From an uncultured Pelagibacteraceae bacterium (GTDB lineage Bacteria > Pseudomonadota > Alphaproteobacteria > Pelagibacterales > Pelagibacteraceae), in the NCBI GenBank assembly GCA_902526085.1, contig CABZJN010000004.1:1-64000 (forward strand): a DNA stretch of 64,000 bases, given 5' to 3'. The translations under genes and the position numbers were made by a program. Shown one piece after another: positions 1 to 64,000 of the stretch. Below the pieces are notes generated by a model that did not search any database, was not told the origin of the DNA, and was given only the letters and a program-made list of their open reading frames with translations. How positions within the stretch are numbered: the stretch's first letter is position 1; every line of letters starts with the position of its first letter.

Positions 1-2312
1 GGCAACAAACTACCGTCCCTAAAAAATTTTTTGTTATATTCAAAATTAGCAGATAAGCAATCCGACTCGTATGTATATGCTAACATGTAGAATTGTGTAA
101 AATCATCTTTTAAATCTTTAGTTGTATTAAAATTAATTACTTGATCTTTAGCAACATTGTAGCGTGTTCTAATTTTAATTATTTCATTGTCTCCAAAATC
201 TTTATTTTCATTAATAAAATCGAAATCTGCGCCAAATTTTTTGATTCCAAAATTTAATCCTACAGCATCATAATTTGAGTAATCCATATCTCTGTCATAT
301 GAAAAATTGTAGTTTAACTTTAAAATATCGTTAAATTTATAAAAAGCATTACCAACTATATCTGATCTTTTAAGATCAAGTTTAGATTTTTCAGGAAGGT
401 CGTCATTTTTTTTATCTCTTAATATATTTCCAACGTTTAATCCAAATATTTTTTCTTTCCCAGTGTTCTGTTTTTCAAACTCTAGTCCAACAGTCATAGA
501 ATTTCCCTTTTCTACCATATCTGATCTTCCAATCCTATTATGTGAGAAAATACTATCATATTCTAAACGGTTGCTACTCGAGGAAATATCTTTTCCGTTG
601 GTAGGACTAGATCTTAACTGAATAATGGGTTTGAAAAAATTTGCACCATTTGTCAAACTTTTTTTAAGAGGTAATTCTGATTTTAAGATCATTGTGCCAA
701 AAATCTCATGATCACTTTTATTATTGTAATCTGCAGAGTTTTCAGAATATGTATTATAATTTTTAAGTAGCAAGTTATAATTTGTTACTATTCCTGTAGA
801 CGATATATAATCGTAAGAATTAAAATTGAAATTGTTATTTATTAACGCTTCGTATTTATTAGTATCAAAAACTTTTTGAAATCCATTTGATAAAAATTGA
901 AATTTGCCATAATAGCTCTCGTCTATTTCTATATATTTCGAAAAATTAAAATCTGGTAAAACATATTGATATTTGTTATTTCCAACTATAGATGTATCCT
1001 CAAAAAGTGTAAATCCAATATCTAGATTAGTATTATCTTCTATATTTTTATTAAATTTTATAAATGATGATAAGCTATTATCATTATCAACTATTGGAGA
1101 CACTTCTCCAATATCATGAATTTTTAAATAATTACCATTCATTACTTTCTGAAATTGTATTTCATAGCTAGTTTCATCATCAATAGATCCGTCTAGTTCT
1201 GCAAATAAATGTGAATTAGTTTTTCCATTTTTATTATAACTAAAATCAGCAATGAAGTTAGACTTTTCAAAAGCTTCTCTATATTCAGCTTGTAAGATGT
1301 GATCGTTATCAAAATAAATTCTTGGTTTGAAAGTCAAGTCTTTTGAATTTGAAATTGCATAAAAATATGGAGTATTTAAAGAATATCCTAAATTACCAGA
1401 AGATTTATAGAATGGAGTTAAAAACCCTGATTTTCTTTTTACAGTCGGGTCTGGGTGGCTAAAATAAGGAAAAAATATTACTCTTTGATTAAAAACTTTT
1501 AACCAAGAATTCTTGTACTCAAATAGCTTTTCAACTTTGTTATGTGTAAATTGATCACTTTGTAATTCCCATCCTCTACATCTTTTATTTGTGACGTTAC
1601 AAGTACTAAAAACTGCTTTACTTATTACTGTTTCTTGATCATTTGAAATAGTTGATTTACCTTTAAGCTTAGGATCGTTGTTAGGATCACCAAAAAAAGA
1701 GTTTATAAAATTAATGGTTACTTCTTTACCTGCTATTTCTTTGGTTTTTAAATTGACTTTAGCTAGTTCAAATAAGTAGCTATTTTTATTGTTATCAATA
1801 ACATTTGTTTTTTTTGAAGATATTACCTCTTTTACTGTATCAAATAAAAAACCTTCTTCAAAAATAAATATATTATCTTTATTATCAAAAACTGATGAAT
1901 CTGATACAGTAGAAATTTTCATTGTATCTCTGTTATAAAGCAAATCTTGAGAATATATTTCATATTCATTCTCAATTTTAACAAAAGTTGCACCACTAGA
2001 AAAAAGAGTGTTATCTATTTTATTATAAATGGCTTTTTCACTTTCAATATAAACATTATTTAAATCGTCAAAAAATTTAACATTACCTATAATTATAAGT
2101 TCTGAAATTTTTTTATCATAAGCTGATTGGTCACCTTCTATTAAAATATTTTGACTTGGAATTTTAGCTATACCATTTTTAGAAAGTATCATATTTCCAT
2201 CATTTTCAATTTTAATATTTTTTGACTCAAAAAAAATTTCATCAGCTTTAATTATCGAATTTTGAAAGACTAATAAGAAAAGCCCTAATATAAATATATA
2301 TTTAGTTTTCAT
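1..2312 (-). CDS. lptD: LPS-assembly outer membrane protein LptD (3' end cut by window edge)
   Basis: LptD is the outer-membrane beta-barrel that inserts LPS delivered by the LptA bridge. The reading frame is open from an ATG at 2312 to the window edge, so the ORF track omits it; about 770 residues are visible. Residues 1-24 form a signal peptide (MKTKYIFILGLFLLVFQNS..KA). An OstA/LptA-like region follows. The family's paired-cysteine segment is present as STCNVTNKRCRGWEL (C238, C245). The remainder is the aromatic- and Asn-rich, beta-strand-like sequence of the barrel. The start overlaps the end of lptG by 11 bp, giving the usual alphaproteobacterial order lptF-lptG-lptD. The C-terminal strands lie outside the window. 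Confidence 0.9.
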   Translation of the reverse strand, partial: MKTKYIFILGLFLLVFQNSIIKADEIFFESKNIKIENDGNMILSKNGIAKIPSQNILIEGDQSAYDKKISELIIIGNVKFFDDLNNVYIESEKAIYNKIDNTLFSSGATFVKIENEYEIYSQDLLYNRDTMKISTVSDSSVFDNKDNIFIFEEGFLFDTVKEVISSKKTNVIDNNKNSYLFELAKVNLKTKEIAGKEVTINFINSFFGDPNNDPKLKGKSTISNDQETVISKAVFSTCNVTNKRCRGWELQSDQFTHNKVEKLFEYKNSWLKVFNQRVIFFPYFSHPDPTVKRKSGFLTPFYKSSGNLGYSLNTPYFYAISNSKDLTFKPRIYFDNDHILQAEYREAFEKSNFIADFSYNKNGKTNSHLFAELDGSIDDETSYEIQFQKVMNGNYLKIHDIGEVSPIVDNDNSLSSFIKFNKNIEDNTNLDIGFTLFEDTSIVGNNKYQYVLPDFNFSKYIEIDESYYGKFQFLSNGFQKVFDTNKYEALINNNFNFNSYDYISSTGIVTNYNLLLKNYNTYSENSADYNNKSDHEIFGTMILKSELPLKKSLTNGANFFKPIIQLRSSPTNGKDISSSSNRLEYDSIFSHNRIGRSDMVEKGNSMTVGLEFEKQNTGKEKIFGLNVGNILRDKKNDDLPEKSKLDLKRSDIVGNAFYKFNDILKLNYNFSYDRDMDYSNYDAVGLNFGIKKFGADFDFINENKDFGDNEIIKIRTRYNVAKDQVINFNTTKDLKDDFTQFYMLAYTYESDCLSANFEYNKKFFRDGSLL

Positions 2313-3390
2313 TAATCTTAGTTAAACCCATTGTGCAGATAAGAAGAATAAGAACTTGAGGTAGCCACACTGACACTTCAACAGGCAATGTTTCGTTTTT
2401 TCCAAATAAAATCGAAAAATAGTTAATATAATAAAATATTACAGAGACCAATACTCCAATTACAACTAAAAAGAATTTTGAACTAATAAAAGTTAGCTTA
2501 AACATTAACAAAGCACCTATAACAGTAGTAAGTGTGAGATAAATTGGCAGACTATAAAGTTTGTTTAAATGAAGACGAACTTCTGTAGCCGAATAACCAA
2601 TAGACTCATAATTTTCCTTCAGTTTAATCAATTGAATTAAGTTTAAAGAGTTTAAATTAGAATATAAATTTGAAATAATTTTTGCATCAAAAGATGATGA
2701 ATATTTATAATTTTCAAAGTCTGATGCCAATTTATCTTTTGCAAAAATCTTTACATCACTCAATAGCCATATTTTGTTATTAATATTAGCTCTCTTTGCA
2801 ACTATTGTATTAATTAAATTATATCCTTTATCCAGTTGTGTAATTTCTAAATTTTCTAATCTATCAATTTTATAATTTTTAGCATTAATGATAAAAATTT
2901 TCATATTGTCATCGCTTTGCTCTTTAATCCACAGTCCATCCTCATTTACAACAGCTAAATGATCATTCGTATTTGAGTATTTATACTTGATATTTAAATA
3001 TAGACTTTTTAAATTAGAAGAAAAAGAATAATACAGAACTATAATAATAATACCCATCACTAATGACACAAGTGAAATTAATATTGTCACTTTTAAATTA
3101 TCAATTCCATTACTTCTTAAAAGCTCTATTTCATCTTTTTCATAAAGGCTTATAAAAAAAAACATTACTCCCAACAAAAAAATGAATGGTAAAATTTCAA
3201 AAATAATTGATGGTATATTCAATATTGTTAAAATTATAGGATAATAAATTTCATTTTCTTTATTTTCAAAATATTTTATCTCCTCAAAAATATTTAAGAA
3301 AAAACTTAAAAAAGTAAATACTATAATAATCAATAAAATATTTTTTAAAAATAATTTCGCTAAGTAATTTTCATACTGTTTAAAAATCAT
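2302..3390 (-). CDS. lptG: LPS export ABC transporter permease LptG
   Basis: YjgP/YjgQ-family permease of 362 aa, one of the two membrane subunits of the LptB2FG complex that extracts LPS from the inner membrane. Hydrophobic segments lie near residues 13-32, 55-85 and 100-125 and again at 275-355. They flank a soluble periplasmic beta-rich domain (about 130-260), which is the family's architecture. The LLRSNGI segment after TM2 matches the conserved cytoplasmic coupling region (E-L-L-R-S-N-G). It starts within the last codons of lptF (4 bp ATGA overlap) and runs into lptD. It is called LptG rather than LptF from its position as second gene and its N-terminus; the two paralogues could be swapped. 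Confidence 0.88.
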   Translation of the reverse strand: MIFKQYENYLAKLFLKNILLIIIVFTFLSFFLNIFEEIKYFENKENEIYYPIILTILNIPSIIFEILPFIFLLGVMFFFISLYEKDEIELLRSNGIDNLKVTILISLVSLVMGIIIIVLYYSFSSNLKSLYLNIKYKYSNTNDHLAVVNEDGLWIKEQSDDNMKIFIINAKNYKIDRLENLEITQLDKGYNLINTIVAKRANINNKIWLLSDVKIFAKDKLASDFENYKYSSSFDAKIISNLYSNLNSLNLIQLIKLKENYESIGYSATEVRLHLNKLYSLPIYLTLTTVIGALLMFKLTFISSKFFLVVIGVLVSVIFYYINYFSILFGKNETLPVEVSVWLPQVLILLICTMGLTKINEN

Positions 3391-4535
3391 AAAAAGTTTA
3401 GTTTAAATTTAGTAATTATTAATAATAAAATATAGTAAATCATCACTAATATTATAGGAAGTATTGGAATAACATAAACCAGACTAACAGAATTTAAAAA
3501 AAATTTTAAACTTATTTGAGATAAAATAATTATAAAGCTTCCAACTAAAAATATATTTAGTTTGTGAAATTTCAAAAAGTATTTAGATTTTGGTTCAATT
3601 ATTAAACTTGCAGCTATTAATGAAATAATTAAAGTGTAAAAAGGCAAAATTAGTCTTTTGTAAAATTCCTCACTTATTGAACTTAATTTTCTACCTTCGC
3701 ATATCTGATCGTTAGACAGTTCTATTAATCTTTTTTTAATTAAATTGTTTTGAAAGAAAAATTCTTTAAAGCAGTCTAAAATAAATTTAGTTTCAAGCTC
3801 TTGCATTTTTGGGTGTGTTACAGTTTTTGTTGAAAAATTTGATAAGTCATAATCTGTTTCAGAAAAATTTAAAGTAAATATTTTTTCATTATTTAAATTT
3901 GTTATTCCTCCATTATATAATCTTAAAAAATATTCATTTTCTTTTTTTATAATTCTTCCACTTCCTGCAACAATTATTTTAGATTTATTTTTGTCAATTT
4001 TTTCATTAATATATATTTTATTAAGTAAGCCATTTTGATTATATTCCTCAACAAAAATAGTAAGATTTTTTACTACATTAATAAATTTTTTTTCAGATAT
4101 TAACTTTGGTAAAAAATCTATATTTGATTCCTTTATAAACATTCTTGCTAAACTCTGGGATTTTGGAACAATAAAGAGATTTAATGTTAGTTGTAAAATA
4201 AGAAAAAATATTGAAATTTTTAAAATAAAATTAATAAAATGAATTTTTTTTATTCCATTATTCCAAAATACAATTAATTCATTGGAATTGTTGTATTTGT
4301 TTATTACATAAAAAATAGAGATAAAAAATACAAAAATAATAATTTTACTAAATATTTTTGGCAAATTAAGAGAAACGTAGTAAAAGTAAACATTAAGACT
4401 ATGTCCATCATCTGAAACTAAGTCTAGGTAGTTAACTGCTTGTATAATCCAAACTATAAAAGTGATACTTAATGAGGATATTAGAAAAAAATTAACTATA
4501 TCTAGTGAAAATTTACGAAATATTAATTTATCCAT
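3387..4535 (-). CDS. lptF: LPS export ABC transporter permease LptF
   Basis: Second YjgP/YjgQ-family permease (382 aa) and first gene of the lptF-lptG-lptD operon. It has the same plan as LptG: TM helices near 12-33, 55-80 and 100-125, a periplasmic domain at about 130-290, and three C-terminal helices at about 295-375. The NNGIKK segment near residue 92 corresponds to the family's 'SNGI/ASGI' coupling motif. It partners LptG and the ATPase LptB, which is not in the window. The gene is divergent from pepA, leaving only 54 bp for both promoters. This arrangement (pepA opposite lptFG) is common in Proteobacteria. Confidence 0.88.
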   Translation of the reverse strand: MDKLIFRKFSLDIVNFFLISSLSITFIVWIIQAVNYLDLVSDDGHSLNVYFYYVSLNLPKIFSKIIIFVFFISIFYVINKYNNSNELIVFWNNGIKKIHFINFILKISIFFLILQLTLNLFIVPKSQSLARMFIKESNIDFLPKLISEKKFINVVKNLTIFVEEYNQNGLLNKIYINEKIDKNKSKIIVAGSGRIIKKENEYFLRLYNGGITNLNNEKIFTLNFSETDYDLSNFSTKTVTHPKMQELETKFILDCFKEFFFQNNLIKKRLIELSNDQICEGRKLSSISEEFYKRLILPFYTLIISLIAASLIIEPKSKYFLKFHKLNIFLVGSFIIILSQISLKFFLNSVSLVYVIPILPIILVMIYYILLLIITKFKLNFL

Positions 4536-4543
4536 TGAAATTA

Positions 4544-4572
4544 TTGTTTTAATAAATATACAACATTATCTA
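4544..4572 (+). promoter_or_regulatory. Candidate sigma-70 promoter for pepA-ndk
   Basis: In the 54 bp between lptF and pepA there is TTGTTT, a 17 bp spacer, then TATCTA. This would give a leader of roughly ten bases before the pepA ATG. In such AT-rich DNA chance matches are common, so this is tentative; it is supported mainly by the spacing and the lack of other room. Confidence 0.3.
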
Positions 4573-4589
4573 ATAAATATTTCAAAAAA

Positions 4590-6026
4590 ATGAAGCTAAA
4601 TTTAAATTTTGTAAATAAAGTCCCAAAAATCGCAAAGGATAACGAGATTATTCTCCTAACTCAAAAAGTTATAAAAAGTAAAGAGATTAAACAATTAGCA
4701 AAATCAGTTTTCAATAGTAAACTTTTTTCTGAAGGGAATTTTCTTGCAAAAGATTACAACAATAAATGCTATGTATTTGTAAATTGTACAAAATCAAAAG
4801 TTTCCTTAGATTTTGAAAAACTTGGTTCGAAATTATTTGTTTTTTTAAAGGAAAATAAAAAAGAGAATTCATTTATAAATGTAGAAAATAACTCTTTTAC
4901 TAATGTACAATTAGAAAAGTTTCTTCATGGAGCACAACTTAAGTCATATAATTTTAATCTTTACAAAACAGATAAGAAAAAAAATGTAAACATAAATTTA
5001 AGTGTAGTTGGCAGTAACACTAAACAAAAAAATTTATTAAGAAATAAATTAAATGCTCTTTTGGAAGGGGTTTTTCTTACAAGAGATTTAGTTTCTGAAC
5101 CTGGTAATATTTTGCACCCAGATGAATACGCAAAGAGAATTGTTAAATTAAGAAAGTTTGGATTAAAAGTAACAGTATATAACCAAAAGAGATTAAAGAA
5201 ATTAGGTTTTAACGCATTGCTTGGTGTCGGACAAGGAAGTATCAGAGGTTCTTATATGGTAACAATAGAATGGAATGGAAATAAAAACAAATCAAAACCT
5301 TTAGCCTTCGTTGGCAAAGGTGTTTGTTTTGATACTGGTGGAATTTCACTCAAACCTGCAAAATTTATGGAAGATATGACATATGATATGGCGGGTTCAG
5401 CAACTGTTGTTGGTCTTATGAAAACTCTAGCTTTAAGGAAATCAAAAATTAATGCAGTTGGAGTTGTTGGATTAGTTGAAAATATGCCAGGAGCCAATGC
5501 ACAAAGACCTGGAGATATTGTAAAATCTTATAGCGGACAAACAATTGAAGTTTTAAATACTGATGCTGAGGGAAGACTAGTTTTAGCAGATGCACTTACA
5601 TATACCGAAGAGAAATTTAAGCCAAGTCTAATTATTGACTTAGCAACATTAACTGGAGCAATAATTGTTGCGCTTGGATCTGAGTATGCAGGGCTTTGGT
5701 CCAATAATAAAAAATTGTCTAAACAACTTTTTGATGCAGGAGAGCATGTAGAAGAAAAAGTATGGGAAATGCCACTTCATGAGAATTATAACAAATTAAT
5801 GAATTCAAATAATGCTGATATGCAAAATATTAATTATGTTGGAGGAGCTGGATCAACAACAGCTGCTCAATTTTTACAAAGATTTATAATTAATAAAACA
5901 CCTTGGGCACATTTAGATATTGCTGGAATGGCTTTTTCTAAATATGCTGGAGCACTGAATTCTGGTGGCGCAACTGGATATGGTGTTAGATTATTAAACA
6001 AATTTATAGAGGAGAATTATGAGTAA
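4590..6026 (+). CDS. pepA: Leucyl aminopeptidase (M17 family)
   Basis: Cytosolic di-metal aminopeptidase of 478 aa that releases N-terminal residues from peptides; PepA proteins can also bind DNA in other bacteria. The M17 signature NTDAEGRL lies at residues 323-330 and carries the metal ligands D325 and E327 and the catalytic Arg329. The upstream metal and lysine segment GKGVCFDTGGISLK is also intact. The N-terminal macro-like domain (about 1-160) is poorly conserved, as is usual. It is the first gene of a pair with ndk, overlapping it by 8 bp. No Shine-Dalgarno is evident before the ATG. Confidence 0.95.
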   Translation: MKLNLNFVNKVPKIAKDNEIILLTQKVIKSKEIKQLAKSVFNSKLFSEGNFLAKDYNNKCYVFVNCTKSKVSLDFEKLGSKLFVFLKENKKENSFINVENNSFTNVQLEKFLHGAQLKSYNFNLYKTDKKKNVNINLSVVGSNTKQKNLLRNKLNALLEGVFLTRDLVSEPGNILHPDEYAKRIVKLRKFGLKVTVYNQKRLKKLGFNALLGVGQGSIRGSYMVTIEWNGNKNKSKPLAFVGKGVCFDTGGISLKPAKFMEDMTYDMAGSATVVGLMKTLALRKSKINAVGVVGLVENMPGANAQRPGDIVKSYSGQTIEVLNTDAEGRLVLADALTYTEEKFKPSLIIDLATLTGAIIVALGSEYAGLWSNNKKLSKQLFDAGEHVEEKVWEMPLHENYNKLMNSNNADMQNINYVGGAGSTTAAQFLQRFIINKTPWAHLDIAGMAFSKYAGALNSGGATGYGVRLLNKFIEENYE

Positions 6027-6429
6027 TATTGAACAAACATTATCAATAATTAAGCCAGATGCCGTTGAAAGAAATTTGCAAGATCAGATTAAAAATGAAT
6101 TTAAAAATAATGGATTTGAAATTTTAAAAGAAAAAAAAATTCATATTTCTAAAGAAGAAGCTGAAAAGTTTTATAAAGTTCATGAGTCTAAACCATTTTA
6201 TAATGATTTGTGTGCTTACTTATCTTCTGGACCAATTGTTGTAATGAATCTTCAAAAAGATAATGCTGTTCAAGAAAATAGAAAATTTATGGGAGCAACT
6301 AATCCTAAAGATGCAGAAGAGGGAACGCTTCGAAAAAAATATGGTATTTCAATTGACAAAAATTCTGTTCATGGATCAGATAGTGTTGAAAATGCTAAGA
6401 TCGAGTTAGATTTTTTTTTTAAAGATTAG
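6019..6429 (+). CDS. ndk: Nucleoside diphosphate kinase
   Basis: Transfers the gamma phosphate between nucleoside di- and triphosphates through a phosphohistidine. The length of 136 aa is normal for bacterial Ndk. The N-terminus QTLSIIKPDAVERN and the active-site segment NSVHGSDS (His118) are intact. A strong ribosome site (GAGGAG, about 5 nt before the ATG) lies inside the end of pepA and supports this start despite the 8 bp overlap. The C-terminus DFFFKD is encoded by a run of ten T at 6411-6420. The stop region overlaps the convergent purN by 11 bp. Confidence 0.96.
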   Translation: MSNIEQTLSIIKPDAVERNLQDQIKNEFKNNGFEILKEKKIHISKEEAEKFYKVHESKPFYNDLCAYLSSGPIVVMNLQKDNAVQENRKFMGATNPKDAEEGTLRKKYGISIDKNSVHGSDSVENAKIELDFFFKD

Positions 6430-6991
6430 TTAAAAACTTATTAATAGCTTTTGGATAAATTTCATGTTCAATTTTAAGCACTTTTTTTTCTAAACTTCTT
6501 ACATTATCTGATTTAAGGATTTTCACCTTTTTTTGTAAAATAACTTTACCTGAATCTAGTTTTTCTGTTACTTTATGAATTGAAGCTCCTGTAAATCGAT
6601 CCTTATTTTTAATTGCTCTATCATGTGTATTCAATCCTTTATACTTTGGCAAAAGTGATGGATGAATATTTAATATTGGTTTAGAAAATTTTTTTATAAA
6701 ATTACCTGACAAGATTTTCATAAATCCAGCCAAACAAATTAAATCTATATCGTATTTTTTTAGTAACTTAAGTGATTTATTTTCAAAATTTGATTTATTT
6801 TTATTTCCATAAAATTTTATTTTAGATCTAGATGCATATTTTAGTCCCTCAGCATCTGGATTGTTTGAAATAACTAATATAATTTTAATTAAAGAATTCT
6901 TTTTTTTTGAGTGTTTTATTAAAGATTTTAAGTTACTGCCTCTACCACTTATAAAGACAGCGGTATTTTTTTTACCAGAATATTTTTCCAC
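6419..6991 (-). CDS. purN: Phosphoribosylglycinamide formyltransferase
   Basis: Third step of de novo purine synthesis: formylates GAR using 10-formyl-tetrahydrofolate. The 190 aa protein has the N-terminal FISGRGSNLKSL phosphate loop and the catalytic triad N108, H110 (NIHPSLLPKYKG) and D146 (KLDSGKV), spaced as in E. coli PurN. The ORF begins 20 bp inside the end of purM, so the two purine genes are translationally linked. It converges on ndk with an 11 bp tail overlap, leaving no room for a conventional terminator. Confidence 0.95.
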   Translation of the reverse strand: MEKYSGKKNTAVFISGRGSNLKSLIKHSKKKNSLIKIILVISNNPDAEGLKYASRSKIKFYGNKNKSNFENKSLKLLKKYDIDLICLAGFMKILSGNFIKKFSKPILNIHPSLLPKYKGLNTHDRAIKNKDRFTGASIHKVTEKLDSGKVILQKKVKILKSDNVRSLEKKVLKIEHEIYPKAINKFLTNL

Positions 6992-7994
6992 TTAATTTTA
7001 CTTTTTTTGAATTTTTAACTATTTTTCCAATTATATAGGGTTTAAATTCTTTTCCAAAATATTTACTTACTGAATTCAAATTTCTAGGATTTGTCACTAA
7101 ACAAAAACCTACACCACAATTAAAGGTCTTTAACATTTCTTTCTGACTTACACCCATTTTATATAACCATCTAAAAATTTTTAATGTTTTGACTCTATTT
7201 AAATCTATTTCAGCGCATAAATCTCTTGGTATTATTCTTTGAATATTATCCACCAAACCTCCACCAGTTATATTTGCACATCCATTTATTAAATTTTTTT
7301 CATTAATAAGTGATAATTCTTTTACATAAATTTTAGTTGGTCTAATTAATTCGTCTTTGAGAAATTTGCTTGTTTTTAAATTTATTTTTTTCTTTTTTAA
7401 GAGATATCTAACCAAGGAATAACCGTTAGAGTGAAGTCCATTAGAGGGTACAGCTAAAATAAGATCATTATTTTTAATTTTTTTATTAAGTATTTTATTC
7501 TTTTCAACAAGACCAACAGCAAAACCTGCTATATCAAATTTTCCTTTAGTATACGTTCCTGGCATTTCAGCAGTTTCGCCACCAACTAATTTGCAACCAG
7601 CGATATCACATCCCTTAACAATTCCTCTAACTAAATGTTTTAATTTTTTCAAATTAATTTTGCTAATAGAAATGTAGTCTAAGAATAAATAAGGCTTCGC
7701 TCCTTGAACGACTAAATCATTTACACACATCGCAACAAGATCTATTCCAATTGTATCAAATTTATTTAGATCATTTGCAATCTCAATTTTCGTTCCAACT
7801 CCATCAGTGCTAGTAACAATATGTGGATTTTGTAACATTTTGGGTATTGGAGAGATCGCTCCAAAGCCTCCTATATTCTTAAAATCACCACTTTTACTTG
7901 ATTTTCTTGTTAGCGAACTTATGAACTTAATGAAACTATCTGCTTTTGGAATATTAACGCCACTCTTACTGTATGTTAATTTATTTGATGCCAT
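6972..7994 (-). CDS. purM: Phosphoribosylformylglycinamidine cyclo-ligase (AIR synthetase)
   Basis: Fifth step of purine synthesis: ATP-dependent ring closure of FGAM to AIR. The 340 aa length is typical. The signature PHIVTSTDGVGTKIEIA, the glycine-rich GGETAEMPG and the C-terminal NCGVGFCLV are present. It forms a purM-purN operon with 20 bp overlap. Only 11 bp separate its start from the divergent DUF2066 gene, so its promoter must lie within that neighbour's coding sequence. Confidence 0.95.
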   Translation of the reverse strand: MASNKLTYSKSGVNIPKADSFIKFISSLTRKSSKSGDFKNIGGFGAISPIPKMLQNPHIVTSTDGVGTKIEIANDLNKFDTIGIDLVAMCVNDLVVQGAKPYLFLDYISISKINLKKLKHLVRGIVKGCDIAGCKLVGGETAEMPGTYTKGKFDIAGFAVGLVEKNKILNKKIKNNDLILAVPSNGLHSNGYSLVRYLLKKKKINLKTSKFLKDELIRPTKIYVKELSLINEKNLINGCANITGGGLVDNIQRIIPRDLCAEIDLNRVKTLKIFRWLYKMGVSQKEMLKTFNCGVGFCLVTNPRNLNSVSKYFGKEFKPYIIGKIVKNSKKVKLSGKIFW

Positions 7995-8005
7995 ATAAAA
8001 AAGTA

Positions 8006-9079
8006 ATGTGTTATTTTAAAAAAAAATTAATTTACTTATATATATTTTTTATATTTTTAACCTTTAATATTATTGAGTTTTCCACAAATAAGGTTTTTGC
8101 CAAAACTTTTGTAGTTTCAAAAATTGAAGTCGAGGAAAAATATAATCTGAATTTTAATAAATTGAAAGTTATGGACAGAGGATTCAAAATAGCATTTCAA
8201 GATCTTTCACAAATGATACTTGAGGAAAAAGACTTAAATAGAGTTATAGACACACCAATAAAGGATATTAAAAAAATAGTTGAAAATTTTTCGATATTGG
8301 ATGAAAAATTTATTAACCAAAAATATAAAAGTATCATGGAAGTGGAATTTAATAGAAAAAAATTAATTAAATTCTTAAACACTAAAAATATAACTTTATC
8401 ATTACCCAAAAAAATTGATGTTCTTTTTCTACCAGTTTTTATTGATTTAGAAAGTAATAATTTCAATTATTTAAATGATAATATTTTTGTAAAAAATTGG
8501 AAAAATATTGATAAAAATTATTTCCAAATTAATTACATTTTACCAAATGAAGATGCAGAAGATTATTTTATAATAAAAAAAAACTTTGAAAATATTCAGA
8601 ATTATAATTTCAAAAAAATACTAAAAAAATACGATTTCAAAAATTTTATAATAATGATAATTTTCAAAAGGAAAAATGATATAAAAATTTATTCAAAAAT
8701 AAACTTTGACGAAAAATATGTAGTGTTAAGTAAAAAATTTAAAAATAAAAACTTAGAAAACCAGTTAGAAATAGATTCTATGATAATTAGTATTAAGAAT
8801 AGATACGAAGATAATTGGAAATCTATTAATAAAATGAACCCATCTACATCAGTTCCTATCCGATTATCAGTTGAAACTTTTAATGTTAAAAAATCTTTAA
8901 AATTAGAAAACACTTTAGAAGACCTAGATTTTGTAAATAATTATAAAATTGAGAAGTTTGATAGTAACGAAATCATTTATAAGGTTAATTATAGTAGTAG
9001 TCCAAAAAGATTTTTAAAAGATATTTTATCTTATGATATTAATGTCGACACTTCCTCAACTAATTGGAAAATAAAATGA
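8006..9079 (+). CDS. DUF2066 domain envelope protein
   Basis: Exported protein of unknown function. The ORF opens at 7973, inside purM, but I prefer the ATG at 8006 (MCYFKKKLIYLYIFFIFLTF), which gives a typical signal peptide ending near KVFAK. The mature part is Lys/Asn/Phe-rich and lacks catalytic motifs that I recognise. Family assignment to DUF2066 rests on the pattern VSKIEVEEK....D...A...AFQDLSQMIL and on context: alphaproteobacterial DUF2066 genes often sit between purM and the DnaA-like regulator hda, as here. The 3' end overlaps hda. The function is not known. Confidence 0.7.
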   Translation: MCYFKKKLIYLYIFFIFLTFNIIEFSTNKVFAKTFVVSKIEVEEKYNLNFNKLKVMDRGFKIAFQDLSQMILEEKDLNRVIDTPIKDIKKIVENFSILDEKFINQKYKSIMEVEFNRKKLIKFLNTKNITLSLPKKIDVLFLPVFIDLESNNFNYLNDNIFVKNWKNIDKNYFQINYILPNEDAEDYFIIKKNFENIQNYNFKKILKKYDFKNFIIMIIFKRKNDIKIYSKINFDEKYVVLSKKFKNKNLENQLEIDSMIISIKNRYEDNWKSINKMNPSTSVPIRLSVETFNVKKSLKLENTLEDLDFVNNYKIEKFDSNEIIYKVNYSSSPKRFLKDILSYDINVDTSSTNWKIK

Positions 9080-9732
9080 GTGAATTAAATCAATTACTCC
9101 TTGAGCTAGATTATAAATGCAACTTCAATGAACATGATTTTTTCTTATCGAAAAGTAATTCTAAAGCATTTAATTTGATCGATAGATGGCCTGACTGGAA
9201 CAAGAAAATATTAAATATATCAGGCGAAAAATTTTCAGGAAAAAGTCACCTAGCAAATATCTTTAAGATAAAATCCAACGCGTTTTTAGTTAAGGGAAGA
9301 GATATTGATAATAGTATTTTTAAAAATTTAAAATTATTTGAAAGTATAATTATTGATGATTTTGAAGAGTGTAGAGAAGAGCAAATACTATACTCAATTT
9401 TTAATTTAATAGATCAGGACAGTAAATATATGTTGATAAATTCATTAATACCAATAAGTGAAATTAAATATAACTTAACTGATTTAGCTTCAAGATCGAA
9501 AAATTGTCTTTACGCAGAAATTGAAAATCCAGATGATGAATTACTTTTTGCAATAATACTTAAGAATTTCTCTGATCGTCAGATTAAAATAGAAAAAAAA
9601 ATTATAAATTTTATTATTAGTAGAATTGATAGATCTTATAGAAAAATTGATGAATTTATATATAAGATTGACGAACTGAGTTTAAAAAAAAAAAAACCAA
9701 TTAATTTTAAGACAATAAAAGAGATTTTATAA
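9076..9732 (+). CDS. hdaA: DnaA-related regulatory ATPase HdaA (regulatory inactivation of DnaA)
   Basis: AAA+ protein homologous to the ATPase part of DnaA but lacking its DNA-binding domain; with the sliding clamp it stimulates hydrolysis of DnaA-ATP. I choose the ATG at 9076 (4 bp ATGA overlap with the upstream gene) over the ORF-track start at 9064. Walker A is GEKFSGKS (about 50-57) and Walker B is IIIDD (94-95). The N-terminal NQLLLEL is a plausible clamp-binding motif (Q-L-x-L), though slightly different from consensus. The 218 aa length fits. A run of 13 A near the 3' end encodes KKKK. Confidence 0.82.
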   Translation: MSELNQLLLELDYKCNFNEHDFFLSKSNSKAFNLIDRWPDWNKKILNISGEKFSGKSHLANIFKIKSNAFLVKGRDIDNSIFKNLKLFESIIIDDFEECREEQILYSIFNLIDQDSKYMLINSLIPISEIKYNLTDLASRSKNCLYAEIENPDDELLFAIILKNFSDRQIKIEKKIINFIISRIDRSYRKIDEFIYKIDELSLKKKKPINFKTIKEIL

Positions 9733-9733
9733 A

Positions 9734-11518
9734 TTGAAAAAGTATAGAACCCATACTTGTGGAGAGTTGACTAAGCTAAATAAAGAAAATGAAATTTCTT
9801 TGTCCGGCTGGATCAATAAAAAAAGAGACCATGGAAATTTGCTATTTATAGATTTAAGAGATAATTACGGGGTAACTCAATGCGTAATTGACAAAAGTAA
9901 TGAAATTTTCAAGGAGATTGAAAAATTATCCTTAGAAACTGTAATTAAAATATCAGGGGTTGTTGTTGAGAGATCGGTTGAAACAATAAATAAAAATATT
10001 TCTACAGGCGAAATAGAAGTAAAGATAATCAATATAGATATTTTAGGTGAAACCAAGGAATTGCCGATGCCTGTTTTTTCGGATCAAGAATATGCTGAGG
10101 AAATTAGACTTAAATATAGATTCTTGGATTTAAGAAGAAAAAAAATTCATCAAAATATTATACTTAGGTCAAAAGTAATCTCATTTATAAGAAATGAGAT
10201 GCAAAAACTTGGTTTTTTAGAATTTCAAACACCTATATTAACTTCATCCAGCCCAGAAGGAGCAAGAGATTTTCTTGTTCCAAGTAGATTAAATCCTGGA
10301 AAATTTTATGCCTTACCACAAGCACCTCAGCAATTTAAACAACTAATAATGGTTTCAGGTTTTGATAAATATTTTCAAATAGCGCCATGTTTCAGAGATG
10401 AAGATGCAAGGGCAGATAGAAGTCCAGGGGAGTTTTATCAATTAGATGTTGAAATGTCATTTGTTGAGCAAGAAGATGTTTTCGAAGTAATTGAAATTTT
10501 ATTTTTAAAATTATTTAACACGTTTAGTGATAAAAAAATTCTTCATAAAAAATTCCCAAGAATTTCCTATGAAGATGCAATGCTTAAATATGGATCAGAT
10601 AAACCTGATTTAAGAAATCCATTAGAAATTAGAGATCTAACAAATATTTTTGAAAGAGACGATGTAAAATTTGATATTTTCAAGAAATTAGTAAAAAATG
10701 GTTCTATAGTCAGAGCTATAGTTACCGAGAATACAAAGGATAAACCTAGAAGTTTCTTTGATGGAATAGACAAATGGGCAAAAGAACAAGGTTCGTCTGG
10801 TCTTGCTTATTTTACATTAGAAAAAGATGATAAAATTAAAGCTAAAGGACCAGTAGGGAAATTTTTTTCAGAAACTTCACTAATAGAAATTATTAATCAA
10901 ACAAATGCAAATATTGGAGATACCATATTTCTTTCTTGTGGAAAAAAAAATGATGTAGAAAAAATATTAAGTATTGCAAGAAATAAAATAGCTGAAGATT
11001 TAAATTTGATTGATAAAGAAATTTTTTCATTCTGTTGGATCGTTGATTATCCCATGTATGAAACTGATGAAATAACTAAAAAAATAAAATTTAGTCACAA
11101 TCCATTTTCAATGCCTCAAGGTGAAATAAATAAATTAGACTTTTCTAACCCTTTAAAAATAAAAGCTTATCAATATGATATTGTTTGTAATGGGATTGAG
11201 CTATCATCAGGAGCTATAAGAAACCATGTTCCAGAATTAATGTATAAATTATTTGAGATCGCTGGTTATTCGAAAAAAGATGTTAATAGTAAATTTAGTG
11301 GAATGATAAATGCTTTGAGTTATGGGGCACCACCCCATGGAGGAATAGCTCCAGGAATTGATAGAATTGTTATGCTTTTAGCAAATGAAAAAAACATAAG
11401 AGAAGTCACTATGTTTCCAATGAACCAAAATGCACAAGATTTGATGATGAATGCACCATCTGAAATTTCAGATGATCAATTAAAAGAATTAAATTTAACA
11501 ATTAAAAATAAAAAGTAA
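9734..11518 (+). CDS. aspS: Aspartyl-tRNA synthetase, probably non-discriminating (Asp/Asn)
   Basis: Class II synthetase of 594 aa, bacterial type with the GAD insertion domain. It begins with a TTG codon one base after the hda stop; the N-terminal MKKYRTHTCGEL matches family starts, which supports it. Class II motifs include the motif 2 region FRDEDARADRSPGEFYQLD and the motif 3 region PPHGGIAPGIDR. The anticodon-binding domain has RDHG (His33). From the literature, His at this site goes with non-discriminating AspRS enzymes that also make Asp-tRNA(Asn) for GatCAB; E. coli has Leu there. The specificity call is inference. Confidence 0.95.
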   Translation: MKKYRTHTCGELTKLNKENEISLSGWINKKRDHGNLLFIDLRDNYGVTQCVIDKSNEIFKEIEKLSLETVIKISGVVVERSVETINKNISTGEIEVKIINIDILGETKELPMPVFSDQEYAEEIRLKYRFLDLRRKKIHQNIILRSKVISFIRNEMQKLGFLEFQTPILTSSSPEGARDFLVPSRLNPGKFYALPQAPQQFKQLIMVSGFDKYFQIAPCFRDEDARADRSPGEFYQLDVEMSFVEQEDVFEVIEILFLKLFNTFSDKKILHKKFPRISYEDAMLKYGSDKPDLRNPLEIRDLTNIFERDDVKFDIFKKLVKNGSIVRAIVTENTKDKPRSFFDGIDKWAKEQGSSGLAYFTLEKDDKIKAKGPVGKFFSETSLIEIINQTNANIGDTIFLSCGKKNDVEKILSIARNKIAEDLNLIDKEIFSFCWIVDYPMYETDEITKKIKFSHNPFSMPQGEINKLDFSNPLKIKAYQYDIVCNGIELSSGAIRNHVPELMYKLFEIAGYSKKDVNSKFSGMINALSYGAPPHGGIAPGIDRIVMLLANEKNIREVTMFPMNQNAQDLMMNAPSEISDDQLKELNLTIKNKK

Positions 11519-12343
11519 TTATTTCTTCCCTTTAAGATTTATTTTTATATCTGATAAATCTACTAGTTTTTTTTTATAATTACTTCTAACAAAACCTTTA
11601 CTTGTAATATCTTTTACTAATTTTAAGAATTGGGTTTTATCTTCATTATTTTCTTCTGTTACAGTTTCATCAAAGTTTTCAGATCCTCCTATAGAAGGAG
11701 TATGAGCAAGATCTTCTCTATTTAGATATGATATTGCTAACTCTCGAAATATATAATCTAGAATTGATGTTGCACTTAATATTCTATCGTTTCCAAATAC
11801 TTTTCCTGACGGTTCAAATTTAGTATCAACAAAGGCATTTACAAATTCATCCAAAGGAACTCCATATTGCAATCCAAGAGAAATAGCTATAGCAAAATTA
11901 TTCATTGTTGCTTTTACTAACTCACCTTCTTTACTTGTATCAATAAATATTTCCCCTATTTTACCATCTTCGTACTCACCTGTATGTAGATATACCTTAT
12001 GATCTCCAATCGATGCCTTTTGAATATATCCTTTTCTTCTATCTGGCATACTAAATCTTCTACTATTTGTATCTTTGTTATTTTTAGCTAACATTTCCTG
12101 GTTAATCTTTAGACTATTTTTTTGCACAGGTTGAGTACGTTCTTTTTCAACAACATTTATCTTATTTTTTTCAATTTTTTCTAAATTTTTGGTTTTTCTG
12201 TTATCTAGTTTTACATCTAATATTTCAAATTTTCCGTCATCCTTTTTCTCAATATTTTGAATATTTTTCTCATCAATATCATCGAGATAATGACTTACTT
12301 TAAAACTACAAGTGTAGTACGTCTCTACTAAATATTTTGCCAT
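11519..12343 (-). CDS. Orphan NrdJb-like TSCPD-domain protein (C-terminal part of class II ribonucleotide reductase)
   Basis: Residues about 95-215 match the C-terminal region of B12-dependent ribonucleotide reductase Nrd[51 protein letters not shown] and [14 protein letters not shown]. The catalytic barrel is absent and no partner gene is adjacent. The first 95 residues are a separate segment with a conserved-looking start ([21 protein letters not shown]) and a charged linker. The C-terminal CxxC redox pair of full NrdJ is missing; Cys12 is the only cysteine. A clear Shine-Dalgarno (AAGGAAAATAAATG) precedes it. It might assist or regulate a reductase, as NrdJb does in split class II enzymes, but its role is unknown. 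Confidence 0.8.
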
Positions 12344-12458
12344 TTATTTTCCTTATTTATTTATAAAATTGAATCTTAAAGATATATTGTATATAGAAAT
12401 TTAAAATTTTAGTCTAATTTAATTTTTACAATTTTAAATTGAAAAAAAATAAACTTTT

Positions 12459-12818
12459 ATGTTGACAGTATTTAAACAAATTTTTACTTGGTGGAATCAA
12501 CAGACTTTTGGAACAAGATTGCAAATATTTTTTTCAGGGAAACTAGTAGGGGAAGATAAAAATGGAAATAAATATTATGAAAGCAAATCAGGAAGAAGAT
12601 GGGTGGTTTATAATGGTGAAGTTGAAGCATCAAAAATACCTAATGAATGGTATTCATGGATGCATTACATGAATAATAAAATAGAAAATGATCATAATCT
12701 AAAAAAATATGATTGGCAGAAAGACCACTTACCCAATCAAACAGGTTCAGAAAATTCTTATCATCCAAAAAAATATAACAATGTTATTAAAAAGAAATAT
12801 AAAAGTTGGAAAAGTTAA
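12459..12818 (+). CDS. NADH:ubiquinone oxidoreductase accessory subunit, NDUFA12 (B17.2) family
   Basis: Small 119 aa protein of the NDUFA12/B17.2 family, an accessory subunit of complex I retained in Alphaproteobacteria and mitochondria. Characteristic segments are GTRLQIFFSGKLVGEDKNGN, YYESKSGRRWVVYNG, EASKIPNEWYSWMHY and WQKDHLPNQTGS. It is followed, with a 38 bp overlap in another frame, by a DUF2155 gene, the neighbour seen in many Alphaproteobacteria. It is probably bound peripherally to the matrix arm on the cytoplasmic side. It is unlinked to the main nuo operon here. Confidence 0.93.
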   Translation: MLTVFKQIFTWWNQQTFGTRLQIFFSGKLVGEDKNGNKYYESKSGRRWVVYNGEVEASKIPNEWYSWMHYMNNKIENDHNLKKYDWQKDHLPNQTGSENSYHPKKYNNVIKKKYKSWKS

Positions 12819-13185
12819 TTTTTTATTAGCAGCAGTTTTAAGTATTATTATTATAGGTAATATAAATGCTGAAAATTTGCCAAATAGCGAAACAACTGCA
12901 GAACTAAGTGTCCTCGATAAAGTAAGTTCAAAAAATACAAATATAAAAATTAGAATTGGAGAAGAATTTTCTTTTCAAAATCTAAATATAAAAGTTTTGA
13001 AATGTTTTAATTCAAAATTTGATGATGACCCAGAAGTTACAGCTTATATGCAGGTAAAAGATACAACAATGAACAATAATGATAGCGTATTTGTTTTTAA
13101 TGATTGGACATTTGCATCTAGTCCATCGATTAGACCATTTGATCACCCAGTTTATGATGTTTGGTTAAAAAAATGTTACAGTTAA
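12781..13185 (+). CDS. DUF2155 exported protein
   Basis: The ORF track opens at 12709, but those residues are the out-of-frame end of the NDUFA12 gene. The ATG at 12781 gives 134 aa with a hydrophobic leader (VNFLLAAVLSIIIIGNINAE). The mature part contains the DUF2155 pattern: IRIGEEFSFQNLNIKVLKC, a variable middle, VFVFNDWTFASSPSI and PFDHPVYDVWLKKC. Two cysteines, one in each conserved block, could form a disulfide in the periplasm. It overlaps NDUFA12 by 38 bp and converges on accC with a 4 bp overlap. Its function is unknown; the pairing with NDUFA12 suggests a role near respiratory complex assembly, which is speculative. Confidence 0.8.
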   Translation: MLLKRNIKVGKVNFLLAAVLSIIIIGNINAENLPNSETTAELSVLDKVSSKNTNIKIRIGEEFSFQNLNIKVLKCFNSKFDDDPEVTAYMQVKDTTMNNNDSVFVFNDWTFASSPSIRPFDHPVYDVWLKKCYS

Positions 13186-14519
13186 ATAACTTTTTCTTTA
13201 TCTAACCAGCTCACATTAAAGTCAGATGTAATAAATTTATTATTATTTAGTAAAACTTTATGCAGTTCTATTGTAGTTGTTATCCCATCGATCACAAACT
13301 CGTCTAAAGACCTTAACATTCTTTGAATTGCCTCTTCTCTATTTCTACCATGTGTTATGACTTTACAAACCATACTGTCATAATATGGTGTGATTTTATA
13401 TCCTTGATAGATAGATCCATCAACTCTTGTTCTAAAACCAGATGGTTGATGACACATACCTATTTTTCCTGGCGAGGGTTGAAAATTTTTGCTTGCATCC
13501 TCAGCATTAATTCTACATTCTATAGCGTGACCTCTTGGGTTTATGTCGCTTTGTTTTAAAGCGGTGTTTCCTGAGAAAGCTATCCATATTTGTTCTTTAA
13601 TTATGTCAATTCCTGTTACCATCTCTGTTACTGGATGTTCAACCTGCACCCTAGTATTCATCTCTAAAAAGTAGAATTTTCCGTCCTCATAAATAAACTC
13701 AACTGTACCAGCTCCTTCATATCCTATTTTACTAACCATGCTAACAGTTTTGTCAAATAGATCCTTTCTAATCGTATCGTCTAAAACAGGGCTAGGAGTC
13801 TCTTCTATAAGTTTTTGATGTCTTCGTTGAACTGAACAATCTCGTTCATGTAAATGAACAGTTCTATTCTTACCTGATAAAACTTGCACCTCAATATGTC
13901 GTGGATTTTGAAAGAATTTTTCAATATAAACCTCATCGTTTCCAAAAAATTTTTTTGCTTCTTGTTTAGCTGTTAAAAAAAGATTTTCAAAATCTTCTAA
14001 CTTTTTAACAATTTTCATTCCTTTTCCACCTCCACCACCAGAGGCCTTTATTAAAACTGGAAAACCTATATTTTTACATATTTTTTTTGCTTCATAGATA
14101 TCTTTAATCCCACCTTCTGAGCCTTCAATTACCGGAAGCCCATATTTCTTTGCTACTTTTTTAGCTTCAATTTTATCTCCCATCATTTTTATTAAATTAG
14201 ATGAAGGGCCTATAAATTTTATATCATTCTCTTCTAATATTTTTGCAAACTCAAAATTTTCTGATAAAAAACCATAACCTGGATGGACAGCTTCAGAACC
14301 TGTCAGTTCAATTGCTGACATAATTGCTGGAATATTTAAATAACTTAGTGCAGGTTGATGAGGACCTATGCAAATACTTTCATCAGCTAATCTAACATGC
14401 ATACTCTCTCTATCCACATCCGAGTGTATAGCTACAGTGGCTATACCCCATTCTTTACAGGCTCTAATAATACGTACAGCTATTTCTCCTCTATTAGCTA
14501 TAAGTATTTTTTTAAACAT
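13182..14519 (-). CDS. accC: Acetyl-CoA carboxylase, biotin carboxylase subunit
   Basis: ATP-grasp enzyme of 445 aa that carboxylates the biotin on AccB, the first half-reaction of fatty acid synthesis. Seen: N-terminal FKKILIANRGEIAVRIIRAC, the glycine-rich ATP loop KASGGGGGKGMKIV, the HLHERDCSVQRRHQK segment and the active-site stretch EMNTRVQVEHPVTE. It lies 4 bp downstream of accB in an aroQ-accB-accC operon, an order known in many bacteria. It converges on the DUF2155 gene with a 4 bp overlap. Confidence 0.97.
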   Translation of the reverse strand: MFKKILIANRGEIAVRIIRACKEWGIATVAIHSDVDRESMHVRLADESICIGPHQPALSYLNIPAIMSAIELTGSEAVHPGYGFLSENFEFAKILEENDIKFIGPSSNLIKMMGDKIEAKKVAKKYGLPVIEGSEGGIKDIYEAKKICKNIGFPVLIKASGGGGGKGMKIVKKLEDFENLFLTAKQEAKKFFGNDEVYIEKFFQNPRHIEVQVLSGKNRTVHLHERDCSVQRRHQKLIEETPSPVLDDTIRKDLFDKTVSMVSKIGYEGAGTVEFIYEDGKFYFLEMNTRVQVEHPVTEMVTGIDIIKEQIWIAFSGNTALKQSDINPRGHAIECRINAEDASKNFQPSPGKIGMCHQPSGFRTRVDGSIYQGYKITPYYDSMVCKVITHGRNREEAIQRMLRSLDEFVIDGITTTIELHKVLLNNNKFITSDFNVSWLDKEKVI

Positions 14520-14523
14520 TAAT

Positions 14524-14946
14524 TTAATCTATAGTTGCAATAGTTTGACCAAACTCAACAGGTTGACCATCTTCAACAGTAATTTCTCTTACAACTCCAT
14601 CTAGTGGGCTGGGCACATGATTCATAGTTTTCATTGCTTCAACAATCATGACAGTATCTCCCTTTTTAATTTTTTGTCCTATCTCAATAAATTTTTTACC
14701 ACCCGGTTCTGGAGCGAGGTAAGCAGTGCCAATTATAGGCGAAGTAATTTTTTTAGAGTTATCAATTGAAATTTCATCTTTTATAATCTTTTTTTCATTT
14801 GTAGGTGCTAAAGTTTCTATATTTTTTGATATTCTAGATTTTGAAACTTTAACCTTAACATCTTTTTCAGTATACTCTATTTCTGTAAGATTAAATTCTT
14901 CTAAGTAATCATTTAACTCTTTAATAATATTTTTATTAATTTTCAT
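14524..14946 (-). CDS. accB: Acetyl-CoA carboxylase biotin carboxyl carrier protein
   Basis: A 140 aa protein with an N-terminal segment (1-66), a linker, and a C-terminal biotinyl domain. The biotinylation site is EAMKTMN with Lys106; the T after MK replaces the M of the E. coli motif, as in other Alphaproteobacteria. The APEPGGKKF thumb region is present. It shuttles carboxyl groups from AccC to the AccAD transferase. It overlaps the end of aroQ by 11 bp and is followed 4 bp later by accC. Confidence 0.96.
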   Translation of the reverse strand: MKINKNIIKELNDYLEEFNLTEIEYTEKDVKVKVSKSRISKNIETLAPTNEKKIIKDEISIDNSKKITSPIIGTAYLAPEPGGKKFIEIGQKIKKGDTVMIVEAMKTMNHVPSPLDGVVREITVEDGQPVEFGQTIATID

Positions 14947-15379
14947 TTGTTAAGATTTCATGCATAGAGTTTATGGCTAAAATATAGCCATTTAATCCTA
15001 ATCCACAAATTATACCAGTAACGACCGCGCTTATAAGCGACTTTTGTCTAAAATCCTCTCTTTTATAAATATTTGATATATGAAGTTCTATAATAGGCTT
15101 TTTAAATATACTTAAAGCATCTCTTATAGCAACTGATGTATGACTGTATCCAGCGGCATTTATTATGATTCCATCGTGTGTGTTACGAGCATCTTGTATA
15201 ATATTTACAATATCTCCTTCAAGATTTGATTGCTTCATTTCTAAATCAATATTCAAATCTTTTGCTCTTCTTAGACAAATTTCCTCTAGATATTTGTAGT
15301 CCTTGCTACCATATTGAGTTTGTTCTCTTTCACCTAATAGATTAAGATTAGGACCATTAATTATTATTAATTTAATCAT
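14936..15379 (-). CDS. aroQ: 3-dehydroquinate dehydratase, type II
   Basis: Third step of the shikimate pathway. The ORF track starts at 15430, but the N-terminal 17 residues (MTTIFILFF..) are not family-like. The ATG at 15379 gives 147 aa starting MIKLIIINGPNLNLLGERE, which is the standard beginning. Other motifs are NAAGYSHTSVAIRDAL (catalytic region) and IELHISN. It heads an aroQ-accB-accC operon. The corrected start leaves only 16 bp to the divergent thiS ATG, so the two promoters must reach into each other's genes. Confidence 0.95.
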   Translation of the reverse strand: MIKLIIINGPNLNLLGEREQTQYGSKDYKYLEEICLRRAKDLNIDLEMKQSNLEGDIVNIIQDARNTHDGIIINAAGYSHTSVAIRDALSIFKKPIIELHISNIYKREDFRQKSLISAVVTGIICGLGLNGYILAINSMHEILTNEN

Positions 15380-15395
15380 TAAAACTTTATAATAT

Positions 15396-15614
15396 ATGAA
15401 TAAAAAAAATAAAATAAAAATAGTAGTCAACGGTAAGCTTTTAACTGTAAATATAAAATTTTCTTTAAAAAATCTTATCGGAAAGTTAAAAACACCGATT
15501 AGTAAAGTAGCAATAGAATTAAATGAAAAAATAGTTGATAAAAAAAAATTAAATAAAATCTATTTAAAAAATAGAGATAAAATCGAAATTGTACATTTTA
15601 TAGGTGGTGGTTAA
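15396..15614 (+). CDS. thiS: Sulfur carrier protein ThiS
   Basis: Ubiquitin-fold protein of 72 aa ending in GGG, giving the C-terminal Gly-Gly that is adenylated and thiocarboxylated to supply sulfur for the thiamin thiazole ring. VNGKLLTVN, VAIELNEKIV and KIEIVHFIGGG match the family. It is directly followed by thiG (TAATG, one base shared). No TPP riboswitch fits in the 16 bp upstream. The activating enzyme ThiF and a glycine oxidase or ThiH are not in the window. Confidence 0.9.
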   Translation: MNKKNKIKIVVNGKLLTVNIKFSLKNLIGKLKTPISKVAIELNEKIVDKKKLNKIYLKNRDKIEIVHFIGGG

Positions 15615-16387
15615 TGAAATCCGATATTTTAAAAATTGCAAATAAGAAATTTAAATCTCGACTTATTGTTGGCACTGGAAAATATAAAAATATGAAAGAG
15701 TGTGCAGCAGCAATTAAAATTTCAGGTGCTGAAATTGTTACAGTTGCAGTAAGAAGAGTAAATATATCAGATAGTTCTAAACCTTTGTTAATGGATTATG
15801 TTGATCCAAAAAAAATAATGTACTTACCAAATACAGCAGGTTGTTTTACTTCAAGTGATGCCCTAAGAACATTAAGACTTGCTAGAGAAATTGGAGGTTG
15901 GAAAATAGTTAAATTAGAAGTTTTAGGAGATAAAAAAAATTTATTTCCAGATATGATTGAAACTCTTAAATCTACAGAAATTTTGACAAAGGAAGGTTTT
16001 AAGGTAATGGTTTACTGTAGCGATGATCCACTTATGTGTAAGAGATTAGAAAATTCTGGAGCTTCGGCTATCATGCCACTGGCTGCTCCAATCGGATCAG
16101 GCCTAGGAATCCAAAATAAAACAAATATTAAAATTTTAAGACATCAAACAAAAGTTCCTTTGATAATTGATGCTGGAATTGGAAAGGCCTCTGACGCTGT
16201 AGAAGCTATGGAAATGGGATGTGATGCAGTATTAATAAATACAGCAATTGCAAAAGCCAAAAACCCTTTTCAAATGGCTGAGTCTATGAAATATGCAGTA
16301 ATATCTGGAAGAAAATCCTTTCTATCTGGAAGCATTAAACCTAGTCTGCAAGGATCACCCTCATCTCCAAAAAAAGGAATTATTTAA
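15614..16387 (+). CDS. thiG: Thiazole synthase
   Basis: TIM-barrel enzyme of 257 aa that joins deoxyxylulose phosphate, dehydroglycine and ThiS thiocarboxylate into the thiazole phosphate of thiamin. The Schiff-base lysine lies in WKIVKLEVLGD (Lys100). The phosphate-binding ends MPLAAPIGSGLGI and IDAGIGKASDAVEAMEMGCD are intact. Translation is coupled to thiS. It converges on the RNase E/G gene with an 8 bp overlap. SAR11 strains are reported to need the pyrimidine moiety (HMP) from outside but to make thiazole, and this gene fits that picture. Confidence 0.96.
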   Translation: MKSDILKIANKKFKSRLIVGTGKYKNMKECAAAIKISGAEIVTVAVRRVNISDSSKPLLMDYVDPKKIMYLPNTAGCFTSSDALRTLRLAREIGGWKIVKLEVLGDKKNLFPDMIETLKSTEILTKEGFKVMVYCSDDPLMCKRLENSGASAIMPLAAPIGSGLGIQNKTNIKILRHQTKVPLIIDAGIGKASDAVEAMEMGCDAVLINTAIAKAKNPFQMAESMKYAVISGRKSFLSGSIKPSLQGSPSSPKKGII

Positions 16388-18149
16388 TTTTTTTAGTTAA
16401 ATTTTTTCTTTTTTTAAATTTTTTTACTTTATAGTTTGATTTTTTTTCTTTTTTTAATTCTTTATTTATACCAATCGTTTCATCCACAATTTTTTGTAAA
16501 GTTTCAATTTTTTCAACCTTCTCTAGTACTTTTGATTGTTTTGATTTAAATTCTATTTTGTAATCTTGCAGGCCTAGCCCTTCATCAAAAGTAAGGTCAA
16601 TCTTAATCTTATTCTTCTTTTTGAAATAGTTTAAATCTTCTGAAAAATAATTTTCTATAAAATTAAGTATTTTTTCATTCAAATTGACTTTTACTATTTT
16701 GGCATTAGTTTCAAATGTCTTAATTTCAATTAATTTTATAACCTTTAAAGCAAAAGTTTCGTTAGTTAATTTAATCGACCATTTAATATTGCTTTCCCTT
16801 AATCTCTGTCTAGACATCTCAAGTAATCCAAAATTACTTATTCTTCCTATTTGAATTCTTGCTCTGTCATTTCTACATCTTTCCTTTAATCTTCTTTCAA
16901 CTTGTTTACGATTATTAAAGCTAAGCATGTCTATAAAATCTATTATTATTAGACCCGATAAGTCTCTAATTTTAATTTGCCTAGCTATCTCCTCGGCTGC
17001 TTCAAGATTAGTATCTAAGGCTGTACTTTCAACATTCTTCTGCTTGATAGATTTACCTGAATTGATATCTATTGATACTAATGCTTCTGTTGGGTTTATT
17101 ACAATATAACCACCAGAGCTAAGCTTTACTTCTGATTTAAAAATTTCAAAAAGTTTTTTTTCAATATTTTCTTTGAAAAAAAGTGGTATTTTTTCTCTAA
17201 ATTTTTTTACTTTTTTTAGTTGTTTGGGCATCATAAGCTTCATATATTTTTTTGTTCTTTGATACCCTTCGTTACCTTCTACTATAATATTCTGAGTTTC
17301 ATCATCATACATGTCTCTTAAACTTCTTTTTATGATATCACTTTCCTGGTGAATTAAAGACGGAGCAATTGAATTTAGAGCATTATCTTTTATTGAGTTC
17401 CAAACTGTAATTAAATTTTTAAGATCACCATCTATCTCATTTTTAGTTTTGTTTGAACCAGCAGTTCTTACAATAATACCCATCTCTTTTGGAATTTCTA
17501 TTTCGTTTAAAATTTTTCTTATTTTCTTTCTATCACCAGGGTTGAATATTTTTCTTGAAATACCACCACCCTTAGCAGTATTGGGCATTAAAACTATATA
17601 TTTTCCTGCGATACTTATAAATGTACTAAGTGCAGCTCCTTTAAAACCCCTTTCATCTTTGAGAACTTGAACCAGTATAACCTGATTTGGTTTAATAACT
17701 TCTTGAATTTTGTATCTTTTTGATGGAAATTTTTTTTGATTATTATTTTTTTCTTTAATTTCATCTTCTAATTTTTCAACGGGATCATTTATTGTTATTT
17801 CATTGTTCCCTTCTAAAATTTTATTTTCATTATTTTCACTTTCTTTGGATAGTTCTTCTCTTACTTTTTCTTCCTCCTCTTTTATTTTTTCCAAATCGCT
17901 GTGTGGAAGTTGATAATAATCAGACTGAATATCATTGAAAGAAAGGAAGCCATGTCTCTCTCTTCCAAAATCAACAAAAGCTGCTTGTAGAGAAGGTTCT
18001 ATTCTACTTACTTTCCCTAAATAAATATTATTTTTTATTAAAGTGTTATTTACACTTTCATATTCATAGTCTTCAATATGATTATCTTTTTTAAGGACGA
18101 CTCTTGTTTCATTTGGATGCGTTGCATCAATGTATAAATTTTTTGACAT
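16380..18149 (-). CDS. rne: Ribonuclease E/G, short form without zinc-link or degradosome tail
   Basis: Endoribonuclease for mRNA decay and rRNA/tRNA processing. The 589 aa protein has an N-terminal S1 domain interrupted by a strongly acidic insertion (about 85-150) and the catalytic DNase I-like domain. Catalytic Asp361 (VSIDINSGKS) and Asp404 (IIIDFIDM) are 43 residues apart, exactly as D303 and D346 in E. coli. After FGLLEMSRQRL the CPxCxG zinc-link is missing; about 14 residues are deleted. There is no long C-terminal scaffold, only a Lys-rich tail. RNase E or RNase G naming is a matter of convention here. Confidence 0.9.
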   Translation of the reverse strand: MSKNLYIDATHPNETRVVLKKDNHIEDYEYESVNNTLIKNNIYLGKVSRIEPSLQAAFVDFGRERHGFLSFNDIQSDYYQLPHSDLEKIKEEEEKVREELSKESENNENKILEGNNEITINDPVEKLEDEIKEKNNNQKKFPSKRYKIQEVIKPNQVILVQVLKDERGFKGAALSTFISIAGKYIVLMPNTAKGGGISRKIFNPGDRKKIRKILNEIEIPKEMGIIVRTAGSNKTKNEIDGDLKNLITVWNSIKDNALNSIAPSLIHQESDIIKRSLRDMYDDETQNIIVEGNEGYQRTKKYMKLMMPKQLKKVKKFREKIPLFFKENIEKKLFEIFKSEVKLSSGGYIVINPTEALVSIDINSGKSIKQKNVESTALDTNLEAAEEIARQIKIRDLSGLIIIDFIDMLSFNNRKQVERRLKERCRNDRARIQIGRISNFGLLEMSRQRLRESNIKWSIKLTNETFALKVIKLIEIKTFETNAKIVKVNLNEKILNFIENYFSEDLNYFKKKNKIKIDLTFDEGLGLQDYKIEFKSKQSKVLEKVEKIETLQKIVDETIGINKELKKEKKSNYKVKKFKKRKNLTKKIK

Positions 18150-18232
18150 AAATTTTGATTATTTTTCATTTGTTTTGTTTTTTAAATTCGGTGCCTTAAC
18201 TTTAACAAATTCGATCAATAATTTAAACTAAA

Positions 18233-20572
18233 ATGAGTAAATTAATAAAAAAATTCCTGCTAGCTTTTACTTTACTTTTTTTGTTGAGCTTTATAGCTAT
18301 CTTCTCAATACTTTGGTCTTATTCAAATAAATTGCCAGATTATAAATTTTTAAAAAATTATAAACCACCAGTATCAAGTAAAGTATATTCTGGGAATGGA
18401 GTTTTAATTAGTGATTTCTCCTCCGAAAAAAGAATATTTGTTCCATACAATGCTATACCAAAAAAAATAATTTTTTCATTTTTATCTTCCGAAGATAAGA
18501 ATTTTTTTAGACATCCAGGTGTTGATGCAAAAGGAGTATTAAGAGCAATTAAAAATAATATTTTTAATATAATTAAATCTAATAGATTGGAGGGAGCATC
18601 TACTATTACTCAACAGGTAGCTAAAAATTTTCTATTATCTAACGAAGTAAGTTTAGATAGAAAGATCAAGGAAGCTATTTTAGCATTTAGAATTGAAAGA
18701 GCCTTGTCAAAAGAGAGAATACTAGAGCTTTATTTAAATCAGATTTATCTTGGCGAAGGATCATATGGTATAGCTTCAGCAAGCCTTAGATACTTTGACA
18801 AACCTATTGGTGAATTAGATTACTCAGAGTCAGCTTTATTAGCTGCCTTACCTAAGGCTCCAAGTAAATATAACCCATATAAAAATAAAGAATTAGCTAC
18901 TTATAGAAGAAACTTAGTAATTAAAAATCTTTATGACAATAACTATATCTCACAAGATAAGTATTCTGATTTAATTAATTCAAAAATAAATTTAAAAAAA
19001 AGAAAAAAAATTTTTTTAGAAGATACAAGATATTTTGTAGAAGATATTAGAAAAAAGGTAATAGAGGATTATGGGTATGATAAAGTTCACAAGCAAGGTT
19101 TCAATATTAAAAGCCCAATAAATCTAGAACTTCAAAATTTAGCTTCAGCTTCATTAAGAAAAGGATTGTTAGAATATGATAAGCGAAAAGGTTGGCGTGG
19201 GCCTCTAGATAATCGAAAAGATAAAGATTGGTATAAGAATTTAGATAAATTCAATTTAGAAAAAATAATTGATTGGCAAATAGCAATTGTAAAAAGAATA
19301 GATAAGTTTGAGACAGTTATTCAAACATCTGATAAAGAAAATGGTATAATAAGTTATGAAGATATTAATTGGACAAGGAAAAATTTTAATCAAATATTTA
19401 AAATAAATGATCTGATTTATGTAAAGAAAGTTTCTGAAGGAATTTTTAGCTTAAGACAATTACCAAATGTCAATGGAGGAATAGTCGTTATGGACCCCTA
19501 TAGTGGCAGAGTATTGGCAATGTCAGGAGGATTTAGTTTTAAAAAAAGTGAGTTTAATAGAGTTTCGCAAGCCAAGAGACAGCCTGGTTCATCTTTTAAA
19601 CCATTTATTTATGCCTTAGCGTTAGAGAATAATTATACTCCATCTTCTTTAATTCTTGATGCACCTATTGTTCTTGATCAAGGAGAGGATCTTAAACTGT
19701 GGAAACCAGAAAATTATGGTAAAAAATTTTATGGTCTTTCTACTTTAAGGACTGGTGTCGAAAAATCTAGAAACCTCATGACGGTTAGAATTTCACAAGA
19801 CTTAGGTATTGATAAGATTATAAATTTCTCAAAGGAACTTAATATTTATGATAATCCTGAAGAATTAATGTCAGTGTCATTAGGATCTGTTGAAACCACA
19901 TTGTTGAACATTACAAGTGCCTATTGTTCTTTTGTTAATGGTGGAAAATTAGTAAACCCTGTAATAATTGATAGAGTTCAGGATAGTCAAGGTAATACAA
20001 TTTTTAATAATGAAAAAAGATTTTGTGAAAATTGTGACGAAATTTCTTTTGAGGGAAAAAATGTGCCAATAATAAAAAGTAATTATAAACAAATATTTTC
20101 TCCACAAACTGCATATCAAATGACTTCAATTCTAGAAGGTGCTATTCAGAGGGGTACTGGAAAGAAACTTCGAAATTTAAATTTACAAATTGCTGGAAAA
20201 ACAGGTACAACAAATAATAATACCGATGCATGGTTTATCGGATATACCTCAAATTTAGTTGTGGGGGTCTATGTTGGATATGATAAACCCAAAAGATTAG
20301 GAAAGTATGAAACAGGCTCTAAAACTGCACTACCAATTTTTAAAAATTTCATAAAAAAAGCTGTGAATAATTATGAAGCTAGACCTTTTAAAATTGCAAA
20401 AGGAATAAAAATGATGGTTATTGATGCTGATACAGGAAAAAAAGCAAATTTTGGCTCAAAAAAAACAATTATTGAGTCATATAAAAAAGAAAAAATTGAA
20501 AATCAGTCATATAATAGTAATGATAGTTATAATATTAACAGTTTAAAAGAAAATATTTTTAAATTTTATTAA
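18233..20572 (+). CDS. mrcA: Penicillin-binding protein 1A (bifunctional transglycosylase/transpeptidase)
   Basis: Inner-membrane peptidoglycan polymerase and cross-linker of 779 aa. An N-terminal TM anchor lies at about 8-30. The GT51 glycosyltransferase domain has SSEDKNFFRHPGVD (catalytic Glu) and EGASTITQQVAKNF. The transpeptidase domain has the SxxK nucleophile in PGSSFKP (Ser453), the SRN motif (EKSRNLM) and KTGT at 656-659. Family length is normal. It is the first gene of mrcA-prfB-asmA-like; the prfB ATG shares one base with its stop. Confidence 0.96.
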   Translation: MSKLIKKFLLAFTLLFLLSFIAIFSILWSYSNKLPDYKFLKNYKPPVSSKVYSGNGVLISDFSSEKRIFVPYNAIPKKIIFSFLSSEDKNFFRHPGVDAKGVLRAIKNNIFNIIKSNRLEGASTITQQVAKNFLLSNEVSLDRKIKEAILAFRIERALSKERILELYLNQIYLGEGSYGIASASLRYFDKPIGELDYSESALLAALPKAPSKYNPYKNKELATYRRNLVIKNLYDNNYISQDKYSDLINSKINLKKRKKIFLEDTRYFVEDIRKKVIEDYGYDKVHKQGFNIKSPINLELQNLASASLRKGLLEYDKRKGWRGPLDNRKDKDWYKNLDKFNLEKIIDWQIAIVKRIDKFETVIQTSDKENGIISYEDINWTRKNFNQIFKINDLIYVKKVSEGIFSLRQLPNVNGGIVVMDPYSGRVLAMSGGFSFKKSEFNRVSQAKRQPGSSFKPFIYALALENNYTPSSLILDAPIVLDQGEDLKLWKPENYGKKFYGLSTLRTGVEKSRNLMTVRISQDLGIDKIINFSKELNIYDNPEELMSVSLGSVETTLLNITSAYCSFVNGGKLVNPVIIDRVQDSQGNTIFNNEKRFCENCDEISFEGKNVPIIKSNYKQIFSPQTAYQMTSILEGAIQRGTGKKLRNLNLQIAGKTGTTNNNTDAWFIGYTSNLVVGVYVGYDKPKRLGKYETGSKTALPIFKNFIKKAVNNYEARPFKIAKGIKMMVIDADTGKKANFGSKKTIIESYKKEKIENQSYNSNDSYNINSLKENIFKFY

Positions 20573-21670
20573 TGGAACAAGAAATAGAAAAATTTAAGGC
20601 TGAGGTAATTAAAATAAGTCAGAGAATTAAGGAGTTTCTTTGAAACACAAGATATTGTTTTAAAAAGAAATAAACTTAACATCCTGATAGAAGACCCAAA
20701 ATTCTGGGATGATAGAAAAAAAGCTGAAAAAATATTAAAAGAAAAAAAAGGATATGATGACCTATTAGTCTCTCATAAACAATCAGAAAGAGAGATTGAT
20801 GAGTTATATGATATCTTTAAGCTTGCAAGCGAAGAAAATGATAAACATCTAATTCAAGAAACTTTAGATAAATTTTTAAATTTAAAAAAAAATTTAAAAA
20901 AATTAGAAATTAAATGTTTTCTTTCAAATGAAAACGATACTTTAGATAGTTATTTGGAATTTCATGCAGGTGCAGGAGGTACCGAAAGTCAAGACTGGGC
21001 TCAAATGTTAAGAAGAATGTATATGAAGTGGGCATTTGATCGAGGATACAATGTTGAATTGATTAGTGAGCATAGAGGTGATGAAGCTGGAATTAAGTCA
21101 TCAGTTATTAAAATTTCTGGAGAATATATTTATGGATTTTTAAAATCAGAATCAGGAATACACCGTTTGGTAAGAATTTCCCCTTTTGACTCAGGCGCAA
21201 GAAGACATACAAGCTTTGCTAGCGTTTGGGTTTACCCAGTAATAAGTGAGAATATAGATATTGAGGTATTAGATAAAGATTTAAGAATTGATACTTACAG
21301 ATCAAGTGGAGCTGGTGGACAACATGTTAACACAACTGATAGTGCAGTAAGAATTACTCATATTCCTAGTAAAATTGTTGTCCAATGTCAAAATGAGAGA
21401 TCACAACATAAAAATAAAGAAACTTGCATGAATATGCTTAAAGCAAGACTTTATGAGCATGAAATACAAAAGAGAAAAAAAGAAAGTGATAATATTGAAA
21501 GCTCAAAATCAGAAATTGGTTGGGGACATCAAATAAGATCATATGTATTACATCCTTACAGAATGGTGAAAGATAATAGAACGAACTACGAAAATTCAAA
21601 TCCAGATAAGGTATTAGATGGAGAAATTGATGAATTTTTAGAAAACTCTTTATATAAAATAAATGCCTAA
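20572..21670 (+). CDS. prfB: Peptide chain release factor 2 with programmed +1 frameshift
   Basis: The ORF track shows only 20954-21670. The real gene starts at ATG 20572 (sharing a base with the mrcA stop), reads 23 codons to CTT, meets an in-frame TGA at 20641-20643, and continues in the +1 frame from GAA at 20642 to the stop at 21670. The total is 23 + 342 = 365 aa, the length of E. coli RF2. The SPF stop-codon recognition tripeptide (RISPFDSG) and the peptidyl-hydrolysis GGQ (GAGGQHVNTTDS) are present. RF2 reads UGA and UAA, so the frameshift autoregulates its level. It overlaps the next gene by 8 bp. Confidence 0.97.
20629..20643 (+). promoter_or_regulatory. prfB: prfB +1 frameshift signal (internal SD + CTT TGA)
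   Basis: AAGGAG, a 3 nt spacer TTT, then CTT TGA A. The anti-SD-pairing hexamer, spacing and slippery CTT-TGA are arranged as in the E. coli prfB recoding site (AGGGGG-TAT-CTT-TGA-C). The base after TGA is A rather than C. Confidence 0.95.
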
Positions 21671-24641
21671 GAAAATATTAATTACACTTATATCAATTTT
21701 ATTAATCTTAGGTATATGCATTACATATTTAAGTATTTATGGAATAAAAACAGATAAATTTAATAATTTTATAAATAATAAAGTTAAAGATTTTAACTCA
21801 AAAGTAACACTGCAAACTGAGAATGTTTATATTAAGTTAAATTTAAGTGAGAGAGCGATTAATATTAACACTAAGAATGCAAATTTAATCGCAGAATCCA
21901 ATACAATTAAAATTTCAAATATAGATATTAATTTAAATTTAATAAAATTTTTAAAGAATGAAAGTTCAATAAAAAATATAAAAATAAAATCTGCAAGTAA
22001 TTTAATAAAGGACGTTACATCATTCTTAAATACAATAGACTATAATTTATCTAGATACATATTTTATAGTCAGATCAAAGAAGGATTATTAGATTTTAAA
22101 ATAGATGCTAAATTAGATAGTAAAAGACAAGAGTCTCTCTCTTTTTTTATTTCAGGCTCAGTGAGAAAAGCAAAATTAAATATACCAGGATATGAAAGTT
22201 TAAATGACTTAAATTTTAACTTTCAGAATAGGGATACAATAACTAAAATTTCAAATCTAAATTTCATTTATCAGAAAATAATATTTGCATCAAAAAGAAT
22301 AGATGTAACAGTAGAAAAATCTGGTGAATATTATGTTGAAGGAGATATAGAAAATTCTAAAGGACTAATAAACCCAAACTTAATATTTAAATTTACAAAT
22401 ATAAAACAAGATTATTTGTTTAATAAGGATATTTTGCTTCAGAGTCAAAATTCATTCTCTTTTAAATTAAATAAAAATAAGAAAATTAAAAATATTAAAA
22501 TTGTATCTATTTTAGATTTTGACGAAATTCATTTTAATAAAAAATACCAAAATCTAATTTTTTTAAAAGAGGGTACAATTAAATCTAAATTTGAAAATGA
22601 AAAATTTACTGCAGAGCTTGATACCCACTTTGCTTTTTTAGAAGATTTAAAATCAAAAAATGAATTTAAAAATAATAATTTAAAATTATTTTTAAGTAGC
22701 AAAAATAATCAAAAAATAATGATAAAAGGAAATATAAGCAATGGAAAAGCACTTTTAGATCCTAAAATTTTTTTAAACTTTATAGATTTAGAACCAAAAC
22801 TTCTATCTGATAAAAAAATTAATTTTGAAACAGATAATAACTTCAAATTTGAAATTAATAATAACAAAATAAAAAATTACCTAGTCGATTCTGAAATTTA
22901 TTTAGATAAATTAGAACTTAATGAAGAAATCCAAGACATTCTGTACCTAAAAAATATTAAAACTAAGATAATTTTTGGAGATCAATTATTAAAAGTAGAT
23001 TTAAAAAGTAATTACTCATTTTTAGACAAAAATTTTGATAATGAGTCTGAAAATAATATTATAAATCTCAAATTAGACAAAAAAGACGATAAAATCTCTG
23101 ATGTAGAAATATTTGTACAGTCAGATAATAATTCAATCAATACTAAAGAGCTTAAAAAATATTTAAATATTCAAGAACAAGATAATTTAATAAAGGATCA
23201 AATAATTAACCTAAATTCAAATTTTACAATAAATGTATCAATTGACGATACATTTAACTTTAAAAAATTTTCTATAAAATCAAATTTAAATTTTGATAAT
23301 TTAAATATTAATTACAGATCAAATTTCATTAAAAAATATTTAACAAGTTTCGACAATAAGATTGGTATCAAAAATCCTCAAATCCTATTTGAATATTCAA
23401 ATGATATAATTAATTTACAACTGGATGGAAAATATTTATTACAAAATAAAGAGGATGATTTTTTTATTAAATATAAAGGTAACAAAAATAATTTTGAACT
23501 TTATACATTATTAGATTTAGATGATAGTGATTTTAAGATTGATGAAATTCAATATTTCAAGAAAAAAAATATTCCATCAAAATTAGAAATTTTATTAAAT
23601 AAATCTACAAATGGCTTTAACTTACAGAAAATCAGTTTTACAGAAAACAAAAATTATATTTCACTGAATAATCTCTATATATCTGATGATTTTAAATTAC
23701 AGAGTGCGGATAAAATTGATGTTAATTTTTTTAATAGCAAAGGAGTTCAAAATAATTTCCAAATTAAGAAAAATTCAAATAATTATCAATTTATTGGAAA
23801 CCACATTGATGGAGAAAAAATAATTGAAAAATTATTGAGAAGCAATAACAAAACTAAGATTTCTAATTTCTTTGATAATTTAAATACTTCAGTAATATTT
23901 AATTTAGAAAAGGTATATTTAGAAAAAGATGAATATCTTAAAAAATTTGTTGGTGAAATCGATATAAGAAATAATAAATTAATTTTAGCTAAAGCTAATG
24001 GAGTTTTGGATAAAGAAAATCAATTCTCTTACTCTTATAGAACTACAACTAAGAATGAAAAAATCACAAATATATTTATTCAAGAACCAAGACCGTTTAT
24101 AAATAATTATAAATTTATAAAAGGTTTTGATGAGGGTGAATTAAAACTTAGTTCAACCAAAATTGATAATGCATCTAGGTCAAAACTCAAAATTACTAAT
24201 TTTAAAGTTAAAGAAGTACCAGTTTTAGCAAAAATTCTTACACTCGCATCTTTACAAGGAATTGCTGATCTTTTGACGGGTGAGGGAATAAGATTTAATG
24301 AATTTGAGATGGATTATAGGACAAAAAATAATCTTACTGAGATAGATGAGATGTATGCAATAGGACCAGCAATTTCAATAATGATGGAGGGTTATATTGA
24401 GAAAGACAGGATAACAAGTTTAAGAGGAACCTTAGTGCCTGCAACAACTATTAATAAGAACATAGCCAAAATACCATTACTTGGTAAAATTTTAGTAGGC
24501 AGCAAAACTGGTGAAGGTATATTTGGTGTAAGTTTTAAAATTAAAGGACCACCTGATGACTTAAAAAGTACAGTTAATCCAATAAAAACTTTAACTCCGA
24601 GATTTATCACTAGGACTTTAGAAAATCTAAAAGGTAATTAA
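21663..24641 (+). CDS. AsmA-like / YhdP-type envelope protein (DUF3971-like)
   Basis: Large 992 aa protein with one N-terminal TM helix (about 5-27) and a long periplasmic body of repeated amphipathic beta-strand sequence rich in Asn, Lys and Asp. The best conserved part is C-terminal: VLAKILTLASLQGIADLLTGEGIRF, GPAISIMMEGYI, then RGTLVPATTIN..IPLLGKILVG and GIFGVSFKIKGPP, which is the AsmA_2/YhdP C-terminal pattern. Such proteins are thought to form hydrophobic grooves that carry phospholipid to the outer membrane. It overlaps prfB by 8 bp and converges on tyrS (4 bp overlap). The family call is good; the function is inferred. Confidence 0.8.
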   Translation: MPKKILITLISILLILGICITYLSIYGIKTDKFNNFINNKVKDFNSKVTLQTENVYIKLNLSERAININTKNANLIAESNTIKISNIDINLNLIKFLKNESSIKNIKIKSASNLIKDVTSFLNTIDYNLSRYIFYSQIKEGLLDFKIDAKLDSKRQESLSFFISGSVRKAKLNIPGYESLNDLNFNFQNRDTITKISNLNFIYQKIIFASKRIDVTVEKSGEYYVEGDIENSKGLINPNLIFKFTNIKQDYLFNKDILLQSQNSFSFKLNKNKKIKNIKIVSILDFDEIHFNKKYQNLIFLKEGTIKSKFENEKFTAELDTHFAFLEDLKSKNEFKNNNLKLFLSSKNNQKIMIKGNISNGKALLDPKIFLNFIDLEPKLLSDKKINFETDNNFKFEINNNKIKNYLVDSEIYLDKLELNEEIQDILYLKNIKTKIIFGDQLLKVDLKSNYSFLDKNFDNESENNIINLKLDKKDDKISDVEIFVQSDNNSINTKELKKYLNIQEQDNLIKDQIINLNSNFTINVSIDDTFNFKKFSIKSNLNFDNLNINYRSNFIKKYLTSFDNKIGIKNPQILFEYSNDIINLQLDGKYLLQNKEDDFFIKYKGNKNNFELYTLLDLDDSDFKIDEIQYFKKKNIPSKLEILLNKSTNGFNLQKISFTENKNYISLNNLYISDDFKLQSADKIDVNFFNSKGVQNNFQIKKNSNNYQFIGNHIDGEKIIEKLLRSNNKTKISNFFDNLNTSVIFNLEKVYLEKDEYLKKFVGEIDIRNNKLILAKANGVLDKENQFSYSYRTTTKNEKITNIFIQEPRPFINNYKFIKGFDEGELKLSSTKIDNASRSKLKITNFKVKEVPVLAKILTLASLQGIADLLTGEGIRFNEFEMDYRTKNNLTEIDEMYAIGPAISIMMEGYIEKDRITSLRGTLVPATTINKNIAKIPLLGKILVGSKTGEGIFGVSFKIKGPPDDLKSTVNPIKTLTPRFITRTLENLKGN

Positions 24642-25861
24642 TTTGTAATTTTAAAGTGCTTTTTTTTTCCTATAGATAGCTTAATAAAACCCTTATCTGA
24701 GAATAAATTAGAATCAATTATATATTTTTCATCTAATACATTTTCATTATTTAATTTTATTCCGTTTGACTTAATTAATCTTCTTATTTCTGATTTAGAA
24801 ATATCTTTATTTACAAAAGAAATTAGCTCAACTATATTTTTCGATAAAATATCTTTATTTACTTTTATCCCAGGTAGGTTTTCTCCTGTAGAATTCTCTT
24901 TAAAAGTATTTTTTGCAAGTTTCTCAGACTTTTCAGCTTCTTTTATCCCATGTAACATTTCTGTTGCATTATTGGCGAGTAAAATTTTTAGTTCGTTTAT
25001 ATCCTTATCTTTTTCTTTTTCTATTTTTTCTAAAGACAGATCAGTAAACATTTTTAAAAACTTTAATACATCTCTATCATCAGTATTTCTCCAAAACTGC
25101 CAATAATCATATGGAGATAACATTTCTTTATTTAACCATACTGCACCTTTTTCAGTTTTACCCATTTTAGTGCCTGATGCCAATGTTATTAGTGGAGTGG
25201 TTAAGCCAAATGTTTGGTTTCCAGACTCTCTTTTAATTAGTTCAACACCATTTACTATATTTCCCCATTGATCAGATCCGCCAATTTGTAAATTACATTT
25301 GTTTGATTTATTAAGTTCATAAAAATCATATGCTTGTAAAATCATATAATTAAATTCCATATAACTTAAAGATTGTTCTCTTTCTAATCTTAATTTAACA
25401 CTATCAAATGTTAACATTTTATTTATTGTAAAATGTTTACCTATGTCTCTTAGAAAATTTATATAATTGAGTTTGCTTAACCATTTGTAATTATTCACAA
25501 AAATTGGTTTTAATTTTGAATTATTTGTTTTAAGAAAAATTTTAAAAACTTTTTTTATATTATTAATATTATTCTCAATTTGCTTTTCAGAAAGGATTTT
25601 TCTAGTTTCTTCTTTACCTGATGGATCTCCAATTCTAGTAGTGCCTCCACCTAAAAGAACAATTGGTCTGTGGCCATACTTTTGCAAAAGTCTAAGGCAC
25701 ATGATTTGCAATAAACTTCCGACATGTAAACTTGGAGCTGTACTATCAAATCCAATATAAGCGTTTGTACTTTCTTTATCTAATAGATTTGACAATTCTA
25801 TTTCATTAGTACATTGATAATAGTATCCTCTCTCTTTAAATTCTTTTAAAAAATTCTTCAT
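24638..25861 (-). CDS. tyrS: Tyrosyl-tRNA synthetase
   Basis: Class I synthetase of 407 aa. The HIGH motif appears as HVGSL, the tyrosine pocket segment as SYMEFNYMILQAYDFYEL and GGSDQWGNI, and KMSKS as KMGKTEKGAVW. A C-terminal S4-like RNA-binding domain (about 340-400, SKSEIRRLIKSNGIKLN) is present. It is a single gene, convergent with the AsmA-like gene (4 bp overlap) and divergent from anmK across 47 bp. Confidence 0.96.
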   Translation of the reverse strand: MKNFLKEFKERGYYYQCTNEIELSNLLDKESTNAYIGFDSTAPSLHVGSLLQIMCLRLLQKYGHRPIVLLGGGTTRIGDPSGKEETRKILSEKQIENNINNIKKVFKIFLKTNNSKLKPIFVNNYKWLSKLNYINFLRDIGKHFTINKMLTFDSVKLRLEREQSLSYMEFNYMILQAYDFYELNKSNKCNLQIGGSDQWGNIVNGVELIKRESGNQTFGLTTPLITLASGTKMGKTEKGAVWLNKEMLSPYDYWQFWRNTDDRDVLKFLKMFTDLSLEKIEKEKDKDINELKILLANNATEMLHGIKEAEKSEKLAKNTFKENSTGENLPGIKVNKDILSKNIVELISFVNKDISKSEIRRLIKSNGIKLNNENVLDEKYIIDSNLFSDKGFIKLSIGKKKHFKITN

Positions 25862-25908
25862 AGGTCTATAATCTTACAATATACATATTTTAATAAAAAA
25901 GAATAAGA

Positions 25909-27003
25909 ATGAAAAAAAACTTATTAGCACTTGGTTTTATGAGCGGAACATCTGGTGATGGCGTAGATACTTCTATTATAAATTCAAACGGCGAAGATAT
26001 TATTGATGTTAAATATAATAGATTTGATCCTTACCCCACAAAACTGACAAAAAAAATCCATAGAATAAAAGAAAATATTTTAGAAATGCAGGATCTCCTA
26101 AAATATTCATCTGAAATTAAGGAGCTAGAGTTAGAAATTACTAATTTTCATGCTGGTATAGCAACCAAAATATCAAAAGAGGTCAATTATGAACTTATAG
26201 GTTTTCATGGTCATACAATTTATCATAATACTGATGAAAAAATTTCCAAACAAATTGGACTTGGTGTTAGCTTATCAAAAATAACCAATAAAACTGTAGT
26301 TTATAATTTTAGACAAGAAGATATTAAAAATGGTGGAGAAGGAGCACCATTATCTCCAATCTATCATGTTAGCTTGGTAAAAGCATTATTTAGAAAAAAT
26401 AAAATAAAAATCCCAATTTCAATATTAAACATTGGTGGAATTGCAAACATTACTGAAATTGACAATGATTTTAATTTTAATAGCAGAGATATAGGTCCAG
26501 GAAATTGTCTAATTGATATGTGGATAAGAAAAAATTCTAACAAATTTTTTGATGAAAATGGATATTATGCAGAGAAAGGAAAAATAGATAAATTTATTTT
26601 TGATCAATATTTAGACAATTATTATTATAGTAAAATTAATTCAAAGAGATCTCTTGATACAAATGATTTTGATATTTCTTTTGCAAAAGGACTATCTCTG
26701 GAAAATGGAAGTGCAACAATTACTAGTTTAACATCTGAATTATTATCCAAAAAAATCGGAAATAATGATATTTATGTTTGTGGTGGAGGTAGAAAAAATA
26801 AATTTTTAATTAATTCATTAAAAGAAAAAATTAGCAATAAAATATTTTTTATTGATGATTTAAATATAAATGGTGATTATATAGAATCTCAAGCATTCGC
26901 ATTTCTTGCTATAAGATCTTATTTAAAATTGCCAATTTCCTTTCCATCGACAACTAATTGTAATGATCCATGTGTAGGTGGAATAATTGCAAGAAATTCT
27001 TAA
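25909..27003 (+). CDS. anmK: Anhydro-N-acetylmuramic acid kinase
   Basis: Cleaves and phosphorylates 1,6-anhydroMurNAc to MurNAc-6-phosphate during peptidoglycan recycling, in the cytosol. The 364 aa protein has the family start GFMSGTSGDGVDTSII, the sugar-binding FHGHTIYHN, NIGGIANITEI and the ATP-site RDIGPGNCLID. It stands alone, with PBP1A a few genes upstream. It ends base-to-base against the convergent hydrolase (no gap). Confidence 0.94.
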   Translation: MKKNLLALGFMSGTSGDGVDTSIINSNGEDIIDVKYNRFDPYPTKLTKKIHRIKENILEMQDLLKYSSEIKELELEITNFHAGIATKISKEVNYELIGFHGHTIYHNTDEKISKQIGLGVSLSKITNKTVVYNFRQEDIKNGGEGAPLSPIYHVSLVKALFRKNKIKIPISILNIGGIANITEIDNDFNFNSRDIGPGNCLIDMWIRKNSNKFFDENGYYAEKGKIDKFIFDQYLDNYYYSKINSKRSLDTNDFDISFAKGLSLENGSATITSLTSELLSKKIGNNDIYVCGGGRKNKFLINSLKEKISNKIFFIDDLNINGDYIESQAFAFLAIRSYLKLPISFPSTTNCNDPCVGGIIARNS

Positions 27004-27669
27004 TTAATAGAGGGCTGTTTCTTTTTTTATATATTTAGTTAAAGACTTAGTTAAAGCAATTTCATTTTTTGAAAAGAAATGGTTAGCATCTAAAACTGAC
27101 TCAAACTCTACTTTTATTCCTTTTTGGTCACTAAGTCTTTTATTTAAATCATTTATGTGTTCCACTGGAACAAGCTCGTCTTTTTTACCATAAATCATTA
27201 TTCCAGACGTAGGACATGGAGATAAAAAAGAAAAATCATAAACATTTGGCTGAGGAGAAACTACTGCAAATCTATTGATTTCTGGTCTTCTCATTAATAG
27301 TTGCATTGCAATTAAAGATCCAAAAGAAAATCCTGCTATCCAACATTGAGAGTTGTCAAAGTTTTCTCTCTCCAACCAATCCAATGCAGCTGCTGCATCA
27401 GCAAGCTCTCCTTGTCCATTATCAAATTCTCCATCACTTTTACCAACTCCCCTAAAATTTACTCTACATACTGAGAAGTCATTATTCACAAATGTTTGAA
27501 ATATATCTACAACAACTTTATTGTTCATCGTTCCGCCATACTGTGGGTGAGGATGCAAAACTAAAACTATTGGAGAAGTATTTTTTTTACTTTTAAAATA
27601 TTTCGCTTCGAGTCTCCCTGCAGGACCAGGTATAAATATTTCTATGATTTTGTTATCTGTTGATGCCAT
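27004..27669 (-). CDS. Alpha/beta hydrolase (COG2945-like)
   Basis: Soluble serine hydrolase of 221 aa. The oxyanion-region HPHPQYGGTMNNKVV and FRGVGKSDGEFDNGQGEL are typical of the COG2945 group. The nucleophile elbow is GFSFGS (Ser near residue 118). A later Asp (GKKDELVP) and the His in DANHFF complete the triad. No signal peptide. The substrate is unknown. In many Alphaproteobacteria a relative sits beside iscR/suf genes, as here (divergent, 129 bp apart). Confidence 0.85.
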   Translation of the reverse strand: MASTDNKIIEIFIPGPAGRLEAKYFKSKKNTSPIVLVLHPHPQYGGTMNNKVVVDIFQTFVNNDFSVCRVNFRGVGKSDGEFDNGQGELADAAAALDWLERENFDNSQCWIAGFSFGSLIAMQLLMRRPEINRFAVVSPQPNVYDFSFLSPCPTSGIMIYGKKDELVPVEHINDLNKRLSDQKGIKVEFESVLDANHFFSKNEIALTKSLTKYIKKETALY

Positions 27670-27746
27670 TGATAATTAATCTCAAAAAAAAATTAGGTTT
27701 TTCTATCAAAATTAAGTGACAAAATGCAAGTTTTTAAATAGCAATT

Positions 27747-27771
27747 AATCTTGACTAAAATAGTCGGGTAT
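27747..27771 (+). promoter_or_regulatory. Type-1 IscR operator
   Basis: The 25 bp site has the core CTTGACTAAAATAGTCGGG followed by TAT. Against the published E. coli type-1 IscR consensus ATASYYGACTRWWWYAGTCRRSTAT it matches at every position except within the first three bases (AAT instead of ATA). It covers the -35 box of the only good promoter before iscR, so Fe-S-loaded IscR should repress its own operon. Confidence 0.85.
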
Positions 27772-27778
27772 GTATAAG
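27751..27778 (+). promoter_or_regulatory. Promoter of the iscR-suf operon
   Basis: TTGACT, 16 bp spacer, TATAAG, ending about 20 bp before the iscR ATG. The -35 element lies inside the IscR operator. It is the closest match to a sigma-70 promoter that I found in the window. Confidence 0.7.
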
Positions 27779-27798
27779 TCCCGTGAATTGCGGAAAAT

Positions 27799-28221
27799 AT
27801 GAAATTATCAAGTAGAGGTAGATATGCTGTGATGGCTCTGGCAGATCTAGCTAAATTTAATTTAAATGAGCCAGTATCTTTAAGAGACATCTCATTAAGA
27901 CAAGGTATATCCCTTCTTTACCTAGAGCAATTGTTTTCAAGGTTAAAAAAAAATAAAATAGTTACCAGCGTAAGAGGGAATAAAGGAGGTTACATTTTAT
28001 CAAAACAAGCCTCAGAGATAAAAATTTCTGACGTATTTATTGCAGTAGATGAAAAAGTGAAAACAATTGGTTGTGAAAAGCATTCCGAAAGTGGTTGTAA
28101 TGGAAAATCATCAAAGTGTATTACTCATGATTTGTGGGATGAGTTAGAGGATTATATAAACAATTTTTTTCAGCAAAAAACACTAAGCGATTTAATTAAT
28201 AAGAGAACTTTAAATGGATAA
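27799..28221 (+). CDS. iscR: Rrf2-family Fe-S regulator IscR
   Basis: A 140 aa winged-helix repressor/sensor. The N-terminal [18 protein letters not shown] and the recognition region with [12 protein letters not shown] are canonical. Cluster ligands are Cys92, Cys100 and Cys107, with His110 in [11 protein letters not shown], matching the 3-Cys/1-His [2Fe-2S] site of E. coli IscR (slightly wider spacing). It is the first gene of iscR-sufBCDSUTA, overlapping sufB by 8 bp. A type-1 IscR operator sits on its promoter, so feedback by Fe-S status is expected. It is the only transcription factor I recognise in the 64 kb. Confidence 0.93.
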
Positions 28222-29656
28222 CAGACAAAAAGAAATTGATAGTTTAAAAGATTACAAGTACGGTTTTACAACTGATATTGAAAATACAAGAGCTCCTAAA
28301 GGTTTAAATGAGGATGTAATTAGATTTATATCTAATATTAAAAAAGAACCTCAATGGATGCTTGATTTTAGATTAAAAGCGTTTGAAAGATTTAAACAGC
28401 TTAAAGAACCAGATTGGCAAAAACCAAAATATCCAAAAATAGACTATCAAGATTTATACTACTATTCAGCACCTAAAAGTATGAAAGATAAACCAAAAAA
28501 TTTAGATGATTTAGACCCTAAACTTTTGGAAACATATAAAAAATTGGGAATTCCACTTCAAGAGCAAAAGAGACTTAATGGTATAGCAGTTGATGCGGTA
28601 TTTGATTCGGTATCTGTTGCAACGACATTTAGAGAAGAACTTACAAAACAGGGTATAATTTTTTGTCCAATCTCAGAAGCTATACAAAATCATCCTGAGT
28701 TAGTTAAAAGATATTTAGGTTCAGTTATCCCAGTCACTGATCATTTTTTTGCAACTTTAAACTCCGCAGTTTTTACTGATGGATCATTTGCGTATATACC
28801 TGAAGGTGTTCGTTGTCCAATGGAGCTTTCAACATACTTTCGAATTAACGCATCTAACACAGGACAATTTGAGAGAACATTAATTGTCGCTGATAAGGGA
28901 AGCTATGTAAGTTATTTAGAAGGTTGCACTGCTCCAATGAGAGACGAAAATCAGTTACATGCTGCAAATGTTGAATTAGTTGCATTAGATGATGCTGAGA
29001 TAAAATATTCTACAGTTCAGAATTGGTACCCTGGTGATAAAGATGGAAAAGGTGGAATTTATAATTTTGTTACAAAGCGAGGATTGTGTAAAGGAAAGAA
29101 CTCAAAAATCTCTTGGACTCAAGTTGAAACTGGTTCTGCCATCACTTGGAAATATCCAAGCTGTATTTTAAAAGGTGATAACTCAGTTGGTGAATTTTAT
29201 TCAATTGCTATTACAAATAATCATCAAAAAGCAGATACTGGAACTAAAATGATTCATTTAGGAAAAAACACAAAAAGCAAAATAATATCAAAGGGTATTA
29301 GTGCCGGTTGCTCTGATATGACTTACAGAGGGTTAGTTGATATCTCATCAAAAGCCACAAATTCCAATAATTATACCCAATGTGACTCTTTATTAATGGG
29401 CAACAAATGTGGGGCGCATACAGTTCCATATATTAAAAATAAAAACTCAGAGTCAAATATTGCTCATGAAGCAACAACATCAAAAATCAGTGAGGAGCAG
29501 TTACATTACTGTCAACAGCGTGGTTTGAGTGCTGAGGAGGCGGTAGGTTTAATTGTTAATGGATTTTGTAAAGAGGTATTACAACAATTACCAATGGAAT
29601 TTGCTGTTGAGGCTCAAAAATTAGTTGGTATCAGCTTAGAAGGTAGTGTTGGCTAA
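28214..29656 (+). CDS. sufB: Fe-S cluster assembly scaffold SufB
   Basis: 480 aa component of the SufBC2D scaffold on which Fe-S clusters are built. It has the long beta-helix core with [17 protein letters not shown] and a C-terminal helical domain ([19 protein letters not shown]). The conserved cysteine in [10 protein letters not shown] and the Glu-rich [14 protein letters not shown] segment match the family. It starts 8 bp inside iscR and shares one base with sufC. Confidence 0.96.
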
Positions 29657-30390
29657 TGTTAAGAATAAATAAATTAAATGCAAAAATTGATAGCAAAGAG
29701 ATTTTAAGGAACTTTTCTCTAAATATTAATCCTGGTGAGGTTCATGCTATTATGGGACCAAATGGATCTGGTAAAAGCACTCTATCAAACATTTTGTCAG
29801 GCAAAAAAGGATATGAAGTTTCAGGAGAAGTACTCTTTGAGGAAAAAGATTTGTTTGAACTTGAAACTGAGGAAAGAGCTCATAAAGGTATTTTTCTTGC
29901 TTTTCAATATCCATTAGAAATCCCAGGTGTTAATACAAATATATTCCTAAAGACCTCATTAAATGCAGTAAGAAAAGCAAGAGGCGAGAAAGAGCTTGAT
30001 GCAATTGAGTTTTTAAAATTGGTTAAGGAGAAATCTAAAGAACTTAAATTTGATGAAGAAAAATTGAATAGACAACTAAATGTTGGTTTTTCTGGTGGAG
30101 AGAAAAAGAAAAATGAAATTTTGCAAATGTCATTATTAGCTCCTAAGTTATCAATATTAGATGAAACAGATTCGGGTCTAGATATTGATGCTCTAAGAAT
30201 TGTAGCTGATGGAGTTAATACATTAAGGGACAATAAAAATTCATTTTTAATAATTACACATTACCAAAGACTCCTTGATTATATCAAACCAGATTTTGTG
30301 CACGTTTTAATGGATGGAAAAATTATAAAATCTGGTGGAGCAGAATTAGCTTTGGAATTAGAAAAAAAGGGGTATGAAAATTTTAATTAG
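29656..30390 (+). CDS. sufC: Fe-S assembly ATPase SufC
   Basis: ABC-type ATPase of 244 aa that drives the SufBC2D complex. Walker A is GPNGSGKST, the signature is FSGGEKKKNEI (typical of SufC rather than transporters), and Walker B is LSILDETDSGLD. There is no membrane partner; it works with SufB and SufD in the cytosol. It shares one base with sufB and abuts sufD without a gap. Confidence 0.97.
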   Translation: MLRINKLNAKIDSKEILRNFSLNINPGEVHAIMGPNGSGKSTLSNILSGKKGYEVSGEVLFEEKDLFELETEERAHKGIFLAFQYPLEIPGVNTNIFLKTSLNAVRKARGEKELDAIEFLKLVKEKSKELKFDEEKLNRQLNVGFSGGEKKKNEILQMSLLAPKLSILDETDSGLDIDALRIVADGVNTLRDNKNSFLIITHYQRLLDYIKPDFVHVLMDGKIIKSGGAELALELEKKGYENFN

Positions 30391-31638
30391 ATGAAAGAGC
30401 AATTACAAAAAGATTTTGATAATACTATTAAAAATTTAACTTTATCTCAAAAAGATATTGAAATAAAAAAATTTTATTTAGATAATTTTATTAATAAAGG
30501 TTTTCCAAACAGACGAGAAGAAGACTGGAGATTTTCTGATCTTAACCAAATAATAAAAAAAAATATTGGAGAGCTAAGCTTTTATAGTGACTACACATCT
30601 ACAAATAAAGTCGATACTTCTGTATTTGTAGATGGCCTTGAGCATAACAAAATAGTATTTATTAATGGAAGAATAGAAAAAATTGATTTTGATTATGAAA
30701 AAAAAGACCAAATAGAAATAATTGATCAGTCAGAAACCATCAATAAATTTAATAATAATAGCCCCTTATGTGACTTAAATAGTGCTTTTAACAATAAGTC
30801 TTTTAAAATAGTGGTAAAAGAGGGTTATCAATTAATAAAACCTCTTATTATCTATCATACAACCAACTCTAAAATCTGGTCTAAAAATATTAATTTAAGA
30901 TTAAATTTTGAATTATATGAAAAAAGTTCCCTAAGATTAATTGATTTATTTAGAGATACTTCAGAAAAAAATTTCCTAAATATTTTTTACAACTTTGATT
31001 TAAAAGAAAATTCCATTTTAAAAAATTACAAAGTAGATAAATTTGAAAATAAAAATATTAAGTATTCCTTCAATAATATTGAGCAAGATAAAAATAGTAT
31101 TTCAGAAACGTTTATTTTATCTTCAGGATCAAATTTTTGTAAGAACGAAATTAACTGTAATTTAAATGGAGAATATTCTTCAGCTTTTGTAAATGGTATT
31201 TTCTCTATAAATAATAATAAACACCATGAAATTAGAACAATCATTAATCACTTAACTGAAAATACAAAAAGCTATCAACTTATAAAAAGTGTTTTAGAAG
31301 ATAGTTCTAAAGCAGTATATCAAGGTAAAATATTTGTTAACTCTAAAGCGCAGAAAACTGATGGTTATCAACTGAGTAAAGCTATATTGTTAAATAAAGA
31401 TTCCGAGTTCAATGCTAAACCAGAGTTAGAAATTTATGCAGATGACGTTAAATGTTCACACGGCTCCGCATCTGGTAGTCTTAATGAGGACTCGATATTT
31501 TACTTAATGTCAAGGGGATTAAATTATCAACAGTCGATAGAACTTTTGATAAACGGGTTTCTGCTTGATGTAGTTGAAAAAATTACAGACCCTGAGGTAA
31601 AAAATTTAATTAAAAATATGATTGGAATAAAGGAATGA
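30391..31638 (+). CDS. sufD: Fe-S assembly protein SufD
   Basis: 415 aa paralogue of SufB that pairs with it on the scaffold. The N-terminal helical region includes GFPNRREEDWRFSDL. The C-terminal beta-helix has YQGKIFVNSKAQKTDGYQLSKAILL and the near-terminal CSHGSASGSLNEDSIFYLMSRGL, all family hallmarks, including the conserved His after Cys. The middle is divergent and Asn/Lys-rich, as in other AT-rich genomes. It overlaps sufS by 4 bp. Confidence 0.93.
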   Translation: MKEQLQKDFDNTIKNLTLSQKDIEIKKFYLDNFINKGFPNRREEDWRFSDLNQIIKKNIGELSFYSDYTSTNKVDTSVFVDGLEHNKIVFINGRIEKIDFDYEKKDQIEIIDQSETINKFNNNSPLCDLNSAFNNKSFKIVVKEGYQLIKPLIIYHTTNSKIWSKNINLRLNFELYEKSSLRLIDLFRDTSEKNFLNIFYNFDLKENSILKNYKVDKFENKNIKYSFNNIEQDKNSISETFILSSGSNFCKNEINCNLNGEYSSAFVNGIFSINNNKHHEIRTIINHLTENTKSYQLIKSVLEDSSKAVYQGKIFVNSKAQKTDGYQLSKAILLNKDSEFNAKPELEIYADDVKCSHGSASGSLNEDSIFYLMSRGLNYQQSIELLINGFLLDVVEKITDPEVKNLIKNMIGIKE

Positions 31639-32855
31639 AACTAGAAAATATAAAAACTGAGTTTCCTATATTTGATGAAAAAATTCAAAATAATGATCTA
31701 GTCTATTTAGATAGTGCTAACTCATCACAAAAACCAAAAGTTGTAGCTGATAAAATAAATGAATTCTATACTAAACAATTTTCAAATGTTGGAAGAAGTG
31801 TTCATTATTTAGCAGTTGCAGCGACAAACTTATATGAAAACACAAGGTCCTCAGTTCAAAAATATATAAATGCTAAAGATAAAAACGAAATAGTTTTTAC
31901 AAAGGGAGCAACAGAAGCATTAAATTTAGTAGCAAATACTCTAGGGCAAAAATATCTGAATGAGGGAGACGAAATTTTAATTACAGAGCTTGAGCACCAT
32001 TCAAATTATGTGCCTTGGCATTTCTTAAGAAAATCAAAAAATATTAAAATCAATTTTGCAGAGGTAAATCAAGATGGTGATATTACTTTAGAGGATATTG
32101 AAAAAAAAATAACATCTAATACTAAAGTAATAGCAATTACTCATTTATCCAACGTGACGGGAGCAATATTGCCTGTTAAAGAAATAACAGATTTAGCTCA
32201 TTCGAAAGGAATAATAGTTGTCATTGATGGTTGTCAGGGAGCTCCTCATCTTAAATTAGATATGCAAGACTTAGATTGTGATTTTTACGCAATATCATGC
32301 CATAAAATGTATGGGCCTACTGGACTAGGTGTTTTATACGGTAAAAAAAAATGGTTAGAAGAACTGCCACCGTACCAAGGTGGAGGCGGAATGATTAGAG
32401 AAGTTAAAAAAAATAAAATATCTTATGGCGATTTACCAAATAAATATGAGGCTGGAACCATGGCTACAGCCCAAGTTATTGCATTTGATCAGTCAATTAA
32501 GTTTATGGAGAGTATTGGTATAGAGAATATAATGAAACATGAGGCTGATTTAGTTGAATATGGTCAAGAGCTATTACAAAAAAATAATTCTGTTAAATTG
32601 ATTGGTAGTCCAAAAAATAAAGGTGGAGTTCTATCTTTCACATTAGATGGTGTTCACCCACATGACATTGCAACAATACTAGATGAAGATGGTGTTGCAA
32701 TAAGAGCAGGCCATCATTGTTGCCAAATATTACATGATAAATTGAATATACCTGCTAGTGCAAGAGCGTCAGTTGGAATTTATAATACTAAAGATGATTT
32801 AGACAAGTTAAACGACTCAATTAATAATTGTAAAAAAATATTTAATTTAAAATGA
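31635..32855 (+). CDS. sufS: Cysteine desulfurase SufS
   Basis: PLP enzyme of 406 aa (class V aminotransferase, group II desulfurase) that mobilises sulfur from cysteine. The PLP lysine is in SCHKMYGPTGLGVLYG. The persulfide cysteine is in RAGHHCCQ. ELEHHSNYVPW and THLSNVTGAILPV are also typical. It overlaps sufU by 4 bp; no sufE is present, so SufU is the likely sulfur acceptor. Confidence 0.96.
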   Translation: MKLENIKTEFPIFDEKIQNNDLVYLDSANSSQKPKVVADKINEFYTKQFSNVGRSVHYLAVAATNLYENTRSSVQKYINAKDKNEIVFTKGATEALNLVANTLGQKYLNEGDEILITELEHHSNYVPWHFLRKSKNIKINFAEVNQDGDITLEDIEKKITSNTKVIAITHLSNVTGAILPVKEITDLAHSKGIIVVIDGCQGAPHLKLDMQDLDCDFYAISCHKMYGPTGLGVLYGKKKWLEELPPYQGGGGMIREVKKNKISYGDLPNKYEAGTMATAQVIAFDQSIKFMESIGIENIMKHEADLVEYGQELLQKNNSVKLIGSPKNKGGVLSFTLDGVHPHDIATILDEDGVAIRAGHHCCQILHDKLNIPASARASVGIYNTKDDLDKLNDSINNCKKIFNLK

Positions 32856-33316
32856 ACTTAAAAGAACTTTATCAAGAAATTATTTTAGAACACGGAAAAA
32901 ATCCAAGGAATTTTGGTAAAACACATGAATTTAATAAAGATGCCAAAGGTCATAATCCATTATGTGGAGACAATGTTCATGTTTATCTAAAATTAAATGG
33001 ACAAAAAATAGTCGAGGATATTTCATTTAAGGGAAGTGGGTGTGCTATTTCAATGGCATCAGCATCTATCATGACTGATTTAATCAAAGGCAAAAATGAA
33101 CACGAGGCTAAAGAGATTGTTGAGGATTTTTTAGGAATGATAAAAGAAAATCCAGAATTAAAATCAGAATACTTAAAAGAAGATGAAAAAACCAAACTAA
33201 TGTGTCTATCTGGTGTTAAACAATATCCAATGAGAGTTAAGTGTGCAACATTATCATGGCATACTCTTACATCTGCAATGGATAACTCAAAGGAAACCAT
33301 TAATACCGAGTCGTAA
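32852..33316 (+). CDS. sufU: SufU-type sulfur relay protein
   Basis: 154 aa IscU-fold protein. Key residues are in NPLCGDNVHVY, GSGCAISMASASIM and MRVKCATLSW, with the extra stretch between the second and third cysteines (SEYLKEDEKTKLMCLSGVKQYP) that distinguishes SufU from IscU. In Bacillus SufU is a zinc-dependent sulfurtransferase for SufS. The gene follows sufS directly (4 bp overlap), fitting that job. Confidence 0.92.
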   Translation: MNLKELYQEIILEHGKNPRNFGKTHEFNKDAKGHNPLCGDNVHVYLKLNGQKIVEDISFKGSGCAISMASASIMTDLIKGKNEHEAKEIVEDFLGMIKENPELKSEYLKEDEKTKLMCLSGVKQYPMRVKCATLSWHTLTSAMDNSKETINTES

Positions 33317-33320
33317 CTAT

Positions 33321-33617
33321 ATGGAATTGAAAGAAAGAGTAATTGAGGAAATTAAAAAAATTTACGATCCTGAGATACCAGTAAATATTTATGAACTTGG
33401 GTTAATATATGATATTGCCGTAGATAAAAAAAATATTAGTGTAAAAATGACACTTACTACTCCAAATTGTCCAGTGGCCGAAAGTTTGCCTAAAGAAGTC
33501 AAAGATAGTATTATGCAGTTAGAAGAAGTTGATAAAGTAGATTTAGATTTAGTTTGGGAACCACCATGGGATAAGTCTATGATGTCAGAGGCAGCAAAAT
33601 TAGAATTAAACTTATGA
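33321..33617 (+). CDS. sufT: SufT (MIP18/DUF59 family) Fe-S assembly factor
   Basis: The ORF track begins at 33243, in the sufU gene. The ATG at 33321 gives 98 aa starting MELKERVIEEIKKIYDPEIP, the standard DUF59 beginning. VNIYELGLIYDIAV, MTLTTPNCPVAESLP and LVWEPPWDKSMMSEAAK follow. The single conserved Cys is in PNCP. It helps maturation or delivery of Fe-S clusters. It sits 4 bp after sufU and overlaps the next gene by 4 bp. Confidence 0.92.
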   Translation: MELKERVIEEIKKIYDPEIPVNIYELGLIYDIAVDKKNISVKMTLTTPNCPVAESLPKEVKDSIMQLEEVDKVDLDLVWEPPWDKSMMSEAAKLELNL

Positions 33618-33949
33618 CTAAACAGGTTATATCATTAAGCGATCAAGCAGCAGATAGGATAAAAGAAATCATGTCTTCTGCTGATAACGAGTCCATTGGT
33701 GTCAGAGTTGGGGTAAAATCAGGTGGATGCGCAGGAATGTCATATATAATGGAATACACAAAGGAAATAAATCCTAATGATGAGGTTATTGAGGACAAAG
33801 GTGTAAAAGTTTTCATAGATCCAGCCGCCGTAATGTACCTTTTTGGAACTGAAATGGATTACAAAAAAGAAGAATTTTCATCACAATTTGTTTTTAACAA
33901 TCCAAATGAAACTGAAAGATGCGGTTGTGGAGAGTCTTTTAAAATTTGA
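33614..33949 (+). CDS. sufA: A-type Fe-S carrier (IscA/SufA/HesB family)
   Basis: 111 aa carrier that passes Fe-S clusters to apoproteins. The three ligand cysteines are in GGCAG and near the C-terminus in RCGCGESF. It is the last gene of iscR-sufBCDSUTA, all eight on overlapping or nearly abutting frames. The precise subtype (SufA, IscA, ErpA) cannot be told from the sequence alone; the symbol follows the operon. Confidence 0.92.
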   Translation: MTKQVISLSDQAADRIKEIMSSADNESIGVRVGVKSGGCAGMSYIMEYTKEINPNDEVIEDKGVKVFIDPAAVMYLFGTEMDYKKEEFSSQFVFNNPNETERCGCGESFKI

Positions 33950-33953
33950 CTAA

Positions 33954-34091
33954 TTATTGGTAATAAGAAATGAACCAATATTGGCCTCTTTTATTCATAG
34001 AATAAGTTTTATTTTTTCTTCGCTTAGACTTTTTAGTTTCAGGTTTTTTATAACCAATTATATTCTTTAAAGTTGAAATGAAATTACTCAT
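33954..34091 (-). CDS. Candidate small basic protein, 45 aa
   Basis: Too short for the ORF track. The frame runs MSNFISTLKNIIGYKKPE, then a Lys/Arg cluster (TKKSKRRKNKTYS), then an aromatic end (GQYWFISYYQ). AAGAGA lies about 4 nt before the ATG as a possible ribosome site. It occupies most of the only sizeable convergent gap (230 bp, sufA/glnA), 88 bp beyond the glnA stop on the same strand. I recognise no family. It may be a real SAR11 small protein or chance. Confidence 0.4.
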   Translation of the reverse strand: MSNFISTLKNIIGYKKPETKKSKRRKNKTYSMNKRGQYWFISYYQ

Positions 34092-34131
34092 TTCTCTTGA
34101 TAACAAAAATTAATAAAATAAGAATTCTAAT

Positions 34132-34166
34132 ATGGGAATACCTGCTATTACTACAGGTAATCCCAT
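34132..34166 (-). terminator. Hairpin downstream of glnA
   Basis: Inverted repeat ATGGGAATACCTG / CAGGTAATCCCAT, 13 bp with one mismatch, 9 nt loop. It begins 14 bp after the glnA stop. On the minus strand it is followed by ATTAGAATTCTTATTTTATT rather than a pure T run, so it may be a weak terminator or a 3'-end stabiliser. A second small inverted repeat (TATAGCT/AGCTATA) overlaps the glnA stop codon. Confidence 0.6.
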
Positions 34167-34179
34167 AAAATATAGCTAT

Positions 34180-35586
34180 TTAACAGCTATAATACATGTC
34201 AAATTCAATAGGGTGCGGCGTATGTTCAAAATTATGAATTTCTTCATATTTAAGTTCAATATACGCATCTATTTGATCATCAGTAAACACATTGCCTTGA
34301 GTTAAGAAACTTCTATCTTTGTCTAACGCTTCCATTGCCTCTCTTAAAGAACCGCAAACAGTTGGAACTTTTTTAACTTGCTTTTCTGATAAAGCATAAA
34401 GGTCTTTGTCAAACGATTTACCTGGATCAATTTTATTTTTTATACCGTCAATTCCAGCCATAAGCATAGAAGCAAATGTTAAATACGGATTTCCGGATGC
34501 ATCTGGGAATCTTATTTCACATCTTGCGCCCTTTTTACTTAATGTGATTGGAATTCTGCATGAAGCCGATCTATTTCTTGCAGAGTATGCAAGTAAAACA
34601 GGAGCTTCAAATCCTGGTATTAATCTTTTGTAACTATTTGTAGTAGCATTAGCAAATGCATTAATCGCTTTTGCATGCTTTAATACTCCACCAATATAGT
34701 AAAGAGCAGTCTGTGATAATCCAGCATATTTATTTCCAGAAAATACAGGAGTTTTTCCTTTCCAAATTGATTGGTGAGTATGCATACCTGAACCATTATC
34801 ACCTTTAACAGGTTTAGGCATAAATGTAGCAGTTTTTCCAAAAGAGTGAGAAACCATTTGAACAACATATTTGTATAGTTGAACGTTATCTGCTTGATTA
34901 ACCAAAGTTCCAAATAACATTCCAAGTTCATGTTGGCTCGGAGCAACTTCATGATGGTGTTTTTCTACAGTAATTCCAACATCTCTTAATCCTTTAAGAT
35001 ATTCACCTCTCATGTCTTGTGCACTATCTACTGGTGGTACAGGAAAATATCCTCCTTTTACTCCAGGTCTATGACCCATGTTTCCATTATCATAAGATTT
35101 TCCAGAATTATATGGACCTTCTGAACTATCAATTGAAAAACTTGTTTCGTTCATATCGTTTTTAATTCTAACATCATCAAAAACAAAAAACTCAGGCTCT
35201 GGACCAAAGTATGCTGTGTCACCAATTCCTGTTTTCTTTAAATATGCTTCAGCTTTTTTTGCAATTCCTCTTGGATCTCTTTCATAGGGATCTTTCTTAA
35301 CTGCATCTAAAATATCACAAAATAAAATTAAAGTATTATGAGATGTATAAGGATCTATTACTTTTCTACTTAAATCAGGCTTTAATATCATGTCAGACTC
35401 ATTAATTGCTTTCCATCCTGCAATTGACGATCCATCAAAAAATACACCGTCATTTAGCATTCCTTCATCTACGATAGTTGTATCCATTGTTAAGTGTTGA
35501 AGTTTACCTCTTGGGTCCGTGAATCTAAGATCCACAAACTCAATATTTTTAGTCTTAATTAATTTTAGTACGTCCTTAGCGCTCAT
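34180..35586 (-). CDS. glnA: Glutamine synthetase, type I
   Basis: Assimilates ammonium into glutamine; 468 aa, the normal GSI length. FFDGSSIAGWKAINESDM, the ATP-site KGDNGSGMHTHQS, and NRSASCRIP are present. The adenylylation loop keeps its tyrosine (KDLYALSEK, the equivalent of E. coli NLYDLP), so covalent control remains possible, although no glnB, glnD or glnE is nearby. A strong Shine-Dalgarno (TAGGAGATAATATG) and a leader hairpin precede it. Its promoter lies in the 141 bp gap to the divergent ybaK-like gene. Confidence 0.97.
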   Translation of the reverse strand: MSAKDVLKLIKTKNIEFVDLRFTDPRGKLQHLTMDTTIVDEGMLNDGVFFDGSSIAGWKAINESDMILKPDLSRKVIDPYTSHNTLILFCDILDAVKKDPYERDPRGIAKKAEAYLKKTGIGDTAYFGPEPEFFVFDDVRIKNDMNETSFSIDSSEGPYNSGKSYDNGNMGHRPGVKGGYFPVPPVDSAQDMRGEYLKGLRDVGITVEKHHHEVAPSQHELGMLFGTLVNQADNVQLYKYVVQMVSHSFGKTATFMPKPVKGDNGSGMHTHQSIWKGKTPVFSGNKYAGLSQTALYYIGGVLKHAKAINAFANATTNSYKRLIPGFEAPVLLAYSARNRSASCRIPITLSKKGARCEIRFPDASGNPYLTFASMLMAGIDGIKNKIDPGKSFDKDLYALSEKQVKKVPTVCGSLREAMEALDKDRSFLTQGNVFTDDQIDAYIELKYEEIHNFEHTPHPIEFDMYYSC

Positions 35587-35608
35587 ATTATCTCCTATAA
35601 TTTTTTAA

Positions 35609-35629
35609 TTTTCTTATCAGTTAAGAAAA
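35609..35629 (-). promoter_or_regulatory. Inverted repeat in the glnA leader
   Basis: TTTTCTTA-TCAGT-TAAGAAAA, a perfect 8 bp inverted repeat with a 5 nt loop, about 23 bp upstream of the glnA start and just before its ribosome site. It could be an operator or an mRNA hairpin. I do not recognise it as a known binding site or riboswitch. Confidence 0.4.
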
Positions 35630-35727
35630 GATAAATAATGCCTATTAAATAGATATCACTTATGCTTTTTTTACATGTATATTAACCTTAAAAATTTAGA
35701 ATTTTCAATCAATCCTAAGTTGCAATA

Positions 35728-36207
35728 ATGAGTTTATTAAATAAAGAACCAGTTAAAAGAGCTGAAAAAGCATTAAAAGAATTCGATGAGACTTTATCAG
35801 TCACAGAATTAGAAAATACAGCAAGAACAGCAGTTGATGCAGCAAAATCTTTAAATTGTGAAGTTGGTGCAATTGTAAAAAGCTTACTTTTTAAAAATGG
35901 TGATAATTATTTTTTATGTTTGGTCTCTGGTGACAAAAGATGTTCATTAAACAAATTAAAAAAGTTTTTTAATAGTAAAGATTTAAGTATGGCATCACCT
36001 AATGATGTGAAAGAACAAACTGGATATACAATTGGAGGAGTATCTCCAATAGGACACACAAATAGCTTGCAGATATTAGTTGATAGTTCTTTGAACAGAT
36101 TTAAAGATTTATTTGCAGCTGCAGGACATCCAAACTGTATTTTTAAAATTAATTTTGATGATCTTATTAAAATAACAAATGGATCAATAGAAGATATAAT
36201 TGAATGA
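35728..36207 (+). CDS. YbaK/ProX-family aminoacyl-tRNA deacylase
   Basis: 159 aa single-domain protein of the YbaK/EbsC/ProX editing family, which hydrolyses mischarged tRNAs (for example Cys-tRNAPro or Ala-tRNAPro). CEVGAIVKSLLFK, the lysine-containing SGDKRCSLNKLKK, TGYTIGGVSPIGH and FAAAGHPNCIFKI are family signatures. It is cytosolic and acts without a synthetase partner here. It overlaps the DMT permease by 4 bp. The exact tRNA specificity cannot be read from sequence. Confidence 0.88.
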   Translation: MSLLNKEPVKRAEKALKEFDETLSVTELENTARTAVDAAKSLNCEVGAIVKSLLFKNGDNYFLCLVSGDKRCSLNKLKKFFNSKDLSMASPNDVKEQTGYTIGGVSPIGHTNSLQILVDSSLNRFKDLFAAAGHPNCIFKINFDDLIKITNGSIEDIIE

Positions 36208-37097
36208 AATCTCCAAACGCTACTGATTATTTCATTCTTACTTTTTTAGCCTTACTTTGGGCTTCAGCTTTTTTCAACATTAAAATTGCAACATATTCTT
36301 ATGGACCAATAACCATAGCTTTTTTAAGAATTTTTTTTGGTATGATACCATTATTATTACTTTGTTATTTTAAAAAAATAAAAATTGAAGCATTTTCTAA
36401 AGATTGGAAATGGTTTGCAGCAATTGGTATTATTAATTTAGTTATACCTTTTTTCCTAATAGCATACGGGGTTCAGAAAGTTCAAAGTAACTTAGCAGCA
36501 ATTTTAATGTCAACTACACCAATAAGTGCAACAATACTTGCACATTTCTTTGCAGAAGGAGAAAAAATTAACATAATAAAAATATTTGGAATAGTATTAG
36601 GTTTTTCAGGAATTGTTTATTTATTCTCAGAAAATTTACTTATAAATAATGGAAATTTATTTTCTGCTCTTATGATTCTATTGGGATCCACTTTTTATGT
36701 AATTGGAGGAATTTTAACATTAAAAATTAGTAATAAGAAAAATGAAAATGTAACTGCATCAATTCTTATTTGGGGAGCTTTAATTGCTTGTCCAATATCA
36801 CTAATAATTGAGCAACCATGGAATTTAAATCCATCATTAGATTCTACATTATCTTTGATTTATCTTGGTATTTTCCCAACTGGAATCGCATGGTTATTAA
36901 GATTTATGATTTTAAAAAAAAATGGCTTAGTTTTCCAAAGTCAGGTAGCTTATCTAATACCGATTTTTGGTGTTATTTTAGGATTTATTTTCCTAAACGA
37001 ATTAGTAACATCTAAAATTTTAATTGCTTTATGTGCTGTTATCTTAGGAATTTATTTTGTAAAAAAAGCAGGCGATAAAAAAATACAAAGTATATAA
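36204..37097 (+). CDS. EamA/DMT-family permease
   Basis: 297 aa inner-membrane protein with about ten TM helices in two EamA repeats (about 8-140 and 152-288). WASAFFNIKIAT near the N-terminus and PISATILAHFFAEGEKI at the end of repeat one are typical of drug/metabolite transporters. It probably exports amino acids or other metabolites; the substrate is unknown. It is coupled to the deacylase by a 4 bp overlap and ends 7 bp from the convergent oxidoreductase. It marks the end of the core region. Confidence 0.87.
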   Translation: MKSPNATDYFILTFLALLWASAFFNIKIATYSYGPITIAFLRIFFGMIPLLLLCYFKKIKIEAFSKDWKWFAAIGIINLVIPFFLIAYGVQKVQSNLAAILMSTTPISATILAHFFAEGEKINIIKIFGIVLGFSGIVYLFSENLLINNGNLFSALMILLGSTFYVIGGILTLKISNKKNENVTASILIWGALIACPISLIIEQPWNLNPSLDSTLSLIYLGIFPTGIAWLLRFMILKKNGLVFQSQVAYLIPIFGVILGFIFLNELVTSKILIALCAVILGIYFVKKAGDKKIQSI

Positions 37098-37104
37098 AAA
37101 ATTT

Positions 37105-38121
37105 CTAATTTATTTTTAATTGTTCAAATTTTTTTGACTTAACTGATTTTTGTGCAGCTTCAGCTAATATTATAGATTTTCTTCCATCTTCAAAAACAGC
37201 TCTAGGTTTAATATTTTTTTTGCAAAAATTTGCAAGGTCAGATAGTTGCAATCTAAAAGCCTCAGCATATCTCTCTATAAAAAAATGGAGTAGCGGAGAT
37301 CTATTATTTGTTGAATTTTTTAAAAAGAGATTAGTTTCAGTATCTCTTTTATTATCTGATATTATCATTCCTTTTGTTCCAAAAAGCTCAACTCTTTGGT
37401 CATAACCAAAACTACAATGTCTCGAATTAGTTATAATGCATTGCACTCCTTTTTTCGACTTAAGCACTGTAGTTGCAAGTTCATAGTCTTTTATTTTATT
37501 AAATCTTTGGTCTGATATGTTACTTCCAGTAGCAAATACCGATGTAAATTCATCCGAACCCAAGTAGTATCTTGCTAAATCAAAATCATGAATCATCATA
37601 TCTTTAAAGATACCTCCAGAAACTTTTAAATAGGATAATGAAGGAGGAGCAGGGTCCCGACTAGTTATAATAATTTTTTCTAATTTACCTATTTTATTTT
37701 TTAACAAATTCTTTTTGAGTAAATTATGTCCAGGATCGTATCTTCTATTAAATCCTATTTGAACTTTAGGATTAAGTTTTTTAATTTTTGTTAAAGATGA
37801 ATTAATTTTTTTTAAATTTAAATCTAGTGGTTTTTCACAAAAAACTACTTTTTTATACTTAGCACCCTTTTCAATAAATTTTAAATGCGTAGAAGTAGAG
37901 GAAGCTATAAAAATACATTTAATTTCATTATCTTTAAAAGCAATATCTGGATTATTTAATGAAATAGCATTAAATTTTTTTGAAGTTTTTTTTGATAAAT
38001 TTTTATTTAAATCAAAAACATATTTTAATTCAAATTCACTATTTTTTCTTAAATTATTAGCATGCATCTGGCCAATTCTACCAAGGCCAAACAGAGCAGT
38101 TTTTATTTTATTTTTACCCAT
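37105..38121 (-). CDS. Gfo/Idh/MocA oxidoreductase, inositol 2-dehydrogenase-like
   Basis: NAD(P)-dependent sugar/polyol dehydrogenase. The ATG at 38121 (MGKNKIKTALFGLGRIGQMHANN) is preferred to the ORF-track start, which lies 46 bp inside the upstream gene. The Rossmann GLGRIG, the CEKPLDLNL motif with catalytic Lys, and GGIFKDMMIHDFDLARY (Asp/His) are present, resembling IolG and scyllo-inositol dehydrogenases. 338 aa. It forms an operon with the next paralogue upstream and lies close to iolE, so an inositol or inosose substrate is plausible. Confidence 0.85.
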   Translation of the reverse strand: MGKNKIKTALFGLGRIGQMHANNLRKNSEFELKYVFDLNKNLSKKTSKKFNAISLNNPDIAFKDNEIKCIFIASSTSTHLKFIEKGAKYKKVVFCEKPLDLNLKKINSSLTKIKKLNPKVQIGFNRRYDPGHNLLKKNLLKNKIGKLEKIIITSRDPAPPSLSYLKVSGGIFKDMMIHDFDLARYYLGSDEFTSVFATGSNISDQRFNKIKDYELATTVLKSKKGVQCIITNSRHCSFGYDQRVELFGTKGMIISDNKRDTETNLFLKNSTNNRSPLLHFFIERYAEAFRLQLSDLANFCKKNIKPRAVFEDGRKSIILAEAAQKSVKSKKFEQLKIN

Positions 38122-39248
38122 CTTTTTTTTCTGTTTGAAACCTTGCATGCTTCAATAAATTTTGCAGTTTCCAGTCCTTCGTCTTCATTAGGGTAAAAAT
38201 ACCTTTTTTTTGTATTATTTTTCAAGGAATCTGCAAATTCACGATAAATATTTGCAAATGCATCTAAATAACCTTCAGGATGTCCAAATTTTAATCTAGA
38301 AAATTTTTTAGACAATTCAGCATTAAAAAAACCTCTTTCAATAAATTTAACAGCACCATTAGATGGATTAAGTTTTAAATAGTTTGGATCGTTTTGAACC
38401 CATTCCAAACTCCCTTTCGTTCCAAATATTCTTATTCGTAATCCGTAAACACCGCCTCTAGCCATCACATTTGTCCAAAACATTCCTTTAGCTCCATTAT
38501 TAAAATTAATCATAACTTGAGCATTGTTGTCCATTTTAACTTTATTTGAAACTTGTTTAATATCTGCAAAAATAGTTTCACCTTTTAAACCTGATATATA
38601 AGTTGCCATATGATATGCATGGGATCCAATTTCATTTAGGACTGCTGAAACTCCAACAATATTTTTATCTATTTTCCATTTAAACTTTTTCTTTGCATTT
38701 TTTTGAGAGATATATTCTCCATCTGACCAATCTTGAACATATTCAACATTTACATATTCAACATTTCCAATTTTACCTTTTTCTACCAATACTTTTGCTT
38801 CTCTAACCATAGGGTAAGCAGAATAATTATGTGTCAAAGCATACTTAATTTTTTTATTTGATTTTATTTTTTTAAATAGTTTCTTAGCTTGAGTAAGATT
38901 TCCAGCAAATGGTTTGTCAGAAATCACATGAATATTTTTATCAATAAATTTTTCTGCAATAATTTGGTGACTTGAGGGAGGTGTCATTATTGCCACAACA
39001 TTAATACCATTTTTTCTCTTCGCTTCTCTTTCAGCCATTTCACTAAAATTTGAATAGCATCTCTCTTTTAAAATACCTAGGGTTTGACCAAAGCTTTTAG
39101 ATAGTTTTGAATTTCTTGAAAAAACACCAGCAACTATCTCATATTGATTATCAAATCTTGATGAAATTCTATGAACATGACCAATCCAAGATTTTGGACC
39201 ACCTCCAACTACGCCAAGCTGGATTTTTTTTCCTTTAATTAATCTCAT
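38103..39248 (-). CDS. Gfo/Idh/MocA family oxidoreductase
   Basis: 381 aa from the ATG at 39248 (MRLIKGKKIQLGVVGGGPKSW); the ORF-track start lies within the divergent iolE region. The nucleotide motif is VGGGPKSWIG, the EKP position reads SDKPFAGNL, and NEIGSHAYHMATY provides the His/Tyr region. The C-terminal half (KFSRLKFGHPEGYLDAFANIYREF) resembles dehydrogenases found in inositol gene clusters. It overlaps the downstream paralogue by 19 bp. The substrate is unproved. Confidence 0.83.
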   Translation of the reverse strand: MRLIKGKKIQLGVVGGGPKSWIGHVHRISSRFDNQYEIVAGVFSRNSKLSKSFGQTLGILKERCYSNFSEMAEREAKRKNGINVVAIMTPPSSHQIIAEKFIDKNIHVISDKPFAGNLTQAKKLFKKIKSNKKIKYALTHNYSAYPMVREAKVLVEKGKIGNVEYVNVEYVQDWSDGEYISQKNAKKKFKWKIDKNIVGVSAVLNEIGSHAYHMATYISGLKGETIFADIKQVSNKVKMDNNAQVMINFNNGAKGMFWTNVMARGGVYGLRIRIFGTKGSLEWVQNDPNYLKLNPSNGAVKFIERGFFNAELSKKFSRLKFGHPEGYLDAFANIYREFADSLKNNTKKRYFYPNEDEGLETAKFIEACKVSNRKKRWVKIK

Positions 39249-39279
39249 GATTAAATATATCTTAACAAATAAAAAATTT

Positions 39280-40182
39280 ATGTCAGTAAAATTAGGTATA
39301 GCACCAATTGCTTGGAGTAATGATGACATGCCTGAATTAGGTGGAGATACACCTCTAGAGCAATGTTTGTTAGAAGCAAGTCAGGCTGGATATGTTGGCA
39401 TTGAGTCAGGTGGTAAATTCCCAAAAACATCAAAAGAATTATTACCAAAATTAAATAAATATAACTTAAAACTATGTTCTGGTTGGTATAGCGGAAATCT
39501 TAGAAAACATTCTGTTGAACAAGAAAAAAATTTAATTCAAGACCAACTGAAATTATTTAAAGATTGTGAGGCTCCATGTATCGTTTTTGCTGAAGTTTTT
39601 GGTTCAATACAAGGCGATCCAACAGTAAAACTTTCAAGAAGGCCGAAGATGACGGACCAAGAATGGAAAGATTATTGCACAAAAATTTCTGAACTTGCAA
39701 AGTATCTTGAAGATGAAGGTATGCCTTTAGCTTACCACCATCATATGGGTACAGTAATAGAAACAGAAGAAGAAACTATTAGATTACTAGAAAATACAGA
39801 TAATAGTGTAAAATTAACTTTAGATACTGGTCACATGTTATTTGCTAAGGGAAACTCAATTAATATAATTAATAAATTTAAAGAAAGAGTAATCCATATA
39901 CACTGCAAAGATATTAGAGAAGAAGTATTAAAAAAAGCACTTTCTGAAGACTTGAGTTTTAGGGACGCTTTTTTAGAGGGTGCTTTTACGGTACCTGGCG
40001 ATGGGTGTATCGACTATAAACCTCTGTTTGATATTTTAAAAAAAAATAATTATCAGGGTTGGCTTGTGGTGGAGGCTGAACAAGATCCTAAAAAAGCTAA
40101 CCCACTTGAATATGCTATTAAGGGTTACAAATATATTACAGATACTTTAAAGAAATCAAATTTAGAAATTAATAATCTATAA
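39280..40182 (+). CDS. iolE: Inosose dehydratase IolE-like (sugar phosphate isomerase/epimerase fold)
   Basis: TIM-barrel protein of 300 aa from the ATG at 39280 (MSVKLGIAPIAWSNDDMPELGGD); the ORF-track start overlaps the divergent gene. The N-terminus IAWSNDDMPELGG, the metal region AYHHHMGTVIET, LTLDTGHMLFA, HIHCKDI and the terminal VVEAEQDP match IolE, which dehydrates 2-keto-myo-inositol to the diketone used by IolD. An iolD homologue lies 8 kb downstream on the same strand. It converges on the next gene with a 6 bp overlap. Confidence 0.88.
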   Translation: MSVKLGIAPIAWSNDDMPELGGDTPLEQCLLEASQAGYVGIESGGKFPKTSKELLPKLNKYNLKLCSGWYSGNLRKHSVEQEKNLIQDQLKLFKDCEAPCIVFAEVFGSIQGDPTVKLSRRPKMTDQEWKDYCTKISELAKYLEDEGMPLAYHHHMGTVIETEEETIRLLENTDNSVKLTLDTGHMLFAKGNSINIINKFKERVIHIHCKDIREEVLKKALSEDLSFRDAFLEGAFTVPGDGCIDYKPLFDILKKNNYQGWLVVEAEQDPKKANPLEYAIKGYKYITDTLKKSNLEINNL

Positions 40183-41133
40183 TTTTACTTTTTTACTATC
40201 TTCAAGGTTACCATCGAAAAAATCAAAAATATTTTGAATAGTTTCTTTTGCCATTCTTGTCATACATTCCTCAGTGAATGCTGCAGCATGAGGACTGAGG
40301 AAAACCTTATCATTTTTTAATAGAGGATTATCATCTTCTGGAGGCTCTACCTCAAATACATCAATTCCTGCTCCAAAAATCAAATTTTCATTCAAAGCCC
40401 TATCTAAATCTTTTTCATTTATAATACCGCCTCTTGCAGCATTTATGATGATACAGTTTTTTTTCATCGTTTTAAGAAGTTTGTAATTTATAATATTTTT
40501 AGTTTGATCAGTTAAAGGTATATGGAGTGAGACTGCATCCATATCTTTAATAGCCTCTGATAAATCTTCAACTTTTTTACCACCCATTTTGCTTATTGTT
40601 TCTGAATCTACATATGGATCGTAAACAAAAACGTTCATTTCAAACCCTAAACATCTTTTAATCAACGCTTTTCCTATTCTTCCAAATCCAGCAATAAGAA
40701 TGTTTTTATCCCAAATTTCTATAGTTTTTGGTAATTTATTTCGTTCCGTAAATTTTCCATTTTTGACTGAATGGTCATACATACTCTTTCTTTTTGAGAT
40801 ATTTAAAAGCATGAAAAGAACATGTTCTGCAACTGCCACAGCATTTGCTGTTGCAGTTATTGCTATATCGATATTTCCTTTTTTACAGCTATTTAAATCA
40901 ATATTATCGTAACCAACTCCATGTCTTGAAATTATTTTAAGGTTTTTTGCATTCTCAATTGCCTCAGCGGGCAATATTGAAGTTCTTAACGAAACTGCAT
41001 CTGCATCTACAATTTTTTGTTTTACGTTTTCAACGCTTAAATCCTCAATAACTTCGTAACTATAGTTACTATTACTTTTTAGTAATTCAATACCTTTTTC
41101 ATGAATAGGTTGGACAATGAGAATTTTTTTCAT
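40177..41133 (-). CDS. D-2-hydroxyacid dehydrogenase (SerA-like)
   Basis: 318 aa NAD-dependent dehydrogenase. The nucleotide loop is GFGRIGKALIKR. The catalytic residues are Arg in NAARGGIINE, Glu in DVFEVEPPEDDNPL and His in LSPHAAAFTEE. It lacks the ACT/ASB regulatory domains of full SerA, so it is more likely a catabolic 2-hydroxyacid or glyoxylate-type reductase than the serine enzyme. It is the last gene of a four-gene operon with a PanE-like reductase and two oxygenases. Confidence 0.87.
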   Translation of the reverse strand: MKKILIVQPIHEKGIELLKSNSNYSYEVIEDLSVENVKQKIVDADAVSLRTSILPAEAIENAKNLKIISRHGVGYDNIDLNSCKKGNIDIAITATANAVAVAEHVLFMLLNISKRKSMYDHSVKNGKFTERNKLPKTIEIWDKNILIAGFGRIGKALIKRCLGFEMNVFVYDPYVDSETISKMGGKKVEDLSEAIKDMDAVSLHIPLTDQTKNIINYKLLKTMKKNCIIINAARGGIINEKDLDRALNENLIFGAGIDVFEVEPPEDDNPLLKNDKVFLSPHAAAFTEECMTRMAKETIQNIFDFFDGNLEDSKKVKL

Positions 41134-41148
41134 AATTTAAAAAAGAAA

Positions 41149-42138
41149 TTATACTAGTCTAGCAAGATCTCTTTTACTATTTTTAAATGTTGGAAGCGGA
41201 TATTTAAATGCATACTTTCTTGGTATACATTTATTCTTTGCCTCTTCCCACAAAGCAATCCATTGCTTATAGTTGTGGATAGTAATATTTTTTTTATTTT
41301 TACTTCTCACATAAAAATTGGGCAAAGGTTTCCTACCAGATGGGGTTCCAGCTCTATTGTATCTTAAATCAGCGCTAATTCTAAAATCATTAGATCTATT
41401 AGGTAATGAACAATGAATGGAATGTTTGTGCAAAATAATAATATCGCCAACATTAGCTTCTAGAAAAACTGGTTTATAATTATCAAGTATTTTACTATCT
41501 TTTATTTCGACCTGACCTCTATATCCTGATATATGATTCAATAGTCCCAATTTATTAATTTTTTTTACTGTAATCATACATCCATTTTTTTTTGTAGTTT
41601 TAGTAAATGGAATCCAAACAGTAACCATATCTGTTAATCTTTGTCCCAAAGATGATAATACTGCTGCATCCTGATGCCATGGTGTTCGGCCTGAGAGACC
41701 ATCGTGAACAGAATGTTTAGGTAATTTATTTTCAGGTTGTTTAATTCTTGTATTTTGAACTGGATTTGAAAGTATCTCTGGCCCTAATAATTTTTCAACC
41801 ACATCCAAGATTCTTTTATGATTTATTAAATTCCATAAAGATTGAGATGCAAAATAATCACTGTCTTTCTTCACGTGATCTCTTGGAAGTCTAGTATTAA
41901 AATATTGATCAAGATCATAAATATTTAGCTTTGAAATGTATGTGTATTTTTTCCTAAAGTTATATTTAAAAATCTTTTCTTTCATGTGATCTGGAGCAAA
42001 TTTATGAACTAAATTGTCCATTACATATTCCATGTCATTTAAAATTGGTTTTAAATCTTTATTGAAGTTAAGAACATTTCTTACTCTTAAGAAGCCATCC
42101 CTGTCTAAAATACTCTTTAATTTAGTCTTAATCTGCAT
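41149..42138 (-). CDS. Phytanoyl-CoA dioxygenase (PhyH) family oxygenase
   Basis: 329 aa Fe(II)/2-oxoglutarate-dependent oxygenase. The facial triad is seen as H-x-D in TPWHQDAAVLS and a distal His in LHKHSIHCSLPN, followed by an Arg (DFRISADLRYN) for 2-oxoglutarate. Bacterial PhyH proteins hydroxylate varied small molecules, for example ectoine. It lies 5 bp after another 2OG oxygenase and 15 bp before the hydroxyacid dehydrogenase, so hydroxylation followed by oxidation in one pathway is likely. The substrate is unknown. Confidence 0.85.
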   Translation of the reverse strand: MQIKTKLKSILDRDGFLRVRNVLNFNKDLKPILNDMEYVMDNLVHKFAPDHMKEKIFKYNFRKKYTYISKLNIYDLDQYFNTRLPRDHVKKDSDYFASQSLWNLINHKRILDVVEKLLGPEILSNPVQNTRIKQPENKLPKHSVHDGLSGRTPWHQDAAVLSSLGQRLTDMVTVWIPFTKTTKKNGCMITVKKINKLGLLNHISGYRGQVEIKDSKILDNYKPVFLEANVGDIIILHKHSIHCSLPNRSNDFRISADLRYNRAGTPSGRKPLPNFYVRSKNKKNITIHNYKQWIALWEEAKNKCIPRKYAFKYPLPTFKNSKRDLARLV

Positions 42139-42143
42139 AATTA

Positions 42144-43004
42144 CTAATTTTTTAGCAAATAATTTGAGTCATGAAAAGATGTAAGCATTCTTTTTTTCGT
42201 CGCAACAATATGTGGATGATATTCAGCATTTTTATATTTCCATATTACTGGTTTATTAAGGGCATAACTTCCATAAATAAAAAATCTTTTTGGACATTCT
42301 TTTTCCTTAAATCTTTTTACTCCGTGATAAGAATTAGGAGTAGATTTAAAGAAAATTACACTTCCCTGTTTAGGTGTAAATTCCTTTAATTTATCAAGTT
42401 CATTAATCTTAGGAAACCTTCTAAAGCTTTTTCTAAGTTTTTTGTTTGCTTTTTTCTTATATAAAGTAAGAGATCCTCCATTTTTTTTTGGTATATCGGT
42501 TAAATAGATTAAAAAATTATATAGCCTATTCACATCATCTCTATGTGGTCTCAATCTATATCCTCCTTTAGACACAGAGAAATCAATGTCTAAGTTTAAA
42601 TTTGGATTTTTATAATTTTTACCTAGTAGTGTTTTTAGCTCATTGGAATTTACTTTTCTTTTTAGTGTATATTTTTTTTCATTAAATTTTTTTGGTTTAA
42701 ACAAACTTTCCCAAGTATTTGCCTTAAACTCCGTTTTAAATTTTTTATCAATTTTCTTATAAAACGATTGTGTATTGAAAATAGCAAAAAGTTTTTTTGA
42801 GATTTTAGAACTTGAGATATATTTGTTGAAATTTTTTGATCCTTTGTTAATCCTGCTTCTGCCACCCATAATCATATCATCAAAATTTTTTGAATTAGTT
42901 ATTTCTTTAATTAAAGAATTGCAGACTTTTCTACTGATTATTTGTTCTCCAACAATGACTGGGAAGTTTGATTTAATTTTCTTTAGTTTACTAATTTTCA
43001 GCAT
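42144..43004 (-). CDS. 2-oxoglutarate/Fe(II)-dependent oxygenase (prolyl-4-hydroxylase-like)
   Basis: 286 aa. The metal motif is LRPHRDDVNRLYNFLIYLTD (H-x-D), the distal His is in NSYHGVKRF, and the 2OG-binding Arg is in KRFFIYGSYAL. The jelly-roll spacing and PKKNGGSLTLYK, GSVIFFKS match the 2OG-FeII_Oxy_3 group. No signal peptide. It is second in the PanE-like/oxygenase/PhyH/dehydrogenase operon, one base after the first gene. The substrate may be a sugar, nucleotide-sugar or small acid. Confidence 0.78.
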   Translation of the reverse strand: MLKISKLKKIKSNFPVIVGEQIISRKVCNSLIKEITNSKNFDDMIMGGRSRINKGSKNFNKYISSSKISKKLFAIFNTQSFYKKIDKKFKTEFKANTWESLFKPKKFNEKKYTLKRKVNSNELKTLLGKNYKNPNLNLDIDFSVSKGGYRLRPHRDDVNRLYNFLIYLTDIPKKNGGSLTLYKKKANKKLRKSFRRFPKINELDKLKEFTPKQGSVIFFKSTPNSYHGVKRFKEKECPKRFFIYGSYALNKPVIWKYKNAEYHPHIVATKKRMLTSFHDSNYLLKN

Positions 43005-43949
43005 TTAGCTGTACATGCCCTCTTTTACTTTAATCATTTTGTGCATAAGGTCATTTAATGGTGTGGCTATTCCATGTTTTTTTCCTATTTTAGATACGGC
43101 GCCACTTATGAAATCAATTTCAGTTTTTCTTTTATAAAGTACATCAAAAGCCATGGAAGACTTATTTGTTTGTTTAGAATCAACTATTTTATTAAACATG
43201 AATAAACACTCATCTTCAGAAACATCAACACCATCTGCTAAAGCAACATCTCTTGTTTCTAATATTATCTCTTTTCCTAAACTTCTAGAAACGTCGTTAG
43301 CATTATTATTTATGTAAAGATCAGTATGATGTAAATCAAAAATAGCTGAAAGTGGTCCTATTGCGGTTAAAGCAAAAAGTTTCATCCATTTTCTTTTTTT
43401 TACATCCTCAGCTGCAATCATTTCTAAATTATGAGCAGTAAAGGTGTCTGCAATTTCGCTTATTCTATCTGTTATACCACCATCATATTCTCCAATCCAA
43501 GAGGGTAGAGCAGCATGATTCATAATATGACCAGGGCCTAAGATATTTGATGCTTGGGTTGTCGTTCCCCCGATTACTTTTTCATCACCAACAATACTTT
43601 TAATTATAGCTTCATGTCCAATTCCATTTTGAAAAGACATTAAAACTGTTTTATCGCTTATAATGTTTTTAATACTTTTTAAAGCAGGCTCTAGAGCTGT
43701 TGATTTACACATAACTATCACAGCATCAACTTTTCCAATTGAAGATGGATCTGATGTTGCAGGTACCTTTATAAATCTATCACCACCATAACCATCCATT
43801 TTTAGACCGTTTTTATTTATTTCATCAACATGCTCTTTCCAAACGTCAATGAGCGTTACATTTAGACCTTTTTCTGCTAGTAGGCCTCCAAATAAACAAC
43901 CCATTGCCCCTGCACCAAGAACTGCAACTTTTAAATCTTTATTATTCAT
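43005..43949 (-). CDS. Ketopantoate reductase-family (ApbA/PanE-like) dehydrogenase
   Basis: 314 aa NAD(P)-dependent reductase. The nucleotide loop is LGAGAMGCLFGG. The catalytic lysine is kept (KRKWMKLFAL), but the two asparagines of PanE (K-L-x-x-N-x-x-I-N-P-L) read L and G here (KLFALTAIGPL). RKTEIDFISGAV retains the conserved Glu. The changed active site and catabolic neighbours argue for a 2-oxoacid or 2-hydroxyacid substrate other than ketopantoate. It is the first gene of the operon and is divergent from the DUF1907 gene across 63 bp. Confidence 0.82.
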   Translation of the reverse strand: MNNKDLKVAVLGAGAMGCLFGGLLAEKGLNVTLIDVWKEHVDEINKNGLKMDGYGGDRFIKVPATSDPSSIGKVDAVIVMCKSTALEPALKSIKNIISDKTVLMSFQNGIGHEAIIKSIVGDEKVIGGTTTQASNILGPGHIMNHAALPSWIGEYDGGITDRISEIADTFTAHNLEMIAAEDVKKRKWMKLFALTAIGPLSAIFDLHHTDLYINNNANDVSRSLGKEIILETRDVALADGVDVSEDECLFMFNKIVDSKQTNKSSMAFDVLYKRKTEIDFISGAVSKIGKKHGIATPLNDLMHKMIKVKEGMYS

Positions 43950-44012
43950 TTTTAAAATCGAAATATATTTATGTAAAAAAATTATGCAATATATTATGTA
44001 CCTAATTTATAT

Positions 44013-44981
44013 ATGGAATTAAAAATAGAAAAAGGAATTTTTAAAAAATTTAGGTTAGAAGAAATATTAAACGCCTTAGAAAAAGGTCTGTCAAAGAATT
44101 ATGATAGTGTAAATGCAGAGGTAATTGATTGTCCAAATTTAAGAAATTGGGATTGTCCATCTGAAGGTATGAGTGGCAACCAAAGGATAATCGATGTTGG
44201 AGGAGAGCCTTACATGCATGATCCAAAATATCTTGGAACTGAATTTGATTACTCAGAAATCTCAAAGATGATAGGATCAGAAAAATCATACGCGCTTGGT
44301 GCAGGATCTGGAGCAATGTCTTGCCTTGATGGACACTGTGGAGAATTGGTAATAAATGAAAACTTTATAACAAAAGAAAATAGATCTTTAATTGCTAGGG
44401 TAGGAAAAGATAAAGAATGTATAGTAGAGGATTACACTGCAAGCAAACATGGTGGACTAGGTAATGTTTATTATTCTGATGGAGTTAAAGGAAAAGTTAT
44501 ATATTTAAAAATAAAAAAAAGAATTGGAAAACAAGGTTCATTTCCTCAATCAATAAGAACAGCACTTTCAGAAAATCTTAAAATTGGGAATAAAGATCAT
44601 ATTGCACTTGCTGGTGTATTTAGAGTTTTGAACGGAAAAATAAGATCTCACGTACAACCAGATTATAAGGATATAAAATATGAATATTATGATCCACAAT
44701 TGATGAAATGCACAAAAGATTTTCTACAATTTTACGAGCCTGTTGGACCAAAATTACAATGCTATACTGTTTTATGGACAGGTGATCCTACGGGGGGAGA
44801 ATTAAATTTAAGAGAGTCCGGTGAGCATACTCACTTTCACTCATATGAGCATAAGAATGATGCTGGACATTATCATTTTGATGTATCTCCAGAAGAAATT
44901 GAATATGAAGGATACTTTAATATTGCACAAGAAGTACATAGAGTGAATAATATCTATAAAGAATTAAAAAATATAAAATGA
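44013..44981 (+). CDS. DUF1907 (C11orf54-type) putative ester hydrolase
   Basis: 322 aa protein of the family whose human member C11orf54 is a zinc protein with weak esterase activity. CPNLRNWDCPSEGMSG and GGEPYMHDP near the N-terminus, GAGSG and the His-rich EHTHFHSYEHKNDAGHYHFD (His272, 274, 276, 280, 286, 288) match; the H-x-H plus later His form the zinc site in the human structure. No signal peptide. The frame is coupled (4 bp) to a PanB-like gene. The true substrate is unknown for the whole family; a lactone or ester here is a guess. Confidence 0.85.
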   Translation: MELKIEKGIFKKFRLEEILNALEKGLSKNYDSVNAEVIDCPNLRNWDCPSEGMSGNQRIIDVGGEPYMHDPKYLGTEFDYSEISKMIGSEKSYALGAGSGAMSCLDGHCGELVINENFITKENRSLIARVGKDKECIVEDYTASKHGGLGNVYYSDGVKGKVIYLKIKKRIGKQGSFPQSIRTALSENLKIGNKDHIALAGVFRVLNGKIRSHVQPDYKDIKYEYYDPQLMKCTKDFLQFYEPVGPKLQCYTVLWTGDPTGGELNLRESGEHTHFHSYEHKNDAGHYHFDVSPEEIEYEGYFNIAQEVHRVNNIYKELKNIK

Positions 44982-45793
44982 AAAAGATTTATACTTGGGC
45001 CGCTCAACCTGCCAACAGAACTCTTACAGTTGGTGATCTTAAAAAAGCAAAAGGAAAAAAAAAATTTACTCAAGTCACAGCTAATACACTTGACGAAGCT
45101 GAGGCCGCAGAGAAGGCTGGATTTGACATGATAATCTGCAATGCTTTTAATGTGAAACAGGTGAGAGAGGGGTCAAAAAATCTATTTTTAACTGCTGCGC
45201 TAGTATTAAATAAATTTGTAACTTCAGAAGATATCATGAGAGGAGCGTTTGAAGCTCTAGAAAATGGAGCTGATGCTGTAATGACGCCTAGAAGTATAAA
45301 GATTATAGAAATGCTGGCTAATGAGGATGTTCCAGTTATGGGACATCTTGGTTTAGTTCCAAGAAAATCTACTTGGATTGGTGGTTTAAGAGCAGTAGGA
45401 AAAAATAGCGAAGAGGCATATCAGCTTTTTTTAAAATTTAAAAGATTAGAAGATGCGGGAGCTTTTTCTGCTGAATGTGAAGTTATTCCAGAAAATGTAA
45501 TGGGAGAAATCTCTAAAAGAACGAATATAGTTACAGTTTCGTTAGGTTCAGGAAAAAAAGCAGATGTAATGTATTTGTTCATGGAAGATATATGTGGAGA
45601 TACTTTAAATCCTCCAAGACATTCAAAAGCTTTCGGAAATTTATTAAAATTAAAAAATGAAATAAAAATTGAGAGAGTTCGAGCTCTCAAGGCGTTCAAA
45701 AAAGATTCTATGTCAGGAAAATTTCCAGGAAAAAAACAATCTTCAAATTTGAATAAAAAGGAATTCGAGTCTTTTCTTGATAAACTTGATTAA
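44978..45793 (+). CDS. Divergent KPHMT (PanB)-superfamily protein, altered active site
   Basis: 271 aa TIM-barrel protein resembling 3-methyl-2-oxobutanoate hydroxymethyltransferase. GHLGLVPRKS (E. coli GHLGLTPQS) and AECEVIP (catalytic Glu of LECVP) are kept. The metal-binding Asp of VGDSLG is replaced (ICNAFN), the second Asp region (LADLPF) reads LFLTAAL, and VKIEGG reads VMTPRS. It is therefore unlikely to make ketopantoate. A related PEP mutase/aldolase-type reaction is possible. It is coupled to the DUF1907 gene and converges on the aldolase gene (4 bp overlap). Confidence 0.75.
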   Translation: MKKIYTWAAQPANRTLTVGDLKKAKGKKKFTQVTANTLDEAEAAEKAGFDMIICNAFNVKQVREGSKNLFLTAALVLNKFVTSEDIMRGAFEALENGADAVMTPRSIKIIEMLANEDVPVMGHLGLVPRKSTWIGGLRAVGKNSEEAYQLFLKFKRLEDAGAFSAECEVIPENVMGEISKRTNIVTVSLGSGKKADVMYLFMEDICGDTLNPPRHSKAFGNLLKLKNEIKIERVRALKAFKKDSMSGKFPGKKQSSNLNKKEFESFLDKLD

Positions 45794-46581
45794 TATGTTT
45801 CAGACTCTTTTTTGCTTATTGAGCCTTTCATTTTTTCAACAATTGCTTTAGCGCCTGCGCTCATTGCTCTTCCATCTGATCCAATTGTTACAAAATTAAA
45901 TCCTTTATCAATCATTTTCTGAGCGTACTCAGTTGTTCCATTATGTATTCCTGCAAAAATATTATTTTTTTTAGCATGCTCTAATATTCTTAATATTTCT
46001 GAATATGCTTTTGTATTTTCTGGTCTATCAAATCCTGGTTTCTCCCCTATAGCTAAACTTAAGTCAGCCGGACCAATATATATTCCATCTACACCATCTG
46101 TAGACATAATTTCATCTAATTTTTCCAATGACTCTTTGGTTTCAATCATAGCTAATTTTAAAATTTCATCGTTTGAATGATCAGCATAATCTGACCCACC
46201 ATAAATTAATCCCCTTATTGGTCCAAAACTTCTGTATCCTTTAGGTGGATACATACAAGCTTGAACAAATCTTTCTGCCTCTTCTTTGTTACTTACCATT
46301 GGACATATAATTCCATAACAACCAGCGTCTAAAATCTTCATTATTTGACCTGGTTCATTCCAATTTACTCTAGCAAGAGGAGTTACTCCAGTTGATGAAA
46401 TTGTTTGAAGCATTGGAAGTGCATTTGTGTAATCAACAAGTCCATGTTGCATATCTACTGTAAGAGAGTCCCACCCTTGATGAGCCATCATTTCTGCTGA
46501 AACCGTAGTTGGTATTTGTAACCAACCATTTACAACTGGCTTACCATCAGTCATCATCTGTTTGACTTTATTTTTTCTCAT
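45790..46581 (-). CDS. HpcH/HpaI-family class II aldolase
   Basis: 263 aa metal-dependent aldolase of the type that splits 2-keto-3-deoxy sugar acids (rhamnonate, 4-hydroxy-2-oxo acids) into pyruvate and an aldehyde. VDMQHG carries the catalytic His, ARVNW the pyruvate-binding Arg, and MIET and GPADLSLAIG the metal-ligand Glu and Asp. The start shares one base with the stop of the upstream aldehyde dehydrogenase gene, so the aldehyde product is probably oxidised by it. Confidence 0.88.
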   Translation of the reverse strand: MRKNKVKQMMTDGKPVVNGWLQIPTTVSAEMMAHQGWDSLTVDMQHGLVDYTNALPMLQTISSTGVTPLARVNWNEPGQIMKILDAGCYGIICPMVSNKEEAERFVQACMYPPKGYRSFGPIRGLIYGGSDYADHSNDEILKLAMIETKESLEKLDEIMSTDGVDGIYIGPADLSLAIGEKPGFDRPENTKAYSEILRILEHAKKNNIFAGIHNGTTEYAQKMIDKGFNFVTIGSDGRAMSAGAKAIVEKMKGSISKKESETY

Positions 46582-48023
46582 TAATAATTGAGACCGAAAT
46601 GTGTATACTTGACGTTCAAATAATCTTTGATAGCCATAGAACCACCTTCTCTTCCATAACCTGTTTGTTTTATTCCTCCAAACGGTACTTCAGCAAATGC
46701 AATTGTTGGATGGTTCACTGCGCATGTTCCAGTTTCCATTTTTTCTGAGACTTTGTGCGCTTTTTCTAAAGAATTTGTGTAGATATAACTTGCTAAACCA
46801 AGGTCATTGTCATTTGCTCTTTTCACAACTTCATCTGTGTCTTTAAAAGTAAGCAATGGAACCAAAGGTCCAAATGGCTCTTCTTTAGCAATTGTAAAAT
46901 TATCTTTAACATTATCAAAAACAGTTGGTTCATAAAAATACCCTTTATTAAAACCAGCAGGTCTTTTTCCACCACATAAAACAGTCGCTCCTTCATTTTT
47001 AGTTTTTTCTACTAATGTCTCTATTTCATTTAATCTTTTTTCTGTTGTTAAAGGCCCTAGAATTGTATCTTCATCCATTCCGTTACCAACTTTAAGCTTG
47101 GTGACTTTTTCAACTAAAGTTTTAGCAAATTCATCTTTTTTACTTTCATGAATATAAAACCTTGCTGGTGATATACAAACTTGACCATTATTTCTAAATT
47201 TAGCAGTAATTGCCATGTCAGTTACTTTGTTAATATCTACGTCGTCAAAAACAATAAAAGGTGAATGACCACTTAACTCCATTGTAACTCTTTGAACTTT
47301 TTCAGCGGCTTGTTTTAAAATAAGTTTTCCAACTCTTGTTGAACCAGTAATAGAAACTTTTTTCACTATATCAGATGATATTAATTGAGATGAGATTTTA
47401 GCCGGGTCACCAGATAGTAAATTTACCACTCCCGGAGGAACGCCTGCATCATTTATAATATTCATAAGCTCCATTACACTACCTGGAGTAATTACATCAG
47501 GTTTACAAATTACTGAACATCCTGCAGCTAAAGCAGTGGAAATTTTTCTTGAAGATAAAACTATTGGAAAGTTCCATGGTATTAATCCAGCAACGACTCC
47601 AACAGGTTCATATTTTACATACATTCTAGTATGTTCAAATCTACTTTCAACTATCTGACCATAGATTCTTTTTGTTTCTTCAGAGTTCCATTCAAAAATA
47701 TCTGCAGCTCCTCCAACTTCCCCTTTTGCCTCTGATAGTGGCTTTCCAACTTCTAATGTTAACCACTTAGCCAATACATCAGTTCTCTCTCTCATTAGGT
47801 CTGCAATTTTTCTTATAATTTTTGATCTTTGCCAAGGTGGAGTATTTCTCCAAACTTCAAGACCTTTTTCTGCAGAATTAAGTGCTTTGTTTACATCCTC
47901 CGCACCTGCTTTAGATGCTTTACCTAAAACTTCTTCTGTTGCAGGATTTAAAACATCATAAGTTTCATTATTTTGTGATGCTTGCCATTTGCCATCAATG
48001 AATTGTCCAAATTTGCTATACAT
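46581..48023 (-). CDS. NAD(P)-dependent aldehyde dehydrogenase
   Basis: 480 aa ALDH superfamily enzyme, close in pattern to succinate-semialdehyde, lactaldehyde or 2,5-dioxovalerate dehydrogenases. IPWNFPIVL and ITGSTRVG bind the cofactor, ELSGHSPFIV carries the general base Glu, and NNGQVCISPARF the catalytic Cys. It heads a two-gene operon with the HpcH aldolase (one base overlap) and is divergent from iolD across 55 bp. The CoA-acylating IolA type is not indicated. The exact aldehyde is unknown. Confidence 0.9.
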   Translation of the reverse strand: MYSKFGQFIDGKWQASQNNETYDVLNPATEEVLGKASKAGAEDVNKALNSAEKGLEVWRNTPPWQRSKIIRKIADLMRERTDVLAKWLTLEVGKPLSEAKGEVGGAADIFEWNSEETKRIYGQIVESRFEHTRMYVKYEPVGVVAGLIPWNFPIVLSSRKISTALAAGCSVICKPDVITPGSVMELMNIINDAGVPPGVVNLLSGDPAKISSQLISSDIVKKVSITGSTRVGKLILKQAAEKVQRVTMELSGHSPFIVFDDVDINKVTDMAITAKFRNNGQVCISPARFYIHESKKDEFAKTLVEKVTKLKVGNGMDEDTILGPLTTEKRLNEIETLVEKTKNEGATVLCGGKRPAGFNKGYFYEPTVFDNVKDNFTIAKEEPFGPLVPLLTFKDTDEVVKRANDNDLGLASYIYTNSLEKAHKVSEKMETGTCAVNHPTIAFAEVPFGGIKQTGYGREGGSMAIKDYLNVKYTHFGLNY

Positions 48024-48078
48024 AATTTTTGTTTTGTGGTTTATTAGTTGAATATTTGAAGAGAATATAACTAGAAAA

Positions 48079-49923
48079 ATGAGAAAAATAAAGCTTACTT
48101 GCGCGCATGCATTGGTTAAACATTTAATAGCTCAGAAAGTCTATATTGACGGTCAAGTTAAGCCTTTGTTTCCTGGTGTATTCGGTATTTTTGGACATGG
48201 AAATGTCGCCTGTCTAGGACAAGCATTAGAAGAAAATAAAGATCAACTTCCAACTTACAGAGGTCATCACGAACAAAATATGGCTTTAACAGGTGTTGCT
48301 TATGCAAGAGCTAAAAGAAGAAAGCAAATTTTTATTGCAACAAGTTCGGTTGGACCAGGTTCTACTAATCTAGTTACAGCATCAGCTGTAGCAATGAGTA
48401 ATAGATTGCCAATTTTATTTTTACCTGGAGACACTTACGCAAATAGAATGCCTGATCCTGTATTACAACAAGTGGAACATTTTTCAAATCCTGGAATGAC
48501 CGCTAACGACTCATTTAAACCCGTTACAAAATATTTTGATAGAATTACAAGGCCAGAGCAAATATTACAGTCACTTCCTCAAGCAATTCAAACCATGATA
48601 GATCCAGCAGAGTGTGGGCCTGCATGTTTATCTTTGTGCCAAGATGTACAAGGTGAAACTTTTGAGTATCCTGAAGAATTTTTTAAAGAAAGAATTCATA
48701 AAATTAGAAGACCAAGACCTGACGATTTTCAAATAAAACAAGCAGTAGAAAAAATTAAAAATTCAAAAAAGCCTATAATAATTTCTGGAGGTGGAGTATT
48801 TTATTCTGATGCTATGGATGAGTTAGGCAATTTTGCAATTAAACATAATATACCAGTAACTCAAACAGTTATGGGATACTCAACAATGAAAAAAGATCAT
48901 TCTCATTTTGTGGGACCAATAGGTGGCTTAGGTGGTAAGGCAGCAAATAACTTAGCAAAAGAAACTGATTTAGCAATTTGCATAGGAACTAAGCTTGCAG
49001 ATTTTACAACTGGATCGTGGGCTAATTTTGAAAATCCTGAATTTAAGCTGGTTTCAATCAATATTGCTAGACATGATGCAAATAAACATTTAGCAGAGGC
49101 AGTTATAGGTGATGCAAAAGTATCATTAATAGATTTATCTAACGTCATTGGAGATTGGAAATCATCTGATAGCTGGTATAAAAAATCACAAGATGAGTTA
49201 AAATCCTGGAATGAATATGTGGATAAAGAGAGCGGGCCAACAAATCAAGAATTGCCAAGTTACGCTCATGCTGTTGGAGCAATTTATAGGAATTCAGATC
49301 CAAGTGATATAGCTGTTACAGCAGCCGGAGGTTTGGTCGGAGAAGTTGTTCAAGTTTGGCGGCCGAAAGAGCTAAATACACATGAAACAGAGTGGGGATT
49401 TAGTTGCATGAGTTATGAGATTTCAGGTGCTCTTGGAATTAAAATGGCAAACCCTGATAAAGATGTCATTGCATTTGTAGGAGATGGTTCATATTTATTA
49501 AATAACTCAGATATATATTCTTCAGTATTAACTAATAATAAATTAATAATTATCGTGTGTGATAATGGTGGTCATGCTGTTATAAACAGACTTCAATTAT
49601 TCAAAGGTGGAAAAGAATTTAATTGTTTATTTAGTTCATCAAATGTTCAAAATTTAAAAGGAGTTAATTTTGCTCAACATGCTACAAGTATGGGTGCAAA
49701 AGCAGAACATGTTTCTAGTATTTCAGAATTAGAAGAGGCATTTAAAAGAGCTAAGCAGTCAGATATCACTTATGTTATTTCAATCAAAACACATAGTTAT
49801 GAATGGCTTGAGGGATCTGCTTATTGGGAAAGTCCTACGCTTGAAATACCAACATCAAAAGAAAATAAAGAAGCATTAAAAATCCACAAAGAAGGAAAAT
49901 CAAAACAAAGACAAGGTGTTTAA
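48079..49923 (+). CDS. iolD: IolD: 3D-trihydroxycyclohexane-1,2-dione hydrolase (ThDP enzyme)
   Basis: 614 aa ThDP-dependent ring-opening hydrolase of myo-inositol breakdown. The N-terminus IKLTCAHALVKHLIAQ, GIFGHGNVACLGQAL, TSSVGPGSTNLVTA, LPGDTYANRMPDPVLQQVE and CQDVQGE match IolD rather than acetolactate synthase. The cofactor glutamate is in RGHHEQNMAL. The ThDP/Mg motif is GDGSYLLNNSDI..NGGHAVINRLQ. It is first in a run with Gfo and hydroxyacid dehydrogenases and an ABC transporter. IolB, IolC and IolJ are not in the window. Confidence 0.92.
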   Translation: MRKIKLTCAHALVKHLIAQKVYIDGQVKPLFPGVFGIFGHGNVACLGQALEENKDQLPTYRGHHEQNMALTGVAYARAKRRKQIFIATSSVGPGSTNLVTASAVAMSNRLPILFLPGDTYANRMPDPVLQQVEHFSNPGMTANDSFKPVTKYFDRITRPEQILQSLPQAIQTMIDPAECGPACLSLCQDVQGETFEYPEEFFKERIHKIRRPRPDDFQIKQAVEKIKNSKKPIIISGGGVFYSDAMDELGNFAIKHNIPVTQTVMGYSTMKKDHSHFVGPIGGLGGKAANNLAKETDLAICIGTKLADFTTGSWANFENPEFKLVSINIARHDANKHLAEAVIGDAKVSLIDLSNVIGDWKSSDSWYKKSQDELKSWNEYVDKESGPTNQELPSYAHAVGAIYRNSDPSDIAVTAAGGLVGEVVQVWRPKELNTHETEWGFSCMSYEISGALGIKMANPDKDVIAFVGDGSYLLNNSDIYSSVLTNNKLIIIVCDNGGHAVINRLQLFKGGKEFNCLFSSSNVQNLKGVNFAQHATSMGAKAEHVSSISELEEAFKRAKQSDITYVISIKTHSYEWLEGSAYWESPTLEIPTSKENKEALKIHKEGKSKQRQGV

Positions 49924-49932
49924 AAACTTTTT

Positions 49933-51090
49933 ATGAATAAGGTTTTTAAAATTGGTTTAATAGGTTGTGGACATATAGCTGAAACATATTTTAGAGCTGA
50001 AAAATATTTTAATAATATTAAAATAATTAAATGCGCTGATATTAATGCGAAAGCTGCAAAACGTTGTGCATTAAACTATGGAATAAAATTTTTATCTGTA
50101 AATGATCTGCTAAAAGATAAAGAAGTTGAAATTATTCTAAACCTTACAATTCCAAAAGCGCATTATTCAATATCTAAAAAAGCTTTAACAAATGGAAAAC
50201 ATGTATACTCTGAAAAGCCATTAGCAATAAATTTAAAAGATGGAAAAGATTTAATAAAATTTTCAAAGAAAAAAAAATTATATTTAGGCAATGCTCCTGA
50301 CACGTTTTTGGGTGGTGGAATTCAAAAATCAAAAGAACTAGTTGAAAAAAACATAATCGGAAAAATAAAATTAGGCAATGCAGTTTTTGCTTTTCCTGGA
50401 ATTGAATCTTATCATCCTAACCCTGAACCTTGGTTTGCAAAAATTGAGGGAGGTCCTGTTATTGATATGGGACCATATTATATTACCACTTTAGTAAATC
50501 TGTTAGGACCTGCAAAAAAAGTAACTAGCACCATCATTCAAGGTCAAAAATATAGGACTATTGGAATAGGACCAAAAAAAGGAAAAAAATTTAAAGTAGA
50601 ATGTCCAACTACTTATTTATCTACAATCACTTTTAAAAATAATTCTGTTATAAGATTAACATTATCATTTGATGTAATAGCTCATCAAAGAAATCACATT
50701 GAATTATATGGAGAAAAGGGCTCAATGATTGTTCCAGATCCAAATATGTTTGGTGGATCAGTATTAACCTGTAATAAATTAGGGGAAAATTGGAAAGAGT
50801 TTAAGACTACAAAAATGCCTTTGGGACGTATTAACATTAGAACACAAAGTTCTAGAGCTAACGAGGCACCAACTAATGCAAACTATCGAGGAGCTGGATT
50901 ATCTGAAATGGCATATTCAATTGAGAATAAAAGAAAACATTTATGTAATGGTGAGATATCTTTACATGTATTAGAAATTATCACTTCTATTATGAAAGCA
51001 GCTAAATCTGGAAAATCTGTATCAGTAAATACTAACTGTGCAAAACCAAAAAAGTTTTTAGAAATAGATGCAAAGAAATTACTTAAATAA
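49933..51090 (+). CDS. Gfo/Idh/MocA family oxidoreductase
   Basis: 385 aa, the third of this family in the block. Rossmann loop GLIGCGHIAETY, EKP motif SEKPLAINLKDG, and the later GGPVIDMGPYYITTLVNLLG region. It resembles inositol and D-chiro-inositol/sugar dehydrogenases that feed IolE. It lies 9 bp after iolD and 7 bp before a hydroxyacid dehydrogenase on the same strand. Substrate and cofactor preference are not readable from sequence. Confidence 0.87.
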   Translation: MNKVFKIGLIGCGHIAETYFRAEKYFNNIKIIKCADINAKAAKRCALNYGIKFLSVNDLLKDKEVEIILNLTIPKAHYSISKKALTNGKHVYSEKPLAINLKDGKDLIKFSKKKKLYLGNAPDTFLGGGIQKSKELVEKNIIGKIKLGNAVFAFPGIESYHPNPEPWFAKIEGGPVIDMGPYYITTLVNLLGPAKKVTSTIIQGQKYRTIGIGPKKGKKFKVECPTTYLSTITFKNNSVIRLTLSFDVIAHQRNHIELYGEKGSMIVPDPNMFGGSVLTCNKLGENWKEFKTTKMPLGRINIRTQSSRANEAPTNANYRGAGLSEMAYSIENKRKHLCNGEISLHVLEIITSIMKAAKSGKSVSVNTNCAKPKKFLEIDAKKLLK

Positions 51091-51097
51091 ATAGACT

Positions 51098-52120
51098 GTG
51101 AAGAAACATATAGTTATTACTGATCCATTTCCAAGAAGATTAGATTTAATCTTTTCAAAAAAAAAACTCAAGGAATTAAAATCAAAATATAAAATAATAT
51201 CAGCTCCTAAGTTAAATAAAAAAGATTTTTATGAAAAAAATATTCATAAAGCTACTTTTATAATCGGTCAACCAGATCTGGATAAAAATCTTTTATCAAA
51301 AGCTTCTAAGTTAAAATGCATTATAAATGTTGAAAGTAATTTTATGGATAATATTGACTATAATTATTGCTTTAAAAAAAAAATCGATGTTATCGCTACA
51401 TCACCTGTTTTTTCAAAGCCTGTTGCTGAAATAGCCTTAGGTATGACTTTGTCTATATTAAGAAATATACATAATGCTCATTTTGATTTTGTAAAAGGTA
51501 AAGAAAAATATGGTTTAAAGAGTAATTTGAATGCTTCCCTTTTGGCAAATAAAAAAGTTGGTTTACTTGGTTTTGGAGATTTAGCCAAGGCGCTTTACCC
51601 ATTACTGCTACCATTTACAAAAAATATAAATGTTTATGACCCTTGGGTCCCAAATAAAATAATAAAAAAAGCTGGGTTTAAGTCTATTAATTTAAATAAA
51701 ATGTTTAGTGAATGTGAGATTATTTACGTTCTAGCAACTATCACAACTAAAAACAAAAATTTAATAAACAAAAAATTATTAAATAAAATGAAGCCTAAAT
51801 CAGTTTTTGTTTTATTGAGTAGAGCAGCAATTGTTAATTTTGTGGACCTAAAAAAAAGAATTAAAAAGGGAGATATATATGTCGCAACAGATGTATTTCC
51901 TGAAGAACCTGTCAAAAAAAATGATCCAATTAGAAAGCTTAAAAATATATTGTTTTCAGCTCATAGAGCTGGAGCTTTAGAACAAGCTTTTTTTGATATG
52001 GGTGATATTGTTCTAAAAGATATGAACCTAATTTTAAAAAAAATGCCCCCAAAATTCTGCAAAAGGGCTCAAAGAAAAACGGTAAATCTGTTAGCCTCAA
52101 AACCTGTTGCAATTAACTGA
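51098..52120 (+). CDS. D-2-hydroxyacid dehydrogenase family protein (GTG start)
   Basis: 340 aa beginning at GTG (KKHIVITDPFPRR). The nucleotide loop reads GLLGFGDLAKAL (G-x-G-x-x-A). The catalytic set is Arg in LLSRAAIVNF, Glu in TDVFPEEPV and His in SAHRAGA. Sequence is more divergent than the paralogue at 40.2 kb. It follows the Gfo/Idh gene by 7 bp and precedes the ABC ATPase by 22 bp. It might reduce or oxidise an intermediate of the inositol-like route; this is inferred from position only. Confidence 0.83.
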   Translation: MKKHIVITDPFPRRLDLIFSKKKLKELKSKYKIISAPKLNKKDFYEKNIHKATFIIGQPDLDKNLLSKASKLKCIINVESNFMDNIDYNYCFKKKIDVIATSPVFSKPVAEIALGMTLSILRNIHNAHFDFVKGKEKYGLKSNLNASLLANKKVGLLGFGDLAKALYPLLLPFTKNINVYDPWVPNKIIKKAGFKSINLNKMFSECEIIYVLATITTKNKNLINKKLLNKMKPKSVFVLLSRAAIVNFVDLKKRIKKGDIYVATDVFPEEPVKKNDPIRKLKNILFSAHRAGALEQAFFDMGDIVLKDMNLILKKMPPKFCKRAQRKTVNLLASKPVAIN

Positions 52121-52142
52121 TTTTTTTATATTTTCTTCACTT

Positions 52143-52892
52143 ATGTCATCGATTAATCAATTACTTCTTGAAGCAAAAAGTGTAACAAAATACTTTGGAA
52201 CCATAACAGCTCTTGAGAATGTCAATTTAAAGATACATGCAGGAGAATGTCTTGGTGTTGTGGGTGATAATGGAGCTGGAAAATCAACTTTAATGAAGGT
52301 TTTATCAGGGCTTTATAAACCAAGTGCAGGCTCATTATTCTTTGATGGTAAAGAGAAGATTTTAGAAAGCCCTAAAGACTCTCAAAATTTAGGTCTAGAA
52401 ATGGTTTATCAAGACTTGGCATTAGCTGGAAATCTTCCAATAGGTGAAAATATTTTTTTAGGGCGTGAACCAACTAAAAATCTTGGACTACTTAAATTTC
52501 TAGATTATAAAAAAATTAAAGAACTTACTGATGCGCATCTTGGTAAATTAAAAATTAATGTCAAAAGTGCTGATCAAAAAGTAGAAGAGCTTTCAGGTGG
52601 TCAAAGGCAAGCAGTTGCAATTGCAAGATCAACAGCATTTAATGCTAAAGTAGTAATAATGGATGAGCCAACTGCTGCACTTGCAATTAAAGAAGTTGGT
52701 AAAGTTCTAGACCTTATAAATAGTTTAAAACAAACAGGTGTTGGAGTAATAGTTATCAGTCATAGAATGGATGATATTTTTGCCGTTTGTGATCGTGTGA
52801 TGGCCTTATTCCAAGGAACAAATTTTGCAGAGTCTGAATTATCTAAAACTTCAAGAGATGAAGTAATAGGTTGGATTATGGGTAAAAAATAA
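52143..52892 (+). CDS. Sugar ABC transporter ATPase, single-domain (FrcA-like, CUT2)
   Basis: 249 aa from the ATG at 52143 (MSSINQLLLEAKSVTKYFG); the ORF-track start overlaps the previous gene. Walker A GDNGAGKS (41-48), signature LSGGQRQAVAIA and Walker B VVIMDEPTAAL are intact. Most CUT2 ATPases such as RbsA have two fused domains of about 500 aa; the single-domain form resembles FrcA of the rhizobial fructose transporter. The permease follows 2 bp later and the binding protein after that. Ligand could be fructose, ribose, fucose or inositol. Confidence 0.9.
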   Translation: MSSINQLLLEAKSVTKYFGTITALENVNLKIHAGECLGVVGDNGAGKSTLMKVLSGLYKPSAGSLFFDGKEKILESPKDSQNLGLEMVYQDLALAGNLPIGENIFLGREPTKNLGLLKFLDYKKIKELTDAHLGKLKINVKSADQKVEELSGGQRQAVAIARSTAFNAKVVIMDEPTAALAIKEVGKVLDLINSLKQTGVGVIVISHRMDDIFAVCDRVMALFQGTNFAESELSKTSRDEVIGWIMGKK

Positions 52893-52894
52893 TT

Positions 52895-53908
52895 ATGGAA
52901 AATAAAGATCAAGAAAAAAATTCACTGTATTTAAAAATAATGCCATACCTTGAAAAGTATGGAATATTATTACTACTGGTAATAATGATTGTAGTAATGC
53001 ACTTCCTTCAGCCAGATGTTTTCTTGTCTTGGAGAAATGTTACCAATGTATTCAAACAAATTTCTTGGCAATCGATGTTAGCATTAGGTGTGTTTATGGT
53101 GATAGTTACAGCAGGGATTGATCTATCGGTTGGATCAATAATGATGTTGTCGTTAATGATCCTTGCAATAGTTGCTAAAGCAGGGGCGCCTTGGTACATA
53201 GTAGTAATAACGCCTCTGATTGCAGGATTTCTATGTGGTCTATTTAATGGATTAGGAATAACCCTACTAAGGATGCCTCATCCTTTCATAATGACTTTAG
53301 GAACATTGTATATTTTTAGAGGTACAGGTAATTTAATTTCAGGTGGAACACCAATAAGTGGTTTTACAGACGAGGTTAGATATCTTGGTCATGGACGGAT
53401 TGATTTAACTTGGCTTGGTTTAGAAAAATCACAATATTTACCAGTCAGTTTAGTTCTTATTGCAATTGTTTATATAATTTTTTGGATATTTATGAATAAA
53501 ACTCGAACAGGAAAATGGATTTATGCAATTGGAGGAAATCCTAATGCTGCAAGAGCCTCTGGTATAAACGTTAATAAAATTCTTGTAATAGTTTACTCAC
53601 TTTGCGGATTTTTATCTGGAATTGGAGCGCTTATTTTAGCTGGACGAACAGACTCGGGATATCCTAATGCTGGATTACAATCTGAGTTAGATGCTATAGC
53701 AGCATGTATTATTGGTGGAGCGAGTTTTTTTGGAGGAAGAGGTACAGTTCTTGGAGTTTTTGCAGGTGTAATGATCATGGGTATTTTAAGAAATGGTCTT
53801 AATCTGATGGATGTAAGTTCATTTTGGCAACAGGTTCTAATTGGATCTATTATAGTATTAGCGGTATATATTGACGTTCTTAGAAGAGATCTTGGGACAA
53901 GAAAATAA
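52895..53908 (+). CDS. Sugar ABC transporter permease (RbsC/FrcC-like, CUT2)
   Basis: 337 aa with 8-10 TM helices. TAGIDLSVGSIMMLSLM and YAIGGNPNAARASGINV are the conserved segments of the RbsC family, and AIAACIIGGASFFGGRGTVLG is the C-terminal signature. It forms the homodimeric channel with the preceding ATPase. A 107 bp gap containing mostly AT-rich sequence (including an AT-only inverted repeat) separates it from the binding-protein gene. Confidence 0.93.
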   Translation: MENKDQEKNSLYLKIMPYLEKYGILLLLVIMIVVMHFLQPDVFLSWRNVTNVFKQISWQSMLALGVFMVIVTAGIDLSVGSIMMLSLMILAIVAKAGAPWYIVVITPLIAGFLCGLFNGLGITLLRMPHPFIMTLGTLYIFRGTGNLISGGTPISGFTDEVRYLGHGRIDLTWLGLEKSQYLPVSLVLIAIVYIIFWIFMNKTRTGKWIYAIGGNPNAARASGINVNKILVIVYSLCGFLSGIGALILAGRTDSGYPNAGLQSELDAIAACIIGGASFFGGRGTVLGVFAGVMIMGILRNGLNLMDVSSFWQQVLIGSIIVLAVYIDVLRRDLGTRK

Positions 53909-54002
53909 CACACCTAAAAGTTGTAATTGTAAATTTGATTGTCTTTTATAAACAGTTGAATTTTTTTTAAAAATTTTATTAAATTAATTTTTAATAATTA
54001 TT

Positions 54003-54009
54003 AAAGAGG
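54003..54009 (+). promoter_or_regulatory. Strong ribosome binding site of the CUT2 binding protein
   Basis: AAAGAGG, 6 nt before the ATG at 54016. The same AAGAGG(G/T)AAA leader precedes the other two binding-protein genes at 58643 and 63387, while most genes here have no recognisable Shine-Dalgarno. Confidence 0.75.
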
Positions 54010-54015
54010 TAAAAT

Positions 54016-54948
54016 ATGAGAGAACTAAAAAGAAAAATTGTTGTTTTCATTTCAGCGATTTTTTTATTGATGAGCATGGGGTCAGTATCTTTTGCTGACG
54101 GACATGGTAAAAAAATCTTATTCAGTATTAAAGGACCTGGTTCTGGAAACCCATTCTGGGCTTCTGTAACAAAAGGTGCTGAAGAAGAGGCAAAAAAATT
54201 AGGAGTAAAATTAATTTTAATTGCTCCTCCACAAGAAGGTGATGTACAGGCTCAGATAAACCAAGTTGAGGATCAACTTGCAAAAGGTGTTGATGCACTA
54301 GCACTTGCACCAGGAGATCCAAACGCTTTTGCACCAATTGTAGACGATGCTATTAAAAGTGGTGTTCCAGTTGTATTTGTTGATACAAAAGGAATTAATG
54401 AAGGTGTAACTTTCATTGGGACAAATAATATGAACGGTGCAGAATTAGCTGCAAAATTTATTTGTGATAAAACTCCAAAAGGATCTGATGTTGCAATTCT
54501 CACTGGAATTGAGTCTCAATCAACTGCATTACTAAGAAGAGATGGAGCAATTAAAGGATTTAAAAACTGTGGTTTAAACCTTGTTGCTACTCAAACAGCC
54601 GAGTGGGATACTGCAAAAGGTAGATCAGTTACTGAATCAATCATTTTGAAAAATCCTAATATCAAAGCAATTTTTGCTTCTAATGACAATATGGGATTAG
54701 GTGCAATGCAAGCACTAAAAGATGCGGATATGAATGATGTGATCGTTGTTGGTTTTGATGCTACTCCAGATGCAGCTACAAGCATCCTAAAAGGAGAAAT
54801 GACTGCAACAATAGCTCAGTTCTCATACAACATGGGCGCATATGGAGTTAAATATGCTCTTGAGCTAGCTAACGGTGGAAGTATTGATCCTAATATTGAT
54901 ACTGGTACACAATTAGTAACAACAGAAAACGCTAACGATTTTAAATAA
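54016..54948 (+). CDS. Periplasmic sugar-binding protein (RbsB/FrcB-like, Peripla_BP_4)
   Basis: 310 aa with an N-terminal signal peptide (KRKIVVFISAIFLLMSMGSVSFA). The mature protein has the type I periplasmic fold: FSIKGPGSGNPFWASVTKGAEEEAKKLG, the PQEGDVQAQINQVEDQL region, VVFVDTKG and VVGFDATPDAATSILKGEMTATIAQ. It delivers sugar to the preceding permease/ATPase. A strong SD and an immediate perfect terminator suggest high independent expression. Ligand unknown; the neighbours suggest ribose, fucose or a cyclitol. Confidence 0.92.
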   Translation: MRELKRKIVVFISAIFLLMSMGSVSFADGHGKKILFSIKGPGSGNPFWASVTKGAEEEAKKLGVKLILIAPPQEGDVQAQINQVEDQLAKGVDALALAPGDPNAFAPIVDDAIKSGVPVVFVDTKGINEGVTFIGTNNMNGAELAAKFICDKTPKGSDVAILTGIESQSTALLRRDGAIKGFKNCGLNLVATQTAEWDTAKGRSVTESIILKNPNIKAIFASNDNMGLGAMQALKDADMNDVIVVGFDATPDAATSILKGEMTATIAQFSYNMGAYGVKYALELANGGSIDPNIDTGTQLVTTENANDFK

Positions 54949-54963
54949 TCTTTAGAAAATTAA

Positions 54964-55000
54964 AAAAAAAAGGGTGAAATTTTATTTCACCCTTTTTTTT
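54964..55000 (+). terminator. Perfect intrinsic terminator after the CUT2 binding-protein gene
   Basis: A-run then GGGTGAAAT, loop TTT, then ATTTCACCC and eight T: a 17 bp perfect stem with a 3 nt loop and U tract, 15 bp after the stop codon. Because the A-run pairs with the T-run, it can also act on the opposite strand. It ends 19 bp before the fucU ATG. Confidence 0.93.
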
Positions 55001-55019
55001 TATATATTATAATTGCAAA

Positions 55020-55484
55020 ATGCTAATTAAAATTAATCCAATATTAAGCCCTGAGCTCCTATATCAGTTAAGGGCAATGGGTCATGGTGATAAACTTGTT
55101 TTAACTGATGCTAATTTTCCAGCATATTCTCACTCTTTAAATAATAAAGTAATTAGACTAGATGGAGTAGATATTTATGAAGCTACAAAGGCTATTCTTT
55201 CTGTTTTTCCATTAGATAGTTTCATTGATTCAGCTGCAAACAGAATGCAGGTTGATAACAAACCTGATGAATTAACTGATTGTCATAAAGATTTTATTAA
55301 AGCTGTGAAAGAAACTTCTGGAGAAAATTGGAAGATAGGTTCAATTGAAAGACAAGAATTTTATAAAGAGGCAAAAAAATCTCAATTAATAGTATCTACC
55401 TCTGAAATGAGACCATATGGGTGTTTCATATTAACAAAGGGAGTAATTAAACCAGATGGTAGTGTTTGGGTTCTTGATAAATAA
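55020..55484 (+). CDS. L-fucose mutarotase-like protein (RbsD/FucU family)
   Basis: 154 aa, converts anomers of a sugar after uptake. INPILSPELLYQLRAMGHGDKLVLTDANFPAYSHS and the C-terminal STSEMRPYGCFILTKGVI match FucU more closely than RbsD (the catalytic His in MGHGD and Tyr in RPYG are kept). It shares one base with the ribokinase-like gene and follows the transporter, so it probably handles the same sugar. A TATAAT sits 7 bp before the ATG. Confidence 0.87.
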   Translation: MLIKINPILSPELLYQLRAMGHGDKLVLTDANFPAYSHSLNNKVIRLDGVDIYEATKAILSVFPLDSFIDSAANRMQVDNKPDELTDCHKDFIKAVKETSGENWKIGSIERQEFYKEAKKSQLIVSTSEMRPYGCFILTKGVIKPDGSVWVLDK

Positions 55485-56398
55485 TGAGCTCAATATGTGT
55501 CTTTGGAGTATTTGTAGCTGATCTTTGTTTTTTTGCTGACAAAATTCCAATCAAAGGTGAAACAGTTTTAGGTAAAAATCATATAGTTGGTCCAGGTGGA
55601 AAAGGGTCAAACCAAGCTATCGCAGCTGCAAGACTTGGTGGAAATGTAAATTTTATAACCAAGATAGGAGATGATCAAAATGCCAAGATGGCTCTTAAGT
55701 TGTATGAGGAGGCTGGAATTAATACAGATTCAATAATTCAAGATCCAAATCAGTCAACTGGTGTTGCAGGTATAATGATAAATGAAAAAACAGGGGATAA
55801 TGCAATTAATATTGTACCTGGGGCTGCTGGTTCTATATCTAATGAAGATATTGACAACAATATTAAGTTTATAAAAAAATCAGAAATTTTTTTAACTCAA
55901 CTAGAAACACCAAATGAAATAACTAGTTATGCCCTTAATATAGCAAAAGAGACAGGATCTATTACAATTTTTAATCCGGCACCTGCATCAGATATAAAAG
56001 AAAGTGATTTTAAATGTATTGATTATTTTACTCCAAATGAAACTGAAGCAAGTTTTTATTTAGGCAAAAAGGTCGAGAGTAAAATAGAAATTGAAGAGTC
56101 TGCAAAAACTTTTTTAGAAAAAGGAGTAAAAAATATTATTATTACTTTAGGTCCAAAAGGCCTCTACTTTGCAAACTCTAAGGAGAGTTTTTTTATAGAT
56201 GTTTATAGATTAAAGGATAAAGTTATAGATACCACTGGAGCAGGCGATGCTTTTAACGGAGCGTTTGCATATGCTTTATCCAATAAATTAAAAATTAAAG
56301 ATGCTCTAGAATTTTCAAATAAAGTAGCTGCAATTTCCACAACAAAAGCAGGTGCAGCTAATGCAATGCCTAAATTAGATGAAGTAGAAGTTTATTAA
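55484..56398 (+). CDS. rbsK: Ribokinase-like PfkB-family sugar kinase
   Basis: 304 aa. The N-terminal PfkB signature GPGGKGSNQAIAAARLGG, FLTQLETP, IFNPAPA and the ATP/anion-hole motif DTTGAGDAFNGAFAYAL follow E. coli RbsK closely, including its length. IolC is also a PfkB protein but longer and less like this. It phosphorylates the imported sugar, probably ribose or a related sugar. It is coupled to the fucU-like gene and abuts the convergent dehydratase with no gap. Confidence 0.88.
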   Translation: MSSICVFGVFVADLCFFADKIPIKGETVLGKNHIVGPGGKGSNQAIAAARLGGNVNFITKIGDDQNAKMALKLYEEAGINTDSIIQDPNQSTGVAGIMINEKTGDNAINIVPGAAGSISNEDIDNNIKFIKKSEIFLTQLETPNEITSYALNIAKETGSITIFNPAPASDIKESDFKCIDYFTPNETEASFYLGKKVESKIEIEESAKTFLEKGVKNIIITLGPKGLYFANSKESFFIDVYRLKDKVIDTTGAGDAFNGAFAYALSNKLKIKDALEFSNKVAAISTTKAGAANAMPKLDEVEVY

Positions 56399-57574
56399 TT
56401 ATTCTATTATTTTAAAATCAGACCTAAATCTGTCGGTAATTGTTAAACCTAGACCAGGTTTTTTATCATCTAAATCTATATATCCATTTTCAGGGGCAGG
56501 ATCACCTTCAAAAATGTAATAAAATAATTCATTGCCAATTTCTACATCATGAACTGGAAAAAATTCAGATATCGGACAATTAAAATTTGACATTGTTAAA
56601 TGATAATTATGCATTTGACCTGCATGAGGAATAACTGGCACTTGATAAGCTTCTGCCAATGCATTTATTTTATTTGCAATTGTAAATCCGCCAACTCTAT
56701 TATTATCATATTGAATATAGCTGACTGCTTTAATATCCAATAATTGTTTAAATCCAAATAAGTTGAATTCATGTTCTCCACCAGAAATTGGAATTGCATT
56801 CATATTATTTAATTCTGCATAGCCATGAATATCATCTGCTATAACAGGTTCCTCCAACCATCTAGGGTTAAATTTTACTAATTTTGGGATCATCCTTTTT
56901 GCATAATCTAAGTTCCAACCCATATAACATTCCATCATTAGGTCGGTATCATATCCAATAACCTCTCTAACTGCTTCAGCTAGCTCAATATTTTTTTTCA
57001 TACCATCAGGTCCATCTTTTGGCCCCCATCCAAATCTCATTTTAAACATTTTAAAACCTTGCTTAACATAGCTTTCAGCTTCTTTTTGCAAATCCTTAAT
57101 TGGTTGGCTGTATAGTTTAGATGCGTAGACTGGTATCTTTTCCTTTGTTCGTCCACCTAATAGTTTAAAAACAGGTTTGTTTGTAATTTTTCCCATTATA
57201 TCCCAGAGCGCAATATCAATTGCGGAAATAGCTACCATCCCCAATCCTCTTCTTCCCCACGCATGCGTTCTTCTATACATTTTTTCCCAGATATAAGAAT
57301 AATCAAAAGGATCTTCACCTATTACTAAAGGAGTTAAATAAGTATCGATTGTTTTTTTAACTAATTGAGGTGCTAGTGCCGCATTTCCAATTCCAACAAT
57401 ACCATCATCTGTTTCGATTTCACATATTAACCATTCATGAAATCTAAATGAACCCATAGCATCTGATTTTTCAAACAAAAGGTCTGAAGCATTTGTGCAA
57501 AAATTATTTTGTGGAGGAACTGTTTTACCGTTCCATTGATATACCTTGGTACGAATACTTTTTATCTTAGACAT
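56399..57574 (-). CDS. Enolase-superfamily sugar-acid dehydratase (mandelate racemase subgroup)
   Basis: 391 aa. Metal ligands are in [10 protein letters not shown] (Glu), WLEEPV (Glu) and ISGGEHEFN (Glu). The general acid/base His is in [13 protein letters not shown]. The lysine strand reads [15 protein letters not shown], so the second Lys of K-x-K is Arg. The WGPxDG stretch and the order of motifs recall L-rhamnonate dehydratase. It converts an aldonate to a 2-keto-3-deoxy acid. The PdxA-like gene lies directly upstream without a gap. Exact substrate unknown. Confidence 0.85.
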
Positions 57575-58570
57575 TTAATTATTTTTATTCTTTGCCATTG
57601 TTAATGCAATTTTGAATGAATTCAAAGTAGGTTCTAAATTTGCTTTATTTTTTCCTGCAATATCAAATGCTGTTCCATGAGCAGGAGTGGTTACAGGGAT
57701 TGGCAAACCACCTTGTACGGTTACACCTCTATCAAATCCAAATGCTTTCAATCCAGATTGAAGTGCATCATGATACATACCAACAATACAATCATGATTC
57801 CCATTTTTATAAGCTGTGATAAAAGAAGTATCACATGGCAAAGGTCCATCAGCATTAATACCTAGTTTTTTTGCCTCTTCTATTGCAGGGATAATTTCGT
57901 CTTTTTCCTCTGTTCCAAATTCAGCATGAGGATTTAGTGCTTGAACTGCTACTCTTGGATTTTTAATACCATTTAATTTCATAGCTTCATTTATAAGCCT
58001 AATTGGCTTAATAATTTTTTCCTTTTTTACATGTTCAGGTACTTCTTTTATTGGAATATGTGATGATACCCTTGCTGTCCAAAAATTATCAATAACATTA
58101 AACTCACAAAAAAAATTTTTAACCTCTAATTTTTCAGCCATTAAATGTAATTCATCAGAATATTTATTTCCTCCAAGTTTAAGGCTTGTTTTGTTAAATG
58201 GTCCAAAGTTTATTGCATGAATTTTGTTTTCTTTAGCAAGATCTAAAGCTAAATCTAAAGAAGATAGAACGCTTTCTCCCGCCTCTTTAGAGCACTCAGA
58301 TAATTTATAATTATGATTTTTACCTTTAGAGATATCTAGAAAAAATTTATTACCCTTTGCAAAATCAATATTATCGAAATCTTCTACAAAATTTAAATTA
58401 TGTGATTTACCTGAAATTTTATTTCCGCTCTCTAAAATATTTTTTTCACCTATGATAATTACATTAGACTTGTTTGTTATTTCTTCAGATAATAGTTTTG
58501 AGACTAATTCGGGTCCTATACCAGAGGGGTCCCCTAAAAGAACCGCTATGTTAATTTTATTTTGAGCCAT
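57575..58570 (-). CDS. PdxA-like (PdxA2 group) dehydrogenase
   Basis: 331 aa NAD-dependent dehydrogenase of the PdxA family. GDPSGIGPELVSKLL, the metal His in MYHDALQSGLK and AHGTAFDIAGK are kept. The GHTEF substrate motif of vitamin B6 PdxA is replaced (YSDELHLMAEKL). PdxA2 members oxidise phosphorylated threonate or erythronate, normally beside a DUF1537 kinase, which is not in the window. It starts an operon with the sugar-acid dehydratase, and the start is divergent from tctC across 72 bp. A role in sugar-acid catabolism is likelier than in B6 synthesis. Confidence 0.85.
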   Translation of the reverse strand: MAQNKINIAVLLGDPSGIGPELVSKLLSEEITNKSNVIIIGEKNILESGNKISGKSHNLNFVEDFDNIDFAKGNKFFLDISKGKNHNYKLSECSKEAGESVLSSLDLALDLAKENKIHAINFGPFNKTSLKLGGNKYSDELHLMAEKLEVKNFFCEFNVIDNFWTARVSSHIPIKEVPEHVKKEKIIKPIRLINEAMKLNGIKNPRVAVQALNPHAEFGTEEKDEIIPAIEEAKKLGINADGPLPCDTSFITAYKNGNHDCIVGMYHDALQSGLKAFGFDRGVTVQGGLPIPVTTPAHGTAFDIAGKNKANLEPTLNSFKIALTMAKNKNN

Positions 58571-58630
58571 TTTTTACTTTACGCTATGTATCAGATTATG
58601 TTTAAATATTTAAATATAAATTAACTAAAA

Positions 58631-58637
58631 AAGAGGG
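58631..58637 (+). promoter_or_regulatory. Strong ribosome binding site of tctC
   Basis: AAGAGGG, 5 nt before the ATG at 58643, near-identical to the leaders of the other two solute-binding-protein genes in the window. Confidence 0.75.
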
Positions 58638-58642
58638 AAATA

Positions 58643-59617
58643 ATGAAAAAAAGTTTTAAATTATTTTTAGCTGCCGCATTTTTGGTAACTGAATTTTTTG
58701 TTGTTGCACTTCCACTTATGATTACTTCTGCAAAAGCAGATGGTCACCCAATTCAAGCTATTACACACGCTGGTTTTGGTGGTGGAACAGACGTAACTAC
58801 TAGAATGATGTTATTAAGAACTAGAAGGTATCTAAAACAAGATATGCAATTAGTTAACAAAAAAGGTGGTGGTGGAGCAGCATCAATGGATTATATGATG
58901 ACTTTACCTGCGGATGGTCAACATACTTTAACTTGGACAACAGGTCATGCTGTATCAATGGCATTGGGTAAAACTAAAGTTAAATTAAGTGACATGCAAC
59001 CATTAGCAAGAGGAACAGATGATCCTCAGTTATTTGTCGTAAATTGTAAAAATGAAATCAAAGACGCTAAGAAGTTTATTAGCGCACAAAAATCAAAATC
59101 ATTAAAATACGGAACAACTCACGTCGGTGGTATTGATGATGTAAGCGCGATTGCTTTTACAAAAAAAGGAAAATTAACAGACCCGACAATTGTTCCATAC
59201 AAAGGAGTTGGTCCTATTAAAACAAACCTAATCAAAGGAGATATTGATGTAGGTGTTTTAAACTTAGGTGAAGCAGTTACAGAAATTGAAGATGGAACAT
59301 TATGTGTTTCAGTTGTTCTTGCAAGTAACAGAATGGAAAAATTAAGTAATGTGCCTACTGCCACAGAGCTTGGAATACCAGTTGTGTTATCAACTGTTAG
59401 AGGATTTGTAACTAGAAAAGGAGTTCCAGCTGACAGAAAGAAACAATTGGAAGATGCTATGATAAAAGCTATGGAGCATAAATATTTCCAAAGCTTTCTA
59501 ACTGACATCGGACTTGATTCAACTAGTGTTGTTGGAGCTGATGAGTGGGGTAAGCAAATGGAGGTGATGCTTGCAGAAATGACTGCTCAACTTAAAGCTT
59601 TGGGTTACATTAATTAG
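58643..59617 (+). CDS. tctC: Tripartite tricarboxylate transporter substrate-binding protein
   Basis: 324 aa periplasmic receptor of a TTT (TctABC) system. The signal peptide is about 33 residues long (LFLAAAFLVTEFFVVALPLMITSAKA). HAGFGGGTDVTTRMM, VNKKGGGGAASMDYM, LKYGTTHVGGIDDVSAI and the C-terminal half follow the TctC/Bug family. Such proteins bind carboxylates (citrate, tartrate, glutamate, sugar acids). It is followed 23 bp later by tctB, whose first codons carry a terminator hairpin. The divergent dehydratase/PdxA-like pair suggests a sugar-acid ligand. Confidence 0.92.
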   Translation: MKKSFKLFLAAAFLVTEFFVVALPLMITSAKADGHPIQAITHAGFGGGTDVTTRMMLLRTRRYLKQDMQLVNKKGGGGAASMDYMMTLPADGQHTLTWTTGHAVSMALGKTKVKLSDMQPLARGTDDPQLFVVNCKNEIKDAKKFISAQKSKSLKYGTTHVGGIDDVSAIAFTKKGKLTDPTIVPYKGVGPIKTNLIKGDIDVGVLNLGEAVTEIEDGTLCVSVVLASNRMEKLSNVPTATELGIPVVLSTVRGFVTRKGVPADRKKQLEDAMIKAMEHKYFQSFLTDIGLDSTSVVGADEWGKQMEVMLAEMTAQLKALGYIN

Positions 59618-59640
59618 TCATAAGAAAGTACATTTTTTTT

Positions 59641-60147
59641 ATGAATAATGTACACAATAAAAAAAGGGCAAACAAAAGTTTGCCCTTTTTTTTTAAAGAT
59701 GAATTTAAAGTATTTTTTGTAATAATTTTTTTTTCTACAATATTATTAATTTCAACTTTTACTTTTGATAAGGTTCCGCCAATCTTAAATAGAGGTATTC
59801 AGCCTGCAACGTTTCCAAAAGGATTATTAGTATTGATAATGTTTTTAACAACAACTATTTATTATCTATCATTCAAAAATCCCTGGAAAAAAGAAAAAAA
59901 ACTTCCAAAACCATTTTTTTTAACAATCTTAAGTTTTATTTTATTTGTTATAATCTCTAAAACATTAGATTTTTTCTTAGCTATTTCAGTTCTTTCAATA
60001 TTTGTCTCTTACAATTGGGGTGAAAAAAGAGTTTTTTATTTACTATTAGTTGGAATTTTATTTCCACTAGTAGTTTTTATATTTTTCGAAATGATACTGG
60101 GTCTTAGATTTCCTCCAGGAATAATTACAAACCTTTATTATTACTAG
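59641..60147 (+). CDS. tctB: Tripartite tricarboxylate transporter small membrane subunit TctB
   Basis: 168 aa with four TM helices (about 24-42, 60-77, 92-125 and 135-155), normal for the small TTT subunit; conservation is low in this family, and the call leans on position between tctC and tctA and on RGIQPATFPKGLL. Codons 7-18 of the annotated frame form a perfect terminator hairpin. No good alternative ATG follows before the first TM helix; an in-frame TTG within the hairpin is the only near candidate. The true start is therefore uncertain. Confidence 0.82.
   Translation: MNNVHNKKRANKSLPFFFKDEFKVFFVIIFFSTILLISTFTFDKVPPILNRGIQPATFPKGLLVLIMFLTTTIYYLSFKNPWKKEKKLPKPFFLTILSFILFVIISKTLDFFLAISVLSIFVSYNWGEKRVFYLLLVGILFPLVVFIFFEMILGLRFPPGIITNLYYY
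59659..59694 (+). terminator. Perfect intrinsic terminator overlapping the 5' end of tctB
   Basis: AAAAAAAGGGCAAAC, loop AAAA, GTTTGCCCTTTTTTT plus two more T: a 15 bp perfect stem followed by a U tract, starting 42 bp after the tctC stop and lying within the first codons of tctB. It should end most tctC transcripts and let a fraction through to tctBA. Confidence 0.88.
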
Positions 60148-60148
60148 T

Positions 60149-61621
60149 ATGGATAATCTTTTATTAATGATGGCGCCTTTATTTAGTTCCAAGTTATTAA
60201 TCGTTTTACTTTTTGGAACTTTATTTGGACTAATTTTAGGTGTTTTACCAGGATTGGGTCCTACAACTGGTGGAGCATTAATTTTACCATTTACTATGAC
60301 TTTGGACCCTCTTTCAGCAATAGTTCTTTTAACATCAATTTATTGCGCCGGAACATATGGTGGTGCAATCACTGCGGTTTTAATAAATACTCCTGGAACT
60401 CCAGCAGCAGCAGCCACTTGTCTAGATGGTTATCCTTTAGCTCAAAAAGGAGAAGCAGGAAGAGCTTTAGGTATGGCAACAGTTTCAAGTACAGTGGGTG
60501 GAATATTTAGTGTGATAGTTTTAGTATTTTTTGCACCTGTTTTAGCTAAACTCGCCTATGAATTTGGCCAACCAGAATATTTTGCATTAGCTATTTTTGG
60601 TTTAACTATGCTCGCATCAATTGGTGAGGGAAGTCCAATTAAAAATTTAATAGCTGGTGCATTTGGAATTTTAATTTCTACTATTGGAAAAGATTTTATG
60701 ACTTCAATTGATAGATTTACTTATGGAATTAATGAACTTTCAGTTGGTATTGGATTTATCCCAGTAGTAGTAGGTTTATTTGCTATAAGCGAAATGTTAA
60801 CTCAGTCAACACTTCTTGATCAAGTGTTCAAAAGAGTTGCATTAAAAGCGGTAAAACTCCCATCTCTAGATGATTATAAGAAAACATGGAAAACAATTTT
60901 AAGATCAAGCGGCATAGGTTCTTTCATTGGTGTTTTGCCAGCAGAGGGAGGAACTGTTGCATCTTTAATTGGGTACTCAGAAGCAAAAAGATTTTCTAAA
61001 GAACCAGAAGAATTTGGCAAAGGATCAATAGAAGGAATTGCTGGAGCAGAGGCTGCCAATAATGCTGCTACTGGTGGCGCAATGGTTCCAACTTTAGCCC
61101 TTGGAATCCCTGGGAGTGCTACCACAGCAGTTATATTAACTGGACTTATAATTCATGGAGTAAGACCAGGTCCAGATCTATTTAGAGAACAGCCTGATTT
61201 TTTGTATGGAATTTTTGGAGCAATGTTAATTGCAAACGTTTTATTTTTTATATTTGGTTTTTTTGGTGCAAAATTATTTGCAAGAATAACTTTAGTTCCA
61301 AACAAAATTTTATGGCCAATGATATTTGCTGTATCTGTATGTGGAACTTATTCTTTAAGTCAGTCGATAATTGATGTCTGGATAATGTTATTTTTTGGAG
61401 TACTTGGATTTTTTATGAGAAGATTTGGTTTTTCAGTTGTTCCAGTAATTATAGGATTAATTTTAGGAGAATTAGTAGAAGGAACTTTAAGACAATCTTT
61501 AGTGATTTTTGATGGAAATTGGCTTATGTTTTTAACAAGACCAATAGCTTTAACCTTTTTTATTTTATCTTTTATTGCATTGGCTTTTCCTTTATTAAGG
61601 TCAAAAAAACAAAAAAAATAA
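60149..61621 (+). CDS. tctA: Tripartite tricarboxylate transporter large membrane subunit TctA
   Basis: 490 aa, about 11-12 TM helices, the channel subunit of the TTT system. GLILGVLPGLGPTTGGALILPFT (first conserved block), YGGAITAVLINTPGTPAAAATCLDGYPLAQKGEAGRAL and the second-repeat block GVLPAEGGTVASLIGY..GAEAANNAATGGAMVPTLALGIPGSATTAV are unmistakable. It starts one base after the tctB stop. A SDR gene follows 1 bp later, so it is probably co-transcribed with the catabolic genes. Confidence 0.96.
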   Translation: MDNLLLMMAPLFSSKLLIVLLFGTLFGLILGVLPGLGPTTGGALILPFTMTLDPLSAIVLLTSIYCAGTYGGAITAVLINTPGTPAAAATCLDGYPLAQKGEAGRALGMATVSSTVGGIFSVIVLVFFAPVLAKLAYEFGQPEYFALAIFGLTMLASIGEGSPIKNLIAGAFGILISTIGKDFMTSIDRFTYGINELSVGIGFIPVVVGLFAISEMLTQSTLLDQVFKRVALKAVKLPSLDDYKKTWKTILRSSGIGSFIGVLPAEGGTVASLIGYSEAKRFSKEPEEFGKGSIEGIAGAEAANNAATGGAMVPTLALGIPGSATTAVILTGLIIHGVRPGPDLFREQPDFLYGIFGAMLIANVLFFIFGFFGAKLFARITLVPNKILWPMIFAVSVCGTYSLSQSIIDVWIMLFFGVLGFFMRRFGFSVVPVIIGLILGELVEGTLRQSLVIFDGNWLMFLTRPIALTFFILSFIALAFPLLRSKKQKK

Positions 61622-61622
61622 T

Positions 61623-62372
61623 ATGATTAATTTTGATTTAAAAGATAGAGTTGCAATAGTGACAGGAGGCGCACAAGGTTTTGGACTGGCTATTACAGAA
61701 AGATTTATTGCTTCAGGAGCAAGCGTTGTTATTTGGGATATAGATGAAGAGGCAATTAAAACTGCAATAAAAAAAATTAATTCAAATAAGGTTTCATATC
61801 AAATTGTGGATGTTGGAAATTATGAAAATATAGGAAAAAATTTAGCTGAGATTGAAAAAATACATAAAAAAATCGATATTTTTATCAATAATGCAGGTGT
61901 TGCAGGAAAAAATACTACAGTAGTTGATTATCCACTTGATGAATGGAAAAAAGTTATAGACTTAAATCTAAATGCAGTATTTTATTGTTGTAAAGCCGTA
62001 ACTCCTTACATGATAAAAAATAATTATGGAAGAATTGTTAATATTGCCTCTATCGCTGGAAAAGAAGGCAATCCTAACGCTAGTGCCTATAGCACTTCTA
62101 AAGCTGGAGTTATAGGTTTAACTAAATCGCTTGGTAAAGAATTAGCATTAAAAAATATAGCTGTTAATTGTGTAACCCCTGCTGCTGCTAAAACTAGAAT
62201 TTTTGATCAAATGACTGAGGAACATATTAATTATATGTTATCTAAAATCCCAAGAAATAAATTTGCCAAAGTAGATGAATTAGCGTCTCTTGTTACGTGG
62301 TTATCCAGTGAAGAAAATTCTTTTTCAACAGCTGCAGTATTTGACTTGAGTGGTGGAAGAGCAACTTATTAG
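61623..62372 (+). CDS. Short-chain dehydrogenase/reductase
   Basis: 249 aa classical SDR. Cofactor loop TGGAQGFG, NNAG, catalytic Ser in VNIASIAG and YxxxK in YSTSKAG are all present. The overall pattern resembles sugar and sugar-acid dehydrogenases as much as FabG (for example L-fucose, L-rhamnose or 2-keto-3-deoxy-acid dehydrogenases). It lies between tctA and the ROK kinase with gaps of 1 and 3 bp, suggesting it acts on the imported compound. Direction and substrate are inferred from context only. Confidence 0.88.
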   Translation: MINFDLKDRVAIVTGGAQGFGLAITERFIASGASVVIWDIDEEAIKTAIKKINSNKVSYQIVDVGNYENIGKNLAEIEKIHKKIDIFINNAGVAGKNTTVVDYPLDEWKKVIDLNLNAVFYCCKAVTPYMIKNNYGRIVNIASIAGKEGNPNASAYSTSKAGVIGLTKSLGKELALKNIAVNCVTPAAAKTRIFDQMTEEHINYMLSKIPRNKFAKVDELASLVTWLSSEENSFSTAAVFDLSGGRATY

Positions 62373-62375
62373 TTT

Positions 62376-63278
62376 ATGCAAATAGGAATTGATGTTGGAG
62401 CTACAAAAATAGAAAGTGTAATTTTAGATGAAAAAGGTAATGAAAGTAATCGTGAAAGAACAGATTGTCCAAAAGATTATTTCCAAATTGTTAAAACAAT
62501 TAAAGATATTAACAAAAAATTAGAGAAAGAATTAAATAAAGTATTACCAATCGGTGTATGTCATCCTGGCATACATTCACCTCAAACTGGATTAGTTAAA
62601 AATGCACCAAACTGTTATTGGTTGGAAAAAAAACCATTTCAAAATGATTTAAGAAAAGAATTGGGTAAAGAGGTATTTTGCGAAAATGATGCAAATTGTT
62701 TTGCTTTATCAGAAGCATTAGATGGAGCAGGAAAACATTATAAAATTGTTTATGGAATAATAATTGGTTCAGGTGTTGGTGGTGGTTTGGTAATAGATAA
62801 AAAAATAGTTAGCGGACCTAATGGAGTAGCAGGAGAGTGGGGACATAATCAAATTACTCATTTAATTGCAAAAAAAGAAAACTTCGAGTCTACCAATTTA
62901 AGAGAGGGCGAGATTGAGAGTTTTATGTCAGGTTTAAGTTTAGCAAAAAAATTCAATAAAAAATTCAAAAAGAATTTAAAGACAAATGAAATTTTTGATT
63001 CATATAGAAAGCATGATTTAGATGCTGAAGATTTAATAGATAATTTTAAAGTAAATTTAGCAATGTCCTTAGCGAATATAATTAATATTCTTGATCCTGA
63101 TTGTTTTGTTTTTGGCGGGGGTGTATCAAATGAAATTGATTTTTTAAGTGAAATCGAAAGCATTGTAAGAAAATTTGTAACTGGCAGAGAGTATGAAGGT
63201 GTGTTTCTTAAGCCAAAGTACGGAGATGCTAGTGGTGTTAGAGGTGCTGCAAGATTAGGAAGAAAATCAATTTATTAA
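62376..63278 (+). CDS. ROK-family sugar kinase lacking the cysteine zinc motif
   Basis: 300 aa. The ATP-binding start GIDVGATKIESVIL, catalytic Asp in CENDANCFALSEA, GSGVGGGLVIDKKIVSGPNGVAGEWGHN and the C-terminal VFGGGVSNE place it in the ROK family (glucokinase, fructokinase, NagK). After GEWGHN the usual C-x-C-G-x-x-G-C-x-E zinc loop is absent: the sequence goes through LREGEIESFMSGLSL with no cysteines. The His of GEWGH remains. A GtsA-like glucose-type transporter begins next, so a hexose is plausible. Confidence 0.87.
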   Translation: MQIGIDVGATKIESVILDEKGNESNRERTDCPKDYFQIVKTIKDINKKLEKELNKVLPIGVCHPGIHSPQTGLVKNAPNCYWLEKKPFQNDLRKELGKEVFCENDANCFALSEALDGAGKHYKIVYGIIIGSGVGGGLVIDKKIVSGPNGVAGEWGHNQITHLIAKKENFESTNLREGEIESFMSGLSLAKKFNKKFKKNLKTNEIFDSYRKHDLDAEDLIDNFKVNLAMSLANIINILDPDCFVFGGGVSNEIDFLSEIESIVRKFVTGREYEGVFLKPKYGDASGVRGAARLGRKSIY

Positions 63279-63281
63279 TAT

Positions 63282-63312
63282 TACAACTCAATTAATAGTT
63301 GTATTTTTTTTT
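63282..63312 (+). terminator. Intrinsic terminator after the ROK kinase gene
   Basis: TACAACT, 8 nt loop, AGTTGTA, then nine T. A 7 bp stem and U tract 3 bp after the stop codon, ending the tct-SDR-ROK unit before the next transporter. Confidence 0.8.
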
Positions 63313-63313
63313 C

Positions 63314-63343
63314 TTGTAGTCTTTTAATAAATCAATCTATAAT
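63314..63343 (+). promoter_or_regulatory. Candidate sigma-70 promoter for the GtsA-like gene
   Basis: TTGTAG, 18 bp spacer, TATAAT, about 44 bp before the ATG at 63387 and immediately after the terminator. It would give a leader of about 37 nt that includes the strong AAGAGGG ribosome site. Confidence 0.5.
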
Positions 63344-63374
63344 TGTTTTTTTTAAGTTAACTTAATTAACAAAT

Positions 63375-63381
63375 AAGAGGG
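63375..63381 (+). promoter_or_regulatory. Strong ribosome binding site of the GtsA-like gene
   Basis: AAGAGGG, 5 nt before the ATG at 63387; the third copy of the leader pattern shared by the binding-protein genes. Confidence 0.75.
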
Positions 63382-63386
63382 AAAAT

Positions 63387-64000
63387 ATGAAAAAAATGTT
63401 AATAGCTTTAATTGCTTTTGCATTCACTTCTGCATCTTCTTTTGCAGGACCAAAAATTGAGGTTTTGCACTGGTGGACATCAGGGGGTGAAGCAGCCGCA
63501 CTTAAAGTATTAAAAGATGATTTCGCTGCAAACGGTGGTGAATGGTTAGACATGCCTGTAACTGGTGGTGGTGGAGATGCTGCTAACGTTGCACTTAAAG
63601 CAAGAATAGTTGCAGGAGATCCTCCTTCAGCTTCTCAAATTAAAGGTCCAACAATCCAAGAATATGATCAAGAGGGAGTAGTAGCTCCATACAACATTGA
63701 TCCTATAGCTCAATCAGAAGGTTGGGATGGACTTTTAGATCCAATGATTGCCGCAGTTCACAAATGCCAAAACAACAGTGGGCCATACTGTGCAGCACCA
63801 GTAAACATTCATAGAATTGATTGGATGTGGGCTAACAAAGCAGTATTTGATGCTAATGGAATTTCAGTTCCAACAACTTGGGATGAAGTAAATGCAGCAG
63901 CAGAGAAACTTCAAGCTGCAGGAATAATTCCTTTCGCACATGGTGGTCAAGCTTGGCAAGATGCAACAGTCTTTGAAGCAGTCGCTATGGGTATTGGTGG
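63387..64000 (+). CDS. Glucose/mannose-type ABC transporter binding protein, GtsA-like (3' end cut by window edge)
   Basis: Open to the window edge and so missing from the ORF track; 204 residues are visible. A 20-residue signal peptide (KKMLIALIAFAFTSASSFA) precedes KIEVLHWWTSGGEAAALKVL. VTGGGGDAANVALKARIVAGDPPSASQIKGP, APVNIHRIDWMWANKAVFD and HGGQAWQDATVFEAVAMG match the family 1 solute-binding proteins typified by Pseudomonas GtsA (glucose). It is preceded by its own promoter candidate and strong SD. The permease and ATPase genes are expected downstream, outside the window. Confidence 0.92.
   Translation, partial: MKKMLIALIAFAFTSASSFAGPKIEVLHWWTSGGEAAALKVLKDDFAANGGEWLDMPVTGGGGDAANVALKARIVAGDPPSASQIKGPTIQEYDQEGVVAPYNIDPIAQSEGWDGLLDPMIAAVHKCQNNSGPYCAAPVNIHRIDWMWANKAVFDANGISVPTTWDEVNAAAEKLQAAGIIPFAHGGQAWQDATVFEAVAMGIG

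Follow-up and report, generated by a model that had tools for sequence, protein, structure and literature searches.

Results

Two hairpins lie at the tctC-tctB junction

The window, i.e., the whole stretch of 64,000 nucleotides analysed here, belongs to a SAR11 (Pelagibacteraceae) genome, as judged by near-identical named relatives. On its plus strand are the three genes of a tripartite tricarboxylate transporter (TTT): tctC (58643..59617) for the substrate-binding protein (SBP; Pfam PF03401, E=1.2e-17), tctB (59641..60147) for the small membrane subunit (Pfam PF07331, matched at residues 27-158 only), and tctA (60149..61621) for the large membrane subunit (Pfam PF01970, E=1.1e-158). The TAG stop codon of tctC ends at 59617, and the ATG of tctB occupies 59641-59643. 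Within 56399-63278, the tct operon sits beside genes for mandelate-racemase-like, PdxA-like, SDR, and ROK proteins and for a sugar-type binding protein, a neighbourhood that suggests uptake and catabolism of sugar acids.

Inside tctB lies a terminator-like hairpin, HP2 (59659..59694, plus strand), in which a perfect stem of 15 bp (A59659-C59673 with G59678-T59692; 14 bp in the minimum-energy fold) closes an AAAA loop (59674-59677) and is associated with a run of nine T residues (59686-59694), the U9 tract of the RNA. HP2 is located 42 nt after tctC and 18 nt from the A of the tctB ATG, codon 7 of tctB beginning at 59659 and codon 18 ending at 59694; its position, stem, and U tract agree with the preliminary description of this DNA. 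The RNA of 59620-59710 folds at -27.3 kcal/mol, as compared with -9.6 +/- 2.6 kcal/mol for its shuffled versions (z = -6.7; 0/200 shuffles as stable), and HP2 by itself at -18.2 kcal/mol. Its structure is hence that of an intrinsic (Rho-independent) terminator, namely a stable G+C-containing stem-loop with a U run immediately after it, and it is placed directly 3' of the 5' SBP gene within a co-directional transporter operon (tctC-HP2-tctB-tctA). A consensus terminator scan of the window did not pick up HP2; the probable reason is that the A-U base of the stem takes up the U tract. Also, an Rfam search gave no match above the gathering threshold, the best score, 29.1 bits where the cut-off is 50, being near chance. 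The arms of HP2, GGGCAAAC-loop-GTTTGCCC, occur at a single site in the genome of the window and in only 3 of the 21 sampled genomes, always at the tct junction; a dispersed repeat element, with one place per genome and at tct only, is therefore ruled out.

A second conserved hairpin, overlooked in the preliminary description, surrounds the tctB start codon. This hairpin, HP1 (59628..59653, plus strand), is a 7-bp pairing of GTACATT with AATGTAC (59628-59634 with 59647-59653) in the RNAalifold consensus, and the ATG of tctB is enclosed in its loop. Its stability is low (-5.8 kcal/mol alone); the 5' arm is non-coding, and the 3' arm corresponds to codons 3-5 of tctB. In the alignment of 44 rows, the arms are invariant except at one position (U-G in two rows), with variable flanks and loop length. 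Compensatory changes in the HP1 arms number zero in this alignment, and we infer the pairing because the non-coding arm is invariant while the length of the loop varies. HP1 was located at tct junctions only. As a dispersed operator it was rejected for the genome of the window, where it has one site, and the variable loop length argues against a DNA operator of fixed spacing.

The RNA structure is conserved among SAR11 orthologues

We compared 83 distinct orthologous tctC-tctB junctions, which were drawn from 80 named loci and from 61 genomes that gave a match and in which the identity of TctB goes down to 67%. Many of the loci are from single-cell assemblies; furthermore, the sequences belong to one genus and are not independent events, so that the counts given below are inflated by kinship. 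When no structure was supplied, RNAalifold returned exactly two hairpins, HP1 and HP2. In the 44-row alignment, 99.8% of the cells are paired in HP2 and 99.9% in HP1 and HP2 together, and sliding the pairing register leaves far fewer paired cells. Three pairs of HP2 show compensatory changes, a number that is reached by 1 of 500 shuffles: a G-C to A-U and an A-U to G-C replacement in two loci (L127/L135) and an A-U to G-C replacement in another (L136). The proposed check on the hairpin in other SAR11 tct operons has thus come out in its favour.

The silent sites tell the same story. Synonymous difference is 0.016 at codons 8-18 as compared with 0.39 in the rest of tctB, and the lowest value among 137 windows of 11 codons in the tctB core is 0.21. 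The U8-9 tract is conserved among the orthologues, and its Phe codons are TTT in 136 cases and TTC in none, as compared with 101 TTC of 833 in the core. In L127/L135, moreover, residues are altered (KRAN to KGTN and LPFF to LSLF) but the stem is kept. These residue changes with the stem retained, together with the frozen silent sites, indicate that selection acts on the RNA structure and not on the peptide alone. Conservation confined to the importance of the N-terminal peptide of TctB is accordingly hard to credit, even though RANKSLPFFF is nearly constant: the residue changes that do occur (KGTNKSLSLFF in L127/L135) are paired in such a way that the stem persists.

In one locus (L137; G112:C10), tctB is frameshifted or broken further on, and both junction hairpins are intact. 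An ORF in another frame, which starts at an ATG located 7 nt further on and runs for 24 codons in the window, was considered as a decoy; its length is 15-30 codons among the relatives, and signs of selection are absent.

tctB is predicted to start upstream of HP2

The preliminary description left two alternatives, a hairpin translated as part of tctB or a tctB that begins downstream of it at a non-ATG codon. The ATG upstream of HP2 is invariant in the 83 junctions (83/83, in related sequences), and its distance to the tctB core is 54 nt in nearly all of them; the two exceptions (L125, L126) have 57 nt, with one extra codon in the hairpin loop. The spacer between tctC and the ATG, on the other hand, varies freely from 18 to 28 nt, with indels that disregard the frame. 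That the only two indels between ATG and core are of 3 nt, while those before the ATG do not keep to multiples of three, disfavours the downstream start and favours translation of the hairpin. It is the frame and the start-codon conservation, rather than protein data, that place the terminator within the translated frame.

A tctB that starts behind the hairpin with its own promoter, the upstream ATG being incidental, would fit with the Pfam match from residue 27 and with the TctB paralogs, whose first residue corresponds to residue ~18. Between the hairpin and the core, nonetheless, there is no in-frame ATG, GTG, or TTG, and the sole candidate is a TTG in the stem; with the invariant ATG and the 3-nt indels also against it, we regard this arrangement as very improbable.

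Residues 1-18 of TctB (MNNVHNKKRANKSLPFFF) are coded by the 3' half of HP1 and by the terminator, and the segment MNNVHNKKRANKSLPFFFK is the predicted product of the translated terminator. In SAR11 tct operons that are paralogous to this one (31-33% TctB identity), tctC and the ATG are separated by a G-C hairpin that lacks a U tract, and TctB starts with MIKDIK..., which aligns with residue ~18 of TctB in the window. Given that the paralogs start where the 18-residue extension ends, the extension is, as judged from this alignment, essentially the translated hairpin; it is as if the start codon of tctB had moved upstream past the hairpin. In a distant tct paralog (L145, L146), the ATG of tctB overlaps the tctC stop codon (TAATG), and a GCGCCC/GGGCGC hairpin without a U tract is found in the N-terminal codons of tctB. 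Alphaproteobacterial tctC-tctB junctions have many strong hairpins, which are uninformative because most of these genomes have 49-69% G+C and there is no matched control.

A second tct operon has its start codon within a terminator-like stem

The same genome has another tct operon (tct-2), on contig C5 (L200/L213), and its junction (L200:1870-1960, minus strand) also overlaps tctB. There, the GTG start codon of tctB is paired within a conserved terminator-like stem: AGAGCA(GTG)A pairs with TCACTGCTCT (codons S-L-L), a short run of T comes next, and the first membrane helix is encoded from the 3' arm onwards. None of the ten pairs is lost in 29 aligned relatives, and one of them has compensatory changes in five rows; GTG serves as the start codon in 29/29, and CTG codes for the first paired leucine in 29/29, in spite of the low G+C content of the genome. 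No other window of five codons in this tctB shows so little synonymous change. A shuffle control on the number of pairs varying on both sides was not significant for tct-2, in which only one pair varies in this way.

Hairpins follow most of the binding-protein genes located in the genome

We then asked how often a single hairpin of -15 kcal/mol or better occurs in the first 100 nt past a stop codon, applying one function to SBP genes and to other co-directional junctions alike. Such a hairpin follows 22/25 SBP genes of TRAP, ABC, and TTT transporters (L151-L171, L177, L200, and the window), as opposed to 1/113 other junctions (Fisher p 3e-21). The SBP genes were located by the Pfam families DctP, SBP_bac_1, SBP_bac_3, Peripla_BP_6, and OpuAC, to which RbsB-like and PstS-like genes from the sampled DNA and the two tctC genes were added, the 25 being an incomplete census; the background comprises sampled stretches that add up to 214 kb, the window included, with mechanical gene calls (ATG starts, at least 70 codons). 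In two other SAR11 genomes, all of the seven DctP genes (7/7) have such a hairpin. By our own reading, a U tract is present in 15 of the 22 SBP hairpins, and 7 have no clear one. The next coding sequence is overlapped at the two tct junctions only and at none of about 20 other SBP junctions.

The window itself holds a comparable terminator-like hairpin (54963..55001, plus strand; 18 pairs, -20.1 kcal/mol, z -6.2) after a binding-protein gene at 54016-54948, which we judged by its sequence to be RbsB-like. Past the stop codons of two other SBP genes (L156, L160), the next ATG abuts the U tract, and the hairpin sits where a ribosome-binding site would be. The sole strong hairpin at a non-SBP junction in the 214 kb (L174:18115-18156, minus strand) lies after a gene for a 452-aa protein and before a gene for a small membrane protein; the 452-aa protein resembles the DMSP demethylase DmdA.

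Discussion

We consider it probable that HP2 acts as a leaky internal terminator, which would keep the binding protein well above the permease and with which the beginning of the permease gene overlaps. The ATG of tctB is upstream of HP2, so transcription must have passed through HP2 for every mRNA that yields TctB; if HP2 is a terminator, it must therefore be leaky. Most RNA polymerases coming from tctC would stop at the U tract, leaving a stable mRNA of tctC alone with the hairpin at its 3' end, and a minority would read through into tctB-tctA and probably into the following genes too. Such partial read-through would result in a large excess of the binding protein over the membrane subunits. 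On the read-through mRNA, the terminator would be translated as an 18-residue N-terminal tail ahead of the first membrane helix, and HP1 may limit the initiation of tctB. The proposal of a built-in expression splitter in the preliminary description is well supported by comparison, i.e., by the conservation, the compensatory changes, and the hairpins after 22/25 SBP genes, and ribosomes entering tctB may influence termination, as was also suggested there; the interpretation in that description as a whole is partly supported.

The same hairpin might instead serve mainly as a barrier to decay, with a full-length mRNA that loses tctBA to degradation starting at the 3' side while tctC is protected, as in malE-malF. 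The seven SBP hairpins without a U tract would fit a shared function in mRNA protection, as would the G-C hairpins without U tracts at paralogous tct junctions (L138-L144), and the precedent in E. coli puts such structures inside the downstream coding sequence (PMC5927463). A pure barrier, however, has no need of the U8-9 tract and of the avoidance of TTC that are conserved in HP2, and we hold this explanation to be quite unlikely.

A regulated attenuator, in which ribosomes (re-)initiating at tctB melt or pre-empt the hairpin so that polymerase reads through and tctBA responds to translation, would refine the leaky terminator rather than exclude it. The geometry invites such a reading: in the operon of the window, HP1 cages the ATG and a ribosome initiating there would have the start of the terminator immediately before it, the GTG of tct-2 is itself a paired part of the stem so that initiation and hairpin are mutually exclusive, and overlap with the next gene is peculiar to these two junctions. 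A constitutive overlap accounts for the same data, nonetheless, and neither an Rfam match above the gathering score nor a signal, ligand, or alternative pairing was identified; regulation of this kind is therefore rather unlikely in our estimation. We would also put forward, tentatively and as an idea that is improbable as it stands, that the permease start site and the terminator in SAR11 TTT operons are fused into one translation-gated attenuator instead of a fixed splitter, in which the terminated mRNAs are nonstop messages silenced by HP1. With a fixed splitter and a gated attenuator alike, the terminated mRNAs would have a start codon without a stop codon, and HP1 may silence them.

SAR11 bacteria have very abundant binding proteins, few regulators, and few intergenic bases. 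A leaky terminator or similar hairpin after nearly every SBP gene would provide a simple, genome-wide control of the ratio of binding protein to pump that requires no regulator. In the tct cases, the putative terminator doubles as protein-coding sequence and is preserved both by compensatory changes and at the level of silent sites; this also cautions against annotating start codons and terminators separately in such genomes. No report of SAR11 terminators after binding-protein genes was found in the literature searched, most subscription journals being outside its scope. What appears to be new is the translation of a terminator with a U tract, together with the recurrence of this arrangement in two TTT operons and its general occurrence in SAR11, whereas the general device of an internal terminator or decay barrier after an SBP gene is already known from ABC importers of Clostridia and from E. 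coli.

A terminator hairpin in a translated frame has a parallel in the attenuation of the E. coli pyrBI type, where UTP serves as the signal and the hairpin lies within the frame for a short leader peptide. In both cases, a close ribosome could prevent the hairpin from forming; the frame of HP2 is, however, that of a structural gene and not of a leader peptide.

Internal terminators follow SBP genes in ABC importers of Ruminiclostridium cellulolyticum and other cellulolytic Clostridia (Wu et al. 2022, PMC9045158); these are stem-loops, often with a U-rich tract, that terminate with an efficiency of 20.7-96.1% and make the SBP mRNA more abundant than the translocator mRNA (PMC9045158). HP2 shares with them its place directly after the 5' SBP gene of a transporter operon (PMC9045158), but the terminators in Clostridia are intergenic and belong to ABC operons, whereas HP2 is in the frame of the next gene of a SAR11 TTT operon and is accompanied by a second hairpin at the start codon. 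In E. coli, protective structures within coding sequences were described in differentially decaying operons including malE-malF (Dar and Sorek 2018, PMC5927463). Like HP2, they are conserved structures at the beginning of the downstream gene, and they set stoichiometry there, often that of SBP subunits (PMC5927463); they lie on average 107 nt into the coding sequence and act through RNases, and gene pairs split by stem-loop and U-tract motifs were left out of that set (PMC5927463), while HP2, with its conserved U9 tract, begins at 18 nt inside the coding sequence. In afuABC of Methanococcus maripaludis, termination inside the operon gives a measured ratio of over 9-fold and is physiologically needed (PMC10450193). 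Termination between the first gene and the remainder of a transporter operon is the feature in common, which for HP2 is predicted from the sequence; the afuABC case is archaeal and intergenic (PMC10450193). Taking the partial termination in Clostridia together with the precedents within coding sequences in E. coli, a fixed splitter that would keep TctC well above TctBA is the simplest account of the tct junction.
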